Assembly: GCA_016194585.1 (NCBI GenBank)
Contig: JACQBG010000044.1
Span: forward strand, 1-64,000
Length of the DNA stretch: 64,000 nucleotides
Reading direction: 5' to 3'
Origin: Gemmatimonadota bacterium
GTDB lineage: Bacteria > Gemmatimonadota > Gemmatimonadetes > Gemmatimonadales > Gemmatimonadaceae
Below, one piece after another: positions 1-64,000 of the stretch (the stretch's first letter is position 1; each line of letters begins with the position of its first letter). The notes below the pieces were generated by a model. The model did not search any database, was not told the DNA's origin, and saw only the letters and a list, made by a program, of their open reading frames with translations. Position numbers and translations under genes: made by a program.

Positions 1-315
1 ACGTTATGCTGCGAAGCCGTCGCAAACCCTGCGAGCACTGCAGCCTTTTCGCAACGGCGCATCCAGCAACATGCGCACGCAACTCCCTCGACGCCACCCA
101 GTTGCCCTTTTTCGGACACTCGCTCCTTCTGCGCGTTAGGCCGCGAAATCTCGCTGCAATAATCCGCGGCCACCGCCGAGACGCCCGCAGTATCGGTACG
201 AGCTCTGGCGTCCGTCACGCGACCGCAGCGAGGCGTGCGCCCACCGTTGCCCGGCCATCCGGCTCGCCGTACGTTCCACACGATTGCTCGAACGTACTCC
301 TTCCGCGGAGGCAGT
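1..315. other. Left-edge gap, no gene seen
   Basis: Open frames here lack the family motifs, ribosome site and composition of neighbouring genes, and I recognise no RNA gene. The segment probably holds the promoter of the small secreted protein that starts at 316 and perhaps the end of a gene lying outside the window. Nothing further can be supported. Confidence 0.4.
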
Positions 316-792
316 GTGCATCGCCGAACTTTCACCACGCTTTGCGCCCTCTCACTCCTCGCGGCGGGCCCCTCGCGCCTCACCGCCCAGGGCTGCGCCG
401 GCGTCGCCGCCGGCCCACTCTCCGGCTACAAGCTCAGCGCGCAGTCCACGCCGAACGGCGCACAGCTCAGCTGGCGGTTCGTGTCCGGCGCCCACGACTA
501 CTGCGTGATGCGCTCGCGCGACGGCGGAAAGTCCTTCACGCTCGTCGCGAACCTCTCCGGCCTCAACAGCTCGTACGTCGATCGCACCGCCAAGGCCGCC
601 GACGTCTATCAACTCATCGCGACGGCGCCGGGCGGCGCACGCACCACGAGCGATCCGGTGACGTACTCGGTGTCGGCCTCTCAGTCGACCGCCGCTCAGC
701 CGGCCGGCCCCGCACCCAAGGCGGCGACACTCGATGCGAAGACCTCCGTGCCCGTGACCACAGCACCGCGCGTGCAGAAACCGCCGCGCTGA
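316..792 (+). CDS. Small secreted protein with a fibronectin-III-like domain
   Basis: Unnamed protein of 158 residues. The first ~25 residues form a Sec-type signal (hydrophobic TTLCALSLLAAGPS, cleavage near TAQG). Residues ~35-115 read like a fibronectin type III sandwich: a W in the middle, Y-C-V-M-R-S-x-D-G-G-x-x-F, then S-S-Y-V-D and a closing S-D-P-V. The tail is rich in Pro, Ala and Thr. I chose GTG at 316 because GGAGG at 307-311 lies four bases upstream; earlier in-frame starts lack a ribosome site. The stop TGA is one base from the convergent sufS stop. Probably an exported binding or wall-associated domain; no enzyme motif is visible. Confidence 0.65.
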   Translation: MHRRTFTTLCALSLLAAGPSRLTAQGCAGVAAGPLSGYKLSAQSTPNGAQLSWRFVSGAHDYCVMRSRDGGKSFTLVANLSGLNSSYVDRTAKAADVYQLIATAPGGARTTSDPVTYSVSASQSTAAQPAGPAPKAATLDAKTSVPVTTAPRVQKPPR

Positions 793-793
793 G

Positions 794-2059
794 TCAGTAC
801 CCCATCCGCTTCCGCGCTCCACCCACCGCCGCCACCAACCGCTCGACGTCGGCAACGGAGTTGTACAGGTAGAACGACGCCCGCGTCGTCGCTGCCAGGT
901 CGAGACTCCGCATCAACGGCTGTGCACAATGATGCCCGGCCCGCACACAGATCTCCTCCGCGTCGAGGATCTGCGACAGATCGTGCGGATGCACCCCGTC
1001 CACCACGAAGCTCACCACACCGTTCGATCGCGCGGCGCCCGACGGCAGCACGCGCACTCCCTCGATGGCGGCAAGCTTCTCCGCGGCCAGCACGCCCAGC
1101 GCCGTCTCGTGCTTGTGCACGGCCGCCATCCCCACGCCCTCGAGATACGCCACCGCTGCCGCCAATCCCACGGCGCCCTCCACGTTCGGCGTCCCGGCCT
1201 CGAACTTGTGCGGCAACACGTTCCACGTCGTCCGGTCGTCGCCCACCCGCGAGATCATGTCGCCGCCCATCTGATACGGCGGCATCGCCTCGAGCAGCTC
1301 GCGACGCACCACCACGCCGCCGATCCCCATCGGACCGAGCATCTTGTGCCCGCTGAACGCGTACGCGTCCACCCCCAGCGCGTCGATCCCGACCGACAGG
1401 TGCGGCACCGCCTGCGCGCCGTCGCATACCGCGAGCGCGCCCACCTTCTTCGCGATCGCGACGATCCCCTTCACGTCGTTCACCGTGCCCAGCGCGTTGC
1501 TCACGTGCGCGAACGCCACCACCTTCGTGTTGCTCGTCACCAGCTTCGCGAGTTGCGCCATGTCGAGCGAGCCGTCCGCCGCCAACTCGGCGATCTTGAA
1601 CTCGGCGCCGACGCTCAAGGCGAGCTGCTGCCACGGCACGAAGTTCGCGTGATGCTCCATCCGCGTCACGACGATCCGGTCACCCGCCTTCACGTTCGCA
1701 CGCCCCCACGCCGTCGCCAGCAGATTGAGCGACTCCGTGGTGCCGCGCGTGAAGATCAGCGTATCGGCGTCGGCGACGCCGAGGAACCGAGCCACCCGCT
1801 CGCGCGAAGAGTGATATGCCTCCGTCGCCGCGCCGCTCAACCGGTACGCCCCACGGTGCGGATTGGCGTTGCTCGTCGTGTAGTACTCGCGGATGGCGTC
1901 GAGCACGACCATCGGCTTCTGCGACGTCGCCGCCGAGTCGAGGTACACAAGGTCGGGATCCCCCGCGAGCAGCGGGAAATCCGCGCGTGGCACGAGCGCC
2001 GCCCCGCTGGCCGCCTCACCCCTCACGCTCATTCGCCCCCCGCTGACGCCCACCGTCAT
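794..2059 (-). CDS. sufS: Cysteine desulfurase SufS (group II)
   Basis: PLP-dependent desulfurase that strips sulphur from cysteine and passes it as persulfide to SufU for Fe-S cluster building in the cytosol. The 421-residue protein shows the Schiff-base lysine region AFSGHKMLGPMG and the group II catalytic cysteine in RAGHHCAQP near the C-terminus; length is normal for SufS. It is the last gene of the minus-strand SUF operon, 12 bases after the Rieske gene. ATG at 2059 is taken; an internal ATG at 2032 giving MSVRGE is possible since both starts have only G-rich upstream bases. The stop abuts the convergent gene (TGAGTCA). Confidence 0.95.
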   Translation of the reverse strand: MTVGVSGGRMSVRGEAASGAALVPRADFPLLAGDPDLVYLDSAATSQKPMVVLDAIREYYTTSNANPHRGAYRLSGAATEAYHSSRERVARFLGVADADTLIFTRGTTESLNLLATAWGRANVKAGDRIVVTRMEHHANFVPWQQLALSVGAEFKIAELAADGSLDMAQLAKLVTSNTKVVAFAHVSNALGTVNDVKGIVAIAKKVGALAVCDGAQAVPHLSVGIDALGVDAYAFSGHKMLGPMGIGGVVVRRELLEAMPPYQMGGDMISRVGDDRTTWNVLPHKFEAGTPNVEGAVGLAAAVAYLEGVGMAAVHKHETALGVLAAEKLAAIEGVRVLPSGAARSNGVVSFVVDGVHPHDLSQILDAEEICVRAGHHCAQPLMRSLDLAATTRASFYLYNSVADVERLVAAVGGARKRMGY

Positions 2060-2071
2060 CCCCGACCCCCA

Positions 2072-2407
2072 TTAACTCCCACTCGAGTCTCCCACGAACA
2101 CGAACCCATCTTCCACCACCACACGAAAGCGCTTCACCGGTTCCCTCGCCGGCCCCGCCAGCACAGCCCCGTCCGCGATCGCGAACCGAGCTCCATGCCA
2201 CCCGCACTCCAGCACGCCACCATCGAGCAACGTCCCATTCGACAACGGGAATCCCGAGTGCGGACACTCCTCACACACCGCGAAGTACTCGCTCCCACTC
2301 CGTCCCACGCACACCCGCACTCCCGACTGCAACCGCACGCCGCGCAACTCCCCACTCTCCATATCGGCGGGCGTCACCTTCTCATACCCGGGAACCGAAG
2401 CGCTCAC
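2072..2407 (-). CDS. Rieske [2Fe-2S] ferredoxin in the SUF operon
   Basis: Small soluble Rieske-type ferredoxin of 111 residues. The cluster ligands are visible as C-P-H-S-G and C-G-W-H-G, with the family spacing of about 17 residues between them, as in ferredoxin subunits of non-haem oxygenases and NirD-like proteins. No transmembrane segment. It starts with GTG at 2407, overlapping the sufU stop as GTGA, and is followed closely by sufS, so it is translationally coupled inside the operon. Likely role is electron delivery during cluster assembly, or it is a client of the machinery; the role is inferred from context only. Similar insertions in SUF operons are known from actinobacteria. Confidence 0.85.
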   Translation of the reverse strand: MSASVPGYEKVTPADMESGELRGVRLQSGVRVCVGRSGSEYFAVCEECPHSGFPLSNGTLLDGGVLECGWHGARFAIADGAVLAGPAREPVKRFRVVVEDGFVFVGDSSGS

Positions 2408-2859
2408 GGAGCGTGCGGCTCCGTGCTCACCGTCCCCTCACCCGATTCCAGCGCCGCCTTCATCGCGTGCCACGCCAGACTCGCGCACTTCACCCGCAAC
2501 GGGAACCGGCTCACTCCCCCGAACGCCTTCAGCCGCCCGAGATGCGCGCCGTCGCTCTTCCCCGTCACCAGTGCGTGGAAATCCTCGTACAGCTGCTCCG
2601 CCTCGGCCTTCGTCTTCCCCTTCACGGCCGCCGTCATGAGCGACGCCGAGGCCTTCGAGATCGAGCACCCCTGCCCGACGAAGCTCACGTCCACGAGCTT
2701 GTCGCCCTCCACCTTCACCCACACCGTCACCTGATCGCCGCACATGGGGTTCAGCCCATCGGCGTGGCCGCTCGCGTCCTCCATCTTGTGGAAGTTCTGC
2801 GGCCGGCGGTTCTGGTCGAGGATGATGCTCTGGTACAGCTCGTCGAGTTCGGCGCTCAT
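2404..2859 (-). CDS. sufU: Fe-S assembly scaffold / sulphur acceptor SufU
   Basis: SufU accepts persulfide sulphur from SufS and hands it to the SufBCD scaffold. The 151-residue protein has the three family cysteines: MCGDQV near residue 40, VGQGCSIS near 65 and VKCASLAW near 125, with the zinc-binding Asp in the first motif. An ~18-residue insertion between the second and third cysteines (KTKAEAEQLYEDFHALVTG) marks SufU rather than IscU. ATG at 2859 follows GGAGTAG and sits two bases after the sufD stop. A longer upstream frame would run into sufD and is rejected. Confidence 0.93.
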   Translation of the reverse strand: MSAELDELYQSIILDQNRRPQNFHKMEDASGHADGLNPMCGDQVTVWVKVEGDKLVDVSFVGQGCSISKASASLMTAAVKGKTKAEAEQLYEDFHALVTGKSDGAHLGRLKAFGGVSRFPLRVKCASLAWHAMKAALESGEGTVSTEPHAP

Positions 2860-2861
2860 CC

Positions 2862-4150
2862 CTACTCCTGCGACTGCCGAACGAAGTGCTCGAACACGTG
2901 CGCCTCGAGCTGCACGCGCAGCGCGTCGAGCTCGATCGTCTCGAGCACCTCGGCGGCGAACGCATAGGTCAGCAGCGCCCGCGCGCTCTCGGCGTTGATG
3001 CCGCGGCTCTTCATGTAGAAGAGCCCCACCTGGTCGAGCTTCCCCACCGTCGCGCCGTGCGTGCACTTCACGTCGTCGGCGAAGATCTCCAGCTGCGGCT
3101 TCGTGTCCACCCGCGAGCCCTCGCTCAGCAGCAGCGCGTGGTTCGTCTGCTTGCCGTCGGTCTTCTGCGCCTGCGGGTCGACGTACACCTTGCCGTTGAA
3201 CACGCCGTGGCTCGTGCCGTCGAGGATCCCCTTGTACAGCTCGCGGCTCGCGCAGTTGGGCGCGATGTGCTCCACGAACGTCTGATGGTCGGCGTGCTGC
3301 GTGCCGTCCATGAGATAGAGACCGTTGAGCTTCGCCTCCGCCCCCTCGCCGAGCATGCGCGTGTAGACGTTCGTGCGGCTCAGCGCCGCCCCCGTCGCGA
3401 AGCTGAACGAGTGGTACACCGAGTCCTTCCCCTGCGTCACCTGCACCGTGCCGACGTGGAACGCCTCGGTACTCTCGCGCTGCACCTTGTAGTGGTTCAC
3501 GATCGCGCCGTTCCCCACCTCCACCTCGGCGACGGCATTCACGAAGTAGCTCGGCGTGCCGACCGCCACGTAGTTCTCGACGATCGTGAACTGGCTCAGC
3601 GCCTCAGCCACCACGAGCAGCCGCGGATGCACCGACGCGCCGGCCGCCTTCTCGTCGCAGATGTGCACGATTTGCAGCGGCGCATCCACCACCACGCCGC
3701 GCGGCACGTGGATCACCACCCCGTCCTGCGCGAACGCCGTGTTGAGCGCCGTGAAGGGATGGGCGTCGAAGCTCGCCAGCTTCCCCAGCCGCTCGGCGAC
3801 GAACTCCGGGCTCTCCTTGAGCGTCTCCTGCAGCGTCGCGACCGTGACTTCGGCCGGCAGCTCCGCAAAGTTGCTGAGCGACTTCTCGAACTTGCCGTTC
3901 ACGAACACGAGGCGGTGCCAGTCGCTCTCGCCCCCCGCCAGCTGCTCGACGTCGTGCGTGCTCAGCGTGTTCTTCCCGGCCTTCACGGGCTTGAACACGC
4001 GCTCGGCGATCTTCGTGACGCTCGTGAAGTGCCAGTCCTCGTTGCGCGTCGTCGGGAAGCCGAGCGCCGTGAACCGGTCGAACGCCGACTTCCGGAGCTC
4101 CGGAAGCCACGCCGCGTTCGGTCCCGCCGCGAACGCGTCCGCGTACGTAC

Positions 4151-4154
<4 letters not shown>
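2862..4154 (-). CDS. sufD: Fe-S cluster assembly protein SufD
   Basis: Scaffold partner of SufB in the SufBC2D complex. The 430-residue protein has the SufBD beta-helix core in its C-terminal two thirds, with a typical stretch around VKCTHGATVGKLDQ and FYMKSRGINAESA, the latter conserved in both SufB and SufD. Its N-terminal helical part (WHFTSVTK) is characteristic of SufD. The start is GTG at 4154 overlapping the sufC stop as GTGA, so SufC and SufD are translationally coupled. It lies between sufC and sufU in the operon; nothing is missing compared with the family. Confidence 0.94.
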
Positions 4155-4897
<743 letters not shown>

Positions 4898-4937
4898 TCC
4901 TGTAGTTCCTTTATGGTGTCGGGCCTGAACTGCAACG

Positions 4938-5087
4938 GCTGGCCACGGATTGCACGGATCTGCACTACATCTGCACGGATTCTTTCTACTCTTCTACTGC
5001 GCTCGCCACTCGGGACTTCGGCACCGCACGTCCAAGGAAAAGCTGTATCCGTGCGAATCCGTCAGATCCGTGAAATCCGTGGCCAGC
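4938..5087. repeat. Inverted repeat of the CACGGATT type inside the suf operon
   Basis: Arms of 25 bp at 4938-4962 and 5063-5087 are reverse complements with one mismatch. A second pair, GCACGGAT at 4973-4980 and ATCCGTGC at 5047-5054, nests inside. The arms consist of repeated 9 bp units such as CACGGATTT. The right arm ends three bases before the sufB stop codon, so a sufB-sufC transcript would carry a long stem right after sufB. It lacks the GGGGAACGACAGC core seen in related elements. It may be an mRNA-stabilising or attenuating structure; that is inference. Confidence 0.85.
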
Positions 5088-5089
5088 AG

Positions 5090-6523
5090 TTACCCCACCG
5101 ACCCTTCCAACGTGATCCCCAGCAACTGCTGGGCCTCCAACGCGAACTCCATCGGCAACTCCTTGAACACTTCCTTGCAGAAGCCCGAGACGATCAGTGA
5201 GATCGCGTTCTCCGCCGACAGCCCGCGCGCCTTGCAGTAGAAGATCTGGTCCTCGCCGATCTTGCTCGTGCTCGCCTCGTGTTCGAGCGTCGCCGTGTTG
5301 TTCCCCACCTCGATGTACGGGAACGTGTGCGCGCCGCACTTGTTCCCCACCAGCATCGAGTCGCACTGCGTGTAGTTGCGGGCGTTCTCGGCCTTCGGCA
5401 GCACCTTCACCTGGCCGCGGTAGGAGTTCTGCCCCTGCCCCGCCGAGATCCCCTTCGAGATGATCGTGCTCTTCGTGTTCTTGCCGATGTGGATCATCTT
5501 CGTCCCCGTGTCGGCCTGCTGCTTGTTGTTCACCACCGCCACGGAGTAGAACTCGCCCGTCGAGTTATCGCCCTGCAGGATCACGCTCGGATACTTCCAC
5601 GTGATCGCCGAGCCCGTCTCCACCTGCGTCCACGAGATCTTCGCGTTCGTCATCGCCTTGCCGCGCTTGGTGACGAAGTTGTAGATGCCGCCGACCCCTT
5701 CCTTGTCGCCCGCGTACCAGTTCTGCACCGTGCTGTACTTCACGTTCGCGTCGTCGAGCGCGATGATCTCCACCACCGCCGCGTGCAGCTGGTTCTCGTC
5801 GCGCTTCGGCGCCGTGCACCCTTCGAGGTAGCTCACGCTCGCTCCCTCGTCGGCCACGATCAGCGTGCGCTCGAACTGCCCCGTCTCGGCCGCGTTGATG
5901 CGGAAGTAGGTGCTCAGCTCGATCGGGCACTTCACTCCCTTCGGCACGTAGCAGAACGAGCCGTCGCTGAACACCGCCGAGTTGAGCGCGGCGAAGAAGT
6001 TGTCGCTGTACGGCACCACCGAGCCGAGGAACCGCTGCACGAGCTCCGGGTGATTGTGCACCGCCTCGGTGAACGAGCAGAAGATCACGCCGTGCTTGCT
6101 CAGCTCCTCCTTCATCGTCGTGCCGACGCTCACCGAGTCGAAGATCGCGTCGACCGCGACGCCGCTCATGCGCTTCTGCTCGTTGAGCGAGATGCCGAGC
6201 TTGCCGTACACCTTGAGCAGCTCCGGGTCGACCTCGTCGAGCGACTGGAGCGGCTTCACGCTCTTGGGCGCCGAGTAGTAGCGGAGGTTCTGGTAGTCGA
6301 CCGGGGTGTACGTGATGTTCGCCCAATGCGGCTCGGTCATCGTCGTCCACCGGCGGTAGGCCTTGAGCCGCCACTCGAGGAGCCATGCGGGCTCGTTCTT
6401 CTTCGCGCTGATGAGGCGGACGACGTCCTCGTTCAGCCCCTTGGGGATCGTGTCGGCGTCGATGTCCGAGACGAACCCGTAGGCGTATTCCTTGTTGACC
6501 AGCGACTCGATCGAGGCGCTCAT
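5090..6523 (-). CDS. sufB: Fe-S cluster assembly protein SufB
   Basis: Main scaffold subunit of SufBC2D, where the nascent Fe-S cluster forms. The 477-residue length is normal. Family landmarks are visible: YYSAPK near residue 80, [42 protein letters not shown] and the C-terminal [13 protein letters not shown]. The cysteines in GCTAP and around QCDS are candidates for sulphur transfer and cluster ligation. ATG at 6523 overlaps the stop of the upstream regulator gene as ATGA. A repeat-filled gap separates it from sufC, which could lower expression of the downstream genes relative to SufB. Confidence 0.96.
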
Positions 6524-7272
6524 TCTGGCTCCTGAAGTTGCGGCGCGGCGCTGGGCGCCCCGCGATTGCGGCTGAGGGTGATCAATGCGTCGCCGTCGGC
6601 GGTCGCGGTGGCGCTGCCGGCGACCGTGGCCCTGCCGTCGTGCGCGGTGTACTCACAGCTCGTACACCCGCTGACGATGTGTTGCTGCCGTTCGACCGTC
6701 ACGCCGAGCACTTCGGCGATGAACGCCGACTCGGCGGCGCAGACCTCGGGGAAGCGCTGCGCGATCTCGCGCACCACGCAGTTGTGCTCGCGAATGCGGA
6801 CGGTGCCCGGGGCCATGTCGGTGCTCTCGGCCATGTAGCCGTGCTGCGAGAGCAGCCGGGCGAGGGCGCGCGCCCGTTCGGCGAGCGGGAGCGCGGCGAG
6901 GGAGGGGAGGGCCTGCTCGGCCACCGTCTCCCAGCGCTTGCGGAAGATGCGGGCGACGCCTTCGGGGCCCTGTTCGGCGCGCACGATCTCGAGCGCGTCG
7001 GCGAGCGGGTTGGCGTAGGAGCGCGGGAAGAGCTGTTCGCCCTGCTCGGTGAGGGAGTAGGCGTACACCGGGCCGCCGACGCCGCGGATCTCGCGGCGGA
7101 AGCGGACGAGTTGGCTGTCTTCCAGCTCCTTTAAATGGCGGCGCAGCGCGTTGGCGGTGAGGCCGAAGCGCGTGCCGAGTTCCTTGGCCGTGAGGGGCTG
7201 TTCCTTGCGGAGCGCGACCAGGAGGTCGGCCCGCAGCCCTTTGAAGCCGCCGAGAAAAGAGGACGTATCCAC
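6520..7272 (-). CDS. SufR-like winged-helix Fe-S regulator of the suf operon
   Basis: Predicted repressor of the suf operon that senses cluster supply. Residues ~12-75 form a winged helix-turn-helix ([24 protein letters not shown], split by a turn). The C-terminal third carries four cysteines at 165, 178, 203 and 206 (CX12C then CX24CX2C), fitting an Fe-S sensing site as in SufR. It is first in the operon and overlaps sufB as ATGA, so autoregulation is likely. The start is GTG at 7272, with a -10-like TACTTT seven bases upstream and TTGACG at 7302-7307, suggesting a leaderless message. The family call is firm; the ligand is inferred. Confidence 0.85.
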
Positions 7273-7819
7273 GTCCTGAAAAGTAGTCGTCTTTGGGGAT
7301 TCGTCAACAAAAGAGTGTACGGATTATATTTGCTCGGAATAACGTGCCTGGTGGTGGTGTGGAATGGAACAAATGTTTTCTAAAACGAGTCAATATCCAT
7401 GATATTCATTGACTTATAACGTAGTTTTGCAGGGCGATGTCCATATGCGGCGCGATATGCAGCCCATGTATCAGCCCGGAACAATGTGCCTCGTGGTCGC
7501 CGCTCAAGTTTGGCACGAATCCTGCCGATACCATTCGACGGAAGCTTGCTCCAGACGGAACCTGCAAAGGAAGGTCTGGCAAGTGCCACCGCAAAGCGCT
7601 CGGGTGGGGGCGTGATGCGACGAACGAAGACGGCGCGCTCGGGTGGGGGCGCGTGTGCGGAGCCGGGGAGACCCGCTTCGCTGGCGCCGCGGTGAGCGAT
7701 CATCGCGGCGCATGTCTTTTAACCTGGCCCGGCTCCCGACGGGCGCGACGCGTTACATTTTGCATCCGAGTCATGCGGGCGTGCGGCGCCCCTCGAGCGT
7801 CACCTCAGCGGAGTGGGTC
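7273..7819. other. AT-richer intergenic region upstream of suf operon
   Basis: This 547 bp gap is noticeably richer in A and T around 7300-7460 than its surroundings. It holds the probable suf promoter (TTGACG at 7302-7307 and TACTTT at 7280-7285 on the minus strand). A 17 bp direct repeat, GCGCTCGGGTGGGGGCG, occurs at about 7596 and again at about 7638. Open frames crossing it have no recognisable motif or ribosome site. It may be the relic of an insertion; I see no transposase or terminal repeat. Confidence 0.4.
7280..7307 (-). promoter_or_regulatory. Candidate suf operon promoter
   Basis: On the minus strand TTGACG (7302-7307, five of six -35 positions) is followed after 16 bases by TACTTT (7280-7285). 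The GTG start of the regulator lies seven bases further, so transcription would begin at or next to the start codon. The -10 is a weak match, hence moderate confidence. Confidence 0.4.
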
Positions 7820-8389
7820 GTGGTCTCCTTCCTGCGCGAGCTCTGGGTCCCGATCCTCCTCGCGGGCGTCCTCTGCTTCATCGTCTCGACGCTCGCGTGG
7901 ATGGTGTTCACGCATCATCGCAGCGAGTGGCACCGGCTGCCGACGGAATCGGACGTGCTCGAAGCGCTGCGCAAGGACATGCCGCCGCCTGGGCTCTACG
8001 CCTTCCCGTTCGCGATGCGCGGCGAGGCGGAGCGCGCCGACGTGAAGGCGGCGTACGAGCGCGGGCCGGTGGGCTACCTGACGATCGCGAACCGGCACCG
8101 CCCGAACGTGCCGGGGATGGCGACGGCGATGCTGGCGTACTTCATCGTCGTCTCGTTCTGCATCGGCTACGTGGCGTGGGCGGCGGCGCCTGCACCGAAG
8201 TTCGGTGCGCCGGAGATCCACACGGCGCGCATCACCTGGACGGTCGCGCTGCTCGCCTACGCGGCGTCGTCGTTCGCGGATTCCGTCTGGTTCGCCCGCC
8301 CGTGGCGCGCGTACGTCGCGCAGTTCATCGATGCGGCGCTCTATGCGACGGTGACGGCGGCGGTGTTCGTGGAGTTCTGGCCGCAGTAG
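7820..8389 (+). CDS. Four-helix inner-membrane protein, unknown function
   Basis: I do not recognise a family. The 189-residue product begins with a membrane helix at about residues 7-29 (LWVPILLAGVLCFIVSTLAW), followed by a ~65-residue soluble loop containing RLPTESDVLEALR and PPPGLYAFPF, then three more helices near 100-122, 135-155 and 165-187. A longer frame reaching back to 7643 exists, but GTG at 7820 is preceded by GGAG at 7810-7813 with a six-base spacer and leaves a clean N-terminus. It stands alone between the suf promoter region and a large repeat-filled gap. Confidence 0.65.
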   Translation: MVSFLRELWVPILLAGVLCFIVSTLAWMVFTHHRSEWHRLPTESDVLEALRKDMPPPGLYAFPFAMRGEAERADVKAAYERGPVGYLTIANRHRPNVPGMATAMLAYFIVVSFCIGYVAWAAAPAPKFGAPEIHTARITWTVALLAYAASSFADSVWFARPWRAYVAQFIDAALYATVTAAVFVEFWPQ

Positions 8390-8438
8390 TCCGCGGCTGG
8401 GGTTCGGCGCGGCCTCACTCGGCGCGGCCTGGCCCAGT

Positions 8439-8794
8439 GCGCGCGGTCGGCGGGGCCTGGCCCGCCGCGGGCGGTCGGCGGCGAAGGTTCGCTCTGCCGC
8501 GCCCTGTGCCTTACACGCTGCGAGCCTCGCGCTGCGCGCGAGTCTCTTGCTACGGCACGGGGCTCGGCGACGCGAACCATCGCCGCCTCCCTGTCACCGA
8601 TCGTTGCAGGGAGAGCGCGATGCGCTCGCGCAGGAGGGCCCGCTGCGTAGCGAGAAACTCGCGCCGAGAGGCGCGAGGTTCGACGCGTATAAGCAGCAGG
8701 CCCGACGAAGCGAGTGCTTCGCGCTCGACCGGCCGCGCACGAACCGGCCGCGCACGAACCGGCCGCAGCGCCCGCGCGACCGGCGACCGCGCGC
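8439..8794. repeat. Large nested inverted-repeat spacer between convergent genes
   Basis: The 414 bp gap between the genes ending at 8389 and 8804 has no plausible gene. Outer arms at 8439-8453 and 8780-8794 match at 14 of 15 bases. Middle arms near 8525-8555 and 8646-8679 pair around GTAGC and ACTCGCGC. An inner pair, CTCCCTG at 8587-8593 and CAGGGAG at 8607-8613, closes the structure. Direct copies of CCGGCCGCGCACGAA occur at about 8729-8765, and CGAAGC/GCTTCG forms a small hairpin near 8707-8722. Its nesting resembles the other spacer elements of the window although the sequence differs. Confidence 0.6.
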
Positions 8795-8803
8795 GACGAT
8801 CGC

Positions 8804-9856
8804 TTAGTGCGTACCCCAGTTGAACAGCGGCAACACCGGATGCGACGAGCCGTTGGCGATGATGTTGATGATCCCCACCTGCACGCCACTCAGCGACCGC
8901 GCGTAGTTGAGCAGCCCGATCGTGATCCCGTTCTGCGCGCCCTTCACGTAGTTCGACGCCGAGAGCGAGACGCCCGAGAAGCTCCCGTTCTCGATGCGGA
9001 ACTGCGCCGGCGCGAGCACGATCGCCTTCGCGTCCTTGGCGCCCACGAACAGCGCGGCGAACCCGCCCTGCAGCCGCGGCGCGCCGATGCCCACGCCGGC
9101 GAGCCCGATCCCCTTGATCTCGTCGCCCGAGCCGGCGCCGATGCCGCCGATGACGATGCCGTCGATGCGTCCGCCCGCGCCGACGCCGACGCCGCCCACC
9201 AGCACCCCCTTCACCGAGCCACCCGCGCCGACGCCGATGCCGCCGATGGCGAGTCCCGTCAAGTGGCCGCCGACCCCCGCGCCGATGCCGCCCAGCGCGA
9301 TGCCGTCGATGTCACCGCCGACGCCCGCGCCGATGCCGCCGGCGATGAGCCCCCTCGCGTTGCCACCACCGCCGACGCCGATGCCGCCGACCATGATCCC
9401 ATCGAGGCTGCCCCCGGCGCCCAGTCCGATGGGAGCGAACGCGATGCCCTTCAACCGTCCGCCCGCGCCGGCGCCGATGCCGGCGAGGGTGATGCCGGTG
9501 ACGTCGTGCGACGCACCGACGCCGAGCACGCCGAGCGCGAGGCCGTTGATGTCGGCCGCGCCGGTGGCCGGCAGGCCGAGGGCGAGACCGTTCACCGTGC
9601 CGCTCATCGGATCGTACGGCGTCCACAGCGTGACGTTCGCGCCGTTCACCGTGCCGAGGTCGGAGTCGCGGTAGTTGAGGCGGAGACCGTTGACGTTCGG
9701 ATAGTCGCCGATGGAAATGATCGGGCGAGGCGGCTTGTCACTCGCCTGAGCGCGGAGAGTGGGAGTGGCGAGAACAGTCGCGAGGACAGTCGCGAGGGAA
9801 AGGCAAACCGCCGTGAGGCGGGCGCGTGAGGCGTGAGGCGGCTGACGGAACAGCAT
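8804..9856 (-). CDS. Secreted glycine-rich 16-residue-repeat protein
   Basis: Exported 350-residue protein of unknown role. After a signal peptide (cleavage near AQA, residue ~38) and a short domain with INGLALG, residues 122-249 contain eight successive 16-residue repeats of the form I-x-x-x-G-I-G-x-G-x-G-G-x-x-x-G, with a ninth degenerate copy to 264. The C-terminus (GLLNYARSLSGVQVGIINI... PVLPLFNWG) resembles surface-repeat proteins of the LA_2272 type, a weak recollection. The regular pattern suggests a beta-solenoid. ATG at 9856 is chosen for its GGAG six bases upstream; longer frames lack one. Residues 6-14 are encoded by a repeat shared with the divergent gene. Confidence 0.7.
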   Translation of the reverse strand: MLFRQPPHASRARLTAVCLSLATVLATVLATPTLRAQASDKPPRPIISIGDYPNVNGLRLNYRDSDLGTVNGANVTLWTPYDPMSGTVNGLALGLPATGAADINGLALGVLGVGASHDVTGITLAGIGAGAGGRLKGIAFAPIGLGAGGSLDGIMVGGIGVGGGGNARGLIAGGIGAGVGGDIDGIALGGIGAGVGGHLTGLAIGGIGVGAGGSVKGVLVGGVGVGAGGRIDGIVIGGIGAGSGDEIKGIGLAGVGIGAPRLQGGFAALFVGAKDAKAIVLAPAQFRIENGSFSGVSLSASNYVKGAQNGITIGLLNYARSLSGVQVGIINIIANGSSHPVLPLFNWGTH

Positions 9857-10091
9857 CCGTGGCTCCGATGCGGGTGGGTGTGGTCGCGACCCTGCGGTCG
9901 GGTCGCGACGCTGCCAACTCATACGAAGGGAGCGCGCGGGCAGTTTCGAGCCGCGCGACGCCGGCGAAGGGGTTTCGCCACCGCCGTCGCGGCGTATCTT
10001 CGGGCACAATCCCGTGCCGGAGCACCGAATGAGTGGCTACCTCTCCCGACCGTCCGAGTCGCGCCCGCCTCACGCCTCACGCGCCCGCCTC
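9815..10091. repeat. 27-bp inverted repeat pair inside two divergent signal-peptide segments
   Basis: The 27 bases at 10065-10091 are identical to the reverse complement of 9815-9841. Each copy lies just inside a gene, 15 and 36 bases after the respective start codons, and each encodes the same nine residues PPHASRARL in the N-region of a signal peptide. A further copy with one mismatch over 29 bases lies at 14905-14933 in a non-coding gap. The unit is built from GTGAGGCG and GGGCGCGTGAG pieces. Confidence 0.85.
9883..9909. promoter_or_regulatory. Perfect 10-bp hairpin in the divergent intergenic region
   Basis: GTCGCGACCC (9883-9892) and GGGTCGCGAC (9900-9909) are perfect reverse complements with a seven-base loop. 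It lies between two divergent genes, 27 bases upstream of the ATG at 9856. No T-run follows on either strand, so it is more likely an operator or an mRNA leader stem than a terminator. Confidence 0.5.
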
Positions 10092-11930
10092 CCGCTCCTT
10101 CGGCTCGCGCTCGCACTCGCCTTCGCGAGCGGCACCCTCGGCGCCCAGACCGGCCCCGACACCAACTACACCTTCAGCAGAGTCATGATCACGGCACGCG
10201 ACGGCGTGAAGCTCAACACCGTCTTCTTCGTGCCGAAGCATGCGACGGGGCCCCTCCCCATCCTCTTCGTGCGCACGCCGTACGGCGTGCCGGGGCCGAA
10301 CTTCCCGGTGAGCAAGGCATACGCCGAACTGCACGAGGACGGCTACATCTTCGCGATGCAGGACATCCGCGGGAAATACGAGAGCGAGGGGACCTTCGTG
10401 ATGCAGCGTCCGCCGCGCCCCATCGATGCGGGGGGCGGACGCGCCATCGACGAGAGCACCGACGCCTACGACTCCATCGACTGGCTCACGAAGCACATCC
10501 CGAACAACAACGGCCGCGTGGGGATGATGGGCGTGTCGTACCCGGGGTGGACGGCGGCGATGGGGATGCTCGACCCGCATCCGGCGCTCAAGGCGGTGAG
10601 CCCGCAGGCGAGTCCGAGCGACATGTGGATCGGCGACGACTTCCATCACAACGGCGCATTCCGCCTGAGCTACGGCTTCGAGTACGCGTACATGGTGGAG
10701 AACGCGAAGGGTGGTTCGCAGTTCGAGTTCGAGGATTACGACACCTACTCGTGGTACCTCAAGCTCGGCGCGCTGGGCAACATCCAGAAGAACTACCTGA
10801 AGGACAAGCATCTCCCCACGTGGGACGATTTCCAGCAGCACCCGAACTACGACGCGTTCTGGCAGCGGCAGGCGATGAAGCCCTACCTCACGCGCGTGAC
10901 GGTGCCGACGCTCAACGTCGCGGGATGGTGGGACCAGGAGGACTTCTACGGTCCGGTCACCATCTACCGCGAGCTCGAGAAGCACGACGCGGCGAACCGG
11001 AACTTCCTCGTGGTGGGACCGTGGCGGCACGGCGGATGGCGCGGCGGGCCGGGCGACAAGCTCGGCAACATCGGCTTCGGCGCGCCGACGGGGGAATACT
11101 TCCGCAAGAACATCGAGGCGCCGTTCTTCGCGTACTACCTGAAGGACAAGGGGACGCTCAAGCAGCCCGAGGCGACGGTGTTCGAGAGCGGGGGCGGCGA
11201 GGGACAGTGGCGCACGTTCAGCGCCTGGCCGCCGAAGGAGGCAGTGACGAAGTCGCTCTACTTCCACGCGAACGGTGAACTCTCATTCGCGCCACCCACT
11301 GACGCGGCGAACGCCAACGATGCGTACGTGAGCGATCCGGCGCATCCGGTGCCCTATCGCCATCGCCCCATCGAGCCGACGTATTACCCGAAGGGCTCGG
11401 GGTGGTACACCTGGCTGCTCGAGGACCAGCGGTTCGTCGACGACCGCGCCGACGTGCTCACGTACAAGACACCGGTGCTCGACGAGGACGTCGTCGTCGC
11501 CGGCGACATCGCGGCGAAGCTGTTCGTGAGCACGACGGGGCAGGACGCCGATTTCGTCGTGAAGCTCATCGACGTGTATCCGGAGAACTACGCGCCGGAC
11601 TTCAAGCTCGGTGGCTGGGAGCTGATGGTGGCGAACGACGTGATGCGCGCGCGGTTCCGCGACTCACGCGAGTACCCGACGCCGCTCGTGCCGGGGCAGG
11701 TGACGCCGGTGAACATCGACCTGCACACGCAGAGTTATCGCTTCCGGAAGGGGCACCGGATCATGGTGCAGGTGCAGAGCAGCTGGTTCCCGATCATCGA
11801 CCGGAACCCGCAGACGTGGGTGGCGAACATCTTCGAGGCGAAGGACAGCGATTACCAGGCGGAGACGCACCGGGTGTGGCGGACTGCTTCTGCGCCGAGC
11901 CGGGTGGAGATCGCGACGGTGAAGCCGTAG
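10029..11930 (+). CDS. Exported CocE/NonD-type alpha/beta hydrolase (S15 family)
   Basis: Serine hydrolase of the X-Pro dipeptidyl-peptidase / cocaine-esterase superfamily; substrate (acyl ester, amide or peptide) cannot be told. A signal peptide ends near LGAQ. The nucleophile elbow is GVSYPG, the acid is likely the Asp in WWDQEDFYG and the histidine lies in VGPWRHGGW. The last ~200 residues form the non-catalytic jelly-roll C-domain typical of the family (VVKLIDVYPENY, QSSWFPIIDRNPQ). The 633-residue length fits. ATG at 10029 has GGAG six bases upstream, better than GTG at 10014. Part of its signal peptide is repeat-encoded. Confidence 0.88.
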   Translation: MSGYLSRPSESRPPHASRARLPLLRLALALAFASGTLGAQTGPDTNYTFSRVMITARDGVKLNTVFFVPKHATGPLPILFVRTPYGVPGPNFPVSKAYAELHEDGYIFAMQDIRGKYESEGTFVMQRPPRPIDAGGGRAIDESTDAYDSIDWLTKHIPNNNGRVGMMGVSYPGWTAAMGMLDPHPALKAVSPQASPSDMWIGDDFHHNGAFRLSYGFEYAYMVENAKGGSQFEFEDYDTYSWYLKLGALGNIQKNYLKDKHLPTWDDFQQHPNYDAFWQRQAMKPYLTRVTVPTLNVAGWWDQEDFYGPVTIYRELEKHDAANRNFLVVGPWRHGGWRGGPGDKLGNIGFGAPTGEYFRKNIEAPFFAYYLKDKGTLKQPEATVFESGGGEGQWRTFSAWPPKEAVTKSLYFHANGELSFAPPTDAANANDAYVSDPAHPVPYRHRPIEPTYYPKGSGWYTWLLEDQRFVDDRADVLTYKTPVLDEDVVVAGDIAAKLFVSTTGQDADFVVKLIDVYPENYAPDFKLGGWELMVANDVMRARFRDSREYPTPLVPGQVTPVNIDLHTQSYRFRKGHRIMVQVQSSWFPIIDRNPQTWVANIFEAKDSDYQAETHRVWRTASAPSRVEIATVKP

Positions 11931-11943
11931 CGAGGTGCGGCCG

Positions 11944-12164
11944 AACGACGCCTCAGATCTTCGCAGGTACAGCCCAAGAACGCCGCGGATGTACGCGGAT
12001 ACAGCAGCAACAGCAATTTGGGGGAACGACAGCGTGGGACTCGCGCTGTCGTTCCCCCAACGTCTCTTCTGTCGTATCTGCGATGATCCGCGGCGTCGTT
12101 CAGTAGTACCCGCGAAGATCTGAGGCGTCGTTGAGCAGTACCTGCGCAAATCTGAGGCGTCGTT
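11944..12164. repeat. Three-tier nested snap-back element (GGGGAACGACAGC core)
   Basis: Outer arms at 11944-11970 and 12106-12132 match at 26 of 27 bases. A second copy of the right arm follows at 12138-12164 (25 of 27), a 32 bp tandem step. Middle arms are 11981-12002 and 12074-12095. The inner stem is a perfect 17 bp pair, 12018-12034 and 12044-12060, with a nine-base loop and core GGGGAACGACAGC. It lies between the convergent genes ending at 11930 and 12170. No coding frame is plausible. Related copies are at 19009-19154 and 38137-38316. Confidence 0.93.
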
Positions 12165-12169
12165 ACGGC

Positions 12170-12763
12170 CTACGCGCCGAGATCCAACCGCGTGTCGATG
12201 TCGCGCAGCACCCCCGCGTCGCTCACCGCCACCTCCGCCACGCGGTCGCCATAGCTCCGCACCACCGCCCGCGCCCCGCCATCCGCGACGGTGAGCAACT
12301 CGCGCCACGTGTCGCGGTGCGCGTACAGCGGATGCCCGCGCCGCCCCTCGAACGTCGGCACGACGAACGGCGCGCCCGTGCGCTTCGCGGCGTCGATCAC
12401 GGCGAGCACGGTCATCAGGTTCGGGAACGGATGGTCGACCGGCCAGATCAGCGCGCCGACGGAGGGATCGCTCACAAGCGCCGTCAGCCCCAGGCGGACG
12501 CTCACGATCTGCTCGCTCTTCGGGTTCGCGTTGCGCACGATCGTGAGGCCACGGGTGATCGCTTCCGTTTCCTTGGCCGCATCGCGCGGCGGGAGCACGG
12601 CGACGATCCGCTGCAGTCCCGCGTCGCGCACCGTCTGCGCGACCGTCTCGAGGAAGGTGCGCCCGTCGGCGAGCGTCGCGAACGCTTTCGGCTCGCCGAA
12701 CCGCGTGCCGGCGCCTGCGCCGACGATCACCACCGCCACGGGGAATGCGATCGTCGCGCTCAC
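12170..12763 (-). CDS. MobA/MocA-like nucleotidyltransferase
   Basis: Probable NTP transferase of the MobA-like family, possibly adding CMP to molybdenum cofactor for the molybdenum hydroxylase encoded next to it. The 197-residue protein starts with the glycine-rich nucleotide loop GAGAGTRFGEPKAF, has the metal-binding PVDHPF near residue 117, RRGHPLYA and a closing DIDT. The loop differs from the usual LAAGxSxRMGxxK in detail, so activity on another NTP is possible. The start is GTG at 12763, 37 bases after the FAD-subunit stop, with both genes on the minus strand and probably co-transcribed. Confidence 0.75.
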   Translation of the reverse strand: MSATIAFPVAVVIVGAGAGTRFGEPKAFATLADGRTFLETVAQTVRDAGLQRIVAVLPPRDAAKETEAITRGLTIVRNANPKSEQIVSVRLGLTALVSDPSVGALIWPVDHPFPNLMTVLAVIDAAKRTGAPFVVPTFEGRRGHPLYAHRDTWRELLTVADGGARAVVRSYGDRVAEVAVSDAGVLRDIDTRLDLGA

Positions 12764-12800
12764 GTGCGGACCCGCATCACGGCGGTGTGAGCGCGCACGG

Positions 12801-13775
12801 CTACGCCGGCGCCGAGCCCAACGTGTGCATCGCGCGCCGCAACAATGCCGCGGCCTGCCACACCTTGTACCCGTTCTGGCTCAGCGGCTCGGCGTCGTAC
12901 ATCGCCCGCTCGGCGAGCGCGTCGATGCTGTCGGCGTCGAGGCCGCCGCTCGCCACGTCCTCGCCGATGCTCTCGTTCACCACATAGGGCGCCGCGGCCA
13001 CGCCGCCGAGCACGAGACGGACGTTGCCGTCGGTGCGCTTCACCGCGGCGAGCGACGTGAGCGCGAAGTCCCACGCGCCGCGCTGCATGACCTTCTCGTA
13101 GTACTGCGTGCCATCGGCGCTGGCGGCGGGGAGCTCGATCGCGGCGATCATCTCGCCGTGCGCGAGCGTCGTCTCGCCGTCACGGTTGTTGGCGGCGCCT
13201 TCGTACAACTCGACGATGGGGATGGTGCGCGTCACCCCCTTCGGGCCGGCGATCTCCACCGTCGCCTCGAGCGCCGTCAGCGCGACGGCGGGGTCGCTCG
13301 GATGCACGGCGTGGCACGGCCCCTTGCCGAAGATCGCGTGGTACTGATTCTCCCCCTTCCACGCGAGACACTCGGCGCCGCCGTGTTTCCAGCAGGGGAG
13401 GTCGCGGCGGAAATACCAGCAGCGGATGCGCTGGCCGAGGTTGCCGCCGATGGTGCCCATGTTGCGGAGCGCGGGCGTGCCGACGGCAGCCGCGGCCTGC
13501 GCGAGCGCGGCGAAGTGCGCGGCGATCCCCTCGTGCGCGGCGATGTCGGCGATGCGCGCCGCGCTGCCGATGCGCGCGCTGCCGTCGCCGCGCACGGTGA
13601 TGTCGCGCGCGCCGGCGATGCGCCGCAGGTCGACGAGCTCGGTCGGCCGCGCGATCCGCTCCTTGATGGTGACGAGGAGGTCGGTGCCGCCGCCGAGGGG
13701 CGCGGCGCCGGGGGCGGCGAGCGCGGCGGTCGCGTCGTCGAGCGAGGCGGGGGCGAGGTATCGGAAGGACGTCAT
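12801..13775 (-). CDS. Molybdenum hydroxylase FAD subunit with extra Fe-S motif
   Basis: Electron-transfer subunit of a xanthine-dehydrogenase-family enzyme. The 324-residue protein has the FAD-binding PLGGGTDLLV and the TIGGNLGQR loop. Directly after it, cysteines 119, 128, 136 and 154 (RCWYF, PCWKH, ECLAW, PCHAVHPSD) form the pattern I associate with the extra [4Fe-4S] cluster of E. coli PaoB and of 4-hydroxybenzoyl-CoA reductase beta subunits. That makes an aldehyde-oxidoreductase-like complex more likely than a true xanthine dehydrogenase. The matching 2Fe-2S and Mo subunits are 9 kb away at 22849-25642. Start ATG 13775 fits the family N-terminus; no clear ribosome site. Confidence 0.85.
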   Translation of the reverse strand: MTSFRYLAPASLDDATAALAAPGAAPLGGGTDLLVTIKERIARPTELVDLRRIAGARDITVRGDGSARIGSAARIADIAAHEGIAAHFAALAQAAAAVGTPALRNMGTIGGNLGQRIRCWYFRRDLPCWKHGGAECLAWKGENQYHAIFGKGPCHAVHPSDPAVALTALEATVEIAGPKGVTRTIPIVELYEGAANNRDGETTLAHGEMIAAIELPAASADGTQYYEKVMQRGAWDFALTSLAAVKRTDGNVRLVLGGVAAAPYVVNESIGEDVASGGLDADSIDALAERAMYDAEPLSQNGYKVWQAAALLRRAMHTLGSAPA

Positions 13776-13824
13776 CGGGTATGAAGGTGACACGATTCGC
13801 GCCGTCTGGGTAGCTTGCGGACGA

Positions 13825-14838
13825 ATGCGAATCCCCCGCCAGTCCCGCTTCCGATCACTGTGGACACTCGCGTTCGCCGGCGTTGCCGCGGGCGCGATGC
13901 CCGGCTGCGTGCTGGCGCAGGGCGTGCAGGGCGTGCAGGGCGTGCAGGGCGTGCCGCTGCCTCCGGTGAAGCCGAAGTTCCCGGCGCCCGCTCCGTCCAC
14001 GCTCTCGCCACGCGCCGATTCGATCGCGAACTACCTCACCTTCGCCCCCGTAGGCGCCGAGTGGTTCACGGCCGCGGTGCGCGCGAAGAAGCTGCTGCTC
14101 GACATCGGCCGGGTGGACGCCGAGGTGCGCCGCGATTCCTTGCGTGCGCAGGCGTATCGCGAGGCGGTGGAGAAGCGCTCGACGGTGCCCCTCGGCGCCA
14201 TCGTCCGCCTGCGCGGGCCGTGGGGCGCCGAGGACGCGACGGCGGAGGCGGTGGAGGCGTGGAACGGGCGCATCGCGCTGCGGCTGCGCGGGAGCGAAGC
14301 GCTCGACTCGCTGGTGCGCGTGACGCCGTCGCTCGTGGTGAGCGCGCAGCGCGTCGAGCAGCGGGCCGACGCGGTGTCCGACAGCTGCGATCGCAAGACG
14401 GTGCTGGCGCCGGCGATGGTGGCGCGGCTCGCCGTGGTGCGCGACTCGGTGGAGAAAGCGCTGCGCGCGGGCGCGCCGCCGATCTACGACCGGTTGCGGC
14501 GAGCGATGTACGCGAAGACGAGTCAGGTGCAGGGGTGTTTCGGCGGCGCGAAGCACGTGGCGCTGCTCGTCAGCCTGCGCGCGGGAAACACCGAGTGGTC
14601 ACGCGAGCGGATCGCGCTCGTCGACACGCTCGGCAAGGCGTGGTCGGTGCGGGTGAGCGACTACCGGTTCCGCGCGCACGATCTGCTGGGCGCGTTCGAC
14701 GCGGATGGGGATGGGGTGGACGACTTCGTGGTGCGCGCGACGACGCAGGGGGCGGGGGGGACGACGATCCTCGTGCTGGATTTCAAGGCGCGGCGGGCGA
14801 GCAGGTTGAGTTCCGGGTTTGTTTGGGAGGAGCAGTAG
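13825..14838 (+). CDS. Secreted protein of unknown function with EF-hand-like loop
   Basis: Unrecognised 337-residue exported protein. The N-terminal ~33 residues form a signal peptide. Immediately after it the DNA at about 13920-13953 holds nearly four tandem copies of the nonamer GGCGTGCAG, giving GVQGVQGVQGVP, a likely slippage site. The C-terminal part contains DADGDGVDDFVV, a calcium-loop-like motif seen in VCBS/FG-GAP and dockerin domains. Two cysteines (SCDRK, GCFGG) may form a disulphide. The start ATG 13825 has a TAGCTT box eight bases upstream and no ribosome site. It is divergent from the molybdenum hydroxylase FAD gene. Confidence 0.65.
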   Translation: MRIPRQSRFRSLWTLAFAGVAAGAMPGCVLAQGVQGVQGVQGVPLPPVKPKFPAPAPSTLSPRADSIANYLTFAPVGAEWFTAAVRAKKLLLDIGRVDAEVRRDSLRAQAYREAVEKRSTVPLGAIVRLRGPWGAEDATAEAVEAWNGRIALRLRGSEALDSLVRVTPSLVVSAQRVEQRADAVSDSCDRKTVLAPAMVARLAVVRDSVEKALRAGAPPIYDRLRRAMYAKTSQVQGCFGGAKHVALLVSLRAGNTEWSRERIALVDTLGKAWSVRVSDYRFRAHDLLGAFDADGDGVDDFVVRATTQGAGGTTILVLDFKARRASRLSSGFVWEEQ

Positions 14839-14875
14839 GGGGAGGGACGAGTCTGTGGCGGGCGTTCGTGGCGCG

Positions 14876-14984
14876 GCGGCGGTCACGAGCGGGGCCGAGG
14901 GGGCGTGAGGCGGGCGCGTGAGGGGTGAGGCGGCGGTCAGGAGCGGCGCCGAGGGAGCGGGCGGCGGGCGCGTGCAGCGTGCAG
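14876..14984. repeat. Diverged tandem duplication with a GTGAGGCG repeat
   Basis: Two adjacent units of 54 and 55 bp, 14876-14929 and 14930-14984, are clearly related; both start GCGGCGGTCA and contain GCGGGCGCGTG. The first unit includes at 14905-14933 the repeat also found in the two signal-peptide segments near 9.8 and 10.1 kb (28 of 29 bases). The element fills the 158 bp gap between convergent genes ending at 14838 and 14997. Confidence 0.7.
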
Positions 14985-14996
14985 GGGACGGCTTCC

Positions 14997-15959
14997 TTAC
15001 TTCGGTGTTGCCGGTGGTTTCAGAGTGAAGACGATGTAGTCGCCGATGCTCCGTTCGCTCTTGCCGTCGGCCTTGTCGAGGTCGTCGACGGGGATGAAGC
15101 TGACGACGGAGACCTGCTTGTCCTTGAGGCGTGCCTGCGCGCGCGCCGCGGTGCCCTGGCGATAGTCGCTGTGGAAGGCGCCGTTCACGTGGAGGACGAG
15201 GGCGCGGGGTGGCGCGGCGGCGAGGGCGCGGGCGATGGACTCGCCCATCGTCTCGTCCTTGGAGCACTGCGACTGATAGATGCGCTCGAGCTGCGCGGCT
15301 TTCGCGGAGTCGGTCATCGCGGCGCCGTTGGCTGGGCCGTGGCCGCTCATCTCGCCCATCGTCTGCTTGAAGCGGTCGAAGTAGGCGTCGTGCGGGCAGT
15401 TCAGGTCCTTGGCGATGAAGGCGCGCTCGGTGGCGTTGAGCGTGTCGAGGAGCGAGAGGCCGTTGCGGGCGATGAGGCTGGCATCGCGGCGCGGGATGTT
15501 GCCGGCGATGACGGGCCACTTGTACCAGCGCGCGAACTCGACGAGCGGGCGGTAGTCGGTGTCGTAGCGCGGCCAGGGGCGGGAGACGGCGAGGAAGTCC
15601 TTCTCGGTCATGCGCCCGGCGAGGTAGAAGTCGAGCGGCTTCTGCGCGTCGCGCTCGAACATCTCGAGGGCGAGGACGATGTTGCCGCGGCGGCGGGTGA
15701 GTCCCTCGAGCGTCGCGGCCTCGAGGCGGTGGGTGCCGGGGTCGTCGTGCTGCTCGCCGAGGAAGACGACGTCGGCGTAGATGAGCGCCGAGAGCATCGT
15801 CTCGAAGTCGGTGAACCGCTTGTTGCGGGTGTCGTAGACGCGGTGGGGGACGTAGCTGGCCGGTGCGTCGCCGGCGGCGGGTTTGGCGGGGGCGGGGATC
15901 GGCGCCTGCGCGGCGGCGGAGCTGGCAATCAGCGCCAGGGCTAGTGCTGTCTTGTTCAT
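14997..15959 (-). CDS. ChaN-family (Tiki-like) exported protein
   Basis: Member of the ChaN / DUF399 family of haem-binding or Tiki-like hydrolase proteins. The 320-residue protein has a Sec signal (MNKTALALALIASSAAAQ). Motifs include VVFLGEQHDDPGTH, the ALEMF stretch, a DYRPLVEFARWYKWPVIAGN segment and a late HVNGAFHSDY; conserved Glu and His residues of the family are therefore present. No lipobox cysteine is seen. The ATG at 15959 is preceded by TATAAC at a six-base distance and by no ribosome site, suggesting a leaderless message. It is divergent from the Fic-like gene across an AT-rich 134 bp gap. Confidence 0.82.
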   Translation of the reverse strand: MNKTALALALIASSAAAQAPIPAPAKPAAGDAPASYVPHRVYDTRNKRFTDFETMLSALIYADVVFLGEQHDDPGTHRLEAATLEGLTRRRGNIVLALEMFERDAQKPLDFYLAGRMTEKDFLAVSRPWPRYDTDYRPLVEFARWYKWPVIAGNIPRRDASLIARNGLSLLDTLNATERAFIAKDLNCPHDAYFDRFKQTMGEMSGHGPANGAAMTDSAKAAQLERIYQSQCSKDETMGESIARALAAAPPRALVLHVNGAFHSDYRQGTAARAQARLKDKQVSVVSFIPVDDLDKADGKSERSIGDYIVFTLKPPATPK

Positions 15960-15965
15960 AGTAAA

Positions 15966-15971
15966 GTTATA
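15966..15971 (-). promoter_or_regulatory. -10 box TATAAC, six bases before ATG
   Basis: Minus-strand TATAAC-N6-ATG for the ChaN-like gene. A transcript starting at the usual distance would begin at the A of the start codon. No convincing -35 hexamer is present. Confidence 0.5.
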
Positions 15972-16013
15972 GTGCTAAATTGAAGTTATATGTTTGGCTA
16001 TCCGGGCATACGA

Positions 16014-16056
16014 TCCGGCGAATTCTTGGAGGGGATCAAGTCTGATTCGTCTTGAT
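16014..16056. repeat. Single-arm relative of the GATCAGATCTGATC hairpin
   Basis: The bases CCGGCGAATTCTTGG at 16015-16029 followed by GGGGATCAAG and TCTGAT repeat, with small changes, one arm of the palindrome at 63700-63770. Here the other arm is absent; instead ATCAAG (16035-16040) and CTTGAT (16051-16056) form a short hairpin. It lies between two divergent genes. Confidence 0.6.
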
Positions 16057-16081
16057 AACTACGGATACAAAAATAAATAGC

Positions 16082-16087
16082 TATAAT
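16082..16087 (+). promoter_or_regulatory. -10 box TATAAT, six bases before ATG
   Basis: Perfect TATAAT at 16082-16087, spacer TGATTT, then ATG at 16094. There is no ribosome site, consistent with a leaderless mRNA. A recognisable -35 box at 17 bases is lacking; TTGATA lies 24 bases upstream. Confidence 0.6.
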
Positions 16088-16093
16088 TGATTT

Positions 16094-16885
16094 ATGGGCG
16101 TTTCGCCATCCGACCTTATTCCTTCCCAGATTCGGGGCGCCACTGCCAGCGGCCTGCTCCGTTGTGCGTTGGCGGTCGGTCGTCTCGATGCTGCGGCGGA
16201 GCTCGCGCCTGAAGGGTTTACGCGGCTGCTCGAGCTTCGCTGCGCCGTGGTGCCTTTCGGGGGCGGACCCGACGGAATGATCGCGATACTCCGCGCCGAC
16301 CGCGAGGGGGAACCGGAGGTGGTCGCGTTCGACGAGGCGCTGCGGCTGCCAAACCTCGAGTCCGCCGACGATGCTCCAGGGTTGCTCGCTGCACTGCTGG
16401 GCGCTCGCGAACAACTGCGTGATGGCGACACCGTGCGCGATGCTTCGCTCGCCCTCACCCGCGCCCTCTGGCGCAGCGGCGTGCTCGGCGGGCCCTGGCT
16501 CTCGCTCCCGTACACCGACGCGACCGCGCCCGACCCCTTCGGCGACGTGGACGCCTGGCTCGACGTGACCTGCGCGGCGATGGCGCGCGAGGCGGCGGCG
16601 GCGGTGCAGGGACTCGGGCGCTCGCGAGAGCGCGTGGCGAGCGACGAGGCGAAGATCCTCCGCCTCGGCCGGGCGGCGTATTCCGCGGTCGACCTGCTCC
16701 ACCTGCTGACGAGCCGCCTCATCGTGTCGATCGGCGAGGCGGCCGACGCGCTCGGTCAGACGGTGCCGACGGCGGGGGCGGCGATGGCGCGGCTCGAACA
16801 GCTCGGCGTGGCGCGCGAGGTCACCGGGCGCGCCAAGGGAAGGCGGTTCGCGTACCGGGCGCTGGTGAACGGGATGGCGCCATGA
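16094..16885 (+). CDS. Fic-like winged-helix protein lacking the catalytic motif
   Basis: 263-residue protein. Residues ~201-258 form a winged helix ending in REVTGRAKGRRFAYRALV, much like the C-terminal DNA-binding domain attached to Fic proteins. The preceding part (RALWRSGVLGGPWLSLPYTD... DAWLDVTCAAMAREA) resembles the Fic helices that normally follow HPFxxGNGR, but that catalytic motif is absent, so AMPylation is not expected. Probably a transcription regulator or a degenerate Fic. The DUF1612-type HTH proteins are an alternative. Start ATG 16094 with TATAAT six bases upstream. It is monocistronic, between the ChaN-like gene and a heptamer repeat. Confidence 0.55.
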   Translation: MGVSPSDLIPSQIRGATASGLLRCALAVGRLDAAAELAPEGFTRLLELRCAVVPFGGGPDGMIAILRADREGEPEVVAFDEALRLPNLESADDAPGLLAALLGAREQLRDGDTVRDASLALTRALWRSGVLGGPWLSLPYTDATAPDPFGDVDAWLDVTCAAMAREAAAAVQGLGRSRERVASDEAKILRLGRAAYSAVDLLHLLTSRLIVSIGEAADALGQTVPTAGAAMARLEQLGVAREVTGRAKGRRFAYRALVNGMAP

Positions 16886-16902
16886 CTGCTACAACCGTTC
16901 GT

Positions 16903-17001
16903 CGTTGATCGTGCATCGTTCATCGTCTACCGTGAACGATTCACGATGAACGATGAACGATGAACGATGCACGATGCACGATGCACGATGCACGATCAGC
17001 G
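16903..17001. repeat. Heptamer repeat (CGATGAA / CGATGCA) with inverted arm
   Basis: Three copies of CGATGAA (16944-16964) are followed by four of CGATGCA (16965-16992). Upstream, 16903-16926 carries the complementary strand order, so CGTTGATCGTGC at 16903-16914 pairs with 16990-17001 at 11 of 12 bases. It fills the gap between convergent genes ending at 16885 and 17037. The units are related to the CGGTGAA strings at 23.8, 26.1 and 43.7 kb. Confidence 0.85.
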
Positions 17002-17036
17002 ATTCACCGTTCGCGTCTCGTCGGGTTTGGGGCCCA

Positions 17037-17576
17037 CTACGAGTGCGCGGGCGTCTCCGCGGCGACGCGCTCGAGAAGCGCGATGACTTCCTCGACGGTG
17101 CTGCGCCCCTTGTCCGTGGAATACCAGCGGCGCTTCGCCTTCATCAGCTCGTCCTTCGGGAGCGTCTTCCCTTCGCCGTCGATGAAGTCCTGGAGCGCCT
17201 TGGGGCGCGAGCCCCACATGCCGCGGTCCTCGAACTGCTCGTCGTAGACGACCACGACGGGGATGGCGCGCTTGCCGGTGGGGGAGAGGTGCGCATCCAT
17301 GAGATCGAGGTTCTGGTCGCGGTCGACGATGCGCAGGTCGAGGTTCCCGGCGCGCTCGGCGAGCGCGTCGAGGTACGGGACGAGGCTCATCGAGTCGATG
17401 CACCAGTCGGCGGAGATGACGAGCAGGTGCCAGTGGCCGCCGAGTTGCTCGACGCGGCGCACCGCGTCGTCGGAGACGGTGGCGCGCTCGCGGATCGAGG
17501 CCCAGAGGGCGGGATTGGTCTGCGCGCCGGCGATCATCTCGCGGAGGGTCGGGGCGCTCTGATATCGGTCTTGCAT
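17037..17576 (-). CDS. Thioredoxin-like protein with a CxxS active site
   Basis: Cytosolic thioredoxin-fold protein of 179 residues. The active site reads SADWCIDSMS: the usual second cysteine is serine, so only a monothiol is left. The cis-proline region RAIPVVVVYDE and the strand LRIVDRDQNLDL fit the fold, followed by a helical C-terminus. Such proteins resemble the thioredoxin family members often annotated as YbbN- or BrxC-like; a disulphide isomerase or bacillithiol-type role is possible, not proven. I take ATG 17576; a TTG at 17603 would add nine residues. It is convergent with the Fic-like gene and divergent from the monooxygenase. Confidence 0.75.
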   Translation of the reverse strand: MQDRYQSAPTLREMIAGAQTNPALWASIRERATVSDDAVRRVEQLGGHWHLLVISADWCIDSMSLVPYLDALAERAGNLDLRIVDRDQNLDLMDAHLSPTGKRAIPVVVVYDEQFEDRGMWGSRPKALQDFIDGEGKTLPKDELMKAKRRWYSTDKGRSTVEEVIALLERVAAETPAHS

Positions 17577-17701
17577 GAGTCGGTCGGGCGTGGTCGGTGG
17601 CAAAGTGTTCTCGTAGCTTCCGGCGGGGCGCGTCGTTCGAGGGGCCGGCGCCGTCGATGTGATAATATTACCATATTACCATAAAGGAATCAAGTATCCC
17701 C

Positions 17702-19000
17702 ATGTCGAGCACCGTATGCGTCGTCGGGGCCGGGAGTTCCGGGCTCGCGGCGGCGAAGAACCTGCTGCAGGCCGGCTTCACGGTCGACGTGCTGGAGCGC
17801 GAGGACGACCTCGGGGGGAACTGGAACTACGGCAAGCCGTACGCCCGCGTGTACCGGAGCACGCACACCATCAGCTCCAAGCCGGGCACGGAGTACACCG
17901 ACTACCCGATGCCGGCGGAGTTCCCCGATTACCCGCACCACACGCAGATCCTCGCGTATCTGCGCTCCTACGCGGAACGGTTCGGGGTGCGGGAGCGGAT
18001 CCGGTTCAACTCGCCGGTGGAGCGGATCGTGCCGGAGCGTGAGGGGGCGGCCGACACGAAATGGCTCGTCACGTCGAGTGGCGCGACGACGGCGTACGAC
18101 GCGGTGGTGATCGCGAACGGGCACAACTGGTCGCCCAAGACGCCGGCGTATCCGGGCACCTTCACCGGCGAGGTGATGCACTCCGCGCACTATCGCACGG
18201 CCGACGTGTTCGTGGGAAAGCGCGTGCTCGTGGTGGGCGGCGGCAACAGCGGGTGCGACATCGTCGTCGAGGCGGCGCAGTTCGGCGAGCGCGCGTACCA
18301 CAGCACGCGGCGCGGCTACTGGTACATGCCGAAGTACCTCTTCGGCAAGCCGGCCGATCAGGTGGGAGACCAGATGCTGGCGCTCGGGCTGCCGCTCTTC
18401 CTGCGCCGCGCGATCGCGACGCTCGTGCAGCGCGTGCTCGTGGGTTCGCCGAAGCGGTCGCGGCTCCCGGTGCCGGACCACGCGCTGTTCGAGACGCATC
18501 CGGTGGTGAACACGCTGCTCCCCTACTACGTGGGGCAGGGGGACATCACGCCGAAGCCCGACGTCGCGAAGTTCGAGGGGAAGACGGTGCACTTCGCCGA
18601 CGGCACGTCGTGCGAGGTGGACCTGATCGTGTTCGCGACGGGGTACCACATCGAGTTCCCGTTCATCGAGAACGCGCATCTCAACTGGGTCGACGGGCGA
18701 CCGCTGCTGCATCACAACGTCTTCCACCCGCGCTACGACACGCTGTTCGTGGCGGGGCTCCTGCAGCCCGACAGCGGGCAGTTCGGGCTGGTGCACTGGC
18801 AGACGCTGGCGGTGGCGCGCTTCCTCGCCGCGGTGCGTGACGGCTCGCCCAAGGCGGTGGCGTTCCGCGCCGAGAAGGGCGCGCCGGTGCCGGGGTCGAG
18901 CGGGGGCGTGCACTACAAGAACAGCACGCGGCATTTCGTCGAGGTCGAGCACTGGAGCTATCGCAAAGGGCTCGAGGGGATCGTCGCGCGGCTGGGGTGA
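17702..19000 (+). CDS. Flavin-containing monooxygenase
   Basis: FAD- and NADPH-dependent monooxygenase oxygenating soft nucleophiles (N or S) or acting as a Baeyer-Villiger enzyme. The 432-residue sequence has the FAD loop GAGSSG, the FMO signature FxGxxxHxxxY exactly as FTGEVMHSAHY at residues 154-164, the NADPH loop VVGGGNSG near 178-185 and ATGYH near residue 320. The substrate is unknown. Upstream, AAAGGA precedes ATG by about a dozen bases, and two ATTACCAT copies lie just before it, a possible operator. It is followed by a nested repeat element. Confidence 0.92.
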   Translation: MSSTVCVVGAGSSGLAAAKNLLQAGFTVDVLEREDDLGGNWNYGKPYARVYRSTHTISSKPGTEYTDYPMPAEFPDYPHHTQILAYLRSYAERFGVRERIRFNSPVERIVPEREGAADTKWLVTSSGATTAYDAVVIANGHNWSPKTPAYPGTFTGEVMHSAHYRTADVFVGKRVLVVGGGNSGCDIVVEAAQFGERAYHSTRRGYWYMPKYLFGKPADQVGDQMLALGLPLFLRRAIATLVQRVLVGSPKRSRLPVPDHALFETHPVVNTLLPYYVGQGDITPKPDVAKFEGKTVHFADGTSCEVDLIVFATGYHIEFPFIENAHLNWVDGRPLLHHNVFHPRYDTLFVAGLLQPDSGQFGLVHWQTLAVARFLAAVRDGSPKAVAFRAEKGAPVPGSSGGVHYKNSTRHFVEVEHWSYRKGLEGIVARLG

Positions 19001-19008
19001 AAGGGAGG

Positions 19009-19154
19009 CCTCAGATCTTCGCAGAAGAGGCCGCAGATCAACGCAGAGACTGCATGAATGGGGAACGACAGCGCGCTCGATGGGCGGTCGTTCCCCCATT
19101 TTCGCCGTGCCTGCGAGAGTCTGCGCCATTTCTGCGTAGATCTGAGGCGTCGTT
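19009..19154. repeat. Nested snap-back element, second copy of the GGGGAACGACAG core
   Basis: Outer arms starting GCCTCAGATCTTCGCAGAA (about 19009-19026 and 19130-19148) match at 18 of 19 bases, and the right side continues into GAGGCGTCGTT, identical to the 12.1 kb element. An inner stem pairs AATGGGGAACGA (19057-19068) with TCGTTCCCCCATT (19088-19100), with one extra base. Weaker middle arms are made of GCAGA units. It lies between the monooxygenase and the M23 peptidase, two co-directional genes. Confidence 0.85.
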
Positions 19155-19213
19155 CGCCTTCACACGGCGCTCATATGTGACGCGCGCGGGGGCGGGGTCG
19201 TGTAAGAAATGCA

Positions 19214-19843
19214 ATGCGTTCCTCCCGAATCCTCCTCCCGCTGCTCGCGTTCACGGCGGCATGCGCGCCCGGGCTGCGCCCGTTGCCGCCGATGGCGCCG
19301 CTGCCGGAACCGCCCGCCGAGTCGCCGGAGCCTGTCGACGCGAGCACGGCGCGCCCCGTCGAGCTGCTCCCGCCCGAACTGCTGGCGCTGCGCGACCGTG
19401 GGCTGCTCGTGCCCGTCGAGGGGATCGAGCCCGACCGCATCCCCGACTCGTTCGCCGACGCGCGTGACGGGCAGCGCGTGCACAACGCCATCGACATCCT
19501 CGCGAAGCGCGGCACCCCCGTGCTCGCCGCCGACGACGGGGTGATCCTGCGCGTCGGCAAGAACGGGCTGGGTGGCAACGTCGTGTGGGCGACCGACGCG
19601 ACGCGCACCTTCGCGTACTACTACGCCCACCTCGAGGGGTGGGCGCACGGGCTCAAGGAAGGGCAGTCGGTGTCGCGCGGCGAGGTGATCGGCTACGTTG
19701 GCACCACGGGGAACGCCCCGAAGAACGTCCCGCACCTGCACTTCCAGTTGCTGCGCATCCTCGACGCGCGGCACTTCACGAGTGGGCCGCCCATCGACCC
19801 GCTGCCGTACTTCGTCTCCGCCATGCCGAGTGCCACGCGATGA
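19214..19843 (+). CDS. M23-family metallopeptidase lipoprotein
   Basis: Likely envelope-anchored LytM-type protein acting on, or regulating action on, peptidoglycan cross-links. The first 17 residues form a lipoprotein signal ending TAAC. The C-terminal domain has the zinc motifs HxxxD (HNAID) and HxH (HLHFQ), plus YYYAHLEGW and GxVIGYVGTTGN typical of M23. All ligands are present, so it may be active. It begins the coupled set with YhbY and the DUF2252 gene: its stop overlaps the next ATG as ATGA. The start ATG 19214 is the first in frame with a full signal peptide. Confidence 0.88.
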   Translation: MRSSRILLPLLAFTAACAPGLRPLPPMAPLPEPPAESPEPVDASTARPVELLPPELLALRDRGLLVPVEGIEPDRIPDSFADARDGQRVHNAIDILAKRGTPVLAADDGVILRVGKNGLGGNVVWATDATRTFAYYYAHLEGWAHGLKEGQSVSRGEVIGYVGTTGNAPKNVPHLHFQLLRILDARHFTSGPPIDPLPYFVSAMPSATR

Positions 19844-20154
19844 CCGCGATGACCGGGAAGGAGCGCGCCGAGCTGCGCGCCGACTGCAATGGACTCAAGG
19901 CCACGGTGCATGTGGGGGTGCAGGGGCTCTCGGGATCGCTCTTCGCGTCGCTCGACGACGCGCTGCGCACGCACGAGCTGGTGAAGGTGCAGATGGGGAA
20001 GCCGGTGGAAGGCACGCCGAAGGCGCTCGCTGGCCAGCTCGCCGCGAAGGTGGGCGCCGAGGTGATCCAGGTGATCGGCAAGACGTGCACGCTCTACCGG
20101 CACAATCCGGAGCTGAAGCGCAAGCACGGCGACCTGCCGCCGTGGAAGCGCTGA
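19840..20154 (+). CDS. yhbY: YhbY / CRS1-type RNA-binding protein
   Basis: Small KH-like RNA-binding protein of 104 residues linked to 50S ribosome assembly in E. coli. It shows the family pattern: LRADCNGLKATVHVGVQGLS, DDALRTHELVKVQM, ADVIQ-like EVIQVIGKTCTLYRHNP. The glycine-rich GxxG loop of the KH fold is represented by GVQGLSGS. ATG at 19840 overlaps the M23 stop (ATGA); a second ATG at 19849 is an alternative. Its end overlaps the start of the DUF2252 gene by 13 bases, so all three genes are translationally linked despite unrelated functions. Confidence 0.88.
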   Translation: MTAMTGKERAELRADCNGLKATVHVGVQGLSGSLFASLDDALRTHELVKVQMGKPVEGTPKALAGQLAAKVGAEVIQVIGKTCTLYRHNPELKRKHGDLPPWKR

Positions 20155-21374
20155 GCGGCCTCGCCGCGCGCATCGCGGAATATCACGCGGGCCGCGCCCC
20201 CGACCTGGTGGCGCGCAAGTATGCGGCGATGGCGGCGAGCCCGTTCTCGTTCTACCGCGGCAGCTGCCAGCTCTTCTTCGACGCGTGGCCCGCGCGCTCG
20301 CCGCTCGACCGTACCCCCGCCGTGTGGGGATGCGGCGACCTGCACTTCGAGAACTTCGGGTCGTTCAAGGGCGACAATCGCCTCGTCTATTTCGACCTGA
20401 ATGACTTCGACGAGTGCGCGCTCGTCCCCGCCGCGTGGGAAGTGACGCGGTTCGCGGCGAGCGTGATCGTGGGAGCGAAGGCGATCGACGTGAGCGCCGC
20501 CGAGGCCGTGCGGCTCGCCCGTGCGTACGTCGACGAGTACGCCACGGCACTGTCGACGGGAAAGGCGCGCTGGGTCGAGCGCGACACGGCGACGGGACGC
20601 ACGCGCGCACTGCTCGACGCCGTGCGTACACGCAAGCGGCGCAAGCTGCTCGACCGGCGAACGAAGGGGAGTGGCGCGAAGCGCCGGCTGCGCATCGACG
20701 GCGTGAAGACCTTGCCGGTGTCGCGCGCGGAGCGTGCGCTGGCCATCCGGCTGGTGCGCATGGCGGCGCGCGCCCGAGGTTCCGCCAGCGGCGCGACCGC
20801 GGCGCTCGACCCGCGACGTTACTTCAGTGTGCTCGACGTGGCGCGGCGCATCGCCGGCACGGGGAGCCTGGGGCTCGCGCGGTGGGTGGTGCTCGTCGAC
20901 GGGCGCGGCGGCGCGGACGGCCAGTACCTGCTCGACGTGAAAGAGGCGCGTCCGTCGGCGCCGGCGCCGCGATCACCCTATCGCCAGCCGACGTGGCCGC
21001 ACGACGCGGCGCGCATCGTCGAGGTGCAGCGGCGCGTGCAGGTCGTGGCGCCTGCGCTGCTCTATGCGCTGCGCGCTGGGAAGCGCTCGTTCGTGCTTAA
21101 GGAACTGCAGCCGACGGCCGACCGGCTGCAGCTCGAGGATTGGCGCGGCGATCTCGACGACCTGCGCGGCGCGATGACCACCATGGCCGAGCTCACGGCG
21201 TGGGGACAACTGCGGGCGAGCGGGCGTGGCGGATCGGCGACGGCGGACGAGCTCATCGCGTTCGCCGCCGCGGGCGCGTGGAAGCGTGCGGTACTCGACA
21301 TGGCGAAGCGCGTCGCGGCGACGACGATGACGGAGTGGGCTACCTTCCGGAACGCGCAGGGCGTGACGCCGTAG
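20142..21374 (+). CDS. DUF2252 family protein (kinase-like fold)
   Basis: 410-residue protein of the DUF2252 family, whose motifs resemble aminoglycoside-phosphotransferase-like kinases: VWGCGDLHFENFGSF with the candidate catalytic Asp and Asn, and VYFDLNDFDE with the metal-binding Asp. Upstream SPFSFYRGSCQLFF is also diagnostic. Substrate unknown. The C-terminal part has FVLKELQPTADRL. GTG at 20142 is chosen because it lies within the 3' end of yhbY and precedes the conserved N-terminus directly; no strong ribosome site is present, fitting translational coupling. A region rich in Arg and Lys (TRKRRKLLDRRTKGSGAKRR) is surface exposed. Confidence 0.8.
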   Translation: MEALSGLAARIAEYHAGRAPDLVARKYAAMAASPFSFYRGSCQLFFDAWPARSPLDRTPAVWGCGDLHFENFGSFKGDNRLVYFDLNDFDECALVPAAWEVTRFAASVIVGAKAIDVSAAEAVRLARAYVDEYATALSTGKARWVERDTATGRTRALLDAVRTRKRRKLLDRRTKGSGAKRRLRIDGVKTLPVSRAERALAIRLVRMAARARGSASGATAALDPRRYFSVLDVARRIAGTGSLGLARWVVLVDGRGGADGQYLLDVKEARPSAPAPRSPYRQPTWPHDAARIVEVQRRVQVVAPALLYALRAGKRSFVLKELQPTADRLQLEDWRGDLDDLRGAMTTMAELTAWGQLRASGRGGSATADELIAFAAAGAWKRAVLDMAKRVAATTMTEWATFRNAQGVTP

Positions 21375-21418
21375 CGCCGCACGATCGCGGCGCGACTCGA
21401 TCACCGCTCGCGCCCTGA

Positions 21419-22411
21419 CTACGCCGGCAGCTCTCCCCGCAGGATGGTCGCCAGCACGTCGCTGTCGAGGTTGCCGCCACTCACGATGCCGACCACACGC
21501 TTGGCGTCGCGCAGCGCCTCGACGTTCGCGCCGCGCGCCGTTCCACTCCGCAGCGTGAGCGCGGCCGCGAGCGGCGATGCCCCGGCGCCCTCGGCCACCA
21601 CGTGCACACGCTCGGCGATGCGCTTCACCGCCGCCGCGACCTGCGCGACGCTCACCACCACCGTGCCGGCGAGCAGCGTACGCACGAGGGGCCAGATCTC
21701 GTCGGACACGCGATCGCTCCCCATGCCGTCGATGAACGTCTTCGTGCGCGTCACCGTGGTCGGCGCGCCGGCGGCGAAGGTCGCCGTGAGCGGCGCTGCC
21801 GTCTCGACTTCGACGGCGTAGACCTTCGTGCGCGGACTCACGGCGCGCAGCGCCGCGGCGATGCCGCAGGCGAGTCCGCCGCCGCCGTAGGGGACGAGCA
21901 CGGCGTCGACGTCCTGCAGCTCCTCGGCGATCTCGAGGCCGATCGTGCCGTTGCCCGCCATCACCGCCGTGTCGGCGAACGGATGGACGAAGAAACCCTC
22001 CATCCCCGCGTGGCGATGGTCGACGATCGTCTGCCACCACTCGGCGAACGGCACCTTGTGCACTTCGCCGCCGAGCCGCTCGATGGCGTCGGTCTTGGCG
22101 CGCGGCGCATGGTCGGGGACGACGACGCGGCACCGCACGCCGAGCTCGCGCGCACACCACGCCACTCCTTGCGCCATGTTCCCGGCGCTCGCCGTGATGA
22201 CGCCGCCGGCGAGCGCGGCGCGGTCGGCGCTCATCATCGCGTTCGCCGCGCCGCGGATCTTGAACGCGCCGATGGGCTGCAGGTTCTCGAGCTTGAGCCA
22301 GAGCTCGGGCGCGTCACCATCGAGCTCGGCGCGCACGAGTGGCGTGCGGCGCGCGATGTGCGCGATGCGGGCGCGGGCGGCTTCGAAGTCGGCGAGCGTG
22401 GGGGCGTTCAT
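21419..22411 (-). CDS. Threonine/serine dehydratase-like PLP enzyme
   Basis: Fold-type II PLP enzyme of 330 residues, related to catabolic threonine dehydratase and serine racemase. The Schiff-base lysine lies in GAFKIRGA, the substrate loop is SAGNMAQG and the phosphate-binding glycine loop is GGGGLACG. No C-terminal ACT regulatory domain is present, so the short catabolic form is likely. ATG 22411 starts the usual N-terminus (MNAPTLADFEAARARI). It is the last gene of an operon with the molybdenum hydroxylase subunits and a cupin, 22 bases behind the cupin; the link to that oxidation pathway is unclear. Confidence 0.88.
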   Translation of the reverse strand: MNAPTLADFEAARARIAHIARRTPLVRAELDGDAPELWLKLENLQPIGAFKIRGAANAMMSADRAALAGGVITASAGNMAQGVAWCARELGVRCRVVVPDHAPRAKTDAIERLGGEVHKVPFAEWWQTIVDHRHAGMEGFFVHPFADTAVMAGNGTIGLEIAEELQDVDAVLVPYGGGGLACGIAAALRAVSPRTKVYAVEVETAAPLTATFAAGAPTTVTRTKTFIDGMGSDRVSDEIWPLVRTLLAGTVVVSVAQVAAAVKRIAERVHVVAEGAGASPLAAALTLRSGTARGANVEALRDAKRVVGIVSGGNLDSDVLATILRGELPA

Positions 22412-22433
22412 GCGTCGGCGAGCGATAGGGCGT

Positions 22434-22811
22434 TCATGCGACGTCGAGCCGATCGGGGCTCGCCACGGTGCGTTCGCCGCCGGCGCTCCCGGTGTTGAGC
22501 GTGCCCGCGGGTTCGAAGAGGAGCACCCACACTTCCTCGGCCGCGTTGGGACGATGCTCGACGCCGCGCGGCACGATGAGGAACTCCCCCTCGCGCAGCT
22601 CCACGTCGCGCTCACGGAACTTCATCGTGAAGCCGCCGCGCACGACGAGGAACAACTCGTCCTCGTGGTCGTGATGGTGCCAGACGAACGGTCCCGCGAA
22701 CTTCACGAGCTTCACGTGCTGGCCGTTCAGTTCGCCGACGATCTTCGGGCTCCAGTGGTCGCTGAAGCGGGCGAAGGCGGCGGCGAGGTCGACTTTGGCG
22801 GGGCCGCTCAT
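22434..22811 (-). CDS. Cupin-domain protein
   Basis: Single-domain cupin of 125 residues. Motif 1 reads WHHHDHEDELFLVVRG, giving the two His and Glu metal ligands, and motif 2 is GEFLIVPRGVEHRP with the last His. A metal site is therefore complete. Function is not predictable from the domain; small cupins of this type include dioxygenases and isomerases. It lies between the molybdopterin subunit and the dehydratase in the same operon, 37 bases after the former. ATG at 22811 gives MSGPAKVDLAAAF. Confidence 0.85.
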   Translation of the reverse strand: MSGPAKVDLAAAFARFSDHWSPKIVGELNGQHVKLVKFAGPFVWHHHDHEDELFLVVRGGFTMKFRERDVELREGEFLIVPRGVEHRPNAAEEVWVLLFEPAGTLNTGSAGGERTVASPDRLDVA

Positions 22812-22848
22812 CGCGTCGCGTCCGGGGCGAGTGCCGGCACTTTGTGCG

Positions 22849-25185
22849 TCACGCGCGCGCCGCGGCGGCCATGGCGCCGAGCACGCGCCACGGCGTGAGC
22901 GGGATCTCGCGCACCGTGGTGCCGATCGCGTCGGCGACGGCGGCGGCGATCGCCGGCGCCGTCGGGATGATAGGCGGCTCGGCGATGCCGCGCGCCCCCG
23001 TGTGGTTCGCGGCCGCGTCGGCGCCGTCGGCCCAGAGCACGGTGATCGCGGGAACGTCGGCCATCGTCGGGATCTTGTAGTCGTGCATCGACGTGTTGAG
23101 TACCACGCCCAGCTTTGCGTCGGTCACGCGTTCCTCGTAGAGCGCGTAGCCGACGCCCTGCAGGATGCCCCCCTGCATCTGGCTCTCGGCGAGCGCGGGG
23201 TTGATGATGCGCCCCGCGTCGTGCGCGGCGACGACGCGCAGCACGCGCACGACGCCGGTGTCGAGATCGACTTCCACCTCGGCCATCTGCACGCCGAACG
23301 TGTCGATGGCGACGCCCTGCGGATTGGGGCCGCGCGATCCCTTCCCGCTGATCATCACGTTGCCGAGCTTGCCCGTGACTTCGGCGAACGTCATCGAGCG
23401 GTCGGTGTCGCGCACGACGATGCGCGAGTCGCGCGACTCGAGCGCGTCGGGGGTGGCGTTCAGCATCGCGGCCGCGGCCTCGAACAGCTGCCGCTTGGCG
23501 TCCTCGGCGGCCATGCGCACGGCGGGGCCCACGCTCGCCGTGGTCATCGAGCCCCACGAGTTGCCGGTGTAGGGGAGCGACTGCGTGTCGCCGATGATGG
23601 CGCGCACCTGCTCGACCTTGGCGCCGAGCGCTTCGGCGGCGATCTGGGCGAGCACCGTGCGGCTGCCGGTGCCCAGGTCCTGCGTGCCGGCGAGGACGTC
23701 GATGCTGGCGTCGGGGTTGATGCGGACGTTCGCGTAGCTCGGGGGGCCGCCGCCGGTGGGCCAGATCTGGCAGGCGAGGCCGCGGCCGACAGCAGTGCGA
23801 GTGGGAGCACTGCCACTGCGAGTGGACGGTGAACGGTTTGCTGTGAACGGTGAACCGTCAACGGCTTTTCCCCACCCGAACGCCTCGGCCGCCTTCTCAT
23901 AGCACTCGAGCAGCGCATTCCCGCTGTACGGCCGGTTCTGCCGCGGATCCTTCTTCGCGAAATTCTTCCGGCGCAGCGCGAGCGGGTCGATCTTGAGCTC
24001 GCGCGCCAGTTCGTTCATCGCGCTCTCGAGGCCGAACGCGCCCTCGACGTAGCCCGGGCCGCGGAAGGCCTGCATGCCGCTCGTGTTCACGTAGGCGAAC
24101 GTCTCCTGCGTGCGCACGTTCGGGCAGGCGTACAGCTCGTGGTAGATCTGCGCGGGGCCGCCTTCCCAGCCGCTGATGCCGAGCGGGATGTCGGCGGAGA
24201 GTTGGATGGCGGTGAGGGCACCGTTCTTCTTCGCGCCGATGGTGACGCGCTGCACGGTGGCCGGCCGGTTGCCGCTGTCGAGCTGCTCGGCCTCGCGGTC
24301 GTTGATGCAGCGCACGGGGCGTCCCGTGCGGCGGGCGAGGAGCGCGGCGATGAATGTGTGCGCGCCGGCGCCGTTCTTCGCGCCGAAGCCGCCCCCCATG
24401 TAGTCCTTGATGACGCGCACTTTCGACTGTGGCACGTCGAGCGCGCGCGCGACGTCGGCGCGCACGCGGAAGATCCCCTGCGTGCTCTCCCACACGGTGA
24501 GCCGGTCGCCGTCCCATTCGCAGGCGGCGCCGTGCGGCTCCAGCGCCGTGTGCAGCGCGACCGGGGTGCGATACTCGCGCGTGATGACGACGTCGGCCGC
24601 CGAGAGTCCCGCTTCGACGTCGCCGCGCGAGATCACGAGCGGCGAATTCGGCGCATTGTTCCCCGTCGGCCGCACAGCGGGCGCGTCGGGGGCCATCGCC
24701 GCGCCGAAGGTCACGGCGAATGGCGCGGTGTCGTACTCGACGACGATCGCGTGCGCCGCGGCGCGCGCCTCGTGCAGCGAACTCGCGCACACCGCGGCGA
24801 CGGGTTGGCCGGCGTAGAGGATCTCGTTGCCGAGGAGGCGCGTCTTCGCCGGGGCGTCGCCGGGACCCATGACGTCGAACACGCCAGGCATGGCGCGCGC
24901 CGCGGCGGCGTCGAAGGTGCGGATGGAGCCGCGCGGGACGCGCGCGCGCAGGATGTACGCGTGCAGCATCCCCGGGCGATCGACGTCGGCCGTGTAGCGC
25001 GCGCGGCCGGTGACCTTCTCGGCGGCGTCGACGCGCGGGACGTTCGTGCCGACGATGGTGAGGGGCGCATCGTCGGTCCACGGCGTGGGCTCGAACGCCG
25101 GCAGCTCGACGATGCGCGTCTCGGTGCGCCCTTCGACCTCGACCGTCGTCGAGACGAAGCCCCCCACTTTCGGCTTACGCGCCAC
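22849..25185 (-). CDS. Molybdenum hydroxylase molybdopterin-binding subunit
   Basis: Catalytic subunit of a xanthine-dehydrogenase-family oxidoreductase, 778 residues. Visible are the Mo-binding GGGFGAKNGAGAH, RGPGYVEGAFGLE, GTGSRTVLAQ and the catalytic glutamate in GARGIAEPPIIPT near the C-terminus. Residues about 441-466 are a linker absent from the family consensus, encoded by a repeat of the CGGTGAAC type. The start is GTG 25185, overlapping the 2Fe-2S subunit gene by 11 bases. The FAD subunit is not adjacent but at 12801-13775. Substrate (aldehyde, purine or other) cannot be read from the sequence. Confidence 0.92.
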   Translation of the reverse strand: MARKPKVGGFVSTTVEVEGRTETRIVELPAFEPTPWTDDAPLTIVGTNVPRVDAAEKVTGRARYTADVDRPGMLHAYILRARVPRGSIRTFDAAAARAMPGVFDVMGPGDAPAKTRLLGNEILYAGQPVAAVCASSLHEARAAAHAIVVEYDTAPFAVTFGAAMAPDAPAVRPTGNNAPNSPLVISRGDVEAGLSAADVVITREYRTPVALHTALEPHGAACEWDGDRLTVWESTQGIFRVRADVARALDVPQSKVRVIKDYMGGGFGAKNGAGAHTFIAALLARRTGRPVRCINDREAEQLDSGNRPATVQRVTIGAKKNGALTAIQLSADIPLGISGWEGGPAQIYHELYACPNVRTQETFAYVNTSGMQAFRGPGYVEGAFGLESAMNELARELKIDPLALRRKNFAKKDPRQNRPYSGNALLECYEKAAEAFGWGKAVDGSPFTANRSPSTRSGSAPTRTAVGRGLACQIWPTGGGPPSYANVRINPDASIDVLAGTQDLGTGSRTVLAQIAAEALGAKVEQVRAIIGDTQSLPYTGNSWGSMTTASVGPAVRMAAEDAKRQLFEAAAAMLNATPDALESRDSRIVVRDTDRSMTFAEVTGKLGNVMISGKGSRGPNPQGVAIDTFGVQMAEVEVDLDTGVVRVLRVVAAHDAGRIINPALAESQMQGGILQGVGYALYEERVTDAKLGVVLNTSMHDYKIPTMADVPAITVLWADGADAAANHTGARGIAEPPIIPTAPAIAAAVADAIGTTVREIPLTPWRVLGAMAAAARA
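23788..23865. repeat. Translated repeat insertion inside the molybdopterin subunit gene
   Basis: These 78 bases contain TGAACGGTTTGC, GTGAACGGTGAACC and GTCAACGGC, the same CGGTGAA heptamer string found in gaps at 26.1 and 43.7 kb, plus two direct copies of CTGCGAGTGG-like sequence. The length is a multiple of three and the frame is kept, giving a Ser/Thr/Arg/Pro-rich linker between FGWGK and GRGLACQ. Confidence 0.7.
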
Positions 25186-25642
25186 GGGTCGCTCCGCTCG
25201 CCGCGACGGCGCGGATGGCCTGCACGATCTTGGGATAGGTGCCGCAGCGGCAGAGGTTGCCGCTCATCGCCGCGACGATCTCGTCGTCGGTGGGCGACGG
25301 GTTCCGGTCGAGCAGCGCCTGCGCGGCGACGAGCTGCCCCGGCGTGCAGTAGCCGCACTGCGCCGCGTCGTGCGTGATGAACGCCTGCTGGAGCGTGCTC
25401 AAGGTGCCGGCCGCGGCGAGCCCCTCGACGGTGCGCACCGTCGCGCCGTCGCAGGCGGCGGCGAGGGTGAGGCACGAATAGACGGTCGCGCCGTCGAGTT
25501 GCACCGTGCAGGCCCCGCATTCGCCGCGGTCGCAGGTGAGCTTGGTGCCGGTGAGTTCGAGGCGGTCGCGGAGCAGTTCGAGCAGGGTCTCGTCATCGCG
25601 CGCGGTGACCTCGTGCGCGCGGCCGTTCACGGTGAGTCGCAT
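25175..25642 (-). CDS. Molybdenum hydroxylase [2Fe-2S] subunit
   Basis: Small electron-transfer subunit of 155 residues with two [2Fe-2S] clusters. The plant-type cluster ligands are in CDRGECGACTV and the following SC; the second cluster is in CGYCTPG and CRCGTY. No Tat or Sec signal is present, so the enzyme is cytosolic, unlike E. coli PaoABC. It is first in the operon and overlaps the molybdopterin gene by 11 bases. ATG 25642 precedes the canonical start of the fold (MRLTVNG); GGGAGGG lies 13 bases before it. It is divergent from fdxA. Confidence 0.94.
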   Translation of the reverse strand: MRLTVNGRAHEVTARDDETLLELLRDRLELTGTKLTCDRGECGACTVQLDGATVYSCLTLAAACDGATVRTVEGLAAAGTLSTLQQAFITHDAAQCGYCTPGQLVAAQALLDRNPSPTDDEIVAAMSGNLCRCGTYPKIVQAIRAVAASGATRGA

Positions 25643-25762
25643 GCGGTGGAAATAGCCCTCCCGACCGTGACGTGTCAAAGGGCGGGTGCGTCTTGTAGCA
25701 ACGAGCGCGGGAGGATAATTTCTCCTGCCACGCGCAGAAGCGCGCCAACTCGAGGAAATCCG

Positions 25763-26026
25763 ATGCCGTACGTCATCACCGAAGCCTGCAAGGACACCAA
25801 GGACCGGTCCTGCGTGGACGTCTGCCCCGTGGACTGCATCTACGAGGGCCCGGAGATGCTGTACATCCATCCGGATGAATGCATCGACTGCGGCGCCTGC
25901 GAGCCGGAGTGCCCGGTGACGGCGATCTTCCCCGAGGAAGACGTGCCGGCCAACCTGAAGCAGTACGTGCAGATCAATCGCGACATCTTCAAGGGCGGCA
26001 CGCCGCCGGGGCGGCCGCAGAAGTAG
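25763..26026 (+). CDS. fdxA: Seven-iron-type ferredoxin FdxA
   Basis: Low-potential electron carrier of 87 residues with a [3Fe-4S] and a [4Fe-4S] cluster. The ligands are visible: the N-terminal ACKDTKDRSCVDVCPVDC lacks the middle cysteine of a full 4Fe motif, and CIDCGACEPECP supplies the second. The order and spacing match the FdxA ferredoxins of mycobacteria and relatives (YIHPDECIDCGACEPECPV). ATG 25763 has GAGGA six bases upstream, and GGATAATTT about 50 bases upstream may be the promoter. A strong hairpin terminator follows. Confidence 0.95.
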   Translation: MPYVITEACKDTKDRSCVDVCPVDCIYEGPEMLYIHPDECIDCGACEPECPVTAIFPEEDVPANLKQYVQINRDIFKGGTPPGRPQK

Positions 26027-26050
26027 GGCGAGCGCGCCGAGCGTGTGGAG

Positions 26051-26084
26051 CGGGCCGGGACCTTGGTTCCGGCCCGATTGCTTT
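26051..26084 (+). terminator. Terminator after fdxA
   Basis: CGGGCCGGGACC (26051-26062) pairs with GGTTCCGGCCCG (26065-26076), 11 of 12 bases plus one wobble, followed by ATTGCTTT. Typical Rho-independent shape. Confidence 0.7.
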
Positions 26085-26091
26085 AAGCGAT

Positions 26092-26170
26092 AACGGCGGG
26101 CGAACGGTCAACCGTCAGCCGTTGGAGCGATAAGTCGTTGACGGTGAAACGTTTACCGTGAATCGTCGGG
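26092..26170. repeat. CGGTGAA-type repeat between fdxA and rnd
   Basis: The stretch holds GAACGGTCAACCGTCAGCC and, further on, GTTGACGGTGAAACG and TTTACCGTGAATCG, partly inverted relative to one another. It belongs to the same heptamer family as 16903-17001, 43668-43704 and the insertion at 23788-23865. No coding frame is plausible here. Confidence 0.65.
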
Positions 26171-26231
26171 GGGTCACTCATCGACACTCTCCCCCTGCTA
26201 GATTCCGCTATCCTCCTCCAAAACCGCCAGA

Positions 26232-27470
26232 GTGACTCCCTCACGCTCCGAAGATCCCCAGGTCGCCTACCTCGATACCGACGCCGCCGTCGCGCGGGCG
26301 TTGGACGGGATCGCGCGCACCAAGGAGCTGGCGATCGACACCGAGGGGGCGAGCTTCCACCGGTTCATCGACCGGATCTACCTGATCCAGTTGTCGACTC
26401 GTGACACGCACATGATCGTCGATCCGCTGCCGATCACGGCGCCGGCGGGGCTGGGGCGGCTGCTCGAGGATCCGAAGGTGCAGGTGGTGTTCCACGATGC
26501 CGACTACGACTTGCGGCTGCTGCATCAGGACTACGGCTGGCACATCCGGAACATCTTCGACACGCGCATCGCGGCGCAGTTGCTCGGGCTCACGGCGTTC
26601 GGGCTCGCGGCGCTGCTCGAGAAGTACTTCGAGGTGAAGCTCGACAAGAAGCACCAGCGCGCCGACTGGTCGATGCGCCCGCTCACGAAGGGGATGCTCG
26701 ACTACGCGGCGCAGGACACGATCCACCTGCTGGGGTTGCGCGACGTGCTGCACCGCGAGCTCGAGAAGAAGGAGCGGTGGGGGTGGGCACAGGAGGAGTT
26801 CCAGCGTCTCGAGGGAACGCGCTGGCAGCCGGAGGAGCCGGGCACGGCGTTCCTCCGCATGAAGGGGGCGCGCGACCTCGATCGTCGCGAACTCGCGCTC
26901 CTGCGCGAACTCGTCGCGTGGCGCGACGCGGTGGCGCTCCAGCTCGACCGCTCGACCTTCCGCGTGATCGGCAACGAGGTGCTGCTCGAGATCGCGCACA
27001 CGGCGCCGGCCACGGCCGAGGCGCTGGGGAAGATCAAGGGGATGCCGCGCGGGATCCTGGAGCGCGCCGGGAACGACGTGCTCGCGGCGGTGCAGCGCGG
27101 ACTCGCCGTGCCCGAGGCGCAGCTCCCGAAGTTCCCGCGCTCCGCACGCTGGGACCGCGACCCGGACATCGACAACAAGGTCGGCGCGCTCAAGAGCGTG
27201 CGCGACGAGGCCGCGAAGCGGCTCGAACTCGACCCGGGCGTGCTCTGCTCGCGCGAGAAGATGGAGGCGGTGGCCCGTCTCCTTCCGGCGGCCGTCGAGG
27301 CGCTCTCCGAACTCCCCGACCTGCGGCGGTGGCAGATCGCCGAGCTTGGGGAAGGATTCGTGAAGGCGCTGAAGCCGTTCCGGAAGAAGGGGGGCGCCCC
27401 CAAGCCGGCCGCCGAGCCGACCGGCGCGCTCGAGCTCCCGCTGTCGAACGACTCCCCCTACCGCGACTAG
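26232..27470 (+). CDS. rnd: Ribonuclease D
   Basis: 3'-5' exonuclease involved in tRNA 3' maturation and RNA turnover, 412 residues. The DEDDy catalytic acids are visible: IDTEGAS (Exo I, residue ~36), HDADYDL (Exo II) and YAAQDTIHL (Exo III with Tyr). An HRDC domain follows around residues 215-290 (LLRELVAWRDAVALQLDRSTFRVIGNE). The C-terminal ~120 residues form a second helical domain with a Lys/Pro tail. The start is GTG 26232; no clear ribosome site precedes it. It is convergent with the MIP18-family gene, 25 bases away. Confidence 0.93.
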   Translation: MTPSRSEDPQVAYLDTDAAVARALDGIARTKELAIDTEGASFHRFIDRIYLIQLSTRDTHMIVDPLPITAPAGLGRLLEDPKVQVVFHDADYDLRLLHQDYGWHIRNIFDTRIAAQLLGLTAFGLAALLEKYFEVKLDKKHQRADWSMRPLTKGMLDYAAQDTIHLLGLRDVLHRELEKKERWGWAQEEFQRLEGTRWQPEEPGTAFLRMKGARDLDRRELALLRELVAWRDAVALQLDRSTFRVIGNEVLLEIAHTAPATAEALGKIKGMPRGILERAGNDVLAAVQRGLAVPEAQLPKFPRSARWDRDPDIDNKVGALKSVRDEAAKRLELDPGVLCSREKMEAVARLLPAAVEALSELPDLRRWQIAELGEGFVKALKPFRKKGGAPKPAAEPTGALELPLSNDSPYRD

Positions 27471-27495
27471 CGCGCCGGCGCCGCGGCGCGCGGCG

Positions 27496-27879
27496 TCAGA
27501 AGCCCAGGTAGGCGCGCACCCGCGGTTCGATGCGGTCGGGGGTCCACATCGGCGTCCACACGAGGTGCATCATGACCTCACCGACCCCGTCCATCGCGCG
27601 CACCTGATCCTCGGCGTCCTTCATGATCTCCGGGCCCGACGGGCATCCCGGGGAGGTGAGGCTCATGTCGATGTCCACGTCGGTGCCGTCCACGCGGATG
27701 TCGTACACGAGGCCGAGGTCGACGATGTTGAGGTTGAGCTCGGGATCCTTGACGCGACGCAGCGCGAGCTTCACCAGGTCGGTCGTGATGGCCGATGGTG
27801 AGGCGGTCGAAGCCGGCGCAGGGGGCGCGTCGGAGGCGGCGGGCTGGTCGTGGTCCACGTCAGGGGCGCGAAGGGTCAC
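27496..27879 (-). CDS. MIP18/SufT-type Fe-S assembly factor
   Basis: DUF59-domain protein of 127 residues thought to help mature Fe-S proteins. Core motifs: VKDPELNLNIVDLGLVYDI, the conserved reactive cysteine in LTSPGCPSGPEI, and VWTPMWTPDRI. A ~35-residue Ala/Pro/Asp-rich N-terminal extension precedes the domain. In many genomes this gene sits in the suf operon; here it is 20 kb away, behind a serine hydrolase on the same strand with a 41 bp gap. The start is GTG 27879, and later Met or Val codons are possible since the extension is not conserved. Confidence 0.87.
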   Translation of the reverse strand: MTLRAPDVDHDQPAASDAPPAPASTASPSAITTDLVKLALRRVKDPELNLNIVDLGLVYDIRVDGTDVDIDMSLTSPGCPSGPEIMKDAEDQVRAMDGVGEVMMHLVWTPMWTPDRIEPRVRAYLGF

Positions 27880-27920
27880 GAGAATCTAACCGGACGAGCG
27901 CGCGGTTGGTTCCCGCGGCG

Positions 27921-29342
27921 TCAGTCGGCGTTCTTCTTCGCGACGGGCTTCCTGGCGGCAGCGGACTTCTTGCCGGCGGCCAACTTCTTGGACGATCCGC
28001 GCTTCGCCGACGCGCTCTTCACGCTGCTCTTGTGCACGGCGCGCTTCACGCCGGCGCCCTTCTCGGCCGACGTCTTCGCCTTGCTCTTGCCGCTCGTGCC
28101 GCGGTGCGGCCGCGCCTTGCGCATCGGGCGGTTCCACCCCACTTCACGGTCGGCGCGGAACGACGCGGGCATCTCGGTGACGGCGAGGTTCTCGTCGGTC
28201 ACGGCGAGCGCGGCCGCGTCGGCGAGGTCGGCGCGGACGTCGGAGATCACCTTCGCCGGGCGGCGCGCCTTGGCGGCGTGCACGCGGTTCGTCAGGAGGA
28301 TGACGAACATCTCACGCTCGGGGTCGATCCACATCGAGGTGCCGGTGAAGCCGGTGTGGCCGAACGCGTTCTCGCCGAGGTAGGCGCCGGCGCCGTGATG
28401 TCCCTCGCCGACCTCCCATCCGAGGGCGCGGCTCCCCGCGGCACGGGCGGTGAAGAGCTTGATCGTCGAATCGGCGATGATGCGCGTGCCGTCGTAGCTG
28501 CCGCCGTTGAGCATCATCTGCGCGAACACGGCGAGGTCGCTGGCCGTGCCGAAGAGTCCGGCGTGCCCGGCGACGCCGCCGAGGGCGAAGGCGTTCTCGT
28601 CGTGCACCTCGCCGCGGAGCGGGTAGCCGCGCGGCGGGGAGACTTCGGTGGGGGCGATGCGATAGACGAGCGAGTCGGCCGGGCGGAAGCCGGTGTCGGT
28701 CATCCCGAGCGGGCCGAAGACGCGTTCCTGCAGGAAGGCGTCGAGTCGCTCACCGGACGCGGACTCGACCACCATGCCGAGGATGTCGGCGCCGAGGTCG
28801 GAATAGATGAACCCCGTGCCCGGCTTGTACTCGAGGGGCACGTCGAGCACCATCTGCCGCGCTTCTTCCGGCGTGTGCGCGTGGCGCCAGAGGTCGCGGC
28901 CGGCCGGGAGGCCGCCACGGTGCATGAGGAGCTGGCGGACGGTGACGGAGTCCTTGAGGCCGCCGGTGAAGCCGGGCACGTAGTGCGTGACCTTCTCGTC
29001 GAGGGCGAGCTTGCCTTCGTCGAAGAGCACCATCGCGGCGGTGGTCGTCCCGACGACCTTGGTGAGCGACGCGAGGTCGTAGATGGTGCGGTCGGGGAGG
29101 ACGACGGGGCTGTCCTTGGTCCAGCCGAGGTGTCCGAAGCCCTTCGAGACGACGGTGGCGCCCTTGCGGCCGACGATGACGGAAGCGCCGGGGAAGCCGC
29201 CGGCGGTGATGCCCCGCAGGATGACGCGATCGATCGTCGCCAGCCGCTCGGCCGACATCCCCACCGACTTGGGCGCCTTGGCCGGGAGGCCCTCGGTATG
29301 ACCCGTGGCGACGGCGGCGGCAGCGAGGAGCGTCAGGAGCAC
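27921..29342 (-). CDS. Exported serine hydrolase with lysine-rich tail
   Basis: Beta-lactamase/D-alanyl carboxypeptidase-like hydrolase of 473 residues. Motifs: S-x-x-K as SLTK at 92-95, Y-S-D at 180-182 in place of Y-x-N, and HTG at 329-331. The first ~18 residues form a signal. Residues ~405-473 are an unusual tail made of Lys, Ala, Ser and Arg (SSVKSASAKRGSSKKLAAGK) like histone H1 C-termini. It may bind wall polymers, lipopolysaccharide or nucleic acid; the hydrolase itself probably acts on peptidoglycan peptides or esters. The start is GTG 29342. Its promoter region contains a polypurine inverted repeat. Confidence 0.82.
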   Translation of the reverse strand: MLLTLLAAAAVATGHTEGLPAKAPKSVGMSAERLATIDRVILRGITAGGFPGASVIVGRKGATVVSKGFGHLGWTKDSPVVLPDRTIYDLASLTKVVGTTTAAMVLFDEGKLALDEKVTHYVPGFTGGLKDSVTVRQLLMHRGGLPAGRDLWRHAHTPEEARQMVLDVPLEYKPGTGFIYSDLGADILGMVVESASGERLDAFLQERVFGPLGMTDTGFRPADSLVYRIAPTEVSPPRGYPLRGEVHDENAFALGGVAGHAGLFGTASDLAVFAQMMLNGGSYDGTRIIADSTIKLFTARAAGSRALGWEVGEGHHGAGAYLGENAFGHTGFTGTSMWIDPEREMFVILLTNRVHAAKARRPAKVISDVRADLADAAALAVTDENLAVTEMPASFRADREVGWNRPMRKARPHRGTSGKSKAKTSAEKGAGVKRAVHKSSVKSASAKRGSSKKLAAGKKSAAARKPVAKKNAD

Positions 29343-29481
29343 GAGGGGGCCGGTCGAGGCGTAAAGGGAAGCGGCCGGACGCGGGAACGGAGCGGCCGGA
29401 GTGTGGTCTACGATTAAAGGGTCGGCAAGAAGTACGGATTCTTGCCTTCAGAGTCAAGGACGAGAGATTTCGTTCGGGGTC

Positions 29482-29672
29482 ACTGATGAGGGGGAGGGGG
29501 AGGGGGAGGGAAAGGGGGAGGGAGAGGGGAGGGAGAGGGGAGGGAGAGGGGAGGGAGAGCACTAACCGTAGGCCAGGTTTCCTCCCTCTTCCTGTGCCCG
29601 CTCTCGCCGTCCGCTCGCCCCTGAAGTGAGGCCCTCCCCCTCCCCCTTTCCCTCCCCCTCCCCCTGATCAGT
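29482..29672. repeat. Polypurine/polypyrimidine inverted repeat
   Basis: The left arm at 29482-29522 (ACTGATGAGGGGGAGGGGG...) and the right arm at 29632-29672 are reverse complements over about 35 bases, with one extra GGGGGA unit on the left; both end in an ACTGAT-type sequence. The left arm continues as repeated GGGAGAGG to about 29560. The G-runs could form quadruplexes and the arms a long stem or triplex. It fills the 372 bp gap between the divergent serine hydrolase and ECF sigma genes, where both promoters must lie. Confidence 0.85.
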
Positions 29673-29714
29673 AAACCTTCAGGGACCAGCACGTGACAGA
29701 CTGAACGGATCCGT

Positions 29715-30296
29715 ATGACCACCCCGACCGACCAGATCACGATCCGTCGCGCCATCCATGGCGACGAAGGAGCGCTGCGCGCCCTCTGGGTGCAGCACGC
29801 TCCGCGCATCGACGCGCTCGTGCGCCGGCTGGTGGGGGACCCGGACCAGGCCGCCGACGTGGCGCAGGAAGTGTGGATCCAGATCTTCCGTGCGCTCCCC
29901 ACCTATCGCGGCGACTCGCAGTTCTCGACCTGGGCGCACCGGATCGCGGTGAACCGCACGCTCAACGCGTTGCGGTCGCTGCGGCGCCACGGCGACGCCG
30001 AGGTCGAGCTCGAGGAGGACACGTCGTTCGTGGAGCACGACGGGGACCGGTCGATGCTCGCGCAGACGATCGACGAGGCGGTGCAACGATTGTCGCCGGG
30101 GGCGCGGCAGGTGTTCGTGCTCCACGACGTCGAGGGGTACACGCACGAGGAGATCGCCGCCGAGCTGGGGATCACGGCGGGCGGATCGAAGTCACAGCTC
30201 TTCAAGGCACGCGCGAAGCTACGCCGGCTGCTCGCGCCGTTGGTGGACGTCACGCCGGCGAAGGACGAACCAGACGATGTCGCATCTCTCTCCTGA
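29715..30296 (+). CDS. ECF-type RNA polymerase sigma factor
   Basis: Alternative sigma factor of 193 residues with regions 2 and 4 only. Region 2 covers about residues 22-90 (DPDQAADVAQEVWIQIFRAL, FSTWAHRIAVNRTLNALR) and region 4 about 125-178 (LSPGARQVFVLHDVEGYTHEEIAAELG, then KSQLFKARAKLRRLL). The last region-4 helix reads TAGGSKSQLFKAR, an expanded variant of the usual GTVKSRL. It is followed by an overlapping anti-sigma gene and a PDZ protein, so it likely answers an envelope signal. ATG 29715 follows directly on the polypurine element region. Confidence 0.93.
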   Translation: MTTPTDQITIRRAIHGDEGALRALWVQHAPRIDALVRRLVGDPDQAADVAQEVWIQIFRALPTYRGDSQFSTWAHRIAVNRTLNALRSLRRHGDAEVELEEDTSFVEHDGDRSMLAQTIDEAVQRLSPGARQVFVLHDVEGYTHEEIAAELGITAGGSKSQLFKARAKLRRLLAPLVDVTPAKDEPDDVASLS

Positions 30297-30978
30297 ACGG
30301 ATCGCCGCACTGACCGACGAGACGCCGACTCCGGTGGAGGCGGCGCACCTCGGGACGTGCGGAACCTGTACCGCCGAGTTGGCGGCGCAGCGCAAGTTGT
30401 CGCGTCTCGCGGCGGCGGCGCAGCCGGTGGCCGGCGCGCCGATCTCGGATTTCGACGCGCTCCTCCCGCGGCTCGCGGCGGAGGGGCTGGTGGCCATGCC
30501 CGACCGGCGCGCGACGTTGCGCCGCTGGGGCGTGCGCGTGGCCGCGGGGCTGGTGCTCGTGTTCGGTGGTGCCGTGGCCGGGCGTCTCACGGCGAACAGC
30601 GGCCTTCCGATGCTGCCCAAGGGGACTGGCGCGGGTGGCGAGTCGACGGTCGCCTCCGCGCCGGCGCCGGCGCAGTTCCGCACCCCCGACGAGGCGGTGC
30701 GGGCGCTGAACGTGTCGCAGAAGACGTACGAGAACGCGGCGGCGTTCCTCGCCGCGCAGGACACCTCGGCGCACTTCATCGGCCTGAGCGAGGCGACGTA
30801 CCGCACGCGACTGCAGGCGCTCGACCAGATGGCGGCCATCACGCGTGCCGCGCTGTATCAGGCGCCGCAGGACCCGATGCTGAACCAGGCGTACCTCGCG
30901 ACGCAGAGCGCGCGCGCGACGACCTTGCGGCAGATCAACCAGGCGATGCCGGCGACGAAGCGCCTGGGGAGCTACTGA
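30277..30978 (+). CDS. Membrane-bound zinc anti-sigma factor
   Basis: Cognate anti-sigma factor, 233 residues. The N-terminus has the ZAS motif HxxxCxxC (HLGTCGTC near residues 24-31). One membrane helix lies at about 83-101 (VRVAAGLVLVFGGAVAGRL), leaving a ~130-residue periplasmic domain with repeated Ala/Thr-rich helices (AAFLAAQDTSAHFIGLSEATY). The gene starts 20 bases inside the sigma gene, a tight coupling typical of such pairs. The stop overlaps the next start as TGATG. The sensory trigger is not apparent. Confidence 0.87.
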   Translation: MSHLSPERIAALTDETPTPVEAAHLGTCGTCTAELAAQRKLSRLAAAAQPVAGAPISDFDALLPRLAAEGLVAMPDRRATLRRWGVRVAAGLVLVFGGAVAGRLTANSGLPMLPKGTGAGGESTVASAPAPAQFRTPDEAVRALNVSQKTYENAAAFLAAQDTSAHFIGLSEATYRTRLQALDQMAAITRAALYQAPQDPMLNQAYLATQSARATTLRQINQAMPATKRLGSY

Positions 30979-32024
30979 TGGGCGTGCGTCCGATCGCCCG
31001 CCGGGTCGCGCCGGGGGTGGTGCTGGGGGCGTTCGCCGCGCTCGGCGTCGCCGCGCCGCTCGCCGCGCAGGCCCGGGTGCGGATCATCCAGCGCGACAGC
31101 GCGAAGGCCGATTCGACGGCGATGAAGATCACGATCGACATGGGCGAGATCATGCGCATGACGTCGGAGTTGATGACGTCGAAGGCGATGGAGGAGCGCA
31201 TCGGCATGGCGCTGCGGGGAGCGAACGATCCGGCGCGCGAGCGCGAGCTCTCGTCGCAGCTCGAGGAGATCGCCAAGCGTCGGGCCGGCCTCATCACGCG
31301 GCTGCAGCTGCAGTGCTCGCGCACGGACGACATGCCGGACGGCTACCTCGGCCTGACGTACGAACTGCCGTCGCGCGTCGTGTCGTCGGTCGAGCCCGGC
31401 TCGCCGGCGGCGAAGGCCGGCCTTCGGCGCGGCGACGAGGTGGTGATGATCAACAGCTATGAGGCGCAGGATGCGCCGCTGGCGATGTTGCTGAAGCCGG
31501 GCGCGAAGGTGACGCTCAAGCTGCGGCGCGACGGCGCGCAGAAGGAGTTGCCGATCGTCGTCGGCCGGCGTCCCGACGGGTTCGGCGCGACGGCGTGCAC
31601 CGGGATCGACGACCTCACGGACGGTCCGCCCGTGGTCGCGTTCTTCAAGCGGCCGCGCGGCACGTTCATCACGCCCGAGGCGCCATCGGCGCCCACGGCA
31701 CCGCCGCCGCCGAACTTCGTGTTCTCGTACAGCACGACGCCGGGGATGAGCGCCGTGGCGGGGGCGAGTCTCACGCCGGTGGACGACGACTGGCGCGAGA
31801 CACTCGGGGTGGAGAAGGGGCTGGTGGTGATCTCCGTGGCGAGCGGATCGCCGGCCGCGGAGAGCGGGCTGCGCAAGGGCGACGTGATCGTGCAGGCGGA
31901 CGACGCGCCGGTGGTGGCGGTGCGGTCGTTGCAGCGCGCGCTGAACGATTCGGATTCGCGCACCGTGAAGCTGCAGGTGATCCGGCGCGGGAAGCCGCAG
32001 TTGCTGACGTTGCGCTGGCGGTGA
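30978..32024 (+). CDS. Exported double-PDZ protein of the sigma operon
   Basis: 348-residue exported protein with a Sec signal (cleavage near AAQA, residue ~31), a helical stretch at 50-112, PDZ1 at about 121-198 (YLGLTYELPSRV... PGSPAAKAGLRRGDEV) and PDZ2 at about 262-347 (GSPAAESGLRKGDVIVQADD). There is no protease domain, unlike DegP or RseP. As third gene in the sigma/anti-sigma operon it may bind misfolded C-termini and modulate anti-sigma signalling; that is inference from context. ATG 30978 shares one base with the anti-sigma stop. Confidence 0.87.
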   Translation: MGVRPIARRVAPGVVLGAFAALGVAAPLAAQARVRIIQRDSAKADSTAMKITIDMGEIMRMTSELMTSKAMEERIGMALRGANDPARERELSSQLEEIAKRRAGLITRLQLQCSRTDDMPDGYLGLTYELPSRVVSSVEPGSPAAKAGLRRGDEVVMINSYEAQDAPLAMLLKPGAKVTLKLRRDGAQKELPIVVGRRPDGFGATACTGIDDLTDGPPVVAFFKRPRGTFITPEAPSAPTAPPPPNFVFSYSTTPGMSAVAGASLTPVDDDWRETLGVEKGLVVISVASGSPAAESGLRKGDVIVQADDAPVVAVRSLQRALNDSDSRTVKLQVIRRGKPQLLTLRWR

Positions 32025-32039
32025 TCGCCCTCGCAGTCG

Positions 32040-32843
32040 CTACGGACTGACCGGGGCGGCGCCCGTCGCCTTCACGCTGCCCGGCGGCAGGTGGTAGAGG
32101 AGCGAAGCGGTGCCGAGGTCGGCGGCGGTGAGCGACGTGGCGTGCACCCGGGGCGCCATCACGTCGTCGGCGTTGTGGCTGTGGTCGAGCCCGATCACGT
32201 GCCCCGCCTCGTGCATCGTGATGGTGCGCACGGCGAGCGCGTCGAACTTCTCGCCGCTCGACCGATGGAGCGCGATCTGCACGTCGGCGTCGACGAGCCA
32301 CCAGTTCTGGTCGCGCGACCAGAACGTCTTGCCGGCGGCGCCGTCGTCGAAGTGGTCGATCCAGCGGAGGCGCACCTCGGCGACCGTGGAGTCGTCGACG
32401 AAGAGGAAGCGCATCGGCACGCCCGCGCCGGCCCAGACGTAGAACGCGTCGCGGGCGCGGTCGCGGAACTCGGGGAAGAAGTCCTTCACGGTGGTGCGCG
32501 GCTGGATCCACACGCGGATCGGGTCGTCGCGGCGGTCCACCCAGCGGGCGACGTGCCCGCCACGTGCCGCGAGGATGTCGTCGATGTACGTCGTCGGCTC
32601 GGCGGCGGTGATGCGGCGCGCGATGTCGGCGTAGTCCTTGGGCCCCGGGGGCGGCAGCGTCGAACGCCGCACGCGCGAGCCGCCGTCGGCGTTCTCCGAG
32701 GCGGCGGCCGCGGAGTCGAGGAAGGCCGAGTCGGCGGCCGCCTGCGCGCTCGTGCGTCGCGGCGCCCGCGCGGCCTGCGTGACGATGAACGCCGCGAGCG
32801 CGACGACGATGGCGAGCAGCCAGACCTCGGCGCGGACCCTCAC
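32040..32843 (-). CDS. Matrixin-like metalloprotease
   Basis: Zinc metzincin-type protease of 267 residues, anchored or exported by one N-terminal hydrophobic segment (VWLLAIVVALAAFIV). The zinc motif HExxHxxGxxH is complete as HEAGHVIGLDH, followed by a Met-turn in DDVMAPRV. A linker rich in Ala and Ser (residues ~28-60) precedes the catalytic domain. No propeptide cysteine switch is visible. The start GTG 32843 overlaps the stop of the upstream hydrolase as GTGA, so both are translated from one mRNA. The stop is 15 bases from the convergent PDZ gene. Confidence 0.85.
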   Translation of the reverse strand: MRVRAEVWLLAIVVALAAFIVTQAARAPRRTSAQAAADSAFLDSAAAASENADGGSRVRRSTLPPPGPKDYADIARRITAAEPTTYIDDILAARGGHVARWVDRRDDPIRVWIQPRTTVKDFFPEFRDRARDAFYVWAGAGVPMRFLFVDDSTVAEVRLRWIDHFDDGAAGKTFWSRDQNWWLVDADVQIALHRSSGEKFDALAVRTITMHEAGHVIGLDHSHNADDVMAPRVHATSLTAADLGTASLLYHLPPGSVKATGAAPVSP

Positions 32844-33760
32844 GCGCCCTGGTCCCGCGCGTCGAGGAACTCGCCCACGACGCCGAAGAAGGCGGCCGGC
32901 TGCTCCCAGAACGGCATGTGCCCCGCGCCGTCGATGAGGCGCACCGTGGCGCGCGGGATGACCGACGCCGTCTGCTCGGCGAGGCGCGCCGGCAGCACGT
33001 CCTGCGCGCCGTGCACGACGAGCGTCGTCGCCGCGATGCGCCCGGCCTCGCTGCGCCAATCGTATCCTTCGCGCCGCAGCCGTGCCGCGACGGCGGCCCC
33101 GGTGGCGCTCGCCTGCGAGGGGGGCGCGAAGCCGCGGCCGAACTCGCGGTCGAGGAAGTATGCCGGATAGATCGCGCGGCTGTACTCGGCGTGGAGCGTC
33201 GATTCGGGACTGTGGAGCGCGCGCGGGTCGAGCGCGGCGAGCGCCTCGAGTTCCGCGCCGTCGAGGCGGGCAAGGGCGTCGCCGTGGAGCGCGTCCACCC
33301 AGTCGCTCGTCACTCCGACGGCGTTCACGAGCACGAGACGGCGCACGCCGGAGAGGTCGCGGGCGGCGGCGAGCATGGCGATGCCTCCGCCCCACGAATG
33401 GCCGAGCATGTCCCAGCGGGAGACGCCGAGCGCTTCGCGCAGGGCCGGGATGTCGCCCGCGTCGAACTCGATGCGCGACGCGTGCACGGCCGGCGGCGCC
33501 TGGGTCGCGCCGCGGCCGCGCTGGTCGTAGAGGATGACCTGCCGCGAGGCGGCGAGGGGGGCGAGCGACGGCCAGAGCAGGGCGTGGCTGTAGAGCATGC
33601 CGCCGTTCACGCACAGGAGCGGGAGCGTGCCGGGCACCTCGGGAGAGGTGAACACGGCGAAATCGAGGCCACGCGCCCTCACCGTGTGGCGGGTGAGACG
33701 CGGCGTGCGCGGCTGGAGCTTCTTGAAGGCGGTATAGCGCTCGCGGGTGGCGTTGGTCAC
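32840..33760 (-). CDS. Alpha/beta hydrolase (proline-iminopeptidase-like)
   Basis: Alpha/beta-fold hydrolase of about 306 residues. The oxyanion region is VNGGMLYSHALLWPS, the nucleophile elbow is GHSWGG, the acid is in HGAQDVLPARL and the base in GAGHMPFWEQP, so the triad is complete. The DQRGRGATQ segment is typical of the proline iminopeptidase/epoxide hydrolase group. No signal peptide. GTG 33760 is preferred to TTG 33775 because a CATATT box lies six bases before it. It is coupled to the matrixin-like protease downstream; the functional link is unknown. Confidence 0.82.
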   Translation of the reverse strand: MTNATRERYTAFKKLQPRTPRLTRHTVRARGLDFAVFTSPEVPGTLPLLCVNGGMLYSHALLWPSLAPLAASRQVILYDQRGRGATQAPPAVHASRIEFDAGDIPALREALGVSRWDMLGHSWGGGIAMLAAARDLSGVRRLVLVNAVGVTSDWVDALHGDALARLDGAELEALAALDPRALHSPESTLHAEYSRAIYPAYFLDREFGRGFAPPSQASATGAAVAARLRREGYDWRSEAGRIAATTLVVHGAQDVLPARLAEQTASVIPRATVRLIDGAGHMPFWEQPAAFFGVVGEFLDARDQGA

Positions 33761-33894
33761 GGAGGGAATATGCAAAGCCGGCGGTGGATCGCGCGCGTTC
33801 CGGGGCGGGTCATCGTGACCGGTGCCTCGCGCCGCGGCCGATACATATTTCGAGGAGTGACCGCCCTTCCGCCACCTCGAACCGGACCTTCGCG

Positions 33895-35497
<1,603 letters not shown>

Positions 35498-35570
35498 GCG
35501 CCGCGTACCGGTGCGGCGACGTCGCCGTTCCGCGCGCCGATGCGACGCGCGTTATGCTCGTTTCGCCGGG

Positions 35571-36515
35571 TCAGCCAGCCGTGCCGCCGTTCGCGAGCAC
35601 GACGCTCGCATTTCGTTTGAGTCCGGGGAGCTTCGCGCGCTTCATGGGCGAGCCCTTGAACGCGGCGCGGTAGGCGTCGTCGTCCAGCGCCAATAGGTCG
35701 CGCGCGAGCGTGGGCGCATCCTTGTGCGCCACGAAGGCGCGCGACGCGAACGCCGGCTCGGCGAGGTCACGGGCGAAGCTGACGTTCCACGGGCAGACGT
35801 CCTGGCAGATGTCGCAGCCGTAGATCGCGTCGCCGACGAGCGGGCGCATCGCTGCGGGGATCTCGGAGCGATGCTCGATGGTGAGATACGAGATGCAGCG
35901 ATTCGCGTCGAGCACGTGTGGCGCGACGAACGCGCCGGTGGGGCAGGCCTCGAGACAGCGCGTGCACGTGCCGCAGCGATCGGCGTCGAAGGGCGCGTCG
36001 GGCGCGAGCGCGGCGTCGGTGAAGAGCGCGCCGAGGAAGAAGAACGAGCCGCGCTCCGGGTTGATGAGCATCGTGTTCTTCCCGAACCACCCGAGTCCCG
36101 CCTTGCGGGCGAGATCGCGCTCGAGCACGGGCCCCGTGTCGACGTAGGCGCGCGAGCGCGCGCCGATCTCGTCGGCGAGCCACGTGCCGACGGCGTCGAG
36201 ACGGTCCCACATCAGGCGGTGGTAGTCGGCGCCGCGGGCGTAGCGGGCGACGGGGCCTGGCGGCTGCTTGCCGCCGTAGTCGAGGGCGACGACGAGGGCG
36301 CTGCGCATCCCCGGCTCGGGACGCGTCGTGTCGGCGCGCAGGTCGGCGTGCTTGGCGAGCCACGTCATCTCGCCGGCGTGACCGGCGGCGAGCCACGCGT
36401 CGAACGCGCTCGCGGTGCCCACCGGGCCGAGCGTGGCGATGCCGGCGAGGTCGAAGCCGAGTCCGTAGGCCTGCGCCTTGAGGCGTTGCTCGAGCGGCGC
36501 GGCGCCGGTGGTCAC
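35571..36515 (-). CDS. queG: Epoxyqueuosine reductase QueG
   Basis: Cobalamin- and Fe-S-dependent enzyme making queuosine in tRNA from epoxyqueuosine. The 314-residue protein has both [4Fe-4S] clusters (CGTCTRCLEACPTG and CDICQDVCPWN), the family YVDTGPVLERDLARKAGLGWFGKNT and SFFFLGALFTD. It is shorter than E. coli QueG (about 380) and lacks the C-terminal HEAT-like part, as in many bacteria. The start is GTG 36515, overlapping the upstream small gene as GTGA. A longer frame to 38048 exists but runs antisense through the acyltransferase gene and is rejected. Confidence 0.94.
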   Translation of the reverse strand: MTTGAAPLEQRLKAQAYGLGFDLAGIATLGPVGTASAFDAWLAAGHAGEMTWLAKHADLRADTTRPEPGMRSALVVALDYGGKQPPGPVARYARGADYHRLMWDRLDAVGTWLADEIGARSRAYVDTGPVLERDLARKAGLGWFGKNTMLINPERGSFFFLGALFTDAALAPDAPFDADRCGTCTRCLEACPTGAFVAPHVLDANRCISYLTIEHRSEIPAAMRPLVGDAIYGCDICQDVCPWNVSFARDLAEPAFASRAFVAHKDAPTLARDLLALDDDAYRAAFKGSPMKRAKLPGLKRNASVVLANGGTAG

Positions 36516-36760
36516 GTCGTGTGCCGCACCCAGCGTGCGTAGCGGACGATGTCGTCGGCCGGCGGCACGGCGTGGTGGTCGCCGTACGCCGTGTGCATGC
36601 GCCACTGCACGTAGTCCGCGGCGGGGAGCGGGAGGAACGGGAAGCGGCGGTACCAGCGGCGCGAGCGGAAGCGCCACGCGACGCGGAGCAGGTCGACGGC
36701 GAGGCTCGGGCTGGCGACGCAGCGCAGCGTGAGCGTGAGGATGAGGCGGAGCCACGGCAC
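36512..36760 (-). CDS. Small basic protein coupled to queG
   Basis: Unrecognised 82-residue protein. It begins with a hydrophobic/amphipathic stretch (PWLRLILTLTLRCVAS), is rich in Arg and Trp (WRFRSRRWYRRFPFLPLP), and ends with a segment YVQWRMHTAYGDHHAVPPAD containing a His-rich turn. The stop overlaps the queG start as GTGA. GTG 36760 is chosen because TACCTT lies exactly six bases upstream, the leaderless pattern seen elsewhere; ATG 36805 would lengthen it by 15 residues. It may be membrane-peripheral. No function is assigned. Confidence 0.6.
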   Translation of the reverse strand: MPWLRLILTLTLRCVASPSLAVDLLRVAWRFRSRRWYRRFPFLPLPAADYVQWRMHTAYGDHHAVPPADDIVRYARWVRHTT

Positions 36761-36766
36761 GGTCGG

Positions 36767-36772
36767 AAGGTA
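36767..36772 (-). promoter_or_regulatory. -10-like TACCTT, six bases before GTG
   Basis: Minus-strand TACCTT-N6-GTG for the small gene ahead of queG. Matches the TANNNT pattern of other genes in the window; the region is divergent toward the acyltransferase gene. Confidence 0.4.
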
Positions 36773-36815
36773 ACCACTCGCGGCTCGCGCCCCCAGCAGC
36801 GACATTCCGCCCGCC

Positions 36816-38138
36816 ATGTGGCTCCATCCCCTGATGCCGGTGCTGAGCCGGCTCGTGACGCATTCCTACTACCGGCTCTCCGTCGGCGGCGCGAAGGTGC
36901 CGGCGACGGGGCCGGTGCTCGTCGTCGCGAACCACACGAACTCGCTGATGGATCCGGCGCTCATCGTGGTCGCCGGGGGGCGGACGCTGCGGTTCATGGC
37001 CAAGGCGCCGCTCTTCACGTATCCGGGGATCGGCTGGCTCGTGCGCGCGGTGGGGTCGGTGCCGGTGTATCGCCGGCAGGACAACCCACGCGGTGTGCGG
37101 CAGAACTTCGACGTCTTCGAGGACGTGCACGAGGCGCTCGCGCAGGGCTACGCGCTCGGGATCTTCCCGGAGGGGACGAGCCACAGCGCCTCGGGGCTGC
37201 AGCCGCTCAAGACGGGGGCGGCGCGCATCGCGCTGGGCGCCGCGCAGCGCATCGGACACGCCTTCCCGATCGTGCCCGTCGGACTCGTCTTCCGTGACCG
37301 GCGCACGTTCCGGAGTTCGGCGCGCGTGATCGTCGGCGAGGCGCCGGTGTGGGACGACCTCGCCGCGCGCGGCGCCGACGACAAGGACGCGGTGCGCGAG
37401 CTCACGCGGCGCATCGAGACGTCGATGCGCGCCGTGACGGTGAACCTGCAGGACTGGAGCGACGAGCAGCTCGTGCACTGCGCGGCTCGCGTGTGGCACG
37501 CCGAGTTCGGCGGCGGGGACGACCTCGGGTCCGACGTCGAGCGCGTGCGCCTCACCACCGAGGCGCTCGCGCGGCTGCGCGCGGGGGACGATCACGAGTG
37601 GCGCCACGTCGCGCGCGCGCTGCGCGGTCACGACCGCCTGCTCGCGCGGCTCGGCCTCACGCCGGAGACGCTCCACCTGCAGGTCACGCGGGAAGCGGCG
37701 CTGCTCTGGCTGCTGCGCCGCATCCCGCTCCTGCTGCTGCTTCCGTTCGCGCTCGCGGGACTGGTGCTCTTCTGGATCCCGCGTGAGCTCACGGGACACC
37801 TCGGCGCGCTGGCGGCGAAGAAGGAGGGGGAGGATTCCGTCCCGACGTTCCGCGTGTTCTACGGCGCGGTGATCTTCCTGGTCTGGTTCCTCTTCCTCGC
37901 GATGGGCGCCTCGACGGTGGCGGGTCCGCTCGTCGGGATCGCGACCTTCCTCGCGCTCCCGGCAGTGGGCTTCGCGGCGCTCACGGTGAGCGAGTGGCGC
38001 CGTCTCTCGTGGCACGAGATCCGGCGCTTCTGGACGTTGCGCTTCCACCGCGACCGCGTGGCCGAGTTGCGCGACCGTCAGCGTGCGCTGGCGTGGGACC
38101 TGCGAGCGCTGTTCGAGGCGGCGAGCAATGGGTCGTGA
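36816..38138 (+). CDS. 1-acylglycerol-3-phosphate acyltransferase-like protein
   Basis: PlsC-family acyltransferase of 440 residues, longer than plain PlsC (about 240). Motif I is NHTNSLMD, motif III FPEGTSHS, with LRFMAKAPLF between. The C-terminal half holds two to three membrane helices (LLLLLPFALAGLVLFWI and FYGAVIFLVWFLFLAMGAS, then VGIATFLALPAVGFAAL). The layout resembles membrane-bound acyltransferases of phospholipid synthesis. Substrate specificity cannot be told. ATG 36816 is close to the divergent small gene. The stop codon lies within the left arm of a snap-back repeat. Confidence 0.87.
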   Translation: MWLHPLMPVLSRLVTHSYYRLSVGGAKVPATGPVLVVANHTNSLMDPALIVVAGGRTLRFMAKAPLFTYPGIGWLVRAVGSVPVYRRQDNPRGVRQNFDVFEDVHEALAQGYALGIFPEGTSHSASGLQPLKTGAARIALGAAQRIGHAFPIVPVGLVFRDRRTFRSSARVIVGEAPVWDDLAARGADDKDAVRELTRRIETSMRAVTVNLQDWSDEQLVHCAARVWHAEFGGGDDLGSDVERVRLTTEALARLRAGDDHEWRHVARALRGHDRLLARLGLTPETLHLQVTREAALLWLLRRIPLLLLLPFALAGLVLFWIPRELTGHLGALAAKKEGEDSVPTFRVFYGAVIFLVWFLFLAMGASTVAGPLVGIATFLALPAVGFAALTVSEWRRLSWHEIRRFWTLRFHRDRVAELRDRQRALAWDLRALFEAASNGS

Positions 38139-38316
38139 GTGGGAGGAACTGACTTGCCACGGATTTCACGGAGAACGGCCGGATAACGCACGGATACAAC
38201 AAGAAAATGGGGAACGACAGCGTCGGATCCGGGCTGTCGTTCCCCATCATGTCTTTTGATCCGAGCTGATCCGGCAGTCCTCCGTGAAATCCGTGGCAGG
38301 CCGTTTCCTCCCACTC
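38137..38316. repeat. Nested snap-back element with CACGGATTT arms
   Basis: Outer arms of 37 bp at 38137-38173 and 38280-38316 match at 33 positions; they contain CCACGGATTTCACGGAG and GAGTGGGAGGAA. The inner stem, 38207-38221 and 38233-38247, is a perfect 15 bp pair with the core GGGGAACGACAGC and an 11-base loop. The core is the same as at 12.0 and 19.1 kb while the outer arms are of the type found in the suf operon gap. It spans the gap between convergent stops at 38138 and 38318. Confidence 0.93.
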
Positions 38317-38317
38317 C

Positions 38318-39742
38318 TCACACGAAACTGACCCCGTCGAGCCCCTCGGGGATGGGGCGGCCGAGCGCGGCGAGGGCGCTGGGCATCACGTCGACGGTGC
38401 GGCGCGGGGCGCGGGCCGGCACCTTGCCGAGCACGAGCGGCACGAGCATGTGCTCGCGGTGCAGCGCGCCGTGGCTCGAGACGTGCGGGATCGGCTCCCA
38501 CCGCGCGCGGAAGTCGTAGTCGCGCGCCGCGCTGAGGATGATGTCGCCGGCGCGCGGACTCGTCGCCAGACTGAGCGCCTGCACGAGCGCGTCGGGGTAC
38601 TCGGAGCGGATGGTGGCGTCCCACGCGTCGTCCATCGAGAGGCCGTCGAGCGGACCGAGGCCGAGCGGGTCGCCGCTCTCGGGGCGGTAGGCCCAGCGGC
38701 CGCGCTCGCGCAGGATGCGTGCGCCGCCGCGCTTGCGGGCGCGCACCTCGCAGGCATGCTCGCCGAGCGGGAGGATGAGCAGGTCGACGCTCGGACGCTC
38801 GAGGAGGCGGTCGGCGAGCCACTGCCACTTCGGCGAGAGCGCCGGCCAGGGACGGCGTTCCCGCGTGGCGATGTCGAGGTACACGTGCGCCATCGCGTTG
38901 CCGCTCACCATCACCGCGGCGCGGTGGGCGAAGCCGGCCACGAACGGGTGCGCTCGCGTGCGCACCCCCCATCCGCGGAGCAGCATCGCCAGGTCGTCGT
39001 GATGCGCGACGGGGGAATGCCCGTGGTCGCTCACGATCCACAGGTGGGTGTTGGGCCACGAGCCGTCGCGCTCGGCGTCGTCGCGGACGCGCGCCACGAG
39101 CCGGTCGACCACCTGCATGGCGCCGAGCGACGCGGGGGAGGGCTGCCCCGAGGCGTGGGAGGTCTTGTCGATGCCGGTGAGCGCGCAGAAGGCGAAGACC
39201 GGCCGTTCGCGCGCGAGACGCGTGGCGAACTCGTCGGCGATGCGCTCGTCGATCTTGAGCCACCCTTGCACGTCGCCGCGGAAATGGGTCCACGCGGCGC
39301 GCAGGGCGAAGGGAAGCGACCCGCCGAGGCGGTGCGTGGCAGGGAGTCCGCGCGTGATCACGCTGAGGGCGCCCAGCGACGACGAGGCGAGCTCGAACAT
39401 CGTGGGCGCGCCGCGTTCGAGGTCGCCGTCGACGCGGGCCATCTCGTGGCCGACGTAACTGCGCGAGAAATGGGGCGCCGAGGTGGCCGTGCGGGCGCGG
39501 TCGAACCAGCGGATGCCGGGGATGCCGACGCCGCCCGGGAAGCGCCCCATCAGGAACGGCGTATAGGCCGGTCCGGTGACCGACGGGAAGACGGTGGTGA
39601 CGCGCCGCATCGCGCCGCCGTCGCGCAGGCTCGCGATGGCGGGGAGGTGCCCCGCGGCGACGGCCGAGGCGAGGGTATGGGCACGCGCGCCATCGGCCAC
39701 GATGACGACGACGCGCGGGGCGCGCGGGTCGCGGGAAGTCAC
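38318..39742 (-). CDS. Alkaline phosphatase-superfamily phosphodiesterase
   Basis: 474-residue protein of the nucleotide pyrophosphatase/phosphodiesterase type. Metal-binding motifs of the superfamily are visible: VVIVADGARAH at the N-terminus, the nucleophile region TTVFPSVTGPAYTPFLMG, TGIDKTSHASG, and WIVSDHGHSPV near residue 260; a final His lies in HVSSHG. No signal peptide, so a cytosolic or unusual location is likely. The start is GTG 39742, with TACTTT five bases upstream and no ribosome site. It is divergent from the LOG-family gene over a 21-base gap. Confidence 0.85.
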   Translation of the reverse strand: MTSRDPRAPRVVVIVADGARAHTLASAVAAGHLPAIASLRDGGAMRRVTTVFPSVTGPAYTPFLMGRFPGGVGIPGIRWFDRARTATSAPHFSRSYVGHEMARVDGDLERGAPTMFELASSSLGALSVITRGLPATHRLGGSLPFALRAAWTHFRGDVQGWLKIDERIADEFATRLARERPVFAFCALTGIDKTSHASGQPSPASLGAMQVVDRLVARVRDDAERDGSWPNTHLWIVSDHGHSPVAHHDDLAMLLRGWGVRTRAHPFVAGFAHRAAVMVSGNAMAHVYLDIATRERRPWPALSPKWQWLADRLLERPSVDLLILPLGEHACEVRARKRGGARILRERGRWAYRPESGDPLGLGPLDGLSMDDAWDATIRSEYPDALVQALSLATSPRAGDIILSAARDYDFRARWEPIPHVSSHGALHREHMLVPLVLGKVPARAPRRTVDVMPSALAALGRPIPEGLDGVSFV

Positions 39743-39751
39743 GCGGGAAAG

Positions 39752-39757
39752 TAAACT
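39752..39757 (+). promoter_or_regulatory. -10-like TAAACT, six bases before ATG
   Basis: TAAACT-N6-ATG for the LOG-family gene. It overlaps, on the other strand, TACTTT (39748-39753) five bases before the GTG of the phosphodiesterase, so both divergent genes appear to start transcription inside a 21 bp gap. Confidence 0.45.
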
Positions 39758-39763
39758 GCGTGG

Positions 39764-40795
39764 ATGGCGAGACGACAGCGAAAGGCGCCCACACCGGCGG
39801 CGCCCAAGAAGCCCACCCCGGCCGCGAAAGGGCCGGCCGCGCCGCCGTCGCCGGTCGCGGCGGCGGGGCCGGCGCGCAAGAAGCGCCCGAGCCCCGAGTT
39901 GCTGCACACGGCCGAGCACCAGGCGCTGCTCGGGGTGCAGGAGCGGCACCTTGAGGGGCACGCGATGGCGGGGCGCGAGGTGCTGCCGCGCGAGAGCGGC
40001 AAGTCCGCCGAGCGCACGCGCATCGACGACGCGATCCGCAACGTCGTCGAGACGTACGTGACCGAGGACGAGAAGCTCCTGCAGGGGGCCTGGCACGCCG
40101 ACGATTTCACGCGCACCGACCCGTGGCGCGTGCTGCGCATCCAGGGGGAGTTCATCGAAGGGTTCGACAAGCTCGCGAACGTCGGCAAGGCGGTGACGGT
40201 GTTCGGGTCGGCGCGCACGTCGCCCGACGACCCGCAGTACCAGGCCGCCGAGATGATGGGCGGGCTGCTCGCCGAGCACGGCTTCGCGACGATCACCGGG
40301 GCCGGCCCCGGCATCATGGAAGCGGCGAACAAGGGGGCGAAGCTCGCCGGCGGGCGCTCGATCGGCTGCAACATCGAGTTGCCGTTCGAACAGGGGTCGA
40401 ACCCGTACGTCGATACGCTCGTGAACTTCCGCTACTTCTTCGTGCGGAAGACGATGTTCATCAAGTACAGCGTCGCGTTCGTCATCTTCCCGGGCGGGTT
40501 CGGCACGCTCGACGAGCTGTTCGAGGCGGTGACGCTGATCCAGACGGGGAAGATCTCGCAGTTCCCGGTGGTGCTGTTCGGGCGCGCCTACTGGGCGGGA
40601 CTGATGCGCTGGCTCGGCTCGAAGGTCGCCGGGGAGAAGAAGATCTCGCCCGGGGACCTCGACCTGATGTTCCTCACGGACGATCCGGAAGAGGCGGTGG
40701 AGTTCATCGCCGCCGCGCACGCGGCACAACTGAAGGCGACGCGCAAGACCGAACGGCAGGAGAAGTCGGCGCATAACGAGGCGGAGCGACGGTAA
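39764..40795 (+). CDS. LOG/TIGR00730-family Rossmann protein
   Basis: 343-residue protein with the LOG fold: [14 protein letters not shown], the nucleotide-binding [15 protein letters not shown] and the diagnostic [12 protein letters not shown] with catalytic Glu. Family members release the base from nucleoside monophosphates; older lysine decarboxylase labels are misleading. The first ~50 residues are a Lys/Pro/Ala-rich disordered tail ([16 protein letters not shown]). Its stop shares one base with the start of the deoxyhypusine-synthase-like gene, so the two are coupled. The start ATG 39764 has TAAACT six bases upstream. Confidence 0.87.
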
Positions 40796-42033
40796 TGGCG
40801 AAGGGGAAGCCGGGGGATCGCGCGCGCGGTGGGTTCAAGGCGTCGCGCCATGGCACGGGCCAGCGCGCGAGCGCGGCGGGTCCGAAGAGCGCGCAGAAGA
40901 AGGCCGCCGAGGCGCGCGAGGCGGCGGGGAAGAAGCACGTCGCGGGCGAGACGAGCCGCTACCTGCGCGGCGCGAAGATCTCGCCGCGCAAGATCGACGG
41001 CACCGAGACGGTCGTGCAGCTCGTCGAGGGGACGTTCCAGGCCTACAACTCGGGGCGGCTGCGCGAGGCGTGCCAGCTCTACACGGAGCTGATGCTCGCG
41101 AAGGACGTGACGGTGGGGCTCACGCTCACCGGCGCGCTGACGCCGGCGGGACTCGGGATGAGCTGCCTGATCCCGCTCATCGAGGCCGGGTTCGTCGACT
41201 GGATCATCTCGACGGGCGCGAACCTGTACCACGACACGCACTTCGGGCTCGGGCTCTCGATGCACCGCGGCAACACGGCGGCGAGCGACGTCTCGCTGCG
41301 CGAGGAAGGGGTCGTGCGCATCTACGACATCTTCTTCGACTACGACGTGCTGCTCAGCACCGACGCGTTCTTCCGCAAGATCATCCGCGCGCCGGAGTTC
41401 CAGAAGCCGATGAGCAGCGCGGAATTCCACTGGCTGTGCGGCAAGTACGTGGCCGAGCGCGAACGGGTGCTGGGGATCAAGAACAAGTCGCTGCTGAGCG
41501 CGGCCTACCGGTGCGGCGTGCCGGTGTACACGAGCAGCCCCGGCGACTCGAGCATCGGGATGAACGTCGCCGCGCTGCAGCTCGAGGGGTACGCCTGCAC
41601 GATCGACCCCAACCAGGACGTGAACGAGACGGCGAGCATCGTGCTCGGCGCCAAGCGCGGGGGCGGGAAGAGCGCGATCGTGATCATGGGCGGGGGCAGC
41701 CCCAAGAACTTCGCGCTGCAGACCGAGCCGCAGATCCAGGAAGTGCTCGGCATCGACGAGAAGGGGCACGACTACTTCCTGCAGGTCACGGACGCGCGTC
41801 CCGACACGGGCGGGTTGAGCGGCGCGACGCCGGCGGAAGCGGTGAGTTGGGGGAAGATCGACCCTGACCGGCTGCCTGACGCGGTGGTGTGCTACCTCGA
41901 CTCGACGATCGCGCTGCCGCTCATCACGTCGTATGCGTTGGCGAAGCGGAAGCCGCGGAAGCTGCGGCGGCTGTACGACAAGCGAGAAGCGAACATGGAC
42001 GTGCTCAGGGCGGAGTTCGCGAAGAGCCGGTGA
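40795..42033 (+). CDS. Deoxyhypusine synthase-like enzyme
   Basis: NAD-dependent transferase of the deoxyhypusine synthase family, 412 residues. The core runs from about residue 65: [46 protein letters not shown] and the lysine region [16 protein letters not shown], which matches the position of the active-site lysine that carries the butylamine group. Bacteria lack eIF5A, so the acceptor is probably a polyamine (homospermidine-type reaction) or an unknown protein. Residues 1-60 are Lys/Arg/Gly-rich and probably disordered. It is coupled to the LOG-family gene (TAATG). A snap-back element follows. Confidence 0.87.
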
Positions 42034-42043
42034 GTGGGAGGGA

Positions 42044-42189
42044 AGGTCCACCGCAGAGGACGCGGAGGACGCAGAGGACTACGAACGACCGGGGGAACTG
42101 CGTGCGGTGCCGGAGGTTACGGCCCGACCTGCAGTTCCCCCGTTTCAGTTGCAGTCCTCCGCGTCCTCTGCGTCCTCCGCGGTAGACCT
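42044..42189. repeat. Snap-back element with GCAGAGGAC nonamer arms
   Basis: Outer arms of 37 bp at 42044-42080 and 42153-42189 match at 33 positions. Each arm holds three consecutive nonamers of the form GC(A/G)GAGGAC. The inner stem pairs GGGGGAACTGC (42091-42101) with GCAGTTCCCCC (42131-42141) perfectly, with a 29-base loop. It fills the gap between convergent genes ending at 42033 and 42200. Confidence 0.92.
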
Positions 42190-42199
42190 GCTCTTCGTC

Positions 42200-43021
42200 C
42201 TATCCCGCGCGCGGATGCCAGATCGTCGCACCATGCGTCCGCCGCACGCTCGCGACGAAGTTCCGCCGCGCGTAGTCGCCGCGCGTGATGAACGCCATCC
42301 ACCGGTCCTCGCCGCCGAACACGCGCCGCACGATCGCGCCGTCGTCGAGCCCCTCGTCGATGCGCGCGTCGATGGCGGCGATGGTCTCCTCCATCCAGTC
42401 GGCCTTGGCGGTGAGCTGCGCGACCGGGTTCGGCACGAGCCCGCGGTGCGCGCAGAACAGCCGTTGCGGACCGAGCGCGGCCACCGCGCGGATGGACGCG
42501 ACCTGGGCGCGCACGTCCTCGCGCTCGCCGGGATGCGACACCTTCACTTTGACGCCGAGGTAGAGGTCGGCGCCGAAGACGGTGCCCGTGGACGCGTCCC
42601 ACACGACGTGGTGGTCGTGCGCATGCCCCGGGGCGTGGATGACCTCGAGATCGGGGAGCGGGTAGGGGCGCGGCGTGCCCAGGTAGGCGGGCTGCGCACC
42701 CCAGCACCAGCGCCGGTACCATCCGATGGGCGCCGGCTGGCGCACGTGCGCGAGCGTCTCGGGGGCGATCCACACCGGGTAGCCGCGTCGTGCCACGACG
42801 TCGACGTTGCCGGCGTGGTCCTCGTGATGGTGCGTGACGATCACGCCGTCGACGCGGTGGGTCCGCAGCACGGCGAAAAGCTGCCGGCGGGCGTCGTGGA
42901 AGCCCGTGTCGACGAGGGTGCCGCGCACGAGGTACGTACTCACGTCGAACCCCATCGATCGGCTGGTGCGGGTCTCGAACGTGAAGCGGAGGACGTCGCC
43001 GTGCCGCTCGCTCCGGGGCAT
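42200..43021 (-). CDS. Metallo-beta-lactamase-fold hydrolase
   Basis: 273-residue MBL-fold hydrolase. The metal motif HxHxDH is present as THHHEDHAGN, with further ligands in APGHAHDHHVVW and FGADLY and in FCAHRGLV. It resembles glyoxalase II-like and ComA-type soluble MBL proteins; substrate unknown. An insert around residues 95-120 (APIGWYRRWCWGAQPAYLG) may form the substrate lid. The start ATG 43021 is preceded by TAGCCT at six bases and no ribosome site. It is divergent from greA. Confidence 0.87.
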   Translation of the reverse strand: MPRSERHGDVLRFTFETRTSRSMGFDVSTYLVRGTLVDTGFHDARRQLFAVLRTHRVDGVIVTHHHEDHAGNVDVVARRGYPVWIAPETLAHVRQPAPIGWYRRWCWGAQPAYLGTPRPYPLPDLEVIHAPGHAHDHHVVWDASTGTVFGADLYLGVKVKVSHPGEREDVRAQVASIRAVAALGPQRLFCAHRGLVPNPVAQLTAKADWMEETIAAIDARIDEGLDDGAIVRRVFGGEDRWMAFITRGDYARRNFVASVRRTHGATIWHPRAG

Positions 43022-43027
43022 GCCGGA

Positions 43028-43033
43028 AGGCTA
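43028..43033 (-). promoter_or_regulatory. -10-like TAGCCT, six bases before ATG
   Basis: Minus-strand TAGCCT-N6-ATG for the MBL gene, again the TANNNT pattern without a ribosome site. Confidence 0.35.
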
Positions 43034-43093
43034 CAGCGGCGAGGCGGCGGATTGCAGGTGGCACCCGGCGCGCATATCGTTAGAGGAGAAGTC

Positions 43094-43134
43094 GGCGCCC
43101 GGCCGCGCAGCTCGAGGTCGGGCGCTGGCCTTTT
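43094..43134 (+). promoter_or_regulatory. Candidate attenuator in the greA leader
   Basis: GGCCGCGC (43101-43108) can pair with GCGCTGGCC (43122-43130, one bulge), followed at once by TTTTATTG: a terminator shape 30 bases before greA. An alternative stem pairs GGCGCCCGGC (43094-43103) with GTCGGGCGCT (43117-43126) using two G-U pairs. The two stems share bases and exclude each other. Confidence 0.5.
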
Positions 43135-43163
43135 ATTGTCTCCCCCTCTGGTAGCGGTATCCC

Positions 43164-43649
43164 ATGATCGAAGCCCTCAAGGCCAAGCTCGGTGAAGAAG
43201 TCGCGAAACTCAGCTACGAGTTGAACGTCACCCTCCCCAGCGAGATCCGCCGGGCGGTCGAGATGGGTGACCTGCGCGAGAACTCGGAGTACAAGGCGGC
43301 GCTCGAGCGGCAGCGGCTGGTGCAGGCGCGGCTGGGGCAGCTCACGATGCGGCTGAGCAAGCTCTCGCAGATCGACATCACCCAGATCCCGCGCGACAAG
43401 GTGGGGCTCGGTACGAAGGTCGTCGTCGAGGACCAGGACACGAAGGACCGCGAGACGTACCACCTCGTGTTCGGCGACTCGGTGGAGTTCGAGGATGGAC
43501 ACGTGACGATGAGCTCGCCGATCGGCCGCGCCCTGCTCAACAAGGGGAAGGGCGACCTCGTGCTGCTCAAGCTGCCGGCGCGCACGCGCAAGCTGCTCGT
43601 CGTGGAGCTCGTGACCATCCACGAGGCGACGGTCGCCGACCTGGACTAG
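43164..43649 (+). CDS. greA: Transcription elongation factor GreA
   Basis: Rescues backtracked RNA polymerase by stimulating transcript cleavage. The 161-residue protein has the N-terminal coiled coil with the catalytic acidic tip (MGDLRENSEYKAALERQ) and the C-terminal FKBP-like domain (GLGTKVVVEDQDTKDRETYHLV, then SSPIGRALLNKGKGDLV). Length and motifs are normal. ATG 43164 is the family start. A hairpin with a T-run lies in the leader, as an attenuator would. A heptamer-type repeat follows its stop. Confidence 0.96.
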   Translation: MIEALKAKLGEEVAKLSYELNVTLPSEIRRAVEMGDLRENSEYKAALERQRLVQARLGQLTMRLSKLSQIDITQIPRDKVGLGTKVVVEDQDTKDRETYHLVFGDSVEFEDGHVTMSSPIGRALLNKGKGDLVLLKLPARTRKLLVVELVTIHEATVADLD

Positions 43650-43667
43650 GGTACGACGCCTGCGGTG

Positions 43668-43704
43668 TATGGTGAACGGTTGACGCTGAACGGTGAACGA
43701 TTCA
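43668..43704. repeat. CGGTGAA-type repeat between greA and glpD
   Basis: The string GGTGAACGGTTGACGCTG followed by AACGGTGAACGATTC repeats the heptamer family of 16.9, 23.8 and 26.1 kb. It fills most of the 68 bp gap between convergent stops at 43649 and 43718. Confidence 0.7.
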
Positions 43705-43717
43705 GCCGCCGCACCCG

Positions 43718-45160
43718 CTACGGTTCGATCGTGAACAGCCGCGCGATCTCGGCGCGATAGTCGTCGAGCGCCTTCGCGCGCGCCGCGTCGTCCCAGCCGT
43801 GCGCGTCGCCGAGCTCCCGCGCCACGCCCTCCGCCTGCGACAGACCGTGGTCGCGCGTGTTGAACGCGACCTTCGTGCGGCGCACGAGCACGTCGGCCAC
43901 GGTGCAGGCGAACTCGCGCGCCGGCAGCGGGAGCCGCTCGTGCGCCGTGCGCGCCGGCGTCGCGCGCCGCCCTAGATGCCGCTCGACCGTGTCGACGACT
44001 TCCTCGGCCATCGCGCGGTACGTCGTGAGCTTGCCCCCGGTGATGGCGACGACCCCCTGCTTCCCCACCGTGATCGCGTGCTCGCGGCTCGCCGACCCCG
44101 CATTCGCGGCGTGCGACGCGACGAGCGGGCGGATGCCGGCCCACGCGGTGATGACGTCGTCGAGCGTGAGCATGGCGGCGGGCCAGAAGGCGTTGGCGCC
44201 GTCGACGAGGTACTGCACGTCGGCTCTCGAGGGACGCACCTCGTGCGGATCGGCGTGCGTCTCCGTCTCGGTGGTGCCGATGATCGTCACGTCGCCCTGC
44301 GGGAGCGTGAACATGACGCGGCCGTCGGCGGGGTCGAGCATCGTCACGGCGTTCCGGTTGCCGATGCGGTCGGCGGGGACGGTGATGTGCACGCCTTTCG
44401 AACCGCGCAGCGCCGGCGGGGCCGTGGGATCCTCCATGTGGGCGATCGTGTCGGTCCACGGCCCGCAAGCGTTCACGACGACGCGGGCGCGCACGTCGAA
44501 CGTCGCGCCGGAGCGCCGGTCGCGCACAGTCGCGCCGCAGGCCCGGCCAGCCTCGGTTCGCAGTGCCGTCGCCTCGACGTAGTTGAGCGCCGCGGCGCCC
44601 GCGTCGACGGCGCTGATGACGTTGGCGAGGGTGAGGCGCGCGTCGTCGGTCGCGGCGTCGAAGTAGAGCGCGCCGCCGGTGAGCTGCTCGTGACGCAATC
44701 GCGGTTCCTCGGCGAGCACGCCGGCCACGGAGAGCGCGCGATGCGGATGCGCGTTGCGGAAGATCGAGAGCAGGTCGTAGAGCCAGAGCCCGGCGACGAT
44801 CTTCCATCGGGGCAGCCGCGCCCCCCGGTACACCGGCCAGGTGAACTGGAGCGGATGCACGAGCTCGGGGGCGATGTGCAGCAGCGTGCGGCGCTCGCGG
44901 CTCGCCTCGAATACGAGGTGCAGGTAGCCGTGCTCGAGATAGCGCACGCCGCCGTGGACGAGGCGGGACGACCGGCTCGACGTGCCGCTCGCGAAATCGT
45001 CGCGCTCGACGAGGGCCGTGCGCAGGCCGCGGAGCGCGGCGTCGCGGGCGACTCCCGCACCGGTGATCCCCCCGCCGATGACGAGGACGTCGAACCGCTC
45101 GGCGGCGAGCCGGGCGCTGAGGGCGGCGCGGGCGAACAGTCGGGAGCGAATGGGAGGCAC
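43718..45160 (-). CDS. glpD: Glycerol-3-phosphate dehydrogenase
   Basis: FAD-dependent membrane-associated enzyme oxidising glycerol-3-phosphate to dihydroxyacetone phosphate and feeding the quinone pool. The 480-residue protein has the FAD motif VLVIGGGITGAGVARDAALRG, split here by position 23-43, SRSSRLVHGGVRYLE, the KGVHITVP strand and the C-terminal GKLTTYR. It is somewhat shorter than E. coli GlpD, lacking part of the C-terminal cap. The start is GTG 45160. No glycerol kinase or facilitator gene is adjacent. It is divergent from a lipoprotein gene. Confidence 0.92.
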   Translation of the reverse strand: MPPIRSRLFARAALSARLAAERFDVLVIGGGITGAGVARDAALRGLRTALVERDDFASGTSSRSSRLVHGGVRYLEHGYLHLVFEASRERRTLLHIAPELVHPLQFTWPVYRGARLPRWKIVAGLWLYDLLSIFRNAHPHRALSVAGVLAEEPRLRHEQLTGGALYFDAATDDARLTLANVISAVDAGAAALNYVEATALRTEAGRACGATVRDRRSGATFDVRARVVVNACGPWTDTIAHMEDPTAPPALRGSKGVHITVPADRIGNRNAVTMLDPADGRVMFTLPQGDVTIIGTTETETHADPHEVRPSRADVQYLVDGANAFWPAAMLTLDDVITAWAGIRPLVASHAANAGSASREHAITVGKQGVVAITGGKLTTYRAMAEEVVDTVERHLGRRATPARTAHERLPLPAREFACTVADVLVRRTKVAFNTRDHGLSQAEGVARELGDAHGWDDAARAKALDDYRAEIARLFTIEP

Positions 45161-45371
45161 GGAAGGGGAAGGCGGGGCCGAAGTGAGACTATCGTCAGGA
45201 CCCGGCGCCGGGAAGGCGGCGTCGGATCGCGCCCCGCGGTCGGGGCGGCGGTGGTGGTCGCCCGCGGCGCCGGATGTTACTGTATGTGCCGACAGCGGCG
45301 GCGCTCACCGGGAAGCTCCCCGTCGAACGCCGTATCACGAGGACCCAACAACGATTCGATGGAGGATCGTG

Positions 45372-46688
45372 ATGCACCGAAAGACCCCCGCTTTCGCCCT
45401 CCTCACGGTGGCCATGTTGACGGCGGCCTGCGGCCCGAAGTACGTGAGCCTCTCCGTCGAGCCGTCAACCGCATTCCTCTACAAGATGAACGCGGCGGGG
45501 GACACCACGCGCCTCACGACCTCGACCATCGATCTGCCCGACGGCGGCGTGCAGCGCATCGTCGCGTGGGCACCCGGCTACAAGCCCGTCGTCCGTGACG
45601 TCACGGCGGTGGATGCTGCGGCGCAGAAACCCGTGGTGATCAAGCTGAAGGATCGTCTGGTGCAGGTGCGCATCACGCCGCCCGACGCCGATGTGACGCT
45701 CGACGGTCAGCGCATCTCGGCGCGCACGACGCAGCTCGTCGAGGTGAAGGAAGGGCAGGTGCGGCAGCTCGAAGCGAAGAAGGTCGGCTACAAGGCGATC
45801 TCGCGCACATACGCGAACCGCGAAGGGCAGCCGACCACGCCCGAGGTCGATGACGTCTCGCTGGTGCAGCGCGTGGTGGGCGTCAGCGCCATGCCGGGTG
45901 GCACCCAGATCGATATCAATGGCGCCAAGTACGGCGAGGATTTCGCCGAAGTGGCGATCCCCGCGAACGGGTGCACGACGGTGAAGGCCTCACGGCCGGG
46001 GTACCTGCCGATCGAGAAGCAGTATTGCATGCGCGACGGCGTCCAGCCACCGCCGCTCCAGGACCGGATCACGCTGTCGGACCGCGCGTTCGAGGTTCGT
46101 CCCGACCCGGAGACGGCCGAGGTGCTCGTCGGCGGACGGCGCGTGGGGGTCGGTCCGCAGCGGATCGTGGTGCGCGAGGGGCAGTGCGTGGTGGTCGAGG
46201 CGCGGGCGAATTCCTTCATGCCTTGGGTGAAGGAATACTGCCTCCAGGACAACGGCTCGCCGCTGCCGATCGACACCGACATCGCGAAGCTCGTCGCCGA
46301 CGGCTCGTGGTCGATGTCGACCGAGAGCGACCAGGCGAACGTGAACTTCGCCGTGACGCCCAACGAGAAGCGCACCGAAGCGGAGTCGTGGAAGCTCATC
46401 GGCCAGATGATCACGAACTACTTCGACGTACTCGAACTGAGTGACAAGGAGACGGGTTACATCCGCACGGGGTGGAACGTGACGTCAGTGCCGTCGTGCT
46501 GCATCATCCGCACCCGGATCATCGTGAAGCAGGCGAACACGTCGCCGCTGCGGTACACGGTCAAGCTGGTGAGCGAACGGTCGTTCCGGGCGAAGAGCGC
46601 CAAGGACGACGAGTTGTTCGAGTCCTGGTCGCGGGTGTTGCTGCGCTACAAGGACGTCATCAACGAGATGCAGGAGCGCCTCAAATAG
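45372..46688 (+). CDS. PEGA-like repeat lipoprotein
   Basis: 438-residue envelope lipoprotein, signal ending LTAAC with Cys20. Three or four PEGA-like beta modules follow, e.g. VRITPPDADVTLDGQRI, VSAMPGGTQIDINGAKYG and VRPDPETAEVLVGGRRVG, domains thought to bind surface carbohydrate or link to the wall. The last ~120 residues form a different domain (WSMSTESDQANVNFAVTP, then YIRTGWNVTSVPSCCIIRTR) reminiscent of small outer-membrane lipoproteins; its role is unknown. ATG 45372 has GGAGG six bases upstream, which fixes the start against a longer in-frame ORF. Confidence 0.75.
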   Translation: MHRKTPAFALLTVAMLTAACGPKYVSLSVEPSTAFLYKMNAAGDTTRLTTSTIDLPDGGVQRIVAWAPGYKPVVRDVTAVDAAAQKPVVIKLKDRLVQVRITPPDADVTLDGQRISARTTQLVEVKEGQVRQLEAKKVGYKAISRTYANREGQPTTPEVDDVSLVQRVVGVSAMPGGTQIDINGAKYGEDFAEVAIPANGCTTVKASRPGYLPIEKQYCMRDGVQPPPLQDRITLSDRAFEVRPDPETAEVLVGGRRVGVGPQRIVVREGQCVVVEARANSFMPWVKEYCLQDNGSPLPIDTDIAKLVADGSWSMSTESDQANVNFAVTPNEKRTEAESWKLIGQMITNYFDVLELSDKETGYIRTGWNVTSVPSCCIIRTRIIVKQANTSPLRYTVKLVSERSFRAKSAKDDELFESWSRVLLRYKDVINEMQERLK

Positions 46689-46734
46689 CGTTGCCGATGG
46701 CCGGGACGGCGGCACCACCGTAATTTCCCGGTCT

Positions 46735-48030
46735 ATGACCAATCCTGCACGCGGGCGCCGTGTCGCGATCATCGCCGGCGTCCGCACCCCGTTCGCGCGG
46801 GCGGGCACGGCGCTCCGCAGCTTCTCGGCGATCGAGCTGGGGAAGATCGCCGTGAGCGAGCTCGTGCACCGCACCGACGTCGACCCGGCGTCGCTCGACC
46901 TGCTGACGTTCGGCACCGTCATCCCGAACGTCGTGGCGCCGAACATCGCGCGCGAAGTGGCGCTCATGCCGCTGCTCCCGAAGTCGCTCCAGGCGTGGAG
47001 CGTGAGCCGGGCCTGCGCCTCGGCGAACCAGGCCATCACCGACGCGGCCGACCAGATCGTGCTCGGCCACGCCGACATCGCCATCGCCGGAGGCGCGGAG
47101 TCGCTCTCGAACGTGCCGATCCTCCATTCGCGCGGCTTCAGCGACGCGCTCGTCGCGGCGAGCAAGGCGAAGACGCTGGGGCAACGGCTGCAGGCGTTCG
47201 CGAAGGTGCGGGCGAAGGACTTCATCCCGATCACTCCCGCGATCGCCGAGCCGACGACGGGCGAGTCGATGGGGCAGTCGGCCGAGAAGATGGCGAAGCT
47301 CAACGGGGTGTCGCGCGCCGAGCAGGATGCGCTCGCGCTCGCCTCGCACCTCAATGCCGCCAAGGGGACAGCCGACGGGCGGCTCACCGCCGAGATGGCG
47401 CCGGTGTACCTGCCGCCGAAATTCGAACAAGCGTTCACGTCCGACAACGGCGTGCGCACCGACACGTCGCTGGAGCAGCTCGCCGCGCTGAAGCCGGTGT
47501 TCGACAAGCGCTACGGCACGGTGACGGCGGGGAACGCGTCGCCGCTCACCGACGGTGGCGCGGCGGTGCTGCTGATGAGCGAGGAGCGCGCCAAGGCACT
47601 CGGCTACACACCCATCGCGTACATCCGCAGTTACGCGTATGCGGCGCTCGACCCCGGTGAGCAGCTGCTGCAGGCGCCCGTGCTCGCGGCGCCGGTGGCG
47701 CTCAAGCGCGCCGGGCTCACGCTCAAGGACATCGACCTCGTGGAGATGCACGAGGCGTTCGCGGCGCAGGTGTGCTCGAACCTGCGCGGCTTCGAGTCGA
47801 AGTACTGGGCCGAGCGGGCGGGCTTCAGCGAGCCCGTCGGCGCGGTCGATCGGACGAAGCTCAACGTGATGGGGGGCTCGATCTCGATCGGGCATCCGTT
47901 CGGCGCCACGGGGGCGCGCATCACGACGACGCTGGCGAACGAGCTGGCGCGCCGGGGCGGGCAGTTCGGCCTCATGACCGTGTGCGCGGCCGGCGGGATG
48001 GGCTTCTCGATGGTGCTGGAGCGCGCATGA
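46735..48030 (+). CDS. fadI: 3-ketoacyl-CoA thiolase FadI
   Basis: Thiolase subunit of the FadIJ-type beta-oxidation complex, cleaving 3-ketoacyl-CoA. The 431-residue protein has the nucleophile cysteine in SRACASANQA, the GESMGQSAEKMAK loop, the catalytic His in GHPFGATGAR and the second cysteine in CAAGGMG. It is longer than biosynthetic thiolases, as FadI is. The stop overlaps the fadJ start as ATGA. TAATTT lies eight bases before ATG 46735. The operon order thiolase then multifunctional subunit is as in fadI-fadJ. Confidence 0.94.
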   Translation: MTNPARGRRVAIIAGVRTPFARAGTALRSFSAIELGKIAVSELVHRTDVDPASLDLLTFGTVIPNVVAPNIAREVALMPLLPKSLQAWSVSRACASANQAITDAADQIVLGHADIAIAGGAESLSNVPILHSRGFSDALVAASKAKTLGQRLQAFAKVRAKDFIPITPAIAEPTTGESMGQSAEKMAKLNGVSRAEQDALALASHLNAAKGTADGRLTAEMAPVYLPPKFEQAFTSDNGVRTDTSLEQLAALKPVFDKRYGTVTAGNASPLTDGGAAVLLMSEERAKALGYTPIAYIRSYAYAALDPGEQLLQAPVLAAPVALKRAGLTLKDIDLVEMHEAFAAQVCSNLRGFESKYWAERAGFSEPVGAVDRTKLNVMGGSISIGHPFGATGARITTTLANELARRGGQFGLMTVCAAGGMGFSMVLERA

Positions 48031-50186
48031 GCCAGGCCCTGACCCTCGCGGTGGACGGCGGCATCGCCGTCATCACCTTCGACCTGCCCAACGAGCCGGT
48101 CAACAAGTTCTCGGCGGCGGTGATCGCCGAGTTCGACGCGATCCTGACGCGCATCGACACGGACGCGAGCATCAAGGCCGCCGTCTTGATCAGCGGGAAG
48201 CCGGATAATTTCATCGCAGGCGCCGATATCGACGCGTTCCTCGAGTTCAAGTCGGCGAAGGACGCCGAGCTGGCGAGCGCGGCCGGGCACAAGGCGATGG
48301 AGCGCATCGAGCGGTCGCGCGCGCCGATCGTCGCGGCGATCAACGGGGCGTGCCTGGGGGGCGGACTCGAGGCGTCGCTGGCGTGCGCCTATCGCATCGC
48401 GAGCGACAATCCCAAGACGGTGCTCGGCCTGCCCGAGACGCAGCTCGGGCTCATCCCCGGCGCGGGGGGCACGCAGCGGCTGCCGCGCGTGGTGGGGCTG
48501 CAGGCCGCGCTCGACATGATCCTCACGGCCAAGAACGTGCGCGCCAGGAAGGCGCTGCAGATCGGGCTCGTCGACGAGCTGGTGCATCCGTCGATCCTCC
48601 GCGAGGTCGCCGTGCAGCGGGCGCGGGAGATCGCGAGCGGGTCGCGTCGGCACGAGGAGAAGAAGCACGGCGCCAAGGAGGTCGTGCTCGAAGACAACCC
48701 GATCGGGCGCGCCGTGGTGTTCCGTCAGGCGCGCGAGATGACGCTCAAGAAGACGCGCGGGAACTATCCGGCGCTGCTGGCCGCGCTCGACGCGGTCGCC
48801 GCCGGCTATCATGGCACGCGCGAGCAGGGATTCGCCGAGGAAGCGCGGCTGTTCGGCGAGATGTCGGCGACGGCGGTGTCGAACCAGCTGATCTTCCTGT
48901 TCTACGCGACGACGGCGCTCAAGAAGGACTCCGGCATCGCCGACGCCTCGGTGAAGCCGCTGCCAGTGAAGCAGATCGGCGTGCTCGGCACCGGATTCAT
49001 GGGTGCGGGGATCGCGGCCGTGTCGGTGATGCAGAACGTGCCGGTGCGGTTCAAGGACACGAAGCACGAGCAGGTGGGACGCGGCCTCGCCGCGGTACGC
49101 GACGTGCTCAAGGACCGTCTCGTGAAGCGGCAGATCACGAAGCAGCAGTTCGACGACCAGTTCTCGCTCGTCTCGGGCACGGTGGAGTACACGGGGTTCG
49201 GCTCGGTGCCGCTCGTGATCGAGGCGGTGTTCGAGGACCTCGCGGTGAAGCACCAGGTGCTGGCCGAGCTCGAGCCGAAGCTGCCGGCGCACGCGATCTT
49301 CGCGTCGAACACGAGCACGATCCCCATCGCGAAGATCGCCGCGGGGTCGAAGCGGCCCGAGCGCGTGGTGGGGATGCACTTCTTCTCCCCGGTGCACAAG
49401 ATGCCGCTGCTCGAGGTGATCGTGACGCCGCAGACGGCGCCCGAGGTCACCGCGACGGTGGTCGCGTTCGGCCGCAAGCTGGGGAAGACGGTGATCGTGG
49501 TGAACGACGCGCCGGGGTTCTTCGCGAACCGCATCCTCGCGCCGTACATCAACGAGGCGGGACGGATGCTCGACGAAGGGGTGCCGGTCGACGTGATCGA
49601 CCGCGCCCTGCTCGCGTTCGGGTTCCCCGTGGGCCCGGTGACGCTGCTCGACGAGGTGGGGCTCGACGTCGCGGGGAAGTCGGGGGCCGTGATGTCGGCG
49701 GCGTTCGGCGACCGCGTGAAGCCGAGCGCGGCGCTGGGCAAGCTCATCGCGTCGGGGCGGCTCGGCCGCAAGGGGAAGAAGGGGTTCTATCTCTACGACG
49801 AGCGCGGCAAGAAGGGAGGCGTCGACGAGTCGGTGTACGCGATCATCGGCGCGCCGCAGCGGCAGGCGTCGTCGCCGGCGCTCGTGCAGGAGATCCAGGA
49901 GCGGTGCGCGCTGGCGATGGTGAACGAGGCCGTGCGCTGCCTCGACGAGGGGATCGTGCGGCAGCCGCGCGACGGCGACATCGGCGCCGTGTTCGGCATC
50001 GGGTTCCCGCCGTTCCGCGGCGGTCCGTTCCGCTACGCCGACACGCTCGGCGCGGCCGAGCTGGTGAAGCGCCTCCAGGCGCTGGACGTGCAGTACCCGG
50101 GACGCTTCGTCCCGAGCGCGCGGCTCGTGACGATGGCGTCCGACGGCACGCGATTCTATCCGGCAACCGGGAAGCCCGTCGGCTGA
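48027..50186 (+). CDS. fadJ: Beta-oxidation multifunctional enzyme FadJ
   Basis: 719-residue fusion of enoyl-CoA hydratase (residues ~1-190, with catalytic Glu in GLPETQLGLIPGAGG and the oxyanion IAGADI) and L-3-hydroxyacyl-CoA dehydrogenase (NAD loop GVLGTGFMGAGIA from residue 318, HFFSPVHKMPL, NDAPGFFANRIL). A closing helical domain (FPPFRGGPFRYADTLG) completes the trifunctional alpha subunit. It forms a complex with FadI. ATG 48027 overlaps the fadI stop. A strong terminator begins before its own stop codon. Confidence 0.95.
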   Translation: MSQALTLAVDGGIAVITFDLPNEPVNKFSAAVIAEFDAILTRIDTDASIKAAVLISGKPDNFIAGADIDAFLEFKSAKDAELASAAGHKAMERIERSRAPIVAAINGACLGGGLEASLACAYRIASDNPKTVLGLPETQLGLIPGAGGTQRLPRVVGLQAALDMILTAKNVRARKALQIGLVDELVHPSILREVAVQRAREIASGSRRHEEKKHGAKEVVLEDNPIGRAVVFRQAREMTLKKTRGNYPALLAALDAVAAGYHGTREQGFAEEARLFGEMSATAVSNQLIFLFYATTALKKDSGIADASVKPLPVKQIGVLGTGFMGAGIAAVSVMQNVPVRFKDTKHEQVGRGLAAVRDVLKDRLVKRQITKQQFDDQFSLVSGTVEYTGFGSVPLVIEAVFEDLAVKHQVLAELEPKLPAHAIFASNTSTIPIAKIAAGSKRPERVVGMHFFSPVHKMPLLEVIVTPQTAPEVTATVVAFGRKLGKTVIVVNDAPGFFANRILAPYINEAGRMLDEGVPVDVIDRALLAFGFPVGPVTLLDEVGLDVAGKSGAVMSAAFGDRVKPSAALGKLIASGRLGRKGKKGFYLYDERGKKGGVDESVYAIIGAPQRQASSPALVQEIQERCALAMVNEAVRCLDEGIVRQPRDGDIGAVFGIGFPPFRGGPFRYADTLGAAELVKRLQALDVQYPGRFVPSARLVTMASDGTRFYPATGKPVG

Positions 50187-50203
50187 TGCCGCCGGGCTTC
50201 TTT
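50171..50203 (+). terminator. Terminator overlapping the fadJ stop
   Basis: GAAGCCCGTCGGC (50171-50183) pairs with GCCGCCGGGCTTC (50188-50200) at 12 of 13 bases, followed by TTT. The fadJ stop codon TGA forms the loop, so termination is built into the last codons of the gene. Confidence 0.75.
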
Positions 50204-50223
50204 ACGTCAGGGAGATCGAAGGG

Positions 50224-51993
50224 ATGACGTTTGGCACTTCTTCGGTGGCGCTCCTGCGCCACGCTTCGGCGGTCGCGTTCGGCGCGCTCGCGCTGGCGGC
50301 CCCGCTCGCGGCGCAGCAGACGCGCGCGGAGCGCTCGAAGTATCTGGAGACGTCCACCTACGCGGACGTCGTCGCGTTCATCGACTCCCTGCAGGCGCGC
50401 GGTGCGCGGATCCACGTGGGGAGCATCGGCCGCACGTCGCAGGGGCGCGACATCCCGTACGTCATCGCGTCGCGACCACTCGTCAGCACGCCGCAGGAGG
50501 CGCGGCGGCTGGGCCGCCCGGTGGTGTACGTGCAGGCGAACATCCATGCCGGCGAGGTCGAGGGGAAGGAGGCGCTGCAGGCGCTGCTGCGAGACCTCCT
50601 CTTCTCGCCGAAGCCGAACGTGCTCGACTCGATCGTGCTGATCGCGGTGCCCATCTACAATGCCGACGGCAACGAGGCGTTCAAGCCGCAGGCGCAGAAC
50701 CGCTACGAGCAGCTCGGGCCCGAGATGGTGGGGCAACGGCCGAACGCACAGCAGCTCGACCTCAACCGCGACTACGTCAAGGCGGAGGCGCCGGAGACGC
50801 GCGCGTCGCTGGCGATGTTCAACGCGTGGGATCCCGACCTGTTCGTCGACCTGCACACGACCGACGGCAGCTACCACGGCTATGCGCTCACCTACTCGCC
50901 GTCGCTGCACCCGGCGGCGGCGATCGCCGGCGGCACGTTCGGCGGCGCATTCATGCGCGACTCGATGCTCCCGGTGATCCGGGAGCGGATGCGCACGCGG
51001 CACCGCTTCGAGGTGTTCCCTTACGGCAACTTCGACGGCGACGAGGGGCAGGTCGCGCCCGGCACGATGCGCGGCTGGAGCACCTACGACCACCGGGCGC
51101 GCTACGGCACCAACTACACCGGGCTGCGCGGCCGGCTCTCGCTGCTCAGCGAGGCGTACTCGCACGACCCGTTCGAGCGGCGGGTGAAGAGCACGTACGC
51201 GTTCCTGCAGGAGGCGCTCACGCTCACGGCGCAGCGCGCCAAGGCCGTGCTGGCGCTCACGCGTGGCGCCGACGCCGCGCTCGAGGCGGGGCGGATCGGC
51301 AGTGTCCCGGTGCGCGCGGAACTCACGGCGCACCCGTCGATGGAGCCGGTGATCGAGGCGCCGCTCGACACGCTCCCCGAGGCGCGCGCCGAGCTGGCCG
51401 GCCGCGCGACGGCGGCGCGTACGCGAGGTGCGGCCGGCCGCGCTGGCGGCGCGGGGCGCTCGGGTTGCCCATGGCCGCTCAGCGAGCCGGGGGTGCGCTG
51501 TGGCTTCAAGCGCAGCGGCCGCCTCGTGACGACGACGATGCCCGTGCGCGACCGGTTCGACGCGACGGTCAGCGCTTCGATGCCGGTCGCGTATGTGTTC
51601 AGTGCCGGGCCGGCCGCCGACTCGCTGCTGCCGCGCCTGCGCATGCATGGAATCGTCGTCGAGCAGCTGCTGGCGGCGGCGACGTCGACGGGGGGCACGT
51701 TCGCGGTCGATTCCGTCGTGCGCTCGGCGCGTCCCTTCCAGGGGCACGCCGAAGTGCGCCTCGAAGGACGCTGGTCGGCGTCGCGGGAACTCCCGCTCGA
51801 GGCCGGTTCGTTCGTCGTCCGCACGGCCCAGCCGCTCGGCGTGCTCGCCACGGTGTTGCTCGATCCGCAGACCGACGACGGCTTCCTGACGTGGAACGTG
51901 CTCGACCCGGCGCTCGCCGCGCTCGGCGACAAGATGTACCCGGTGCGTCGCGTGACGTCACCGCTGACGGTCCCGACCCGCATCCTTCCTTAA
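50224..51993 (+). CDS. Exported M14 zinc carboxypeptidase
   Basis: 589-residue exported metallocarboxypeptidase. Signal peptide ends near LAAQ. Zinc ligands are H108 and E111 in NIHAGEVEG and the His in VDLHTTDGS; the catalytic Glu is in LLSEAYSHD. The peptidase domain covers ~35-345; the C-terminal ~230 residues are an accessory domain with VRSARPFQGHAEVRLEGRW. Between them (about 395-430) is a low-complexity Ala/Arg/Gly stretch that looks inserted. ATG 50224 is preceded by GGGAG. The next gene starts seven bases after its stop. Confidence 0.88.
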   Translation: MTFGTSSVALLRHASAVAFGALALAAPLAAQQTRAERSKYLETSTYADVVAFIDSLQARGARIHVGSIGRTSQGRDIPYVIASRPLVSTPQEARRLGRPVVYVQANIHAGEVEGKEALQALLRDLLFSPKPNVLDSIVLIAVPIYNADGNEAFKPQAQNRYEQLGPEMVGQRPNAQQLDLNRDYVKAEAPETRASLAMFNAWDPDLFVDLHTTDGSYHGYALTYSPSLHPAAAIAGGTFGGAFMRDSMLPVIRERMRTRHRFEVFPYGNFDGDEGQVAPGTMRGWSTYDHRARYGTNYTGLRGRLSLLSEAYSHDPFERRVKSTYAFLQEALTLTAQRAKAVLALTRGADAALEAGRIGSVPVRAELTAHPSMEPVIEAPLDTLPEARAELAGRATAARTRGAAGRAGGAGRSGCPWPLSEPGVRCGFKRSGRLVTTTMPVRDRFDATVSASMPVAYVFSAGPAADSLLPRLRMHGIVVEQLLAAATSTGGTFAVDSVVRSARPFQGHAEVRLEGRWSASRELPLEAGSFVVRTAQPLGVLATVLLDPQTDDGFLTWNVLDPALAALGDKMYPVRRVTSPLTVPTRILP

Positions 51994-52000
51994 CGCCATC

Positions 52001-52957
52001 ATGTTCCGCTCCTTCCTGCTCTATCTGTCGCGCCAGGCGAGCATCTTCCGCTTCGTGCGACACAACGGCTTCGCCAAGTCGATGGCGAGCCGGTTCGTCG
52101 CCGGCGAGACCCTCGACACGGCGACGGCGGCCGTGGCCGAACTCAACGCCCAGGGCATCACCTGCTCGCTCGACCTGCTCGGCGAGAGCGTGACCAACGC
52201 CGGCGAGGCGCGCGCCGCCGGCGCCGCCTACGTGCAACTGCTCGACGCCATCAAGGCGAAGGGGCTCGACGCGAACGTCTCGCTCAAGATGACGGCGATG
52301 GGGCAGGACATCGACGACGCGCTGTGCGAGGAGATCGTGCGGAGCATCCTCGAGCGCGCCAAGGCGCACGGGAGCTTCGTGCGGCTCGACATGGAGTCGA
52401 GCGCGTACACGCAGCGCACGATCGACTTCTTCGAGAAGCGGCTCTATCCGGATTTCCGGGAGCACGTGGGCATCGTGCTGCAGAGCGCGCTGCGCCGCAC
52501 GTTCGACGACACGCAGCACGCGATCGCCATCGGCTGTCGCGTGCGGCTCTGCAAGGGCGCGTACCTCGAGCCGGCCGACGTCGCGTTCCCGGAGAAGAAG
52601 GACGTCGACGCGAACTACGTGAAGTGCATGCACGCGCTGATGGAGCGCGGGAACTACCCCGGGCTCGCCACGCACGACCCGGCGATCATCGCCGAGGCGA
52701 AGCGGTTCGCGAAGGAGCGCGGGATCGCCGCCGACCGGTTCGAGTTCCAGATGCTGTACGGCGTGCGCCGCGACCTCCAGGCGCAGATCGTGCGCGAAGG
52801 ATTCCGGCTGCGCGTGTACGTGCCGTTCGGCACGCAGTGGTATCCGTACCTCATGCGCCGCCTCGCCGAGCGTCCGGCGAACGTCTGGTTCATCACCGGC
52901 AACATCCTGCGCGAGATCGGCTCGGGGTCGCGCAAGCGGGTCGGGTCGGGCGCGTGA
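52001..52957 (+). CDS. Proline dehydrogenase
   Basis: FAD-dependent TIM-barrel enzyme oxidising proline to pyrroline-5-carboxylate, 318 residues, the single-domain form. Motifs: GITCSLDLLGESV, SLKMTAMGQDID, VRLDMESSAYTQRTIDF, RLCKGAYLEP, LATHDPAII and the C-terminal YVPFGTQWYPYLMRRLAERP, which binds the proline carboxylate. No P5C dehydrogenase is adjacent. It follows the M14 peptidase after seven bases, suggesting a peptide/amino-acid use operon, and overlaps the next gene as GTGA. Confidence 0.93.
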   Translation: MFRSFLLYLSRQASIFRFVRHNGFAKSMASRFVAGETLDTATAAVAELNAQGITCSLDLLGESVTNAGEARAAGAAYVQLLDAIKAKGLDANVSLKMTAMGQDIDDALCEEIVRSILERAKAHGSFVRLDMESSAYTQRTIDFFEKRLYPDFREHVGIVLQSALRRTFDDTQHAIAIGCRVRLCKGAYLEPADVAFPEKKDVDANYVKCMHALMERGNYPGLATHDPAIIAEAKRFAKERGIAADRFEFQMLYGVRRDLQAQIVREGFRLRVYVPFGTQWYPYLMRRLAERPANVWFITGNILREIGSGSRKRVGSGA

Positions 52958-53352
52958 GTCACGGGCAGTTCCTTCCGCCCGACCACTCCGCGGGGGACGA
53001 GCGCACCGTGGGCGGCTACGCCGCGGTGCACGCTCGCCCCGCCGCGCTCGAGGGGCGCGACGGGATGAGCTACAGTCTCGACGTGCTCAGCGACGCCACG
53101 GGAGACGCGGCGCGCCCGTATGGCGCCTTCCTGCTCTTCGTGCAGTGGTCGCGCGTCGGCGCGCAGAAGGCGGAGGGGCACCTCGAGACGGAGTTCGTGG
53201 CGTGGGGGTGCAGCGCGGCCGACGCGGAGCGGGCACTCGGCGCGATGCCGCTCACCGAGGCGCAGCGGCTGCTCGACGCCCTGATCGTGGCGCGTGACGG
53301 CGCGACGACGCGCCGCTGGTGGGACGTGATGCGCGAGGAGGACGGCGCATGA
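52954..53352 (+). CDS. Unknown small protein between proline dehydrogenase and rsgA
   Basis: 132-residue protein I do not recognise. It has a polar, probably flexible N-terminus (residues 1-35), then an alternating pattern compatible with a small alpha/beta fold (YGAFLLFVQWSRVGAQKAEGH, LETEFVAWG) and a C-terminal helix (LTEAQRLLDALIVARDG). No signal or cofactor motif. Both ends overlap neighbours: GTGA with the proline dehydrogenase gene and ATGA with rsgA. Coding is supported by this arrangement and by codon-position bias. Confidence 0.65.
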   Translation: MSHGQFLPPDHSAGDERTVGGYAAVHARPAALEGRDGMSYSLDVLSDATGDAARPYGAFLLFVQWSRVGAQKAEGHLETEFVAWGCSAADAERALGAMPLTEAQRLLDALIVARDGATTRRWWDVMREEDGA

Positions 53353-54284
53353 GCGAGACGCGCGGCGTCGTGCTGAGCGGCACAGGCGGCGTGTGGAGCG
53401 TGCGCGCCGCCGGGGGCGAGACGCTCGAGGCGTCGATGCGTGGCCGGCTCAAGCAGGAAGGCGCCGGGCTCAAGCTCGCCGTGGGCGACGACGTCACGGT
53501 CGCGCGCGACAGCAGCGACGCGGCATGGGCCATCACGGCGATCCATCCGCGCCGCGGCACGCTCGCCCGCCGCGCGCCGGGCGGTGGGCGCGGCGAACGC
53601 ATCGTCGCGGCCAACGTCGACCAGGTGCTCGTCGTGTTCGCGGCGGCGAAGCCCGAGCCGCACCTGCGGATGCTCGACCGGTTCCTCGTGATCGCCGAGG
53701 GGAACGACCTCCCCGCGCACATCGTGTTCAACAAGGTCGAACTCGTCGGCGGGGCCGCGGCGATCGACGCGCTGGTGAAGCCGTACGAACTGGCGGGGTA
53801 CACCGTGCATCGCACGAGCGTGAAGCAGCATATCGGGCTCGAGGGACTGCACGACATGCTCGCCGGGCGCACGACGGCGCTGAGCGGGCCGAGCGGCGTC
53901 GGCAAGTCGTCGCTGTTGAATGCGCTCTTCCCCGGACTCGACTTGCGCACCGCCGAGATCAGCGAGTCGGTGAACAAGGGGCGGCACACGACCGTCGGCG
54001 CGCTGCTCATCCCCATCCCCGACGCGCTCGGCGGGTTCGTCGTGGACACGCCCGGGCTCCGCGAGGTGGGGATGTGGGGACTGCCGCCGGCCTCACTCGA
54101 CCGGTGCTTCCCGGAGTTCGCGTCGTTCCTGGGCGAGTGCCGGTACGGCGACTGCGAGCACGAGACGGAGCCGGGATGCGCCGTGCGCGACGCGGTGGCG
54201 CGCGGGGAAGTGTCGGCCTCGCGGTACGAGAGTTACTGCAAGCTGTTGCTCGAACTGCGCGACATCCCGAAGGACTGGCAATAG
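53349..54284 (+). CDS. rsgA: Ribosome assembly GTPase RsgA
   Basis: Circularly permuted GTPase acting late in 30S subunit maturation, 311 residues. The order is OB fold first, then G4 FNKVE, G1 GPSGVGKSS from residue 180 and G3 DTPGLRE. The C-terminal zinc motif is visible as CRYGDCEHETEPGC with the closing His in the same stretch. ATG 53349 overlaps the upstream stop as ATGA; a longer start at 53319 is unneeded. A perfect palindromic terminator follows the stop. Confidence 0.95.
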   Translation: MSETRGVVLSGTGGVWSVRAAGGETLEASMRGRLKQEGAGLKLAVGDDVTVARDSSDAAWAITAIHPRRGTLARRAPGGGRGERIVAANVDQVLVVFAAAKPEPHLRMLDRFLVIAEGNDLPAHIVFNKVELVGGAAAIDALVKPYELAGYTVHRTSVKQHIGLEGLHDMLAGRTTALSGPSGVGKSSLLNALFPGLDLRTAEISESVNKGRHTTVGALLIPIPDALGGFVVDTPGLREVGMWGLPPASLDRCFPEFASFLGECRYGDCEHETEPGCAVRDAVARGEVSASRYESYCKLLLELRDIPKDWQ

Positions 54285-54288
54285 ACGG

Positions 54289-54316
54289 ACGGCGGGCGCG
54301 ATCGCGCCCGCCGTTT
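54289..54316. terminator. Bidirectional terminator between rsgA and pdxH
   Basis: A 26-base perfect palindrome, 54289-54314 (arms ACGGCGGGCGCGA and its complement), followed by TT. It is centred in the 55 bp gap between convergent genes and can serve both; the T-run is short. Confidence 0.7.
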
Positions 54317-54339
54317 GGTCGAAATCCACACTGTCGCGG

Positions 54340-54981
54340 CTACGGCCAGAGCCGCCCGATCGTCCACGCGCCGGCGGGGTCGCGCTCGTAGACGATACGG
54401 TCGTGCAACCGGCTCTCGCGCCCCTGCCAGAACTCGATCGCGTCGGGCGCCACGCGATAGCCGCCCCAATGATCGGGCAGCGGCACGTCGGCGCCCTCCG
54501 GGTACTTCGTGAAGTACTCGAGCACTTCGCGTTCGAGTTCGACGCGCGCGGTCAGCGGCTGGCTCTGGTGCGACGCCCACGCGCCGACCTTGCTCCCGTG
54601 CGGGCGCGACGTGAAATACTCGGCCGACTCGGCCGCCGACACGCGCGTGACGCGCCCGGTGATGCGCACCTGGCGCTGGAGGGCGTCCCAGAAGAAGCAG
54701 AGCGCGGCGCGCGGATTGGCGTCGAGCTCGATCCCCTTGCGGCTCCGGTAGTCGGTGAAGAACACGAAGCCGCGCTCGTCGGCGCCCTTGAGCAGCACGA
54801 TACGCACCGACGGGAAGCCATCGGCCGTCGCCGTGGCGAGCGACATCGCGGTGGGTTCGAGGATCTCGGCGCGCTGCGCCTGCTCGAACCACTTGTGGAA
54901 CTGGCGGATGGGATCGGCGTCGACGTCGCTCCGGGAGAGCGACTGCAACGTGTATTCGCGGCGGATGTCGGCGAGGGACAC
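54340..54981 (-). CDS. pdxH: Pyridoxamine 5'-phosphate oxidase
   Basis: FMN enzyme making pyridoxal phosphate, 213 residues. Family motifs: RIVLLKGADERGFVFFTDYRSRKG split over the FMN-binding strands, FFWDALQRQVRITGRV, SRPHGSKVGAWASHQSQ, and the C-terminal FWQGRESRLHDRIVYER. All positions expected for FMN and substrate binding are present. The start is GTG 54981. The leader on the minus strand is a pure pyrimidine tract from the adjacent G-rich repeat and has no ribosome site. It is convergent with rsgA. Confidence 0.95.
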   Translation of the reverse strand: MSLADIRREYTLQSLSRSDVDADPIRQFHKWFEQAQRAEILEPTAMSLATATADGFPSVRIVLLKGADERGFVFFTDYRSRKGIELDANPRAALCFFWDALQRQVRITGRVTRVSAAESAEYFTSRPHGSKVGAWASHQSQPLTARVELEREVLEYFTKYPEGADVPLPDHWGGYRVAPDAIEFWQGRESRLHDRIVYERDPAGAWTIGRLWP

Positions 54982-55088
54982 TTGAGAGGGGGAGGGGGAG
55001 GGAAAGGGGGAGGGGGAGGGAAGGGGGAGGGGGAGGGGAGGGGAGGGGACGACAGAGGGAGGGGGGAGGACAGGAGCTTGCTCTCAAG
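54981..55088. repeat. G-rich tract upstream of pdxH with flanking 8-bp inverted repeat
   Basis: From 54985 to about 55070 the plus strand is nearly all purine, with more than a dozen GGGGG or GGGG runs separated by A or AA. CTTGAGAG at 54981-54988 and CTCTCAAG at 55081-55088 bound it as an 8 bp inverted repeat. The unit GGGGAGGGGGAGGGAAAGGG is the one seen in the element at 29482-29672. It could form stacked G-quadruplexes. The left boundary touches the pdxH start codon. Confidence 0.8.
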
Positions 55089-55154
55089 CTAGCGTCTCTT
55101 GCTGGCTGTTGCAGCGACATCCAGCTTTCGCTTCATGACGAGTGTGGAGCGACC

Positions 55155-55688
55155 GTGACCGGTTCCCCGGTTCCTGAAGGCACGCGCACGCATCGCAACG
55201 AAGGCGACACGCGGCCGCCGGTGCGCTGCGCGATCGTGACCGTCAGCGATTCGCGCACCGCCGCGACCGACGTGAGCGGCCCGCTGATGCTGCGGTTGCT
55301 CACCGAGGCGGGGCACGCGGTGGTCGATCAGGCGTTGCTGCGCAACGAAGAGGCGACGGTGCGCGCGCACGTGGCGGCGCAGCTCGCGCGTGCCGATGTC
55401 GACGCCGTGCTCCTCTCCGGCGGCACGGGACTCGGCAGCCGCGACCGCACGGTCGAGGCGGTGCGGCCGCTACTAGAGAAAGAGCTGCCGGGTTTCGGCG
55501 AACTGTTCCGCGTGCTCTCGTTCCAGGATCAAGTCGGCACGGCGGCGATCCTCTCGCGCGCGCTGGCGGGTGGCGCGAAGGGGAAGCTCGTCGTGTCGAT
55601 GCCCGGGTCGGCGGCGGCGGTGGAGTTGGCGCTCACGCGGATCCTGTTGCCCGAACTCCGGCACGCGATCCGCGAGCTGTCGCGCTGA
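55155..55688 (+). CDS. MoaB/MogA-type molybdenum cofactor protein
   Basis: Adenylyltransferase-like protein of molybdopterin synthesis, 177 residues. It has the family CAIVTVSDSRTAATDVSGPL, the molybdopterin-binding SGGTGLGSRDRTVEAV and PGSAAAVELAL. Whether it is MogA-active or MoaB-like cannot be read from the motifs. GTG 55155 has GGAG five bases upstream; the first 22 residues are a non-conserved extension. It is consistent with the molybdenum hydroxylase of this window. Its TGA abuts the convergent stop TCA as TGATCA. Confidence 0.88.
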   Translation: MTGSPVPEGTRTHRNEGDTRPPVRCAIVTVSDSRTAATDVSGPLMLRLLTEAGHAVVDQALLRNEEATVRAHVAAQLARADVDAVLLSGGTGLGSRDRTVEAVRPLLEKELPGFGELFRVLSFQDQVGTAAILSRALAGGAKGKLVVSMPGSAAAVELALTRILLPELRHAIRELSR

Positions 55689-57197
55689 TCAGCGGCGCGG
55701 GCCGGCGGGCACGCCCAGCCGCCACGCGAGCCAGCGCCATCCGGTCACGACGCCGGTGAGCGAGAGCGCGAGGCCGCCCAGCGAGAGCAGGATCACGACC
55801 ACGTCCCACAGCGGGCGATGCGACGTGAGGAGCCGGAAGTCGAGGTCGTGCAGTCCCGTGTACAGCCATCGCTCGAGCCGGCTGCGCGTCACCTGCTTCA
55901 TGACGATCGAAGCGGACGACGCGTCGAGATAGAACACGCTGCGCTGGGCGTCATCGAATGCGACGCGCACCGCGGGCAACGGGGGGCGGCGCTCGGCGGT
56001 GGCGTAGTAGTAATCGTCGTACGCGCGGATCGTCCGCGCCGAGACCACGTGCGCATCGGGCAGGAGCCGCGCGGCGGCGCGCATCATCTCCTCCGCCGAG
56101 ATCGCCTGCCGGGAGACGTTCGGCTCCGCCGCGATCGCCCGTGCCGCGCCTGACGGGTCCACGCTCACCCAGTACGCGCGACCGGCCAATGCCACGGCAC
56201 GCAGCTCGCGTACCGACGGCCCCGCACGTTCGACGGCTTCCGCCGGCGTGAGTGCGAACGATGCCCCGGCGAGCGCGCCTCCCGCCAGCGACAGTCGCTC
56301 GGGGCCGGACGGCTGGTCGCCCGGACTCCAATCGAACGGGTCGACGCTCAGCGTGCCGCTGAAGATCCACGTGCACGTGACGGCCCCGAAGACGAGCCCC
56401 GTGATGTGATGCCAACGCATCCAGCTCGTGCGATACGGCACGTGCGACGCGGAGCGATCCCGTCGCCGCCAGCGGAATTGCCAGAGGCCGACCGCCATGC
56501 CGGCGGCCGACATCACCGTGCCGAGCGCACCGAGCACGATAATCGTCCACAGCCAGGCGCCGAGTCGCGCCCGCAGCACCCGCGGGTAGATCCAGTGGGG
56601 GATCGCGCCCAGCCACGCGAAGGCGCGCTCGCGGCCGGTGGACGTGGTGATGGCCTCGCCGCCGACGGCGCTTACGTACACGCGTGTGCGTTCGGCGTCG
56701 CGGAAGTCGACACGCCAGAGGGGCAACTCGCGCCGCAGCACCGCTTCGACCGTCCACTGGTCGGGTTCGCGGAGCAGCTCGACCTCGCCGGTCAGCGCCT
56801 CGTCGAGTCGCGCATATCCCGCGGCGGTGCGGCGTGCCTCATCGCCCGTGAGAGCCGCAGCGGCGGACAGGTCATCGGCGAACAGCGCATGCCAACCGCC
56901 GTCGACTGCGCGAAAGCGATAGACGGGGCGATCCAGTCGCATGCCGAGCCGCACGAGCGCCGTGGTGTCGCGACCGCCCATCGACGGCAGCGCATCGGCC
57001 AGCGGGCGGGTGCACGCCGGGCAGTGCAGCGGCGACATCCGCGCGAACTGGCGTTGCTGCCGGAAACCCGGGAACGGCGCGTACATCAGCACGATGCCCG
57101 TCGCGAACCACATCACGAAGAGCAGCGCCAGCGCGACGCCCAGGTACAAATGCGCGAGCACCGTCCAGCGTTTCAGCGCGCGAACGGCGCCGCGCAC
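55689..57197 (-). CDS. PepSY-associated membrane protein
   Basis: 502-residue inner-membrane protein of the PepSY_TM type, often linked to iron-siderophore reduction or envelope redox. Membrane segments lie near residues 13-37 (VLAHLYLGVALALLFVMW), 208-232 (LGAWLWTIIVLGALGTVMS), 265-288 and 460-482. Conserved His residues (HLYLG, RWHHITGL) could bind haem. A PLHCPACTRPL segment with CxxC lies in the first periplasmic loop, which is uncommon. The start is GTG 57197 behind GAGGG. Its neighbour OsmC is six bases upstream, so they are co-transcribed. Confidence 0.82.
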   Translation of the reverse strand: MRGAVRALKRWTVLAHLYLGVALALLFVMWFATGIVLMYAPFPGFRQQRQFARMSPLHCPACTRPLADALPSMGGRDTTALVRLGMRLDRPVYRFRAVDGGWHALFADDLSAAAALTGDEARRTAAGYARLDEALTGEVELLREPDQWTVEAVLRRELPLWRVDFRDAERTRVYVSAVGGEAITTSTGRERAFAWLGAIPHWIYPRVLRARLGAWLWTIIVLGALGTVMSAAGMAVGLWQFRWRRRDRSASHVPYRTSWMRWHHITGLVFGAVTCTWIFSGTLSVDPFDWSPGDQPSGPERLSLAGGALAGASFALTPAEAVERAGPSVRELRAVALAGRAYWVSVDPSGAARAIAAEPNVSRQAISAEEMMRAAARLLPDAHVVSARTIRAYDDYYYATAERRPPLPAVRVAFDDAQRSVFYLDASSASIVMKQVTRSRLERWLYTGLHDLDFRLLTSHRPLWDVVVILLSLGGLALSLTGVVTGWRWLAWRLGVPAGPRR

Positions 57198-57203
57198 GTG
57201 CCC

Positions 57204-57650
57204 TCAGTCCTCCACCAGCTCCAGCGACCACAACACCGGCATCTCCGGATCCATCGAGTCGCGCACCGTGCAGTACTTCGTGACCGCCAGCTCGATCGCC
57301 CGTTCGGCCTGGTCGCGCTCGATCCCCTTGCCGGTGATGCGATAGGCGAGGTGCACCTTCGTGACGCGGCGCGGCTTCCCCTCGGAGCGTTCGGCGCGGA
57401 TGGTGACCTCGAGCGCCGTCGGCTTCGTGCGCCGCTTCTCGAGGATGAGCACGACGTCGATCGCGGTGCAGCCGGCGAGCGCCGAGATGAGTGTCTCCGG
57501 CGGGCTCGGACCGTCCTTCGAATTGCCGTCCATCAGGATCGTGGGACGTCCTTCCTTGCCGGACTCGAAGCGCAGGTCGCCGCGCCAGTGCATGGCGAGT
57601 TCGAGATGGTGCTGGATCTCGTCGGCGGACCCGGGGCGGTCGTTCTTCAT
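57204..57650 (-). CDS. OsmC-family protein
   Basis: Thiol-dependent peroxidase-fold protein of 148 residues. The two cysteines typical of OsmC/Ohr are in ALAGCTAIDV and TKYCTVRDS, at the expected spacing of about 65 residues, so peroxidase activity is plausible. The YhfA branch of the family is closest in style (LEVTIRAERSEGKPRRVTKVHL). ATG 57650 has AGGAG six bases upstream. It precedes the PepSY gene by six bases on the minus strand. Confidence 0.88.
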   Translation of the reverse strand: MKNDRPGSADEIQHHLELAMHWRGDLRFESGKEGRPTILMDGNSKDGPSPPETLISALAGCTAIDVVLILEKRRTKPTALEVTIRAERSEGKPRRVTKVHLAYRITGKGIERDQAERAIELAVTKYCTVRDSMDPEMPVLWSLELVED

Positions 57651-57692
57651 CTGGACTCCTGCGCGGGCCGTCGGCCCGCGGCGTGATGGTGT

Positions 57693-58025
57693 TCAGCCGA
57701 TGCGCGTGCCGTCGGCGACGGCGTGATCGGGATGGAGCAGGACGACCTCGGTCGGCTGCGGCATGGCGCCGAGCACGAGGCACTGACTGACGAACCCGGC
57801 GATGCGCCGCTCGCCGATGTTGACGACGGCGACCACCTGCCGGCCGACCATCGTCTCGGGGGTGTAATGCACCGTGATCTGCGCGCTCGAGCGCCGCACG
57901 CCGAGTTCCGGGCCGAAGTCGATCTCCATCTTGATCGACGGCTTGCGCGCCTCGGGGAACGGCTCGGCGCGCAGCACCGTGCCGACGCGGATGTCGATGG
58001 CGAAGAAGTCTTCGGGGACAGGCAT
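57693..58025 (-). CDS. csaA: tRNA-binding domain protein CsaA
   Basis: Small dimeric OB-fold protein of 110 residues, homologous to the tRNA-binding domain of methionyl-tRNA synthetase and proposed to be an export chaperone in Bacillus. The motifs DFFAIDIRVGTVLRAEPFP, KMEIDFGPELGVRRSSAQ and QVVAVVNIGERRIAGF are diagnostic. A longer frame exists antisense to the M16 gene's neighbour, but ATG 58025 matches the family N-terminus exactly. It lies 20 bases after the M16 peptidase gene and 42 bases before osmC on the same strand. Confidence 0.92.
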   Translation of the reverse strand: MPVPEDFFAIDIRVGTVLRAEPFPEARKPSIKMEIDFGPELGVRRSSAQITVHYTPETMVGRQVVAVVNIGERRIAGFVSQCLVLGAMPQPTEVVLLHPDHAVADGTRIG

Positions 58026-58045
58026 GGACGTGGCGGGGTCGGCGC

Positions 58046-60865
58046 TCAGGGTCTCGGTTGTGCCGGCGCGTGAACAGCCGGGGTCTCGGGGAGCAGGGTG
58101 AAGCGGGCGACCTGGCGCGGGTCGAGCACGGCGCGCGCCGCGTCGCGCAGCCGCTCGCGCGTGATCGAGGAAACGATCTCCGGCACGCGCAGCCAGTCGG
58201 CGACGTCGCGCCCGTCCTCGTCGGCGTCGGCCATCGCACCGAGCCACGACTCGTTCTGCTTGAGCGCGTCCTCGTGCTCGCGCCGCAGGATCTCGTGCAC
58301 CTTCACGAGGTTCGAGTCGCTGATCGCGCCCGCCTTCACGCTGTCGAGCACCGCATACGTCGCGGCGACGAGCTCGTCGACGCGCTCGGGCGCGCTGCCG
58401 AAGGAGATGTCGACACGCGACCGCTCGTAGGGGATGTGGCTGCAGCTCGCGCTCACCCCGACGCCGTACGTGCCTCCCTTGTCCTCGCGCAGCACCTCGC
58501 GCAGGCGGATCGAGAGCAACTCCTCGAGGGCCGAGAGCGTGATGCGCTCCTCGAAACTGTAGTGGCAGGGGCCGGTGAAGATGAGCCGCGTCGTCGCCTT
58601 GGGCTCGATCCCCTTGTGCACCACGCGCGTCACGACACCCGGGGGCGGCCGCACGCCGCGGTCGACGACGCGGTCGCGGGCCGGCGTGCCGGGAAGCGAC
58701 GCGATCCACCGCTCGACGAGCGGGCGCACCGAGTCGGGGGAGAAGCTGCCGACGAGGAAGAAATGGAACGCGCCCGCGTTCGCGAACCGCTGGCGGTAGA
58801 TCGCGAGCGCGCGCCCGAGGTCCACCGAGTCGACCATCTCGGGGCCGAAGAGGTGGGTGCGCGGGTTGTGCTGCGCCATCGTCACGGTGATGGTGTCGCC
58901 GAACACGCGCGCCGGCTGGTTGCGCTGGTTCGCCATGGCGCTCTTCACCTGGTTGCTGAACGCGCGCCACGCGCCGGTGTCGACGCGCGGCTGCGTGTAG
59001 CGGAGCCAGGTGAGCTCGAACAGCGTCTCGAGGTCGCGGCGCGACGCCGAGCCCTCGATCGTGGCGCTCGTCGAGCCGATGCCGGCCTGCACCATCGCCT
59101 TCTTGCCGGTGAGCTTCTTCTGCAGGTCCACCTGGCTGAACGTCCCGAGGCCGCTCACGCCGAACACCACGTCGGCGCCGAGCGCGCTCGTGACGTCGGC
59201 GTTCTCGAGCAGGGAGATGCCGCCGGGCGCCTGCCCCTGCAGCAGCACCTCGTCGGCTTTGAAGTCGGTGGGCTTGAGGAACACGGTCGCGCCGTTCGAC
59301 AGCGTCCACTCCGTGATCCCGGTGCCGGCGATGGTGCGCTCGGCGACGATGCGCCCCGGCGCCGGCGGCGAGGGGACGAGCGGCGCCGAGGAGGTCGAAT
59401 CGGCGTAGGCGGCGAGCCGTTCCCCCTTCACTTTCTCGAACGTGACGAGCAGCGACGCTTCGTCGGGGAGCTTCACGTCGGCGCGCGCCGGCGCCGCCAC
59501 GAGCACCACGCGGTTCGAGTCGGTGAAGGTGGAGCGGGCGAGGGCGTCCACGTCGGCGAGCGTGATCCCGGGCGCGATGGCGCGCGCCAGCGCGAGCTCG
59601 TCGGCGACGCTCACCATCGGGGTGCCGGTGAGCGCGTCGTTGGCGTAGTCGTCGGCGAATCCCGCCGACTCGCTCTTGTCGCGTTCCGCGTACGCCTGCT
59701 CGAGGTCGCGCAGGTAGCCCGTCCGTTGCCGGTCGAGCTCGCCCTGCGTGAAGCCGAACCGCCGCACGCGTTCGGATTCAGCGAGGAGCGCGTCGGCCGC
59801 GGCGACGAAGCCGCTCTCCTTCACACCGGCAGAGAGTTGGTACGCGTCCTTCGTGCGCACGAAGGCGCCGCGCCCCGACTCGGCGAAGGCGAAGGGCGCA
59901 TCCGGCTTCTGCGTCATCTCCGAGAAGCGCTGGTTCATCATCCCGTCGTAGAACGACGCGACGAGCGACCGGCGGAAGTCGCCCAGCGTCTTGTACGGCT
60001 GGTGCGGCAGCTTCCACAGCAGCGTCACGTTCTTCGCCGCGTACTCCGGGTCGCTCTCGATCGACACCAGCGTCGCCGCGTGGTCGGGCACCGCGGCGAC
60101 CGGGCGCGGGCGTTCGGAGGGGCGCGCCGGCACGGAGGCGAAGCGCGCCTCGATCTCCCGTTGCATCTCCCTGGCGTCGAAGTCGCCGACGGCGACCACC
60201 GTCATCAGGTCGGGGCGGTACCACTCGCGGTAGAAGCGCACCGCGTCGGAGTCGGCGAAGGTGTCGAGACTCTCCTTCGTGCCGATGGGGAGCCGCTTGG
60301 CGTACGCCGACCCGCGCAGCATCACCGGGAACTGCCGGTTGGAGACGCGGGTGGAGGCGTTGCGGCCGGTGCGCCACTCCTCGATCACCACCCCCCGCTC
60401 CTTCCGCATGTCGGCCGGCGCGAAGGTGACGTCGTTGGCCCAGTCCCTGAGGATGTCGAGCGCCGTGCCGACGAGGCGGGCCGAGTCGGTCGGTACCTGC
60501 AGCTGGTAGATCGTCTCGTCGAACGACGTGTAGGCGTTCACGTCGGCGCCGAACCGCATGCCGACGCGCTCGAGGAAATTCACGATATCGCCCTTCGGGA
60601 AGCGGCGCGTGCCGTCGAACGCCATGTGCTCCACGAAGTGCGCGAGGCCGCGCTGGCTGTCGTCCTCGAGCACCGACCCCGCGTTCACGACGAGGCGGAG
60701 CTCGGCGCGCTTCTCCGGCTTCGTGTTGCGGCGCACCACGTACGAGAGGCCGTTGGGGAGGCGGCCGGCGATGACCGCCGTGTCGCGCGGGAGCGGCGTA
60801 TCGGGGGACTGCGCGGAGAGCGGCAGGGCGGCGAGGGCCGCGAGCGCAACGGCGAGGGGTCGCAT
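58046..60865 (-). CDS. Exported M16 zinc peptidase (two-half type)
   Basis: 939-residue pitrilysin-family peptidase with a Sec signal (LAALAALPLSAQ). The active half has the inverted zinc motif HxxEH as HFVEH at residues 76-80 and the distal Glu in ERGVVIEEWR. The second half (from about 510) repeats the fold without zinc ligands, as usual for clam-shell M16 enzymes. Probably degrades peptides in the periplasm. ATG 60865 directly precedes the signal peptide; a longer frame to 60991 is rejected. No ribosome site is evident. Confidence 0.93.
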   Translation of the reverse strand: MRPLAVALAALAALPLSAQSPDTPLPRDTAVIAGRLPNGLSYVVRRNTKPEKRAELRLVVNAGSVLEDDSQRGLAHFVEHMAFDGTRRFPKGDIVNFLERVGMRFGADVNAYTSFDETIYQLQVPTDSARLVGTALDILRDWANDVTFAPADMRKERGVVIEEWRTGRNASTRVSNRQFPVMLRGSAYAKRLPIGTKESLDTFADSDAVRFYREWYRPDLMTVVAVGDFDAREMQREIEARFASVPARPSERPRPVAAVPDHAATLVSIESDPEYAAKNVTLLWKLPHQPYKTLGDFRRSLVASFYDGMMNQRFSEMTQKPDAPFAFAESGRGAFVRTKDAYQLSAGVKESGFVAAADALLAESERVRRFGFTQGELDRQRTGYLRDLEQAYAERDKSESAGFADDYANDALTGTPMVSVADELALARAIAPGITLADVDALARSTFTDSNRVVLVAAPARADVKLPDEASLLVTFEKVKGERLAAYADSTSSAPLVPSPPAPGRIVAERTIAGTGITEWTLSNGATVFLKPTDFKADEVLLQGQAPGGISLLENADVTSALGADVVFGVSGLGTFSQVDLQKKLTGKKAMVQAGIGSTSATIEGSASRRDLETLFELTWLRYTQPRVDTGAWRAFSNQVKSAMANQRNQPARVFGDTITVTMAQHNPRTHLFGPEMVDSVDLGRALAIYRQRFANAGAFHFFLVGSFSPDSVRPLVERWIASLPGTPARDRVVDRGVRPPPGVVTRVVHKGIEPKATTRLIFTGPCHYSFEERITLSALEELLSIRLREVLREDKGGTYGVGVSASCSHIPYERSRVDISFGSAPERVDELVAATYAVLDSVKAGAISDSNLVKVHEILRREHEDALKQNESWLGAMADADEDGRDVADWLRVPEIVSSITRERLRDAARAVLDPRQVARFTLLPETPAVHAPAQPRP

Positions 60866-61004
60866 CAGCTGGGATGAAGGTGGATCGGGCGGCGCCGGAC
60901 GCCCGGAACCCGGCCATGGGGGAGCGGGAGCGGCACCACGCCTTGTAACTTGGTCGACGTCCCTTCGTTCCGCCTCCCCGACCGTGACCATCGCACACGC
61001 CCTG

Positions 61005-61316
61005 ATGGAGCCCTACTCCCGCCACGTGCTCATCTGCACGGGGGGGTTCTGCTCGAACGAACGCCGCGGCCGCGCGCTCTACGCCCAATTGGCGAAGCTG
61101 CTGCAGCGCGAGGACCTGTTGTTCGGCCCACGGCGGGTGAAACGGTCGGAGGCGCCCTGCCTGGGCGTGTGCGGCGGCGGCCCGATCGTCGCCGTCTACC
61201 CCGAGGGGATCTGGTACGCCGGTGTCACCCCCGAATTGCTCGAGCGCATCGTCGTCGAGCACCTCCGGGATGGCCGGATTGTGGACGAGGCCGTCTTCCA
61301 CCGGCTCCAGCCCTAG
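61005..61316 (+). CDS. Thioredoxin-like [2Fe-2S] ferredoxin domain protein
   Basis: 103-residue protein of the thioredoxin-like ferredoxin fold. The four cluster cysteines are visible as C-x4-C (CTGGFC) and C-x3-C (CLGVC), with ICTGGFCSNERRG and EAPCLGVCGGGP as family landmarks. Likely a soluble electron carrier or Fe-S sensor; stand-alone versions often lack known partners. ATG 61005 matches the family start (MEPYSRHVLICTGG); GTG 60984 is an in-frame alternative. It is divergent from the M16 peptidase gene. Confidence 0.88.
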   Translation: MEPYSRHVLICTGGFCSNERRGRALYAQLAKLLQREDLLFGPRRVKRSEAPCLGVCGGGPIVAVYPEGIWYAGVTPELLERIVVEHLRDGRIVDEAVFHRLQP

Positions 61317-61385
61317 CGCGCCGCGCTTGCGTTCGCCGTCACCGCGCACGAATTTCGCAGGGGAGTGGAAGAACCCGGAACCCCG

Positions 61386-61655
61386 ATGTCGACGACCCTC
61401 TTCGAGCGCATGATGGCGAGCGGTGCAGTGGTACGGATCCGGCGGCTCACGCCGGACGGCACCTCACCTGTGCGCGCCGTGATCGAGGTCGACCGCCGTG
61501 CCGGATCGCCGCGTACGTCGGGGCCTGGGGGACACCCGCCGGCCCTGATGGCCGTCGAAGGGGAGAGCGAACCCGACGTCGTCGCGTCGCTCCTCCCGTT
61601 CGCGGAGGACGACGCCGCCGTCGCCCGGCTCCTCGCCCAGCGCGGCGTTCGCTGA
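61386..61655 (+). CDS. Unknown 89-residue protein
   Basis: Not recognised. The first half is basic (RMMASGAVVRIRRLTPDG), the middle is Gly/Pro-rich and flexible, and the end is an acidic helix (EGESEPDVVASLLPFAEDDAAVARLLAQRG). No cysteine and no membrane segment. ATG 61386 follows GGAACCCCG; an earlier GTG at 61365 would add seven residues. It may be a small adaptor specific to this lineage. Coding is supported by position between two same-strand genes and by third-base G+C bias; function is open. Confidence 0.5.
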   Translation: MSTTLFERMMASGAVVRIRRLTPDGTSPVRAVIEVDRRAGSPRTSGPGGHPPALMAVEGESEPDVVASLLPFAEDDAAVARLLAQRGVR

Positions 61656-61662
61656 GCCCCGC

Positions 61663-61668
61663 TAGTTT
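61663..61668 (+). promoter_or_regulatory. -10-like TAGTTT, seven bases before ATG
   Basis: TAGTTT-N7-ATG for the gene at 61676, again the near-start TANNNT pattern. Confidence 0.35.
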
Positions 61669-61675
61669 TCCGGGG

Positions 61676-61999
61676 ATGATGGAACCCCCCTCAGCGCGCC
61701 GGCTCATGCTCGGCGCCGCCAAGAAACTGCTCCTCGAGCCCAACCCGGCGCCGGTCGCACCGGTGCCCTTCGAACCGCCGCGGCTCACCGCCGCCGCGAT
61801 TCAGGAGAAGAACCGCATGTCCCGCTCCCGCGACCGCATCCTGACGAACCTCGAGGAGATGTACACCGAGGCGTTCCAGCGCGCGAAGGCCTCCGGCGAC
61901 GAGTCGCAGATGACGTCGCTCGATTTCGCCTACCGCCGCGAACAGCTCTACTTCGAGATCCTCCTCGACGTGCGCGACGCCATCGAGAAGGGGCGCTAG
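61676..61999 (+). CDS. Unknown 107-residue helical protein
   Basis: Not recognised. N-terminal residues 1-25 may be a membrane-peripheral helix (MLGAAKKLLL) followed by a proline-rich stretch (PNPAPVAPVPFEPP). The C-terminal 65 residues are strongly helical and charged (RDRILTNLEEMYTEAFQRAKASG, YRREQLYFEILLDVRDAIEKG). No signal or catalytic motif. Two ATG codons in tandem at 61676 and 61679 are possible starts. The regular heptad-like leucines suggest a coiled coil. Confidence 0.6.
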   Translation: MMEPPSARRLMLGAAKKLLLEPNPAPVAPVPFEPPRLTAAAIQEKNRMSRSRDRILTNLEEMYTEAFQRAKASGDESQMTSLDFAYRREQLYFEILLDVRDAIEKGR

Positions 62000-62064
62000 C
62001 CCCCGCACCACTCGCCGCTTCGGTCGGCGGCGCCCGGCTCCACCTCCCCACCGGACCACCGACG

Positions 62065-63675
62065 ATGCACTTCCTTGCGCAGACCGCCGTGATCACGCTC
62101 GCCGTCGTCAACGCACGCATCTGGACCGGTGACGCGCGACGCCCCTGGGCCGACGCGCTCGCCGTGGCCGGCGACCGGATCACCGCGGTGGGCTCGAGCG
62201 CCGAGATCCGCAAGCTCGCGCCCGCCACGGCGCGCATCATCGACGCCCACGGCGCGATGGTCGCGCCGGGATTCACCGACGCGCACGTGCACTTCCTCGA
62301 CGGCGGCTTCGCCCTGCAGTCGGTGAAGCTGCGCGACGCGAAGACGAAGGCCGAATTCATCCGCCGCATCGCCGCGTACGCGAAGACCGTCCCGGCCGGC
62401 GCCTGGATCCTCAACGGCGACTGGGACCACGAGAACTGGGGCGGCGAACTGCCGCACAAGGAGTGGATCGACTCGGTCACGCCGAACAATCCCGTCTGGA
62501 TCAATCGCCTCGACGGCCACATGAACCTCGCCAACAGCGCCGCGCTGAAGGCGGCCGGCGTGACGAAGGCCGTGAAGGACGTGAGCGGCGGCACGATCGT
62601 GCGCGAGGCGAACGGCGAGCTCACCGGCATCTTCAAGGACAACGCGTCGGGCATCGTCGAAGGCCACATCCCGAACCCGTCCGACGCCCTCAAGGACCGC
62701 GCCCTCGACGCGGCCATGACGTACGTCGCCGAGCAGGGGGTGACGTCGGTCGACAACATGGGGAGCTGGGACGACCTCGCGGTGTTCCGCCGCGCCCACG
62801 ACGCGGGCCGGCTCCGCACGCGCATCTACGCCTACGTCCCGATCTCCACCTGGCAGCGCCTCGCGGGTGAGGTGAAGGCGAGGGGGCGCGGCGACGACTG
62901 GCTCCGCATCGGCGGGCTCAAGGGATTCGTCGACGGCTCGATCGGCTCGCACACCGCGCTCATGCTCGAGCCGTTCACCGACAACCCGAACGACACGGGG
63001 TTGATGGTGAACACGCCGGAACACCTGTACGAGTGGACCTCGGCGGCCGACAAGGCCGGGCTGCAGGTGGCCGTGCACGCCATCGGCGACCGCGCCATCC
63101 GCATGCAGCTCGACATCTTCGAGCGCGTGGCGAAGGAGGACGGCCCGAAGGACCGCCGCTTCCGTATCGAGCACGCCCAGCACCCGACGTTCAGCGACAT
63201 CACGCGGTTCGGCACGCTCGGCGTGATCGCGTCGATGCAGCCGTACCACGCGATCGACGACGGCCGTTTCGTGGAGCGGGTGATCGGCCACGAGCGCGCC
63301 CGGAGCACGTACGCGTTCAAGTCGATGCTCGACGCCAAGGCGCCGCTCGCCTTCGGCAGCGACTGGTTCGTCGCACCGCCGACGCCGCTCGTCGGGATCT
63401 ACGCCGCGGTGACCCGCCGCACGCTCGACGACAAGAATCCCGGCGGCTGGTTCCCGGAACAGAAGATCACCGTGGAGCAGGCGTTGCGCGCGTACACCGC
63501 GGGCGGAGCGTACGCCGGCTTCGCCGAGAAGGACCGCGGCGTGCTCGCGAAGGGGATGCTCGCCGACTTCGTGATGATCGACAAGGATCTCACGAAGGTC
63601 GCGCCCGAGACGATCCGCGACGCGCAGGTGCTGCTGACGGTGGTGGGGGGGAAGGCGGTGTTCGAGCGGAAGTGA
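62065..63675 (+). CDS. YtcJ-like amidohydrolase
   Basis: Metal-dependent amidohydrolase of 536 residues. Motifs: VNARIWTGD, the metal-binding HxH in DAHVHFLDGG, the GDWDHENWGG loop, VDGSIGSHTA, VAVHAIGDRA and IEHAQHP, and the late FGSDWFV with the catalytic Asp. YtcJ/AepA-type enzymes hydrolyse amides or deformylate; the substrate is unknown. The first ~13 residues (FLAQTAVITLAVV) may be a weak signal. ATG 62065 is the only good start. A near-perfect hairpin repeat follows. Confidence 0.9.
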   Translation: MHFLAQTAVITLAVVNARIWTGDARRPWADALAVAGDRITAVGSSAEIRKLAPATARIIDAHGAMVAPGFTDAHVHFLDGGFALQSVKLRDAKTKAEFIRRIAAYAKTVPAGAWILNGDWDHENWGGELPHKEWIDSVTPNNPVWINRLDGHMNLANSAALKAAGVTKAVKDVSGGTIVREANGELTGIFKDNASGIVEGHIPNPSDALKDRALDAAMTYVAEQGVTSVDNMGSWDDLAVFRRAHDAGRLRTRIYAYVPISTWQRLAGEVKARGRGDDWLRIGGLKGFVDGSIGSHTALMLEPFTDNPNDTGLMVNTPEHLYEWTSAADKAGLQVAVHAIGDRAIRMQLDIFERVAKEDGPKDRRFRIEHAQHPTFSDITRFGTLGVIASMQPYHAIDDGRFVERVIGHERARSTYAFKSMLDAKAPLAFGSDWFVAPPTPLVGIYAAVTRRTLDDKNPGGWFPEQKITVEQALRAYTAGGAYAGFAEKDRGVLAKGMLADFVMIDKDLTKVAPETIRDAQVLLTVVGGKAVFERK

Positions 63676-63699
63676 ACCGCGGGAACGCCCGAGATTCGC

Positions 63700-63770
63700 G
63701 CCGGCTAATTCCTGGGGGGATCAGATCTGATCATGTCGATCAGATCTGATCCCCCCAAGAATTCGCCGGG
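63700..63770. repeat. Near-perfect 33-bp inverted repeat (GATCAGATCTGATC)
   Basis: Arms at 63700-63732 and 63738-63770 match at 30 of 33 bases with a five-base loop (ATGTC). Each arm contains GGGGGGATCAGATCTGATC, itself with an internal palindrome AGATCT. It lies between convergent genes ending at 63675 and 63801. A single-arm relative is at 16014-16056. The shape and sequence resemble the ends of IS200/RAYT-type elements as I recall them. Confidence 0.85.
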
Positions 63771-63800
63771 GCAGACCCCGCCGAACACCGCCGATCCGCG

Positions 63801-64000
63801 CTACGGCGCCAGCAATCGCTCGAGGAACGCTCCTATCCCGTGGAACTGGTCCACGTGGTCGGGCGCCGTGTTCCCCGCGAAGCCGAGCACCTCGAATCGG
63901 CCCGACTTCGACTCGCTCAGCTGCTGCATCCCCATGGGTCCCCACTCGAGCACGGGCACGCGCCTGAGGCCGAGCGCGCCGAGGAGCCAGTCCGTGCACT
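63801..64000 (-). CDS. C-terminal end of a probable alpha/beta hydrolase (partial)
   Basis: Only the last 65 residues are inside the window, reading CTDWLLGALGLRRVPV at the cut end, through VLEWGPMGMQQLSESKSG and VLGFAGNTAPDHVDQFHG, to LERLLAP and TAG at 63801. The segment DHVDQFHGIGAFLERLL is the kind of tail seen after the catalytic His in alpha/beta hydrolases of the dienelactone or thioesterase type. The assignment is tentative because the nucleophile and acid lie outside the window. It is convergent with the amidohydrolase gene. Confidence 0.45.
   Translation of the reverse strand, partial: CTDWLLGALGLRRVPVLEWGPMGMQQLSESKSGRFEVLGFAGNTAPDHVDQFHGIGAFLERLLAP

Follow-up and report, generated by a model that had tools for sequence, protein, structure and literature searches.

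The 221-bp structure at positions 11944-12164 of the window (the whole stretch of 64,000 nucleotides analysed here, from a Gemmatimonadota bacterium) occupies the gap between two convergent genes and is probably an ORF-less, MITE-like member of an apparently undescribed class of small intergenic insertions, for which the name GxxExxY-class array elements is coined here. Copies of this family have inserted between genes and are associated with GxxExxY genes, the products of which may mobilise them, and an inserted copy would act in transcription termination.

Architecture and copies of the nested hairpin

The element and its two neighbours, called with a custom codon-usage gene caller script, are made up as follows.

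10029..11930, + strand: X-Pro dipeptidyl-peptidase S15 / CocE-type hydrolase gene (Pfam PF02129, PF08530), stop 13 nt from the element
11944..12164, no strand: complete ORF-less element, with the core hairpin inside nested inverted arrays of units, absent at the orthologous gene pair in four congeners
11944..11970, - strand: left outer arm, two ATCTGMG-type units of dialect A, 26/27 complementary to 12106-12132
11976..12002, - strand: left inner arm, pairs with 12074-12100 as two helices
12018..12060, no strand: core hairpin GGGGGAACGACAGCG, 17 bp perfect, loop of about 9 nt
12074..12100, + strand: right inner arm, partner of the left inner arm
12106..12132, + strand: right outer arm, partner of 11944-11970
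12138..12164, + strand: extra right outer unit, array expansion at a 32-nt step
12170..12763, - strand: MobA-like NTP transferase gene (Pfam PF12804), stop 5 nt from the element

Each arm is an array of units 9-10 nt long (ATCYGCGnnn, alternatively ATCCGTGnn), and the two sides mirror each other about a GGGGGAACGAC hairpin, so that folding of the copy gives a single long nested hairpin. A first-pass annotation of this DNA had described three nested stems of 27, 22 and 17 bp. The outer stem (11944-11970 with 12106-12132) does span 27 bp with one mismatch and the inner stem (12018-12034 with 12044-12060) is paired at 17/17 positions, but pairing is imperfect in the middle tier (11976-12002 with 12074-12100), where helices of about 9 and 11 bp flank a 3-nt internal loop in place of a clean 22-bp stem. 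The second copy of the right arm reported 32 bp further on is present at 12138-12164 and is 24/27 identical to 12106-12132; this "duplicated outer arm" is unit copy-number variation through a tandem unit, and a copy on contig C23 carries four right units at exact 32-nt steps. The predicted RNA fold of 11944-12164 is a single rod of -149 kcal/mol (z -13.2), equalled by 0/200 shuffles, while a search for inverted 27-mers allowing one mismatch and a spacing of up to 300 nt found three places in the 64 kb and none in any of 20 Markov shuffles. Words of GTGAGGCGG type also form a nearly perfect inverted pair of 27 nt (9812-9838 / 10068-10094) on either side of the start region of the hydrolase gene, and similar words are seen again near 14.95 kb.

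A search of the 3.34-Mb genome (G000) found more than 20 related places besides the window copy. The core copies that the first-pass annotation had placed at 19.1 and 38.2 kb lie at 19.0-19.16 and 38.2 kb, with at least 20 more genome-wide. Most copies share the core hairpin (GGGGGAACGACNGC...) but differ in the dialect of their arms: dialect A, that of the window copy, reads ATCYGCGnnnATCTGMGGCGTCGTT, dialect B reads ATCCGTGnnATCCGTGGC and dialect C reads TCCTCTGCGTCCTCCGCGG. The window-type core hairpin also occurs in other-dialect copies of G000 and of two further genomes, G011 and G017. Three other copies lie within the window.

19005..19154, no strand: second copy of dialect A, at a + strand gene's 3' end
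38165..38300 (borders approximate), no strand: copy of dialect B (CCACGGATTTCACGGA ... TCCGTGAAATCCGTGG) in a convergent gap, sharing the core hairpin of the window copy
42055..42190 (borders approximate), no strand: copy of dialect C (CCGCAGAGGACGCGGAGGACGCAGAGG ...) in a convergent gap, having a GGGGGAACTGC core hairpin

The convergent gaps holding the last two, 38139-38317 and 42034-42199, fold with z scores of -13.4 and -10.6. When 23 copies were placed relative to genes, 14 lay in convergent gaps, 9 in co-directional gaps and 0 in divergent gaps (p = 0.0012 for convergent and 0.015 for divergent placement, against the window's gene pairs), and the co-directional copies nearly always adjoin the 3' end of the upstream gene. 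Arms of the same copy agree better than same-tier arms taken across copies (24.1 vs 22.6 of 27 positions; 18 pairs, permutation p < 5e-5), and 223/260 core pairs are kept, as against 200 with the right arms permuted. In the orthologous copies of G000 and G017 three base pairs have changed on both sides. The arms co-vary and the genome has further copies, so that neither of the outcomes named as counting against the first-pass annotation was observed.

Comparison with Rfam gave weak, sub-threshold chance matches only. Outside the genus, dialect-A words had 0 exact matches in 84,980 species, a set from which the nearest genomes may be missing. Several other places in the genome carry related or similar structures: a mirror array of dialect B that lacks the GGGGGAAC core and lies in the co-directional gap between two minus-strand genes (4898-5089), a 414-bp convergent gap with GC-rich inverted words outside the described dialects (8390-8803, fold z -9.2), and a half element of two left units only beside a tRNA-like gene (locus L038, contig C41, 13398-13465).

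GxxExxY genes and insertion between neighbouring genes

The genome possesses three GxxExxY/PDDEXK_3 genes, of which one (contig C1) sits between dialect-A arms (GAACAACGCCGCAGATTGGCGCGGATACAACAGG ... CTGTAGTATCCGCGTGGATCCGCGGCGTCGTC) and another (contig C15) between dialect-B arms; a GxxExxY gene in G017 likewise carries dialect-A arms. At a threshold of 32 bits or more, inverted flanks in 41 relatives were found around 15/22 GxxExxY genes, the other 7/22 falling below 32 bits, and around 19/28 four-helix-bundle (IVP) genes, compared with 4/146 mispaired flanks and 1/64 other genes as controls. Dialect-B loci also led to genomes from about ten phyla, including Verrucomicrobia, Planctomycetes, Acidobacteria, Chloroflexi, Proteobacteria and Bacteroidetes, in which GxxExxY genes are likewise flanked by mirror arrays of 9-10-nt units. 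The 80 cross-phylum loci, taken from the matches listed, were drawn non-randomly, with one genome contributing several. Among them, inverted flanks are present at 13/21 GxxExxY genes vs 0/76 controls and, again among the matches listed, at 19/23 four-helix-bundle (23S-IVP) genes with 7-nt inverted arrays vs 0/87 controls. The unit words are near-identical in many phyla, and the unit sequence is shared beyond pairing alone. Dialect-B sites across phyla have an inverted partner on their inner side in 62/96 cases and on the outer side only in a handful, among the matches listed, and no cargo ORFs were seen inside dialect-B pairs of other phyla in the stretches fetched.

Repeated 5-mers in the flanks are spaced at 9-10 nt around GxxExxY genes and at 7 or 14 nt around IVP genes, which divides the arrays into two classes. 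The window feature has 9-10-nt mirror arrays and a dialect matching the arms around a GxxExxY gene, placing it in the first. The core hairpin of ORF-less copies is mostly absent from gene-bearing ones, so the ORF-less copies are not simple deletion derivatives. In another genome (G012, locus L204) a GxxExxY gene has the GGGGGAAC core hairpin in its flank, a possible link between gene-bearing and ORF-less copies, and on plasmid 1 of Gemmatirosa kalamazoonensis (L361) an ORF-less GACGCGGAT mirror array directly adjoins a GxxExxY gene. GxxExxY reading frames on contigs C1 and C15 (L193, L191) can start within or beside the left arm (MFTDDRRIFTED...), and arm sequence may therefore be annotated as protein N-termini.

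For the IVP class, two of the three four-helix-bundle genes of G000 lie between other mirror arrays, and the arrays of this class look like intergenic relatives of the intervening sequences (IVS) of 23S rRNA. Within the window, the convergent gap at 16886-17036 is filled by a 7-nt mirror array (ACGATGA/ACGATGC) that fits this class and has weak chance matches to Rfam miRNAs. The divergent gaps 29343-29714, with an inverted pair, and 54982-55220 hold arrays of GGGGGAGGG type, words of which also flank a four-helix-bundle gene on contig C8 (L195).

Evidence for insertion comes from congeners in which the neighbouring genes are close together. The transaldolase and pyruvate kinase genes of 12 congeners are separated by 0 to about 55 nt, as against 578 nt in G000, where the gap is the dialect-A GxxExxY element, an insertion shared with G017. 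At the one ORF-less locus compared, the convergent hydrolase/MobA pair, the gap is short and element-free in G003, G006, G008 and G014, and in G006 and G008 it holds an ordinary GC hairpin flanked by A and T runs. The element-free loci could in part reflect loss. On a plasmid of Sphingomonas parapaucimobilis, a GxxExxY gene with inverted arms sits between fabD and fabG. Neither a transposition event nor a target-site duplication nor an excision product was observed, and the flanks are too diverged for exact borders to be read. Of the mobile MITE-like unit, bidirectional terminator and structured RNA offered by the first-pass annotation, the MITE-like unit is best supported, by the dispersed copies, the element-free related loci and the gene-bearing insertion with the same arms.

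The GxxExxY protein belongs to TIGR04256 / PF13366. In an alignment of 36 proteins D62 is invariant, and E72, K74, Q86 and Y90 are each present in at least 90%. The combination of D, ExK and QxxxY is the signature of RecB/Cas4-like PD-(D/E)XK nucleases, and the protein, having both D...ExK and QxxxY, is predicted from its residues to be such a nuclease. GxxExxY is not a known transposase. No solved relative was found in the PDB, and phage sequences gave no match. Within the literature covered, which left out subscription journals and preprints, the repeat words are not described as an element and GxxExxY receives only passing mention; no publication naming the array-element class was found there.

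Alternative origins and a proposed mechanism

The strongest rival, though an unlikely one, holds that the structure is a non-mobile bidirectional terminator or 3'-end RNA structure inherited vertically in the lineage, its likeness to GxxExxY flanks arising because GxxExxY genes need terminators too. Copies do stand at gene 3' ends, the arms co-vary, and G000 and G017 have kept one element at a shared locus. The core hairpin (12018..12060) is the only terminator-like site found in 11800-12300, and T makes up 35% of the sequence after core stems vs 15% in the window. The window element has the GC-rich stem, with its tail CGTCTCTTCT on the + strand only, but T runs of four or more follow just 3/58 core stems. 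Further points against this rival are the congeners that lack the element at the hydrolase/MobA pair, the gene-bearing copy that is an insertion, and the unit sequence that many phyla have in common beyond its pairing. The 3'-end placement and T-rich hairpin flanks also fit a terminator role for an inserted element. On the favoured reading, the element would have replaced the ancestral terminator and probably now ends transcription of both flanking genes.

A by-product of mutation is a still less probable origin. Tandem slippage and template-switch (quasi-palindrome) correction would build mirror arrays at 3' ends that have neither function nor mobilising protein, and the variable unit number, the matching of arms within copies and the many low-complexity dialects in one genome are all as such a process would leave them. 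It leaves unexplained the class-specific association with genes and the unit period, the insertion at flush gene pairs and the near-identical words in many phyla. That a RAYT (Y1 tyrosine transposase) moved the structure as a REP/BIME element is scarcely credible, and this identity was rejected: the copies are dispersed, intergenic, paired and at 3' ends like REPs (PMC3733652) and the arms end in GGCGTC, similar to the CGTC tag, but the genome has no Y1_Tnp and the single units are not palindromic, folding without a hairpin (z 0.1 to 0.8) where REP units do fold.

For GxxExxY-class array elements, a mechanism may be proposed in which rare gene-bearing copies encode a RecB/Cas4-like nuclease that acts on array DNA or on the array hairpin, and this putative nuclease mobilises ORF-less copies in trans. 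Its target could be duplex sites about one helical turn apart, or single-strand hairpins. Gene 3' ends would tolerate an inserted copy, as its core hairpin and arms would stop transcription from both sides; the ancestral terminator would be replaced after insertion, and the element would then serve as a two-way terminator and possibly as an RNase III substrate, like ribosomal IVS (PMC4990558). Slippage and template switching would keep the arms matched and alter the number of units.

It is conceivable, at a little under even chances, that these elements form part of a superfamily across phyla, in which 9-10-nt arrays are moved by the GxxExxY RecB-like nuclease and 7-nt arrays go with Avd/S23-like four-helix-bundle proteins, the majority of copies lack an ORF and serve as hairpins at gene ends, and the 23S rRNA IVS are a special case. 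Such a superfamily would account for many "low-complexity" repeats lying between genes in numerous phyla, and would link the ribosomal IVS with a general type of insertion. GxxExxY and the non-rRNA four-helix-bundle IVP are both widespread and have no known role, and each gains a context inside its own class of mirror arrays; linkage to an element family suggests what the GxxExxY gene may be for.

Comparison with known systems

Intrinsic bidirectional terminators are similarly GC-rich hairpins between convergent genes, and congeners have one at the window locus, but the window element is about 200 nt long, multi-tiered, part of a repeated family and with hardly any T run. The REP/BIME/REPIN sequences associated with RAYT or TIRYT (PMC3733652) are likewise paired intergenic repeats at 3' ends in many phyla, and differ in having self-palindromic units and a Y1 transposase in the genome. 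Arrays of the TAACTGA heptamer, which are reported as direct repeats upstream of starts in Beggiatoaceae, Cyanobacteria and Bacteroidetes (PMC4679880), resemble the present arrays in their short words, patchy distribution across phyla and a mechanism that is not known; their 7-nt period would fit the IVP class and not the window element, and they are a lead only.

The IVS of 23S rRNA, with their S23p / four-helix-bundle ORF, are alike in small size, inverted ends and a single small ORF, and the heptameric repeats reported beside the ORF of the Coxiella IVS (PMC4990558) match the 7-nt arrays flanking IVP-family genes here. They lie inside 23S rRNA and carry S23p, whereas the window element is ORF-less, lies between two protein genes, is built of 9-10-nt units and belongs with GxxExxY. 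Identity with the IVS was rejected, the site being outside 23S rRNA and the element having no S23p/IVP ORF.

The window element would behave as a MITE does, and perhaps as a terminator. Like MITEs it is short, ORF-less and intergenic, with terminal inverted repeats, dispersed copies and, for the one ORF-less locus compared, element-free orthologous sites in four congeners, and BrickBuilt, a MITE of Porphyromonas gingivalis (PMC4596501), combines tandem units with inverted ends as seen here. It differs from MITEs in that its ends are arrays of short units, and where MITEs have a transposase partner, the gene-bearing partner here shares the ends and encodes a PDDEXK_3 PD-(D/E)XK protein instead.
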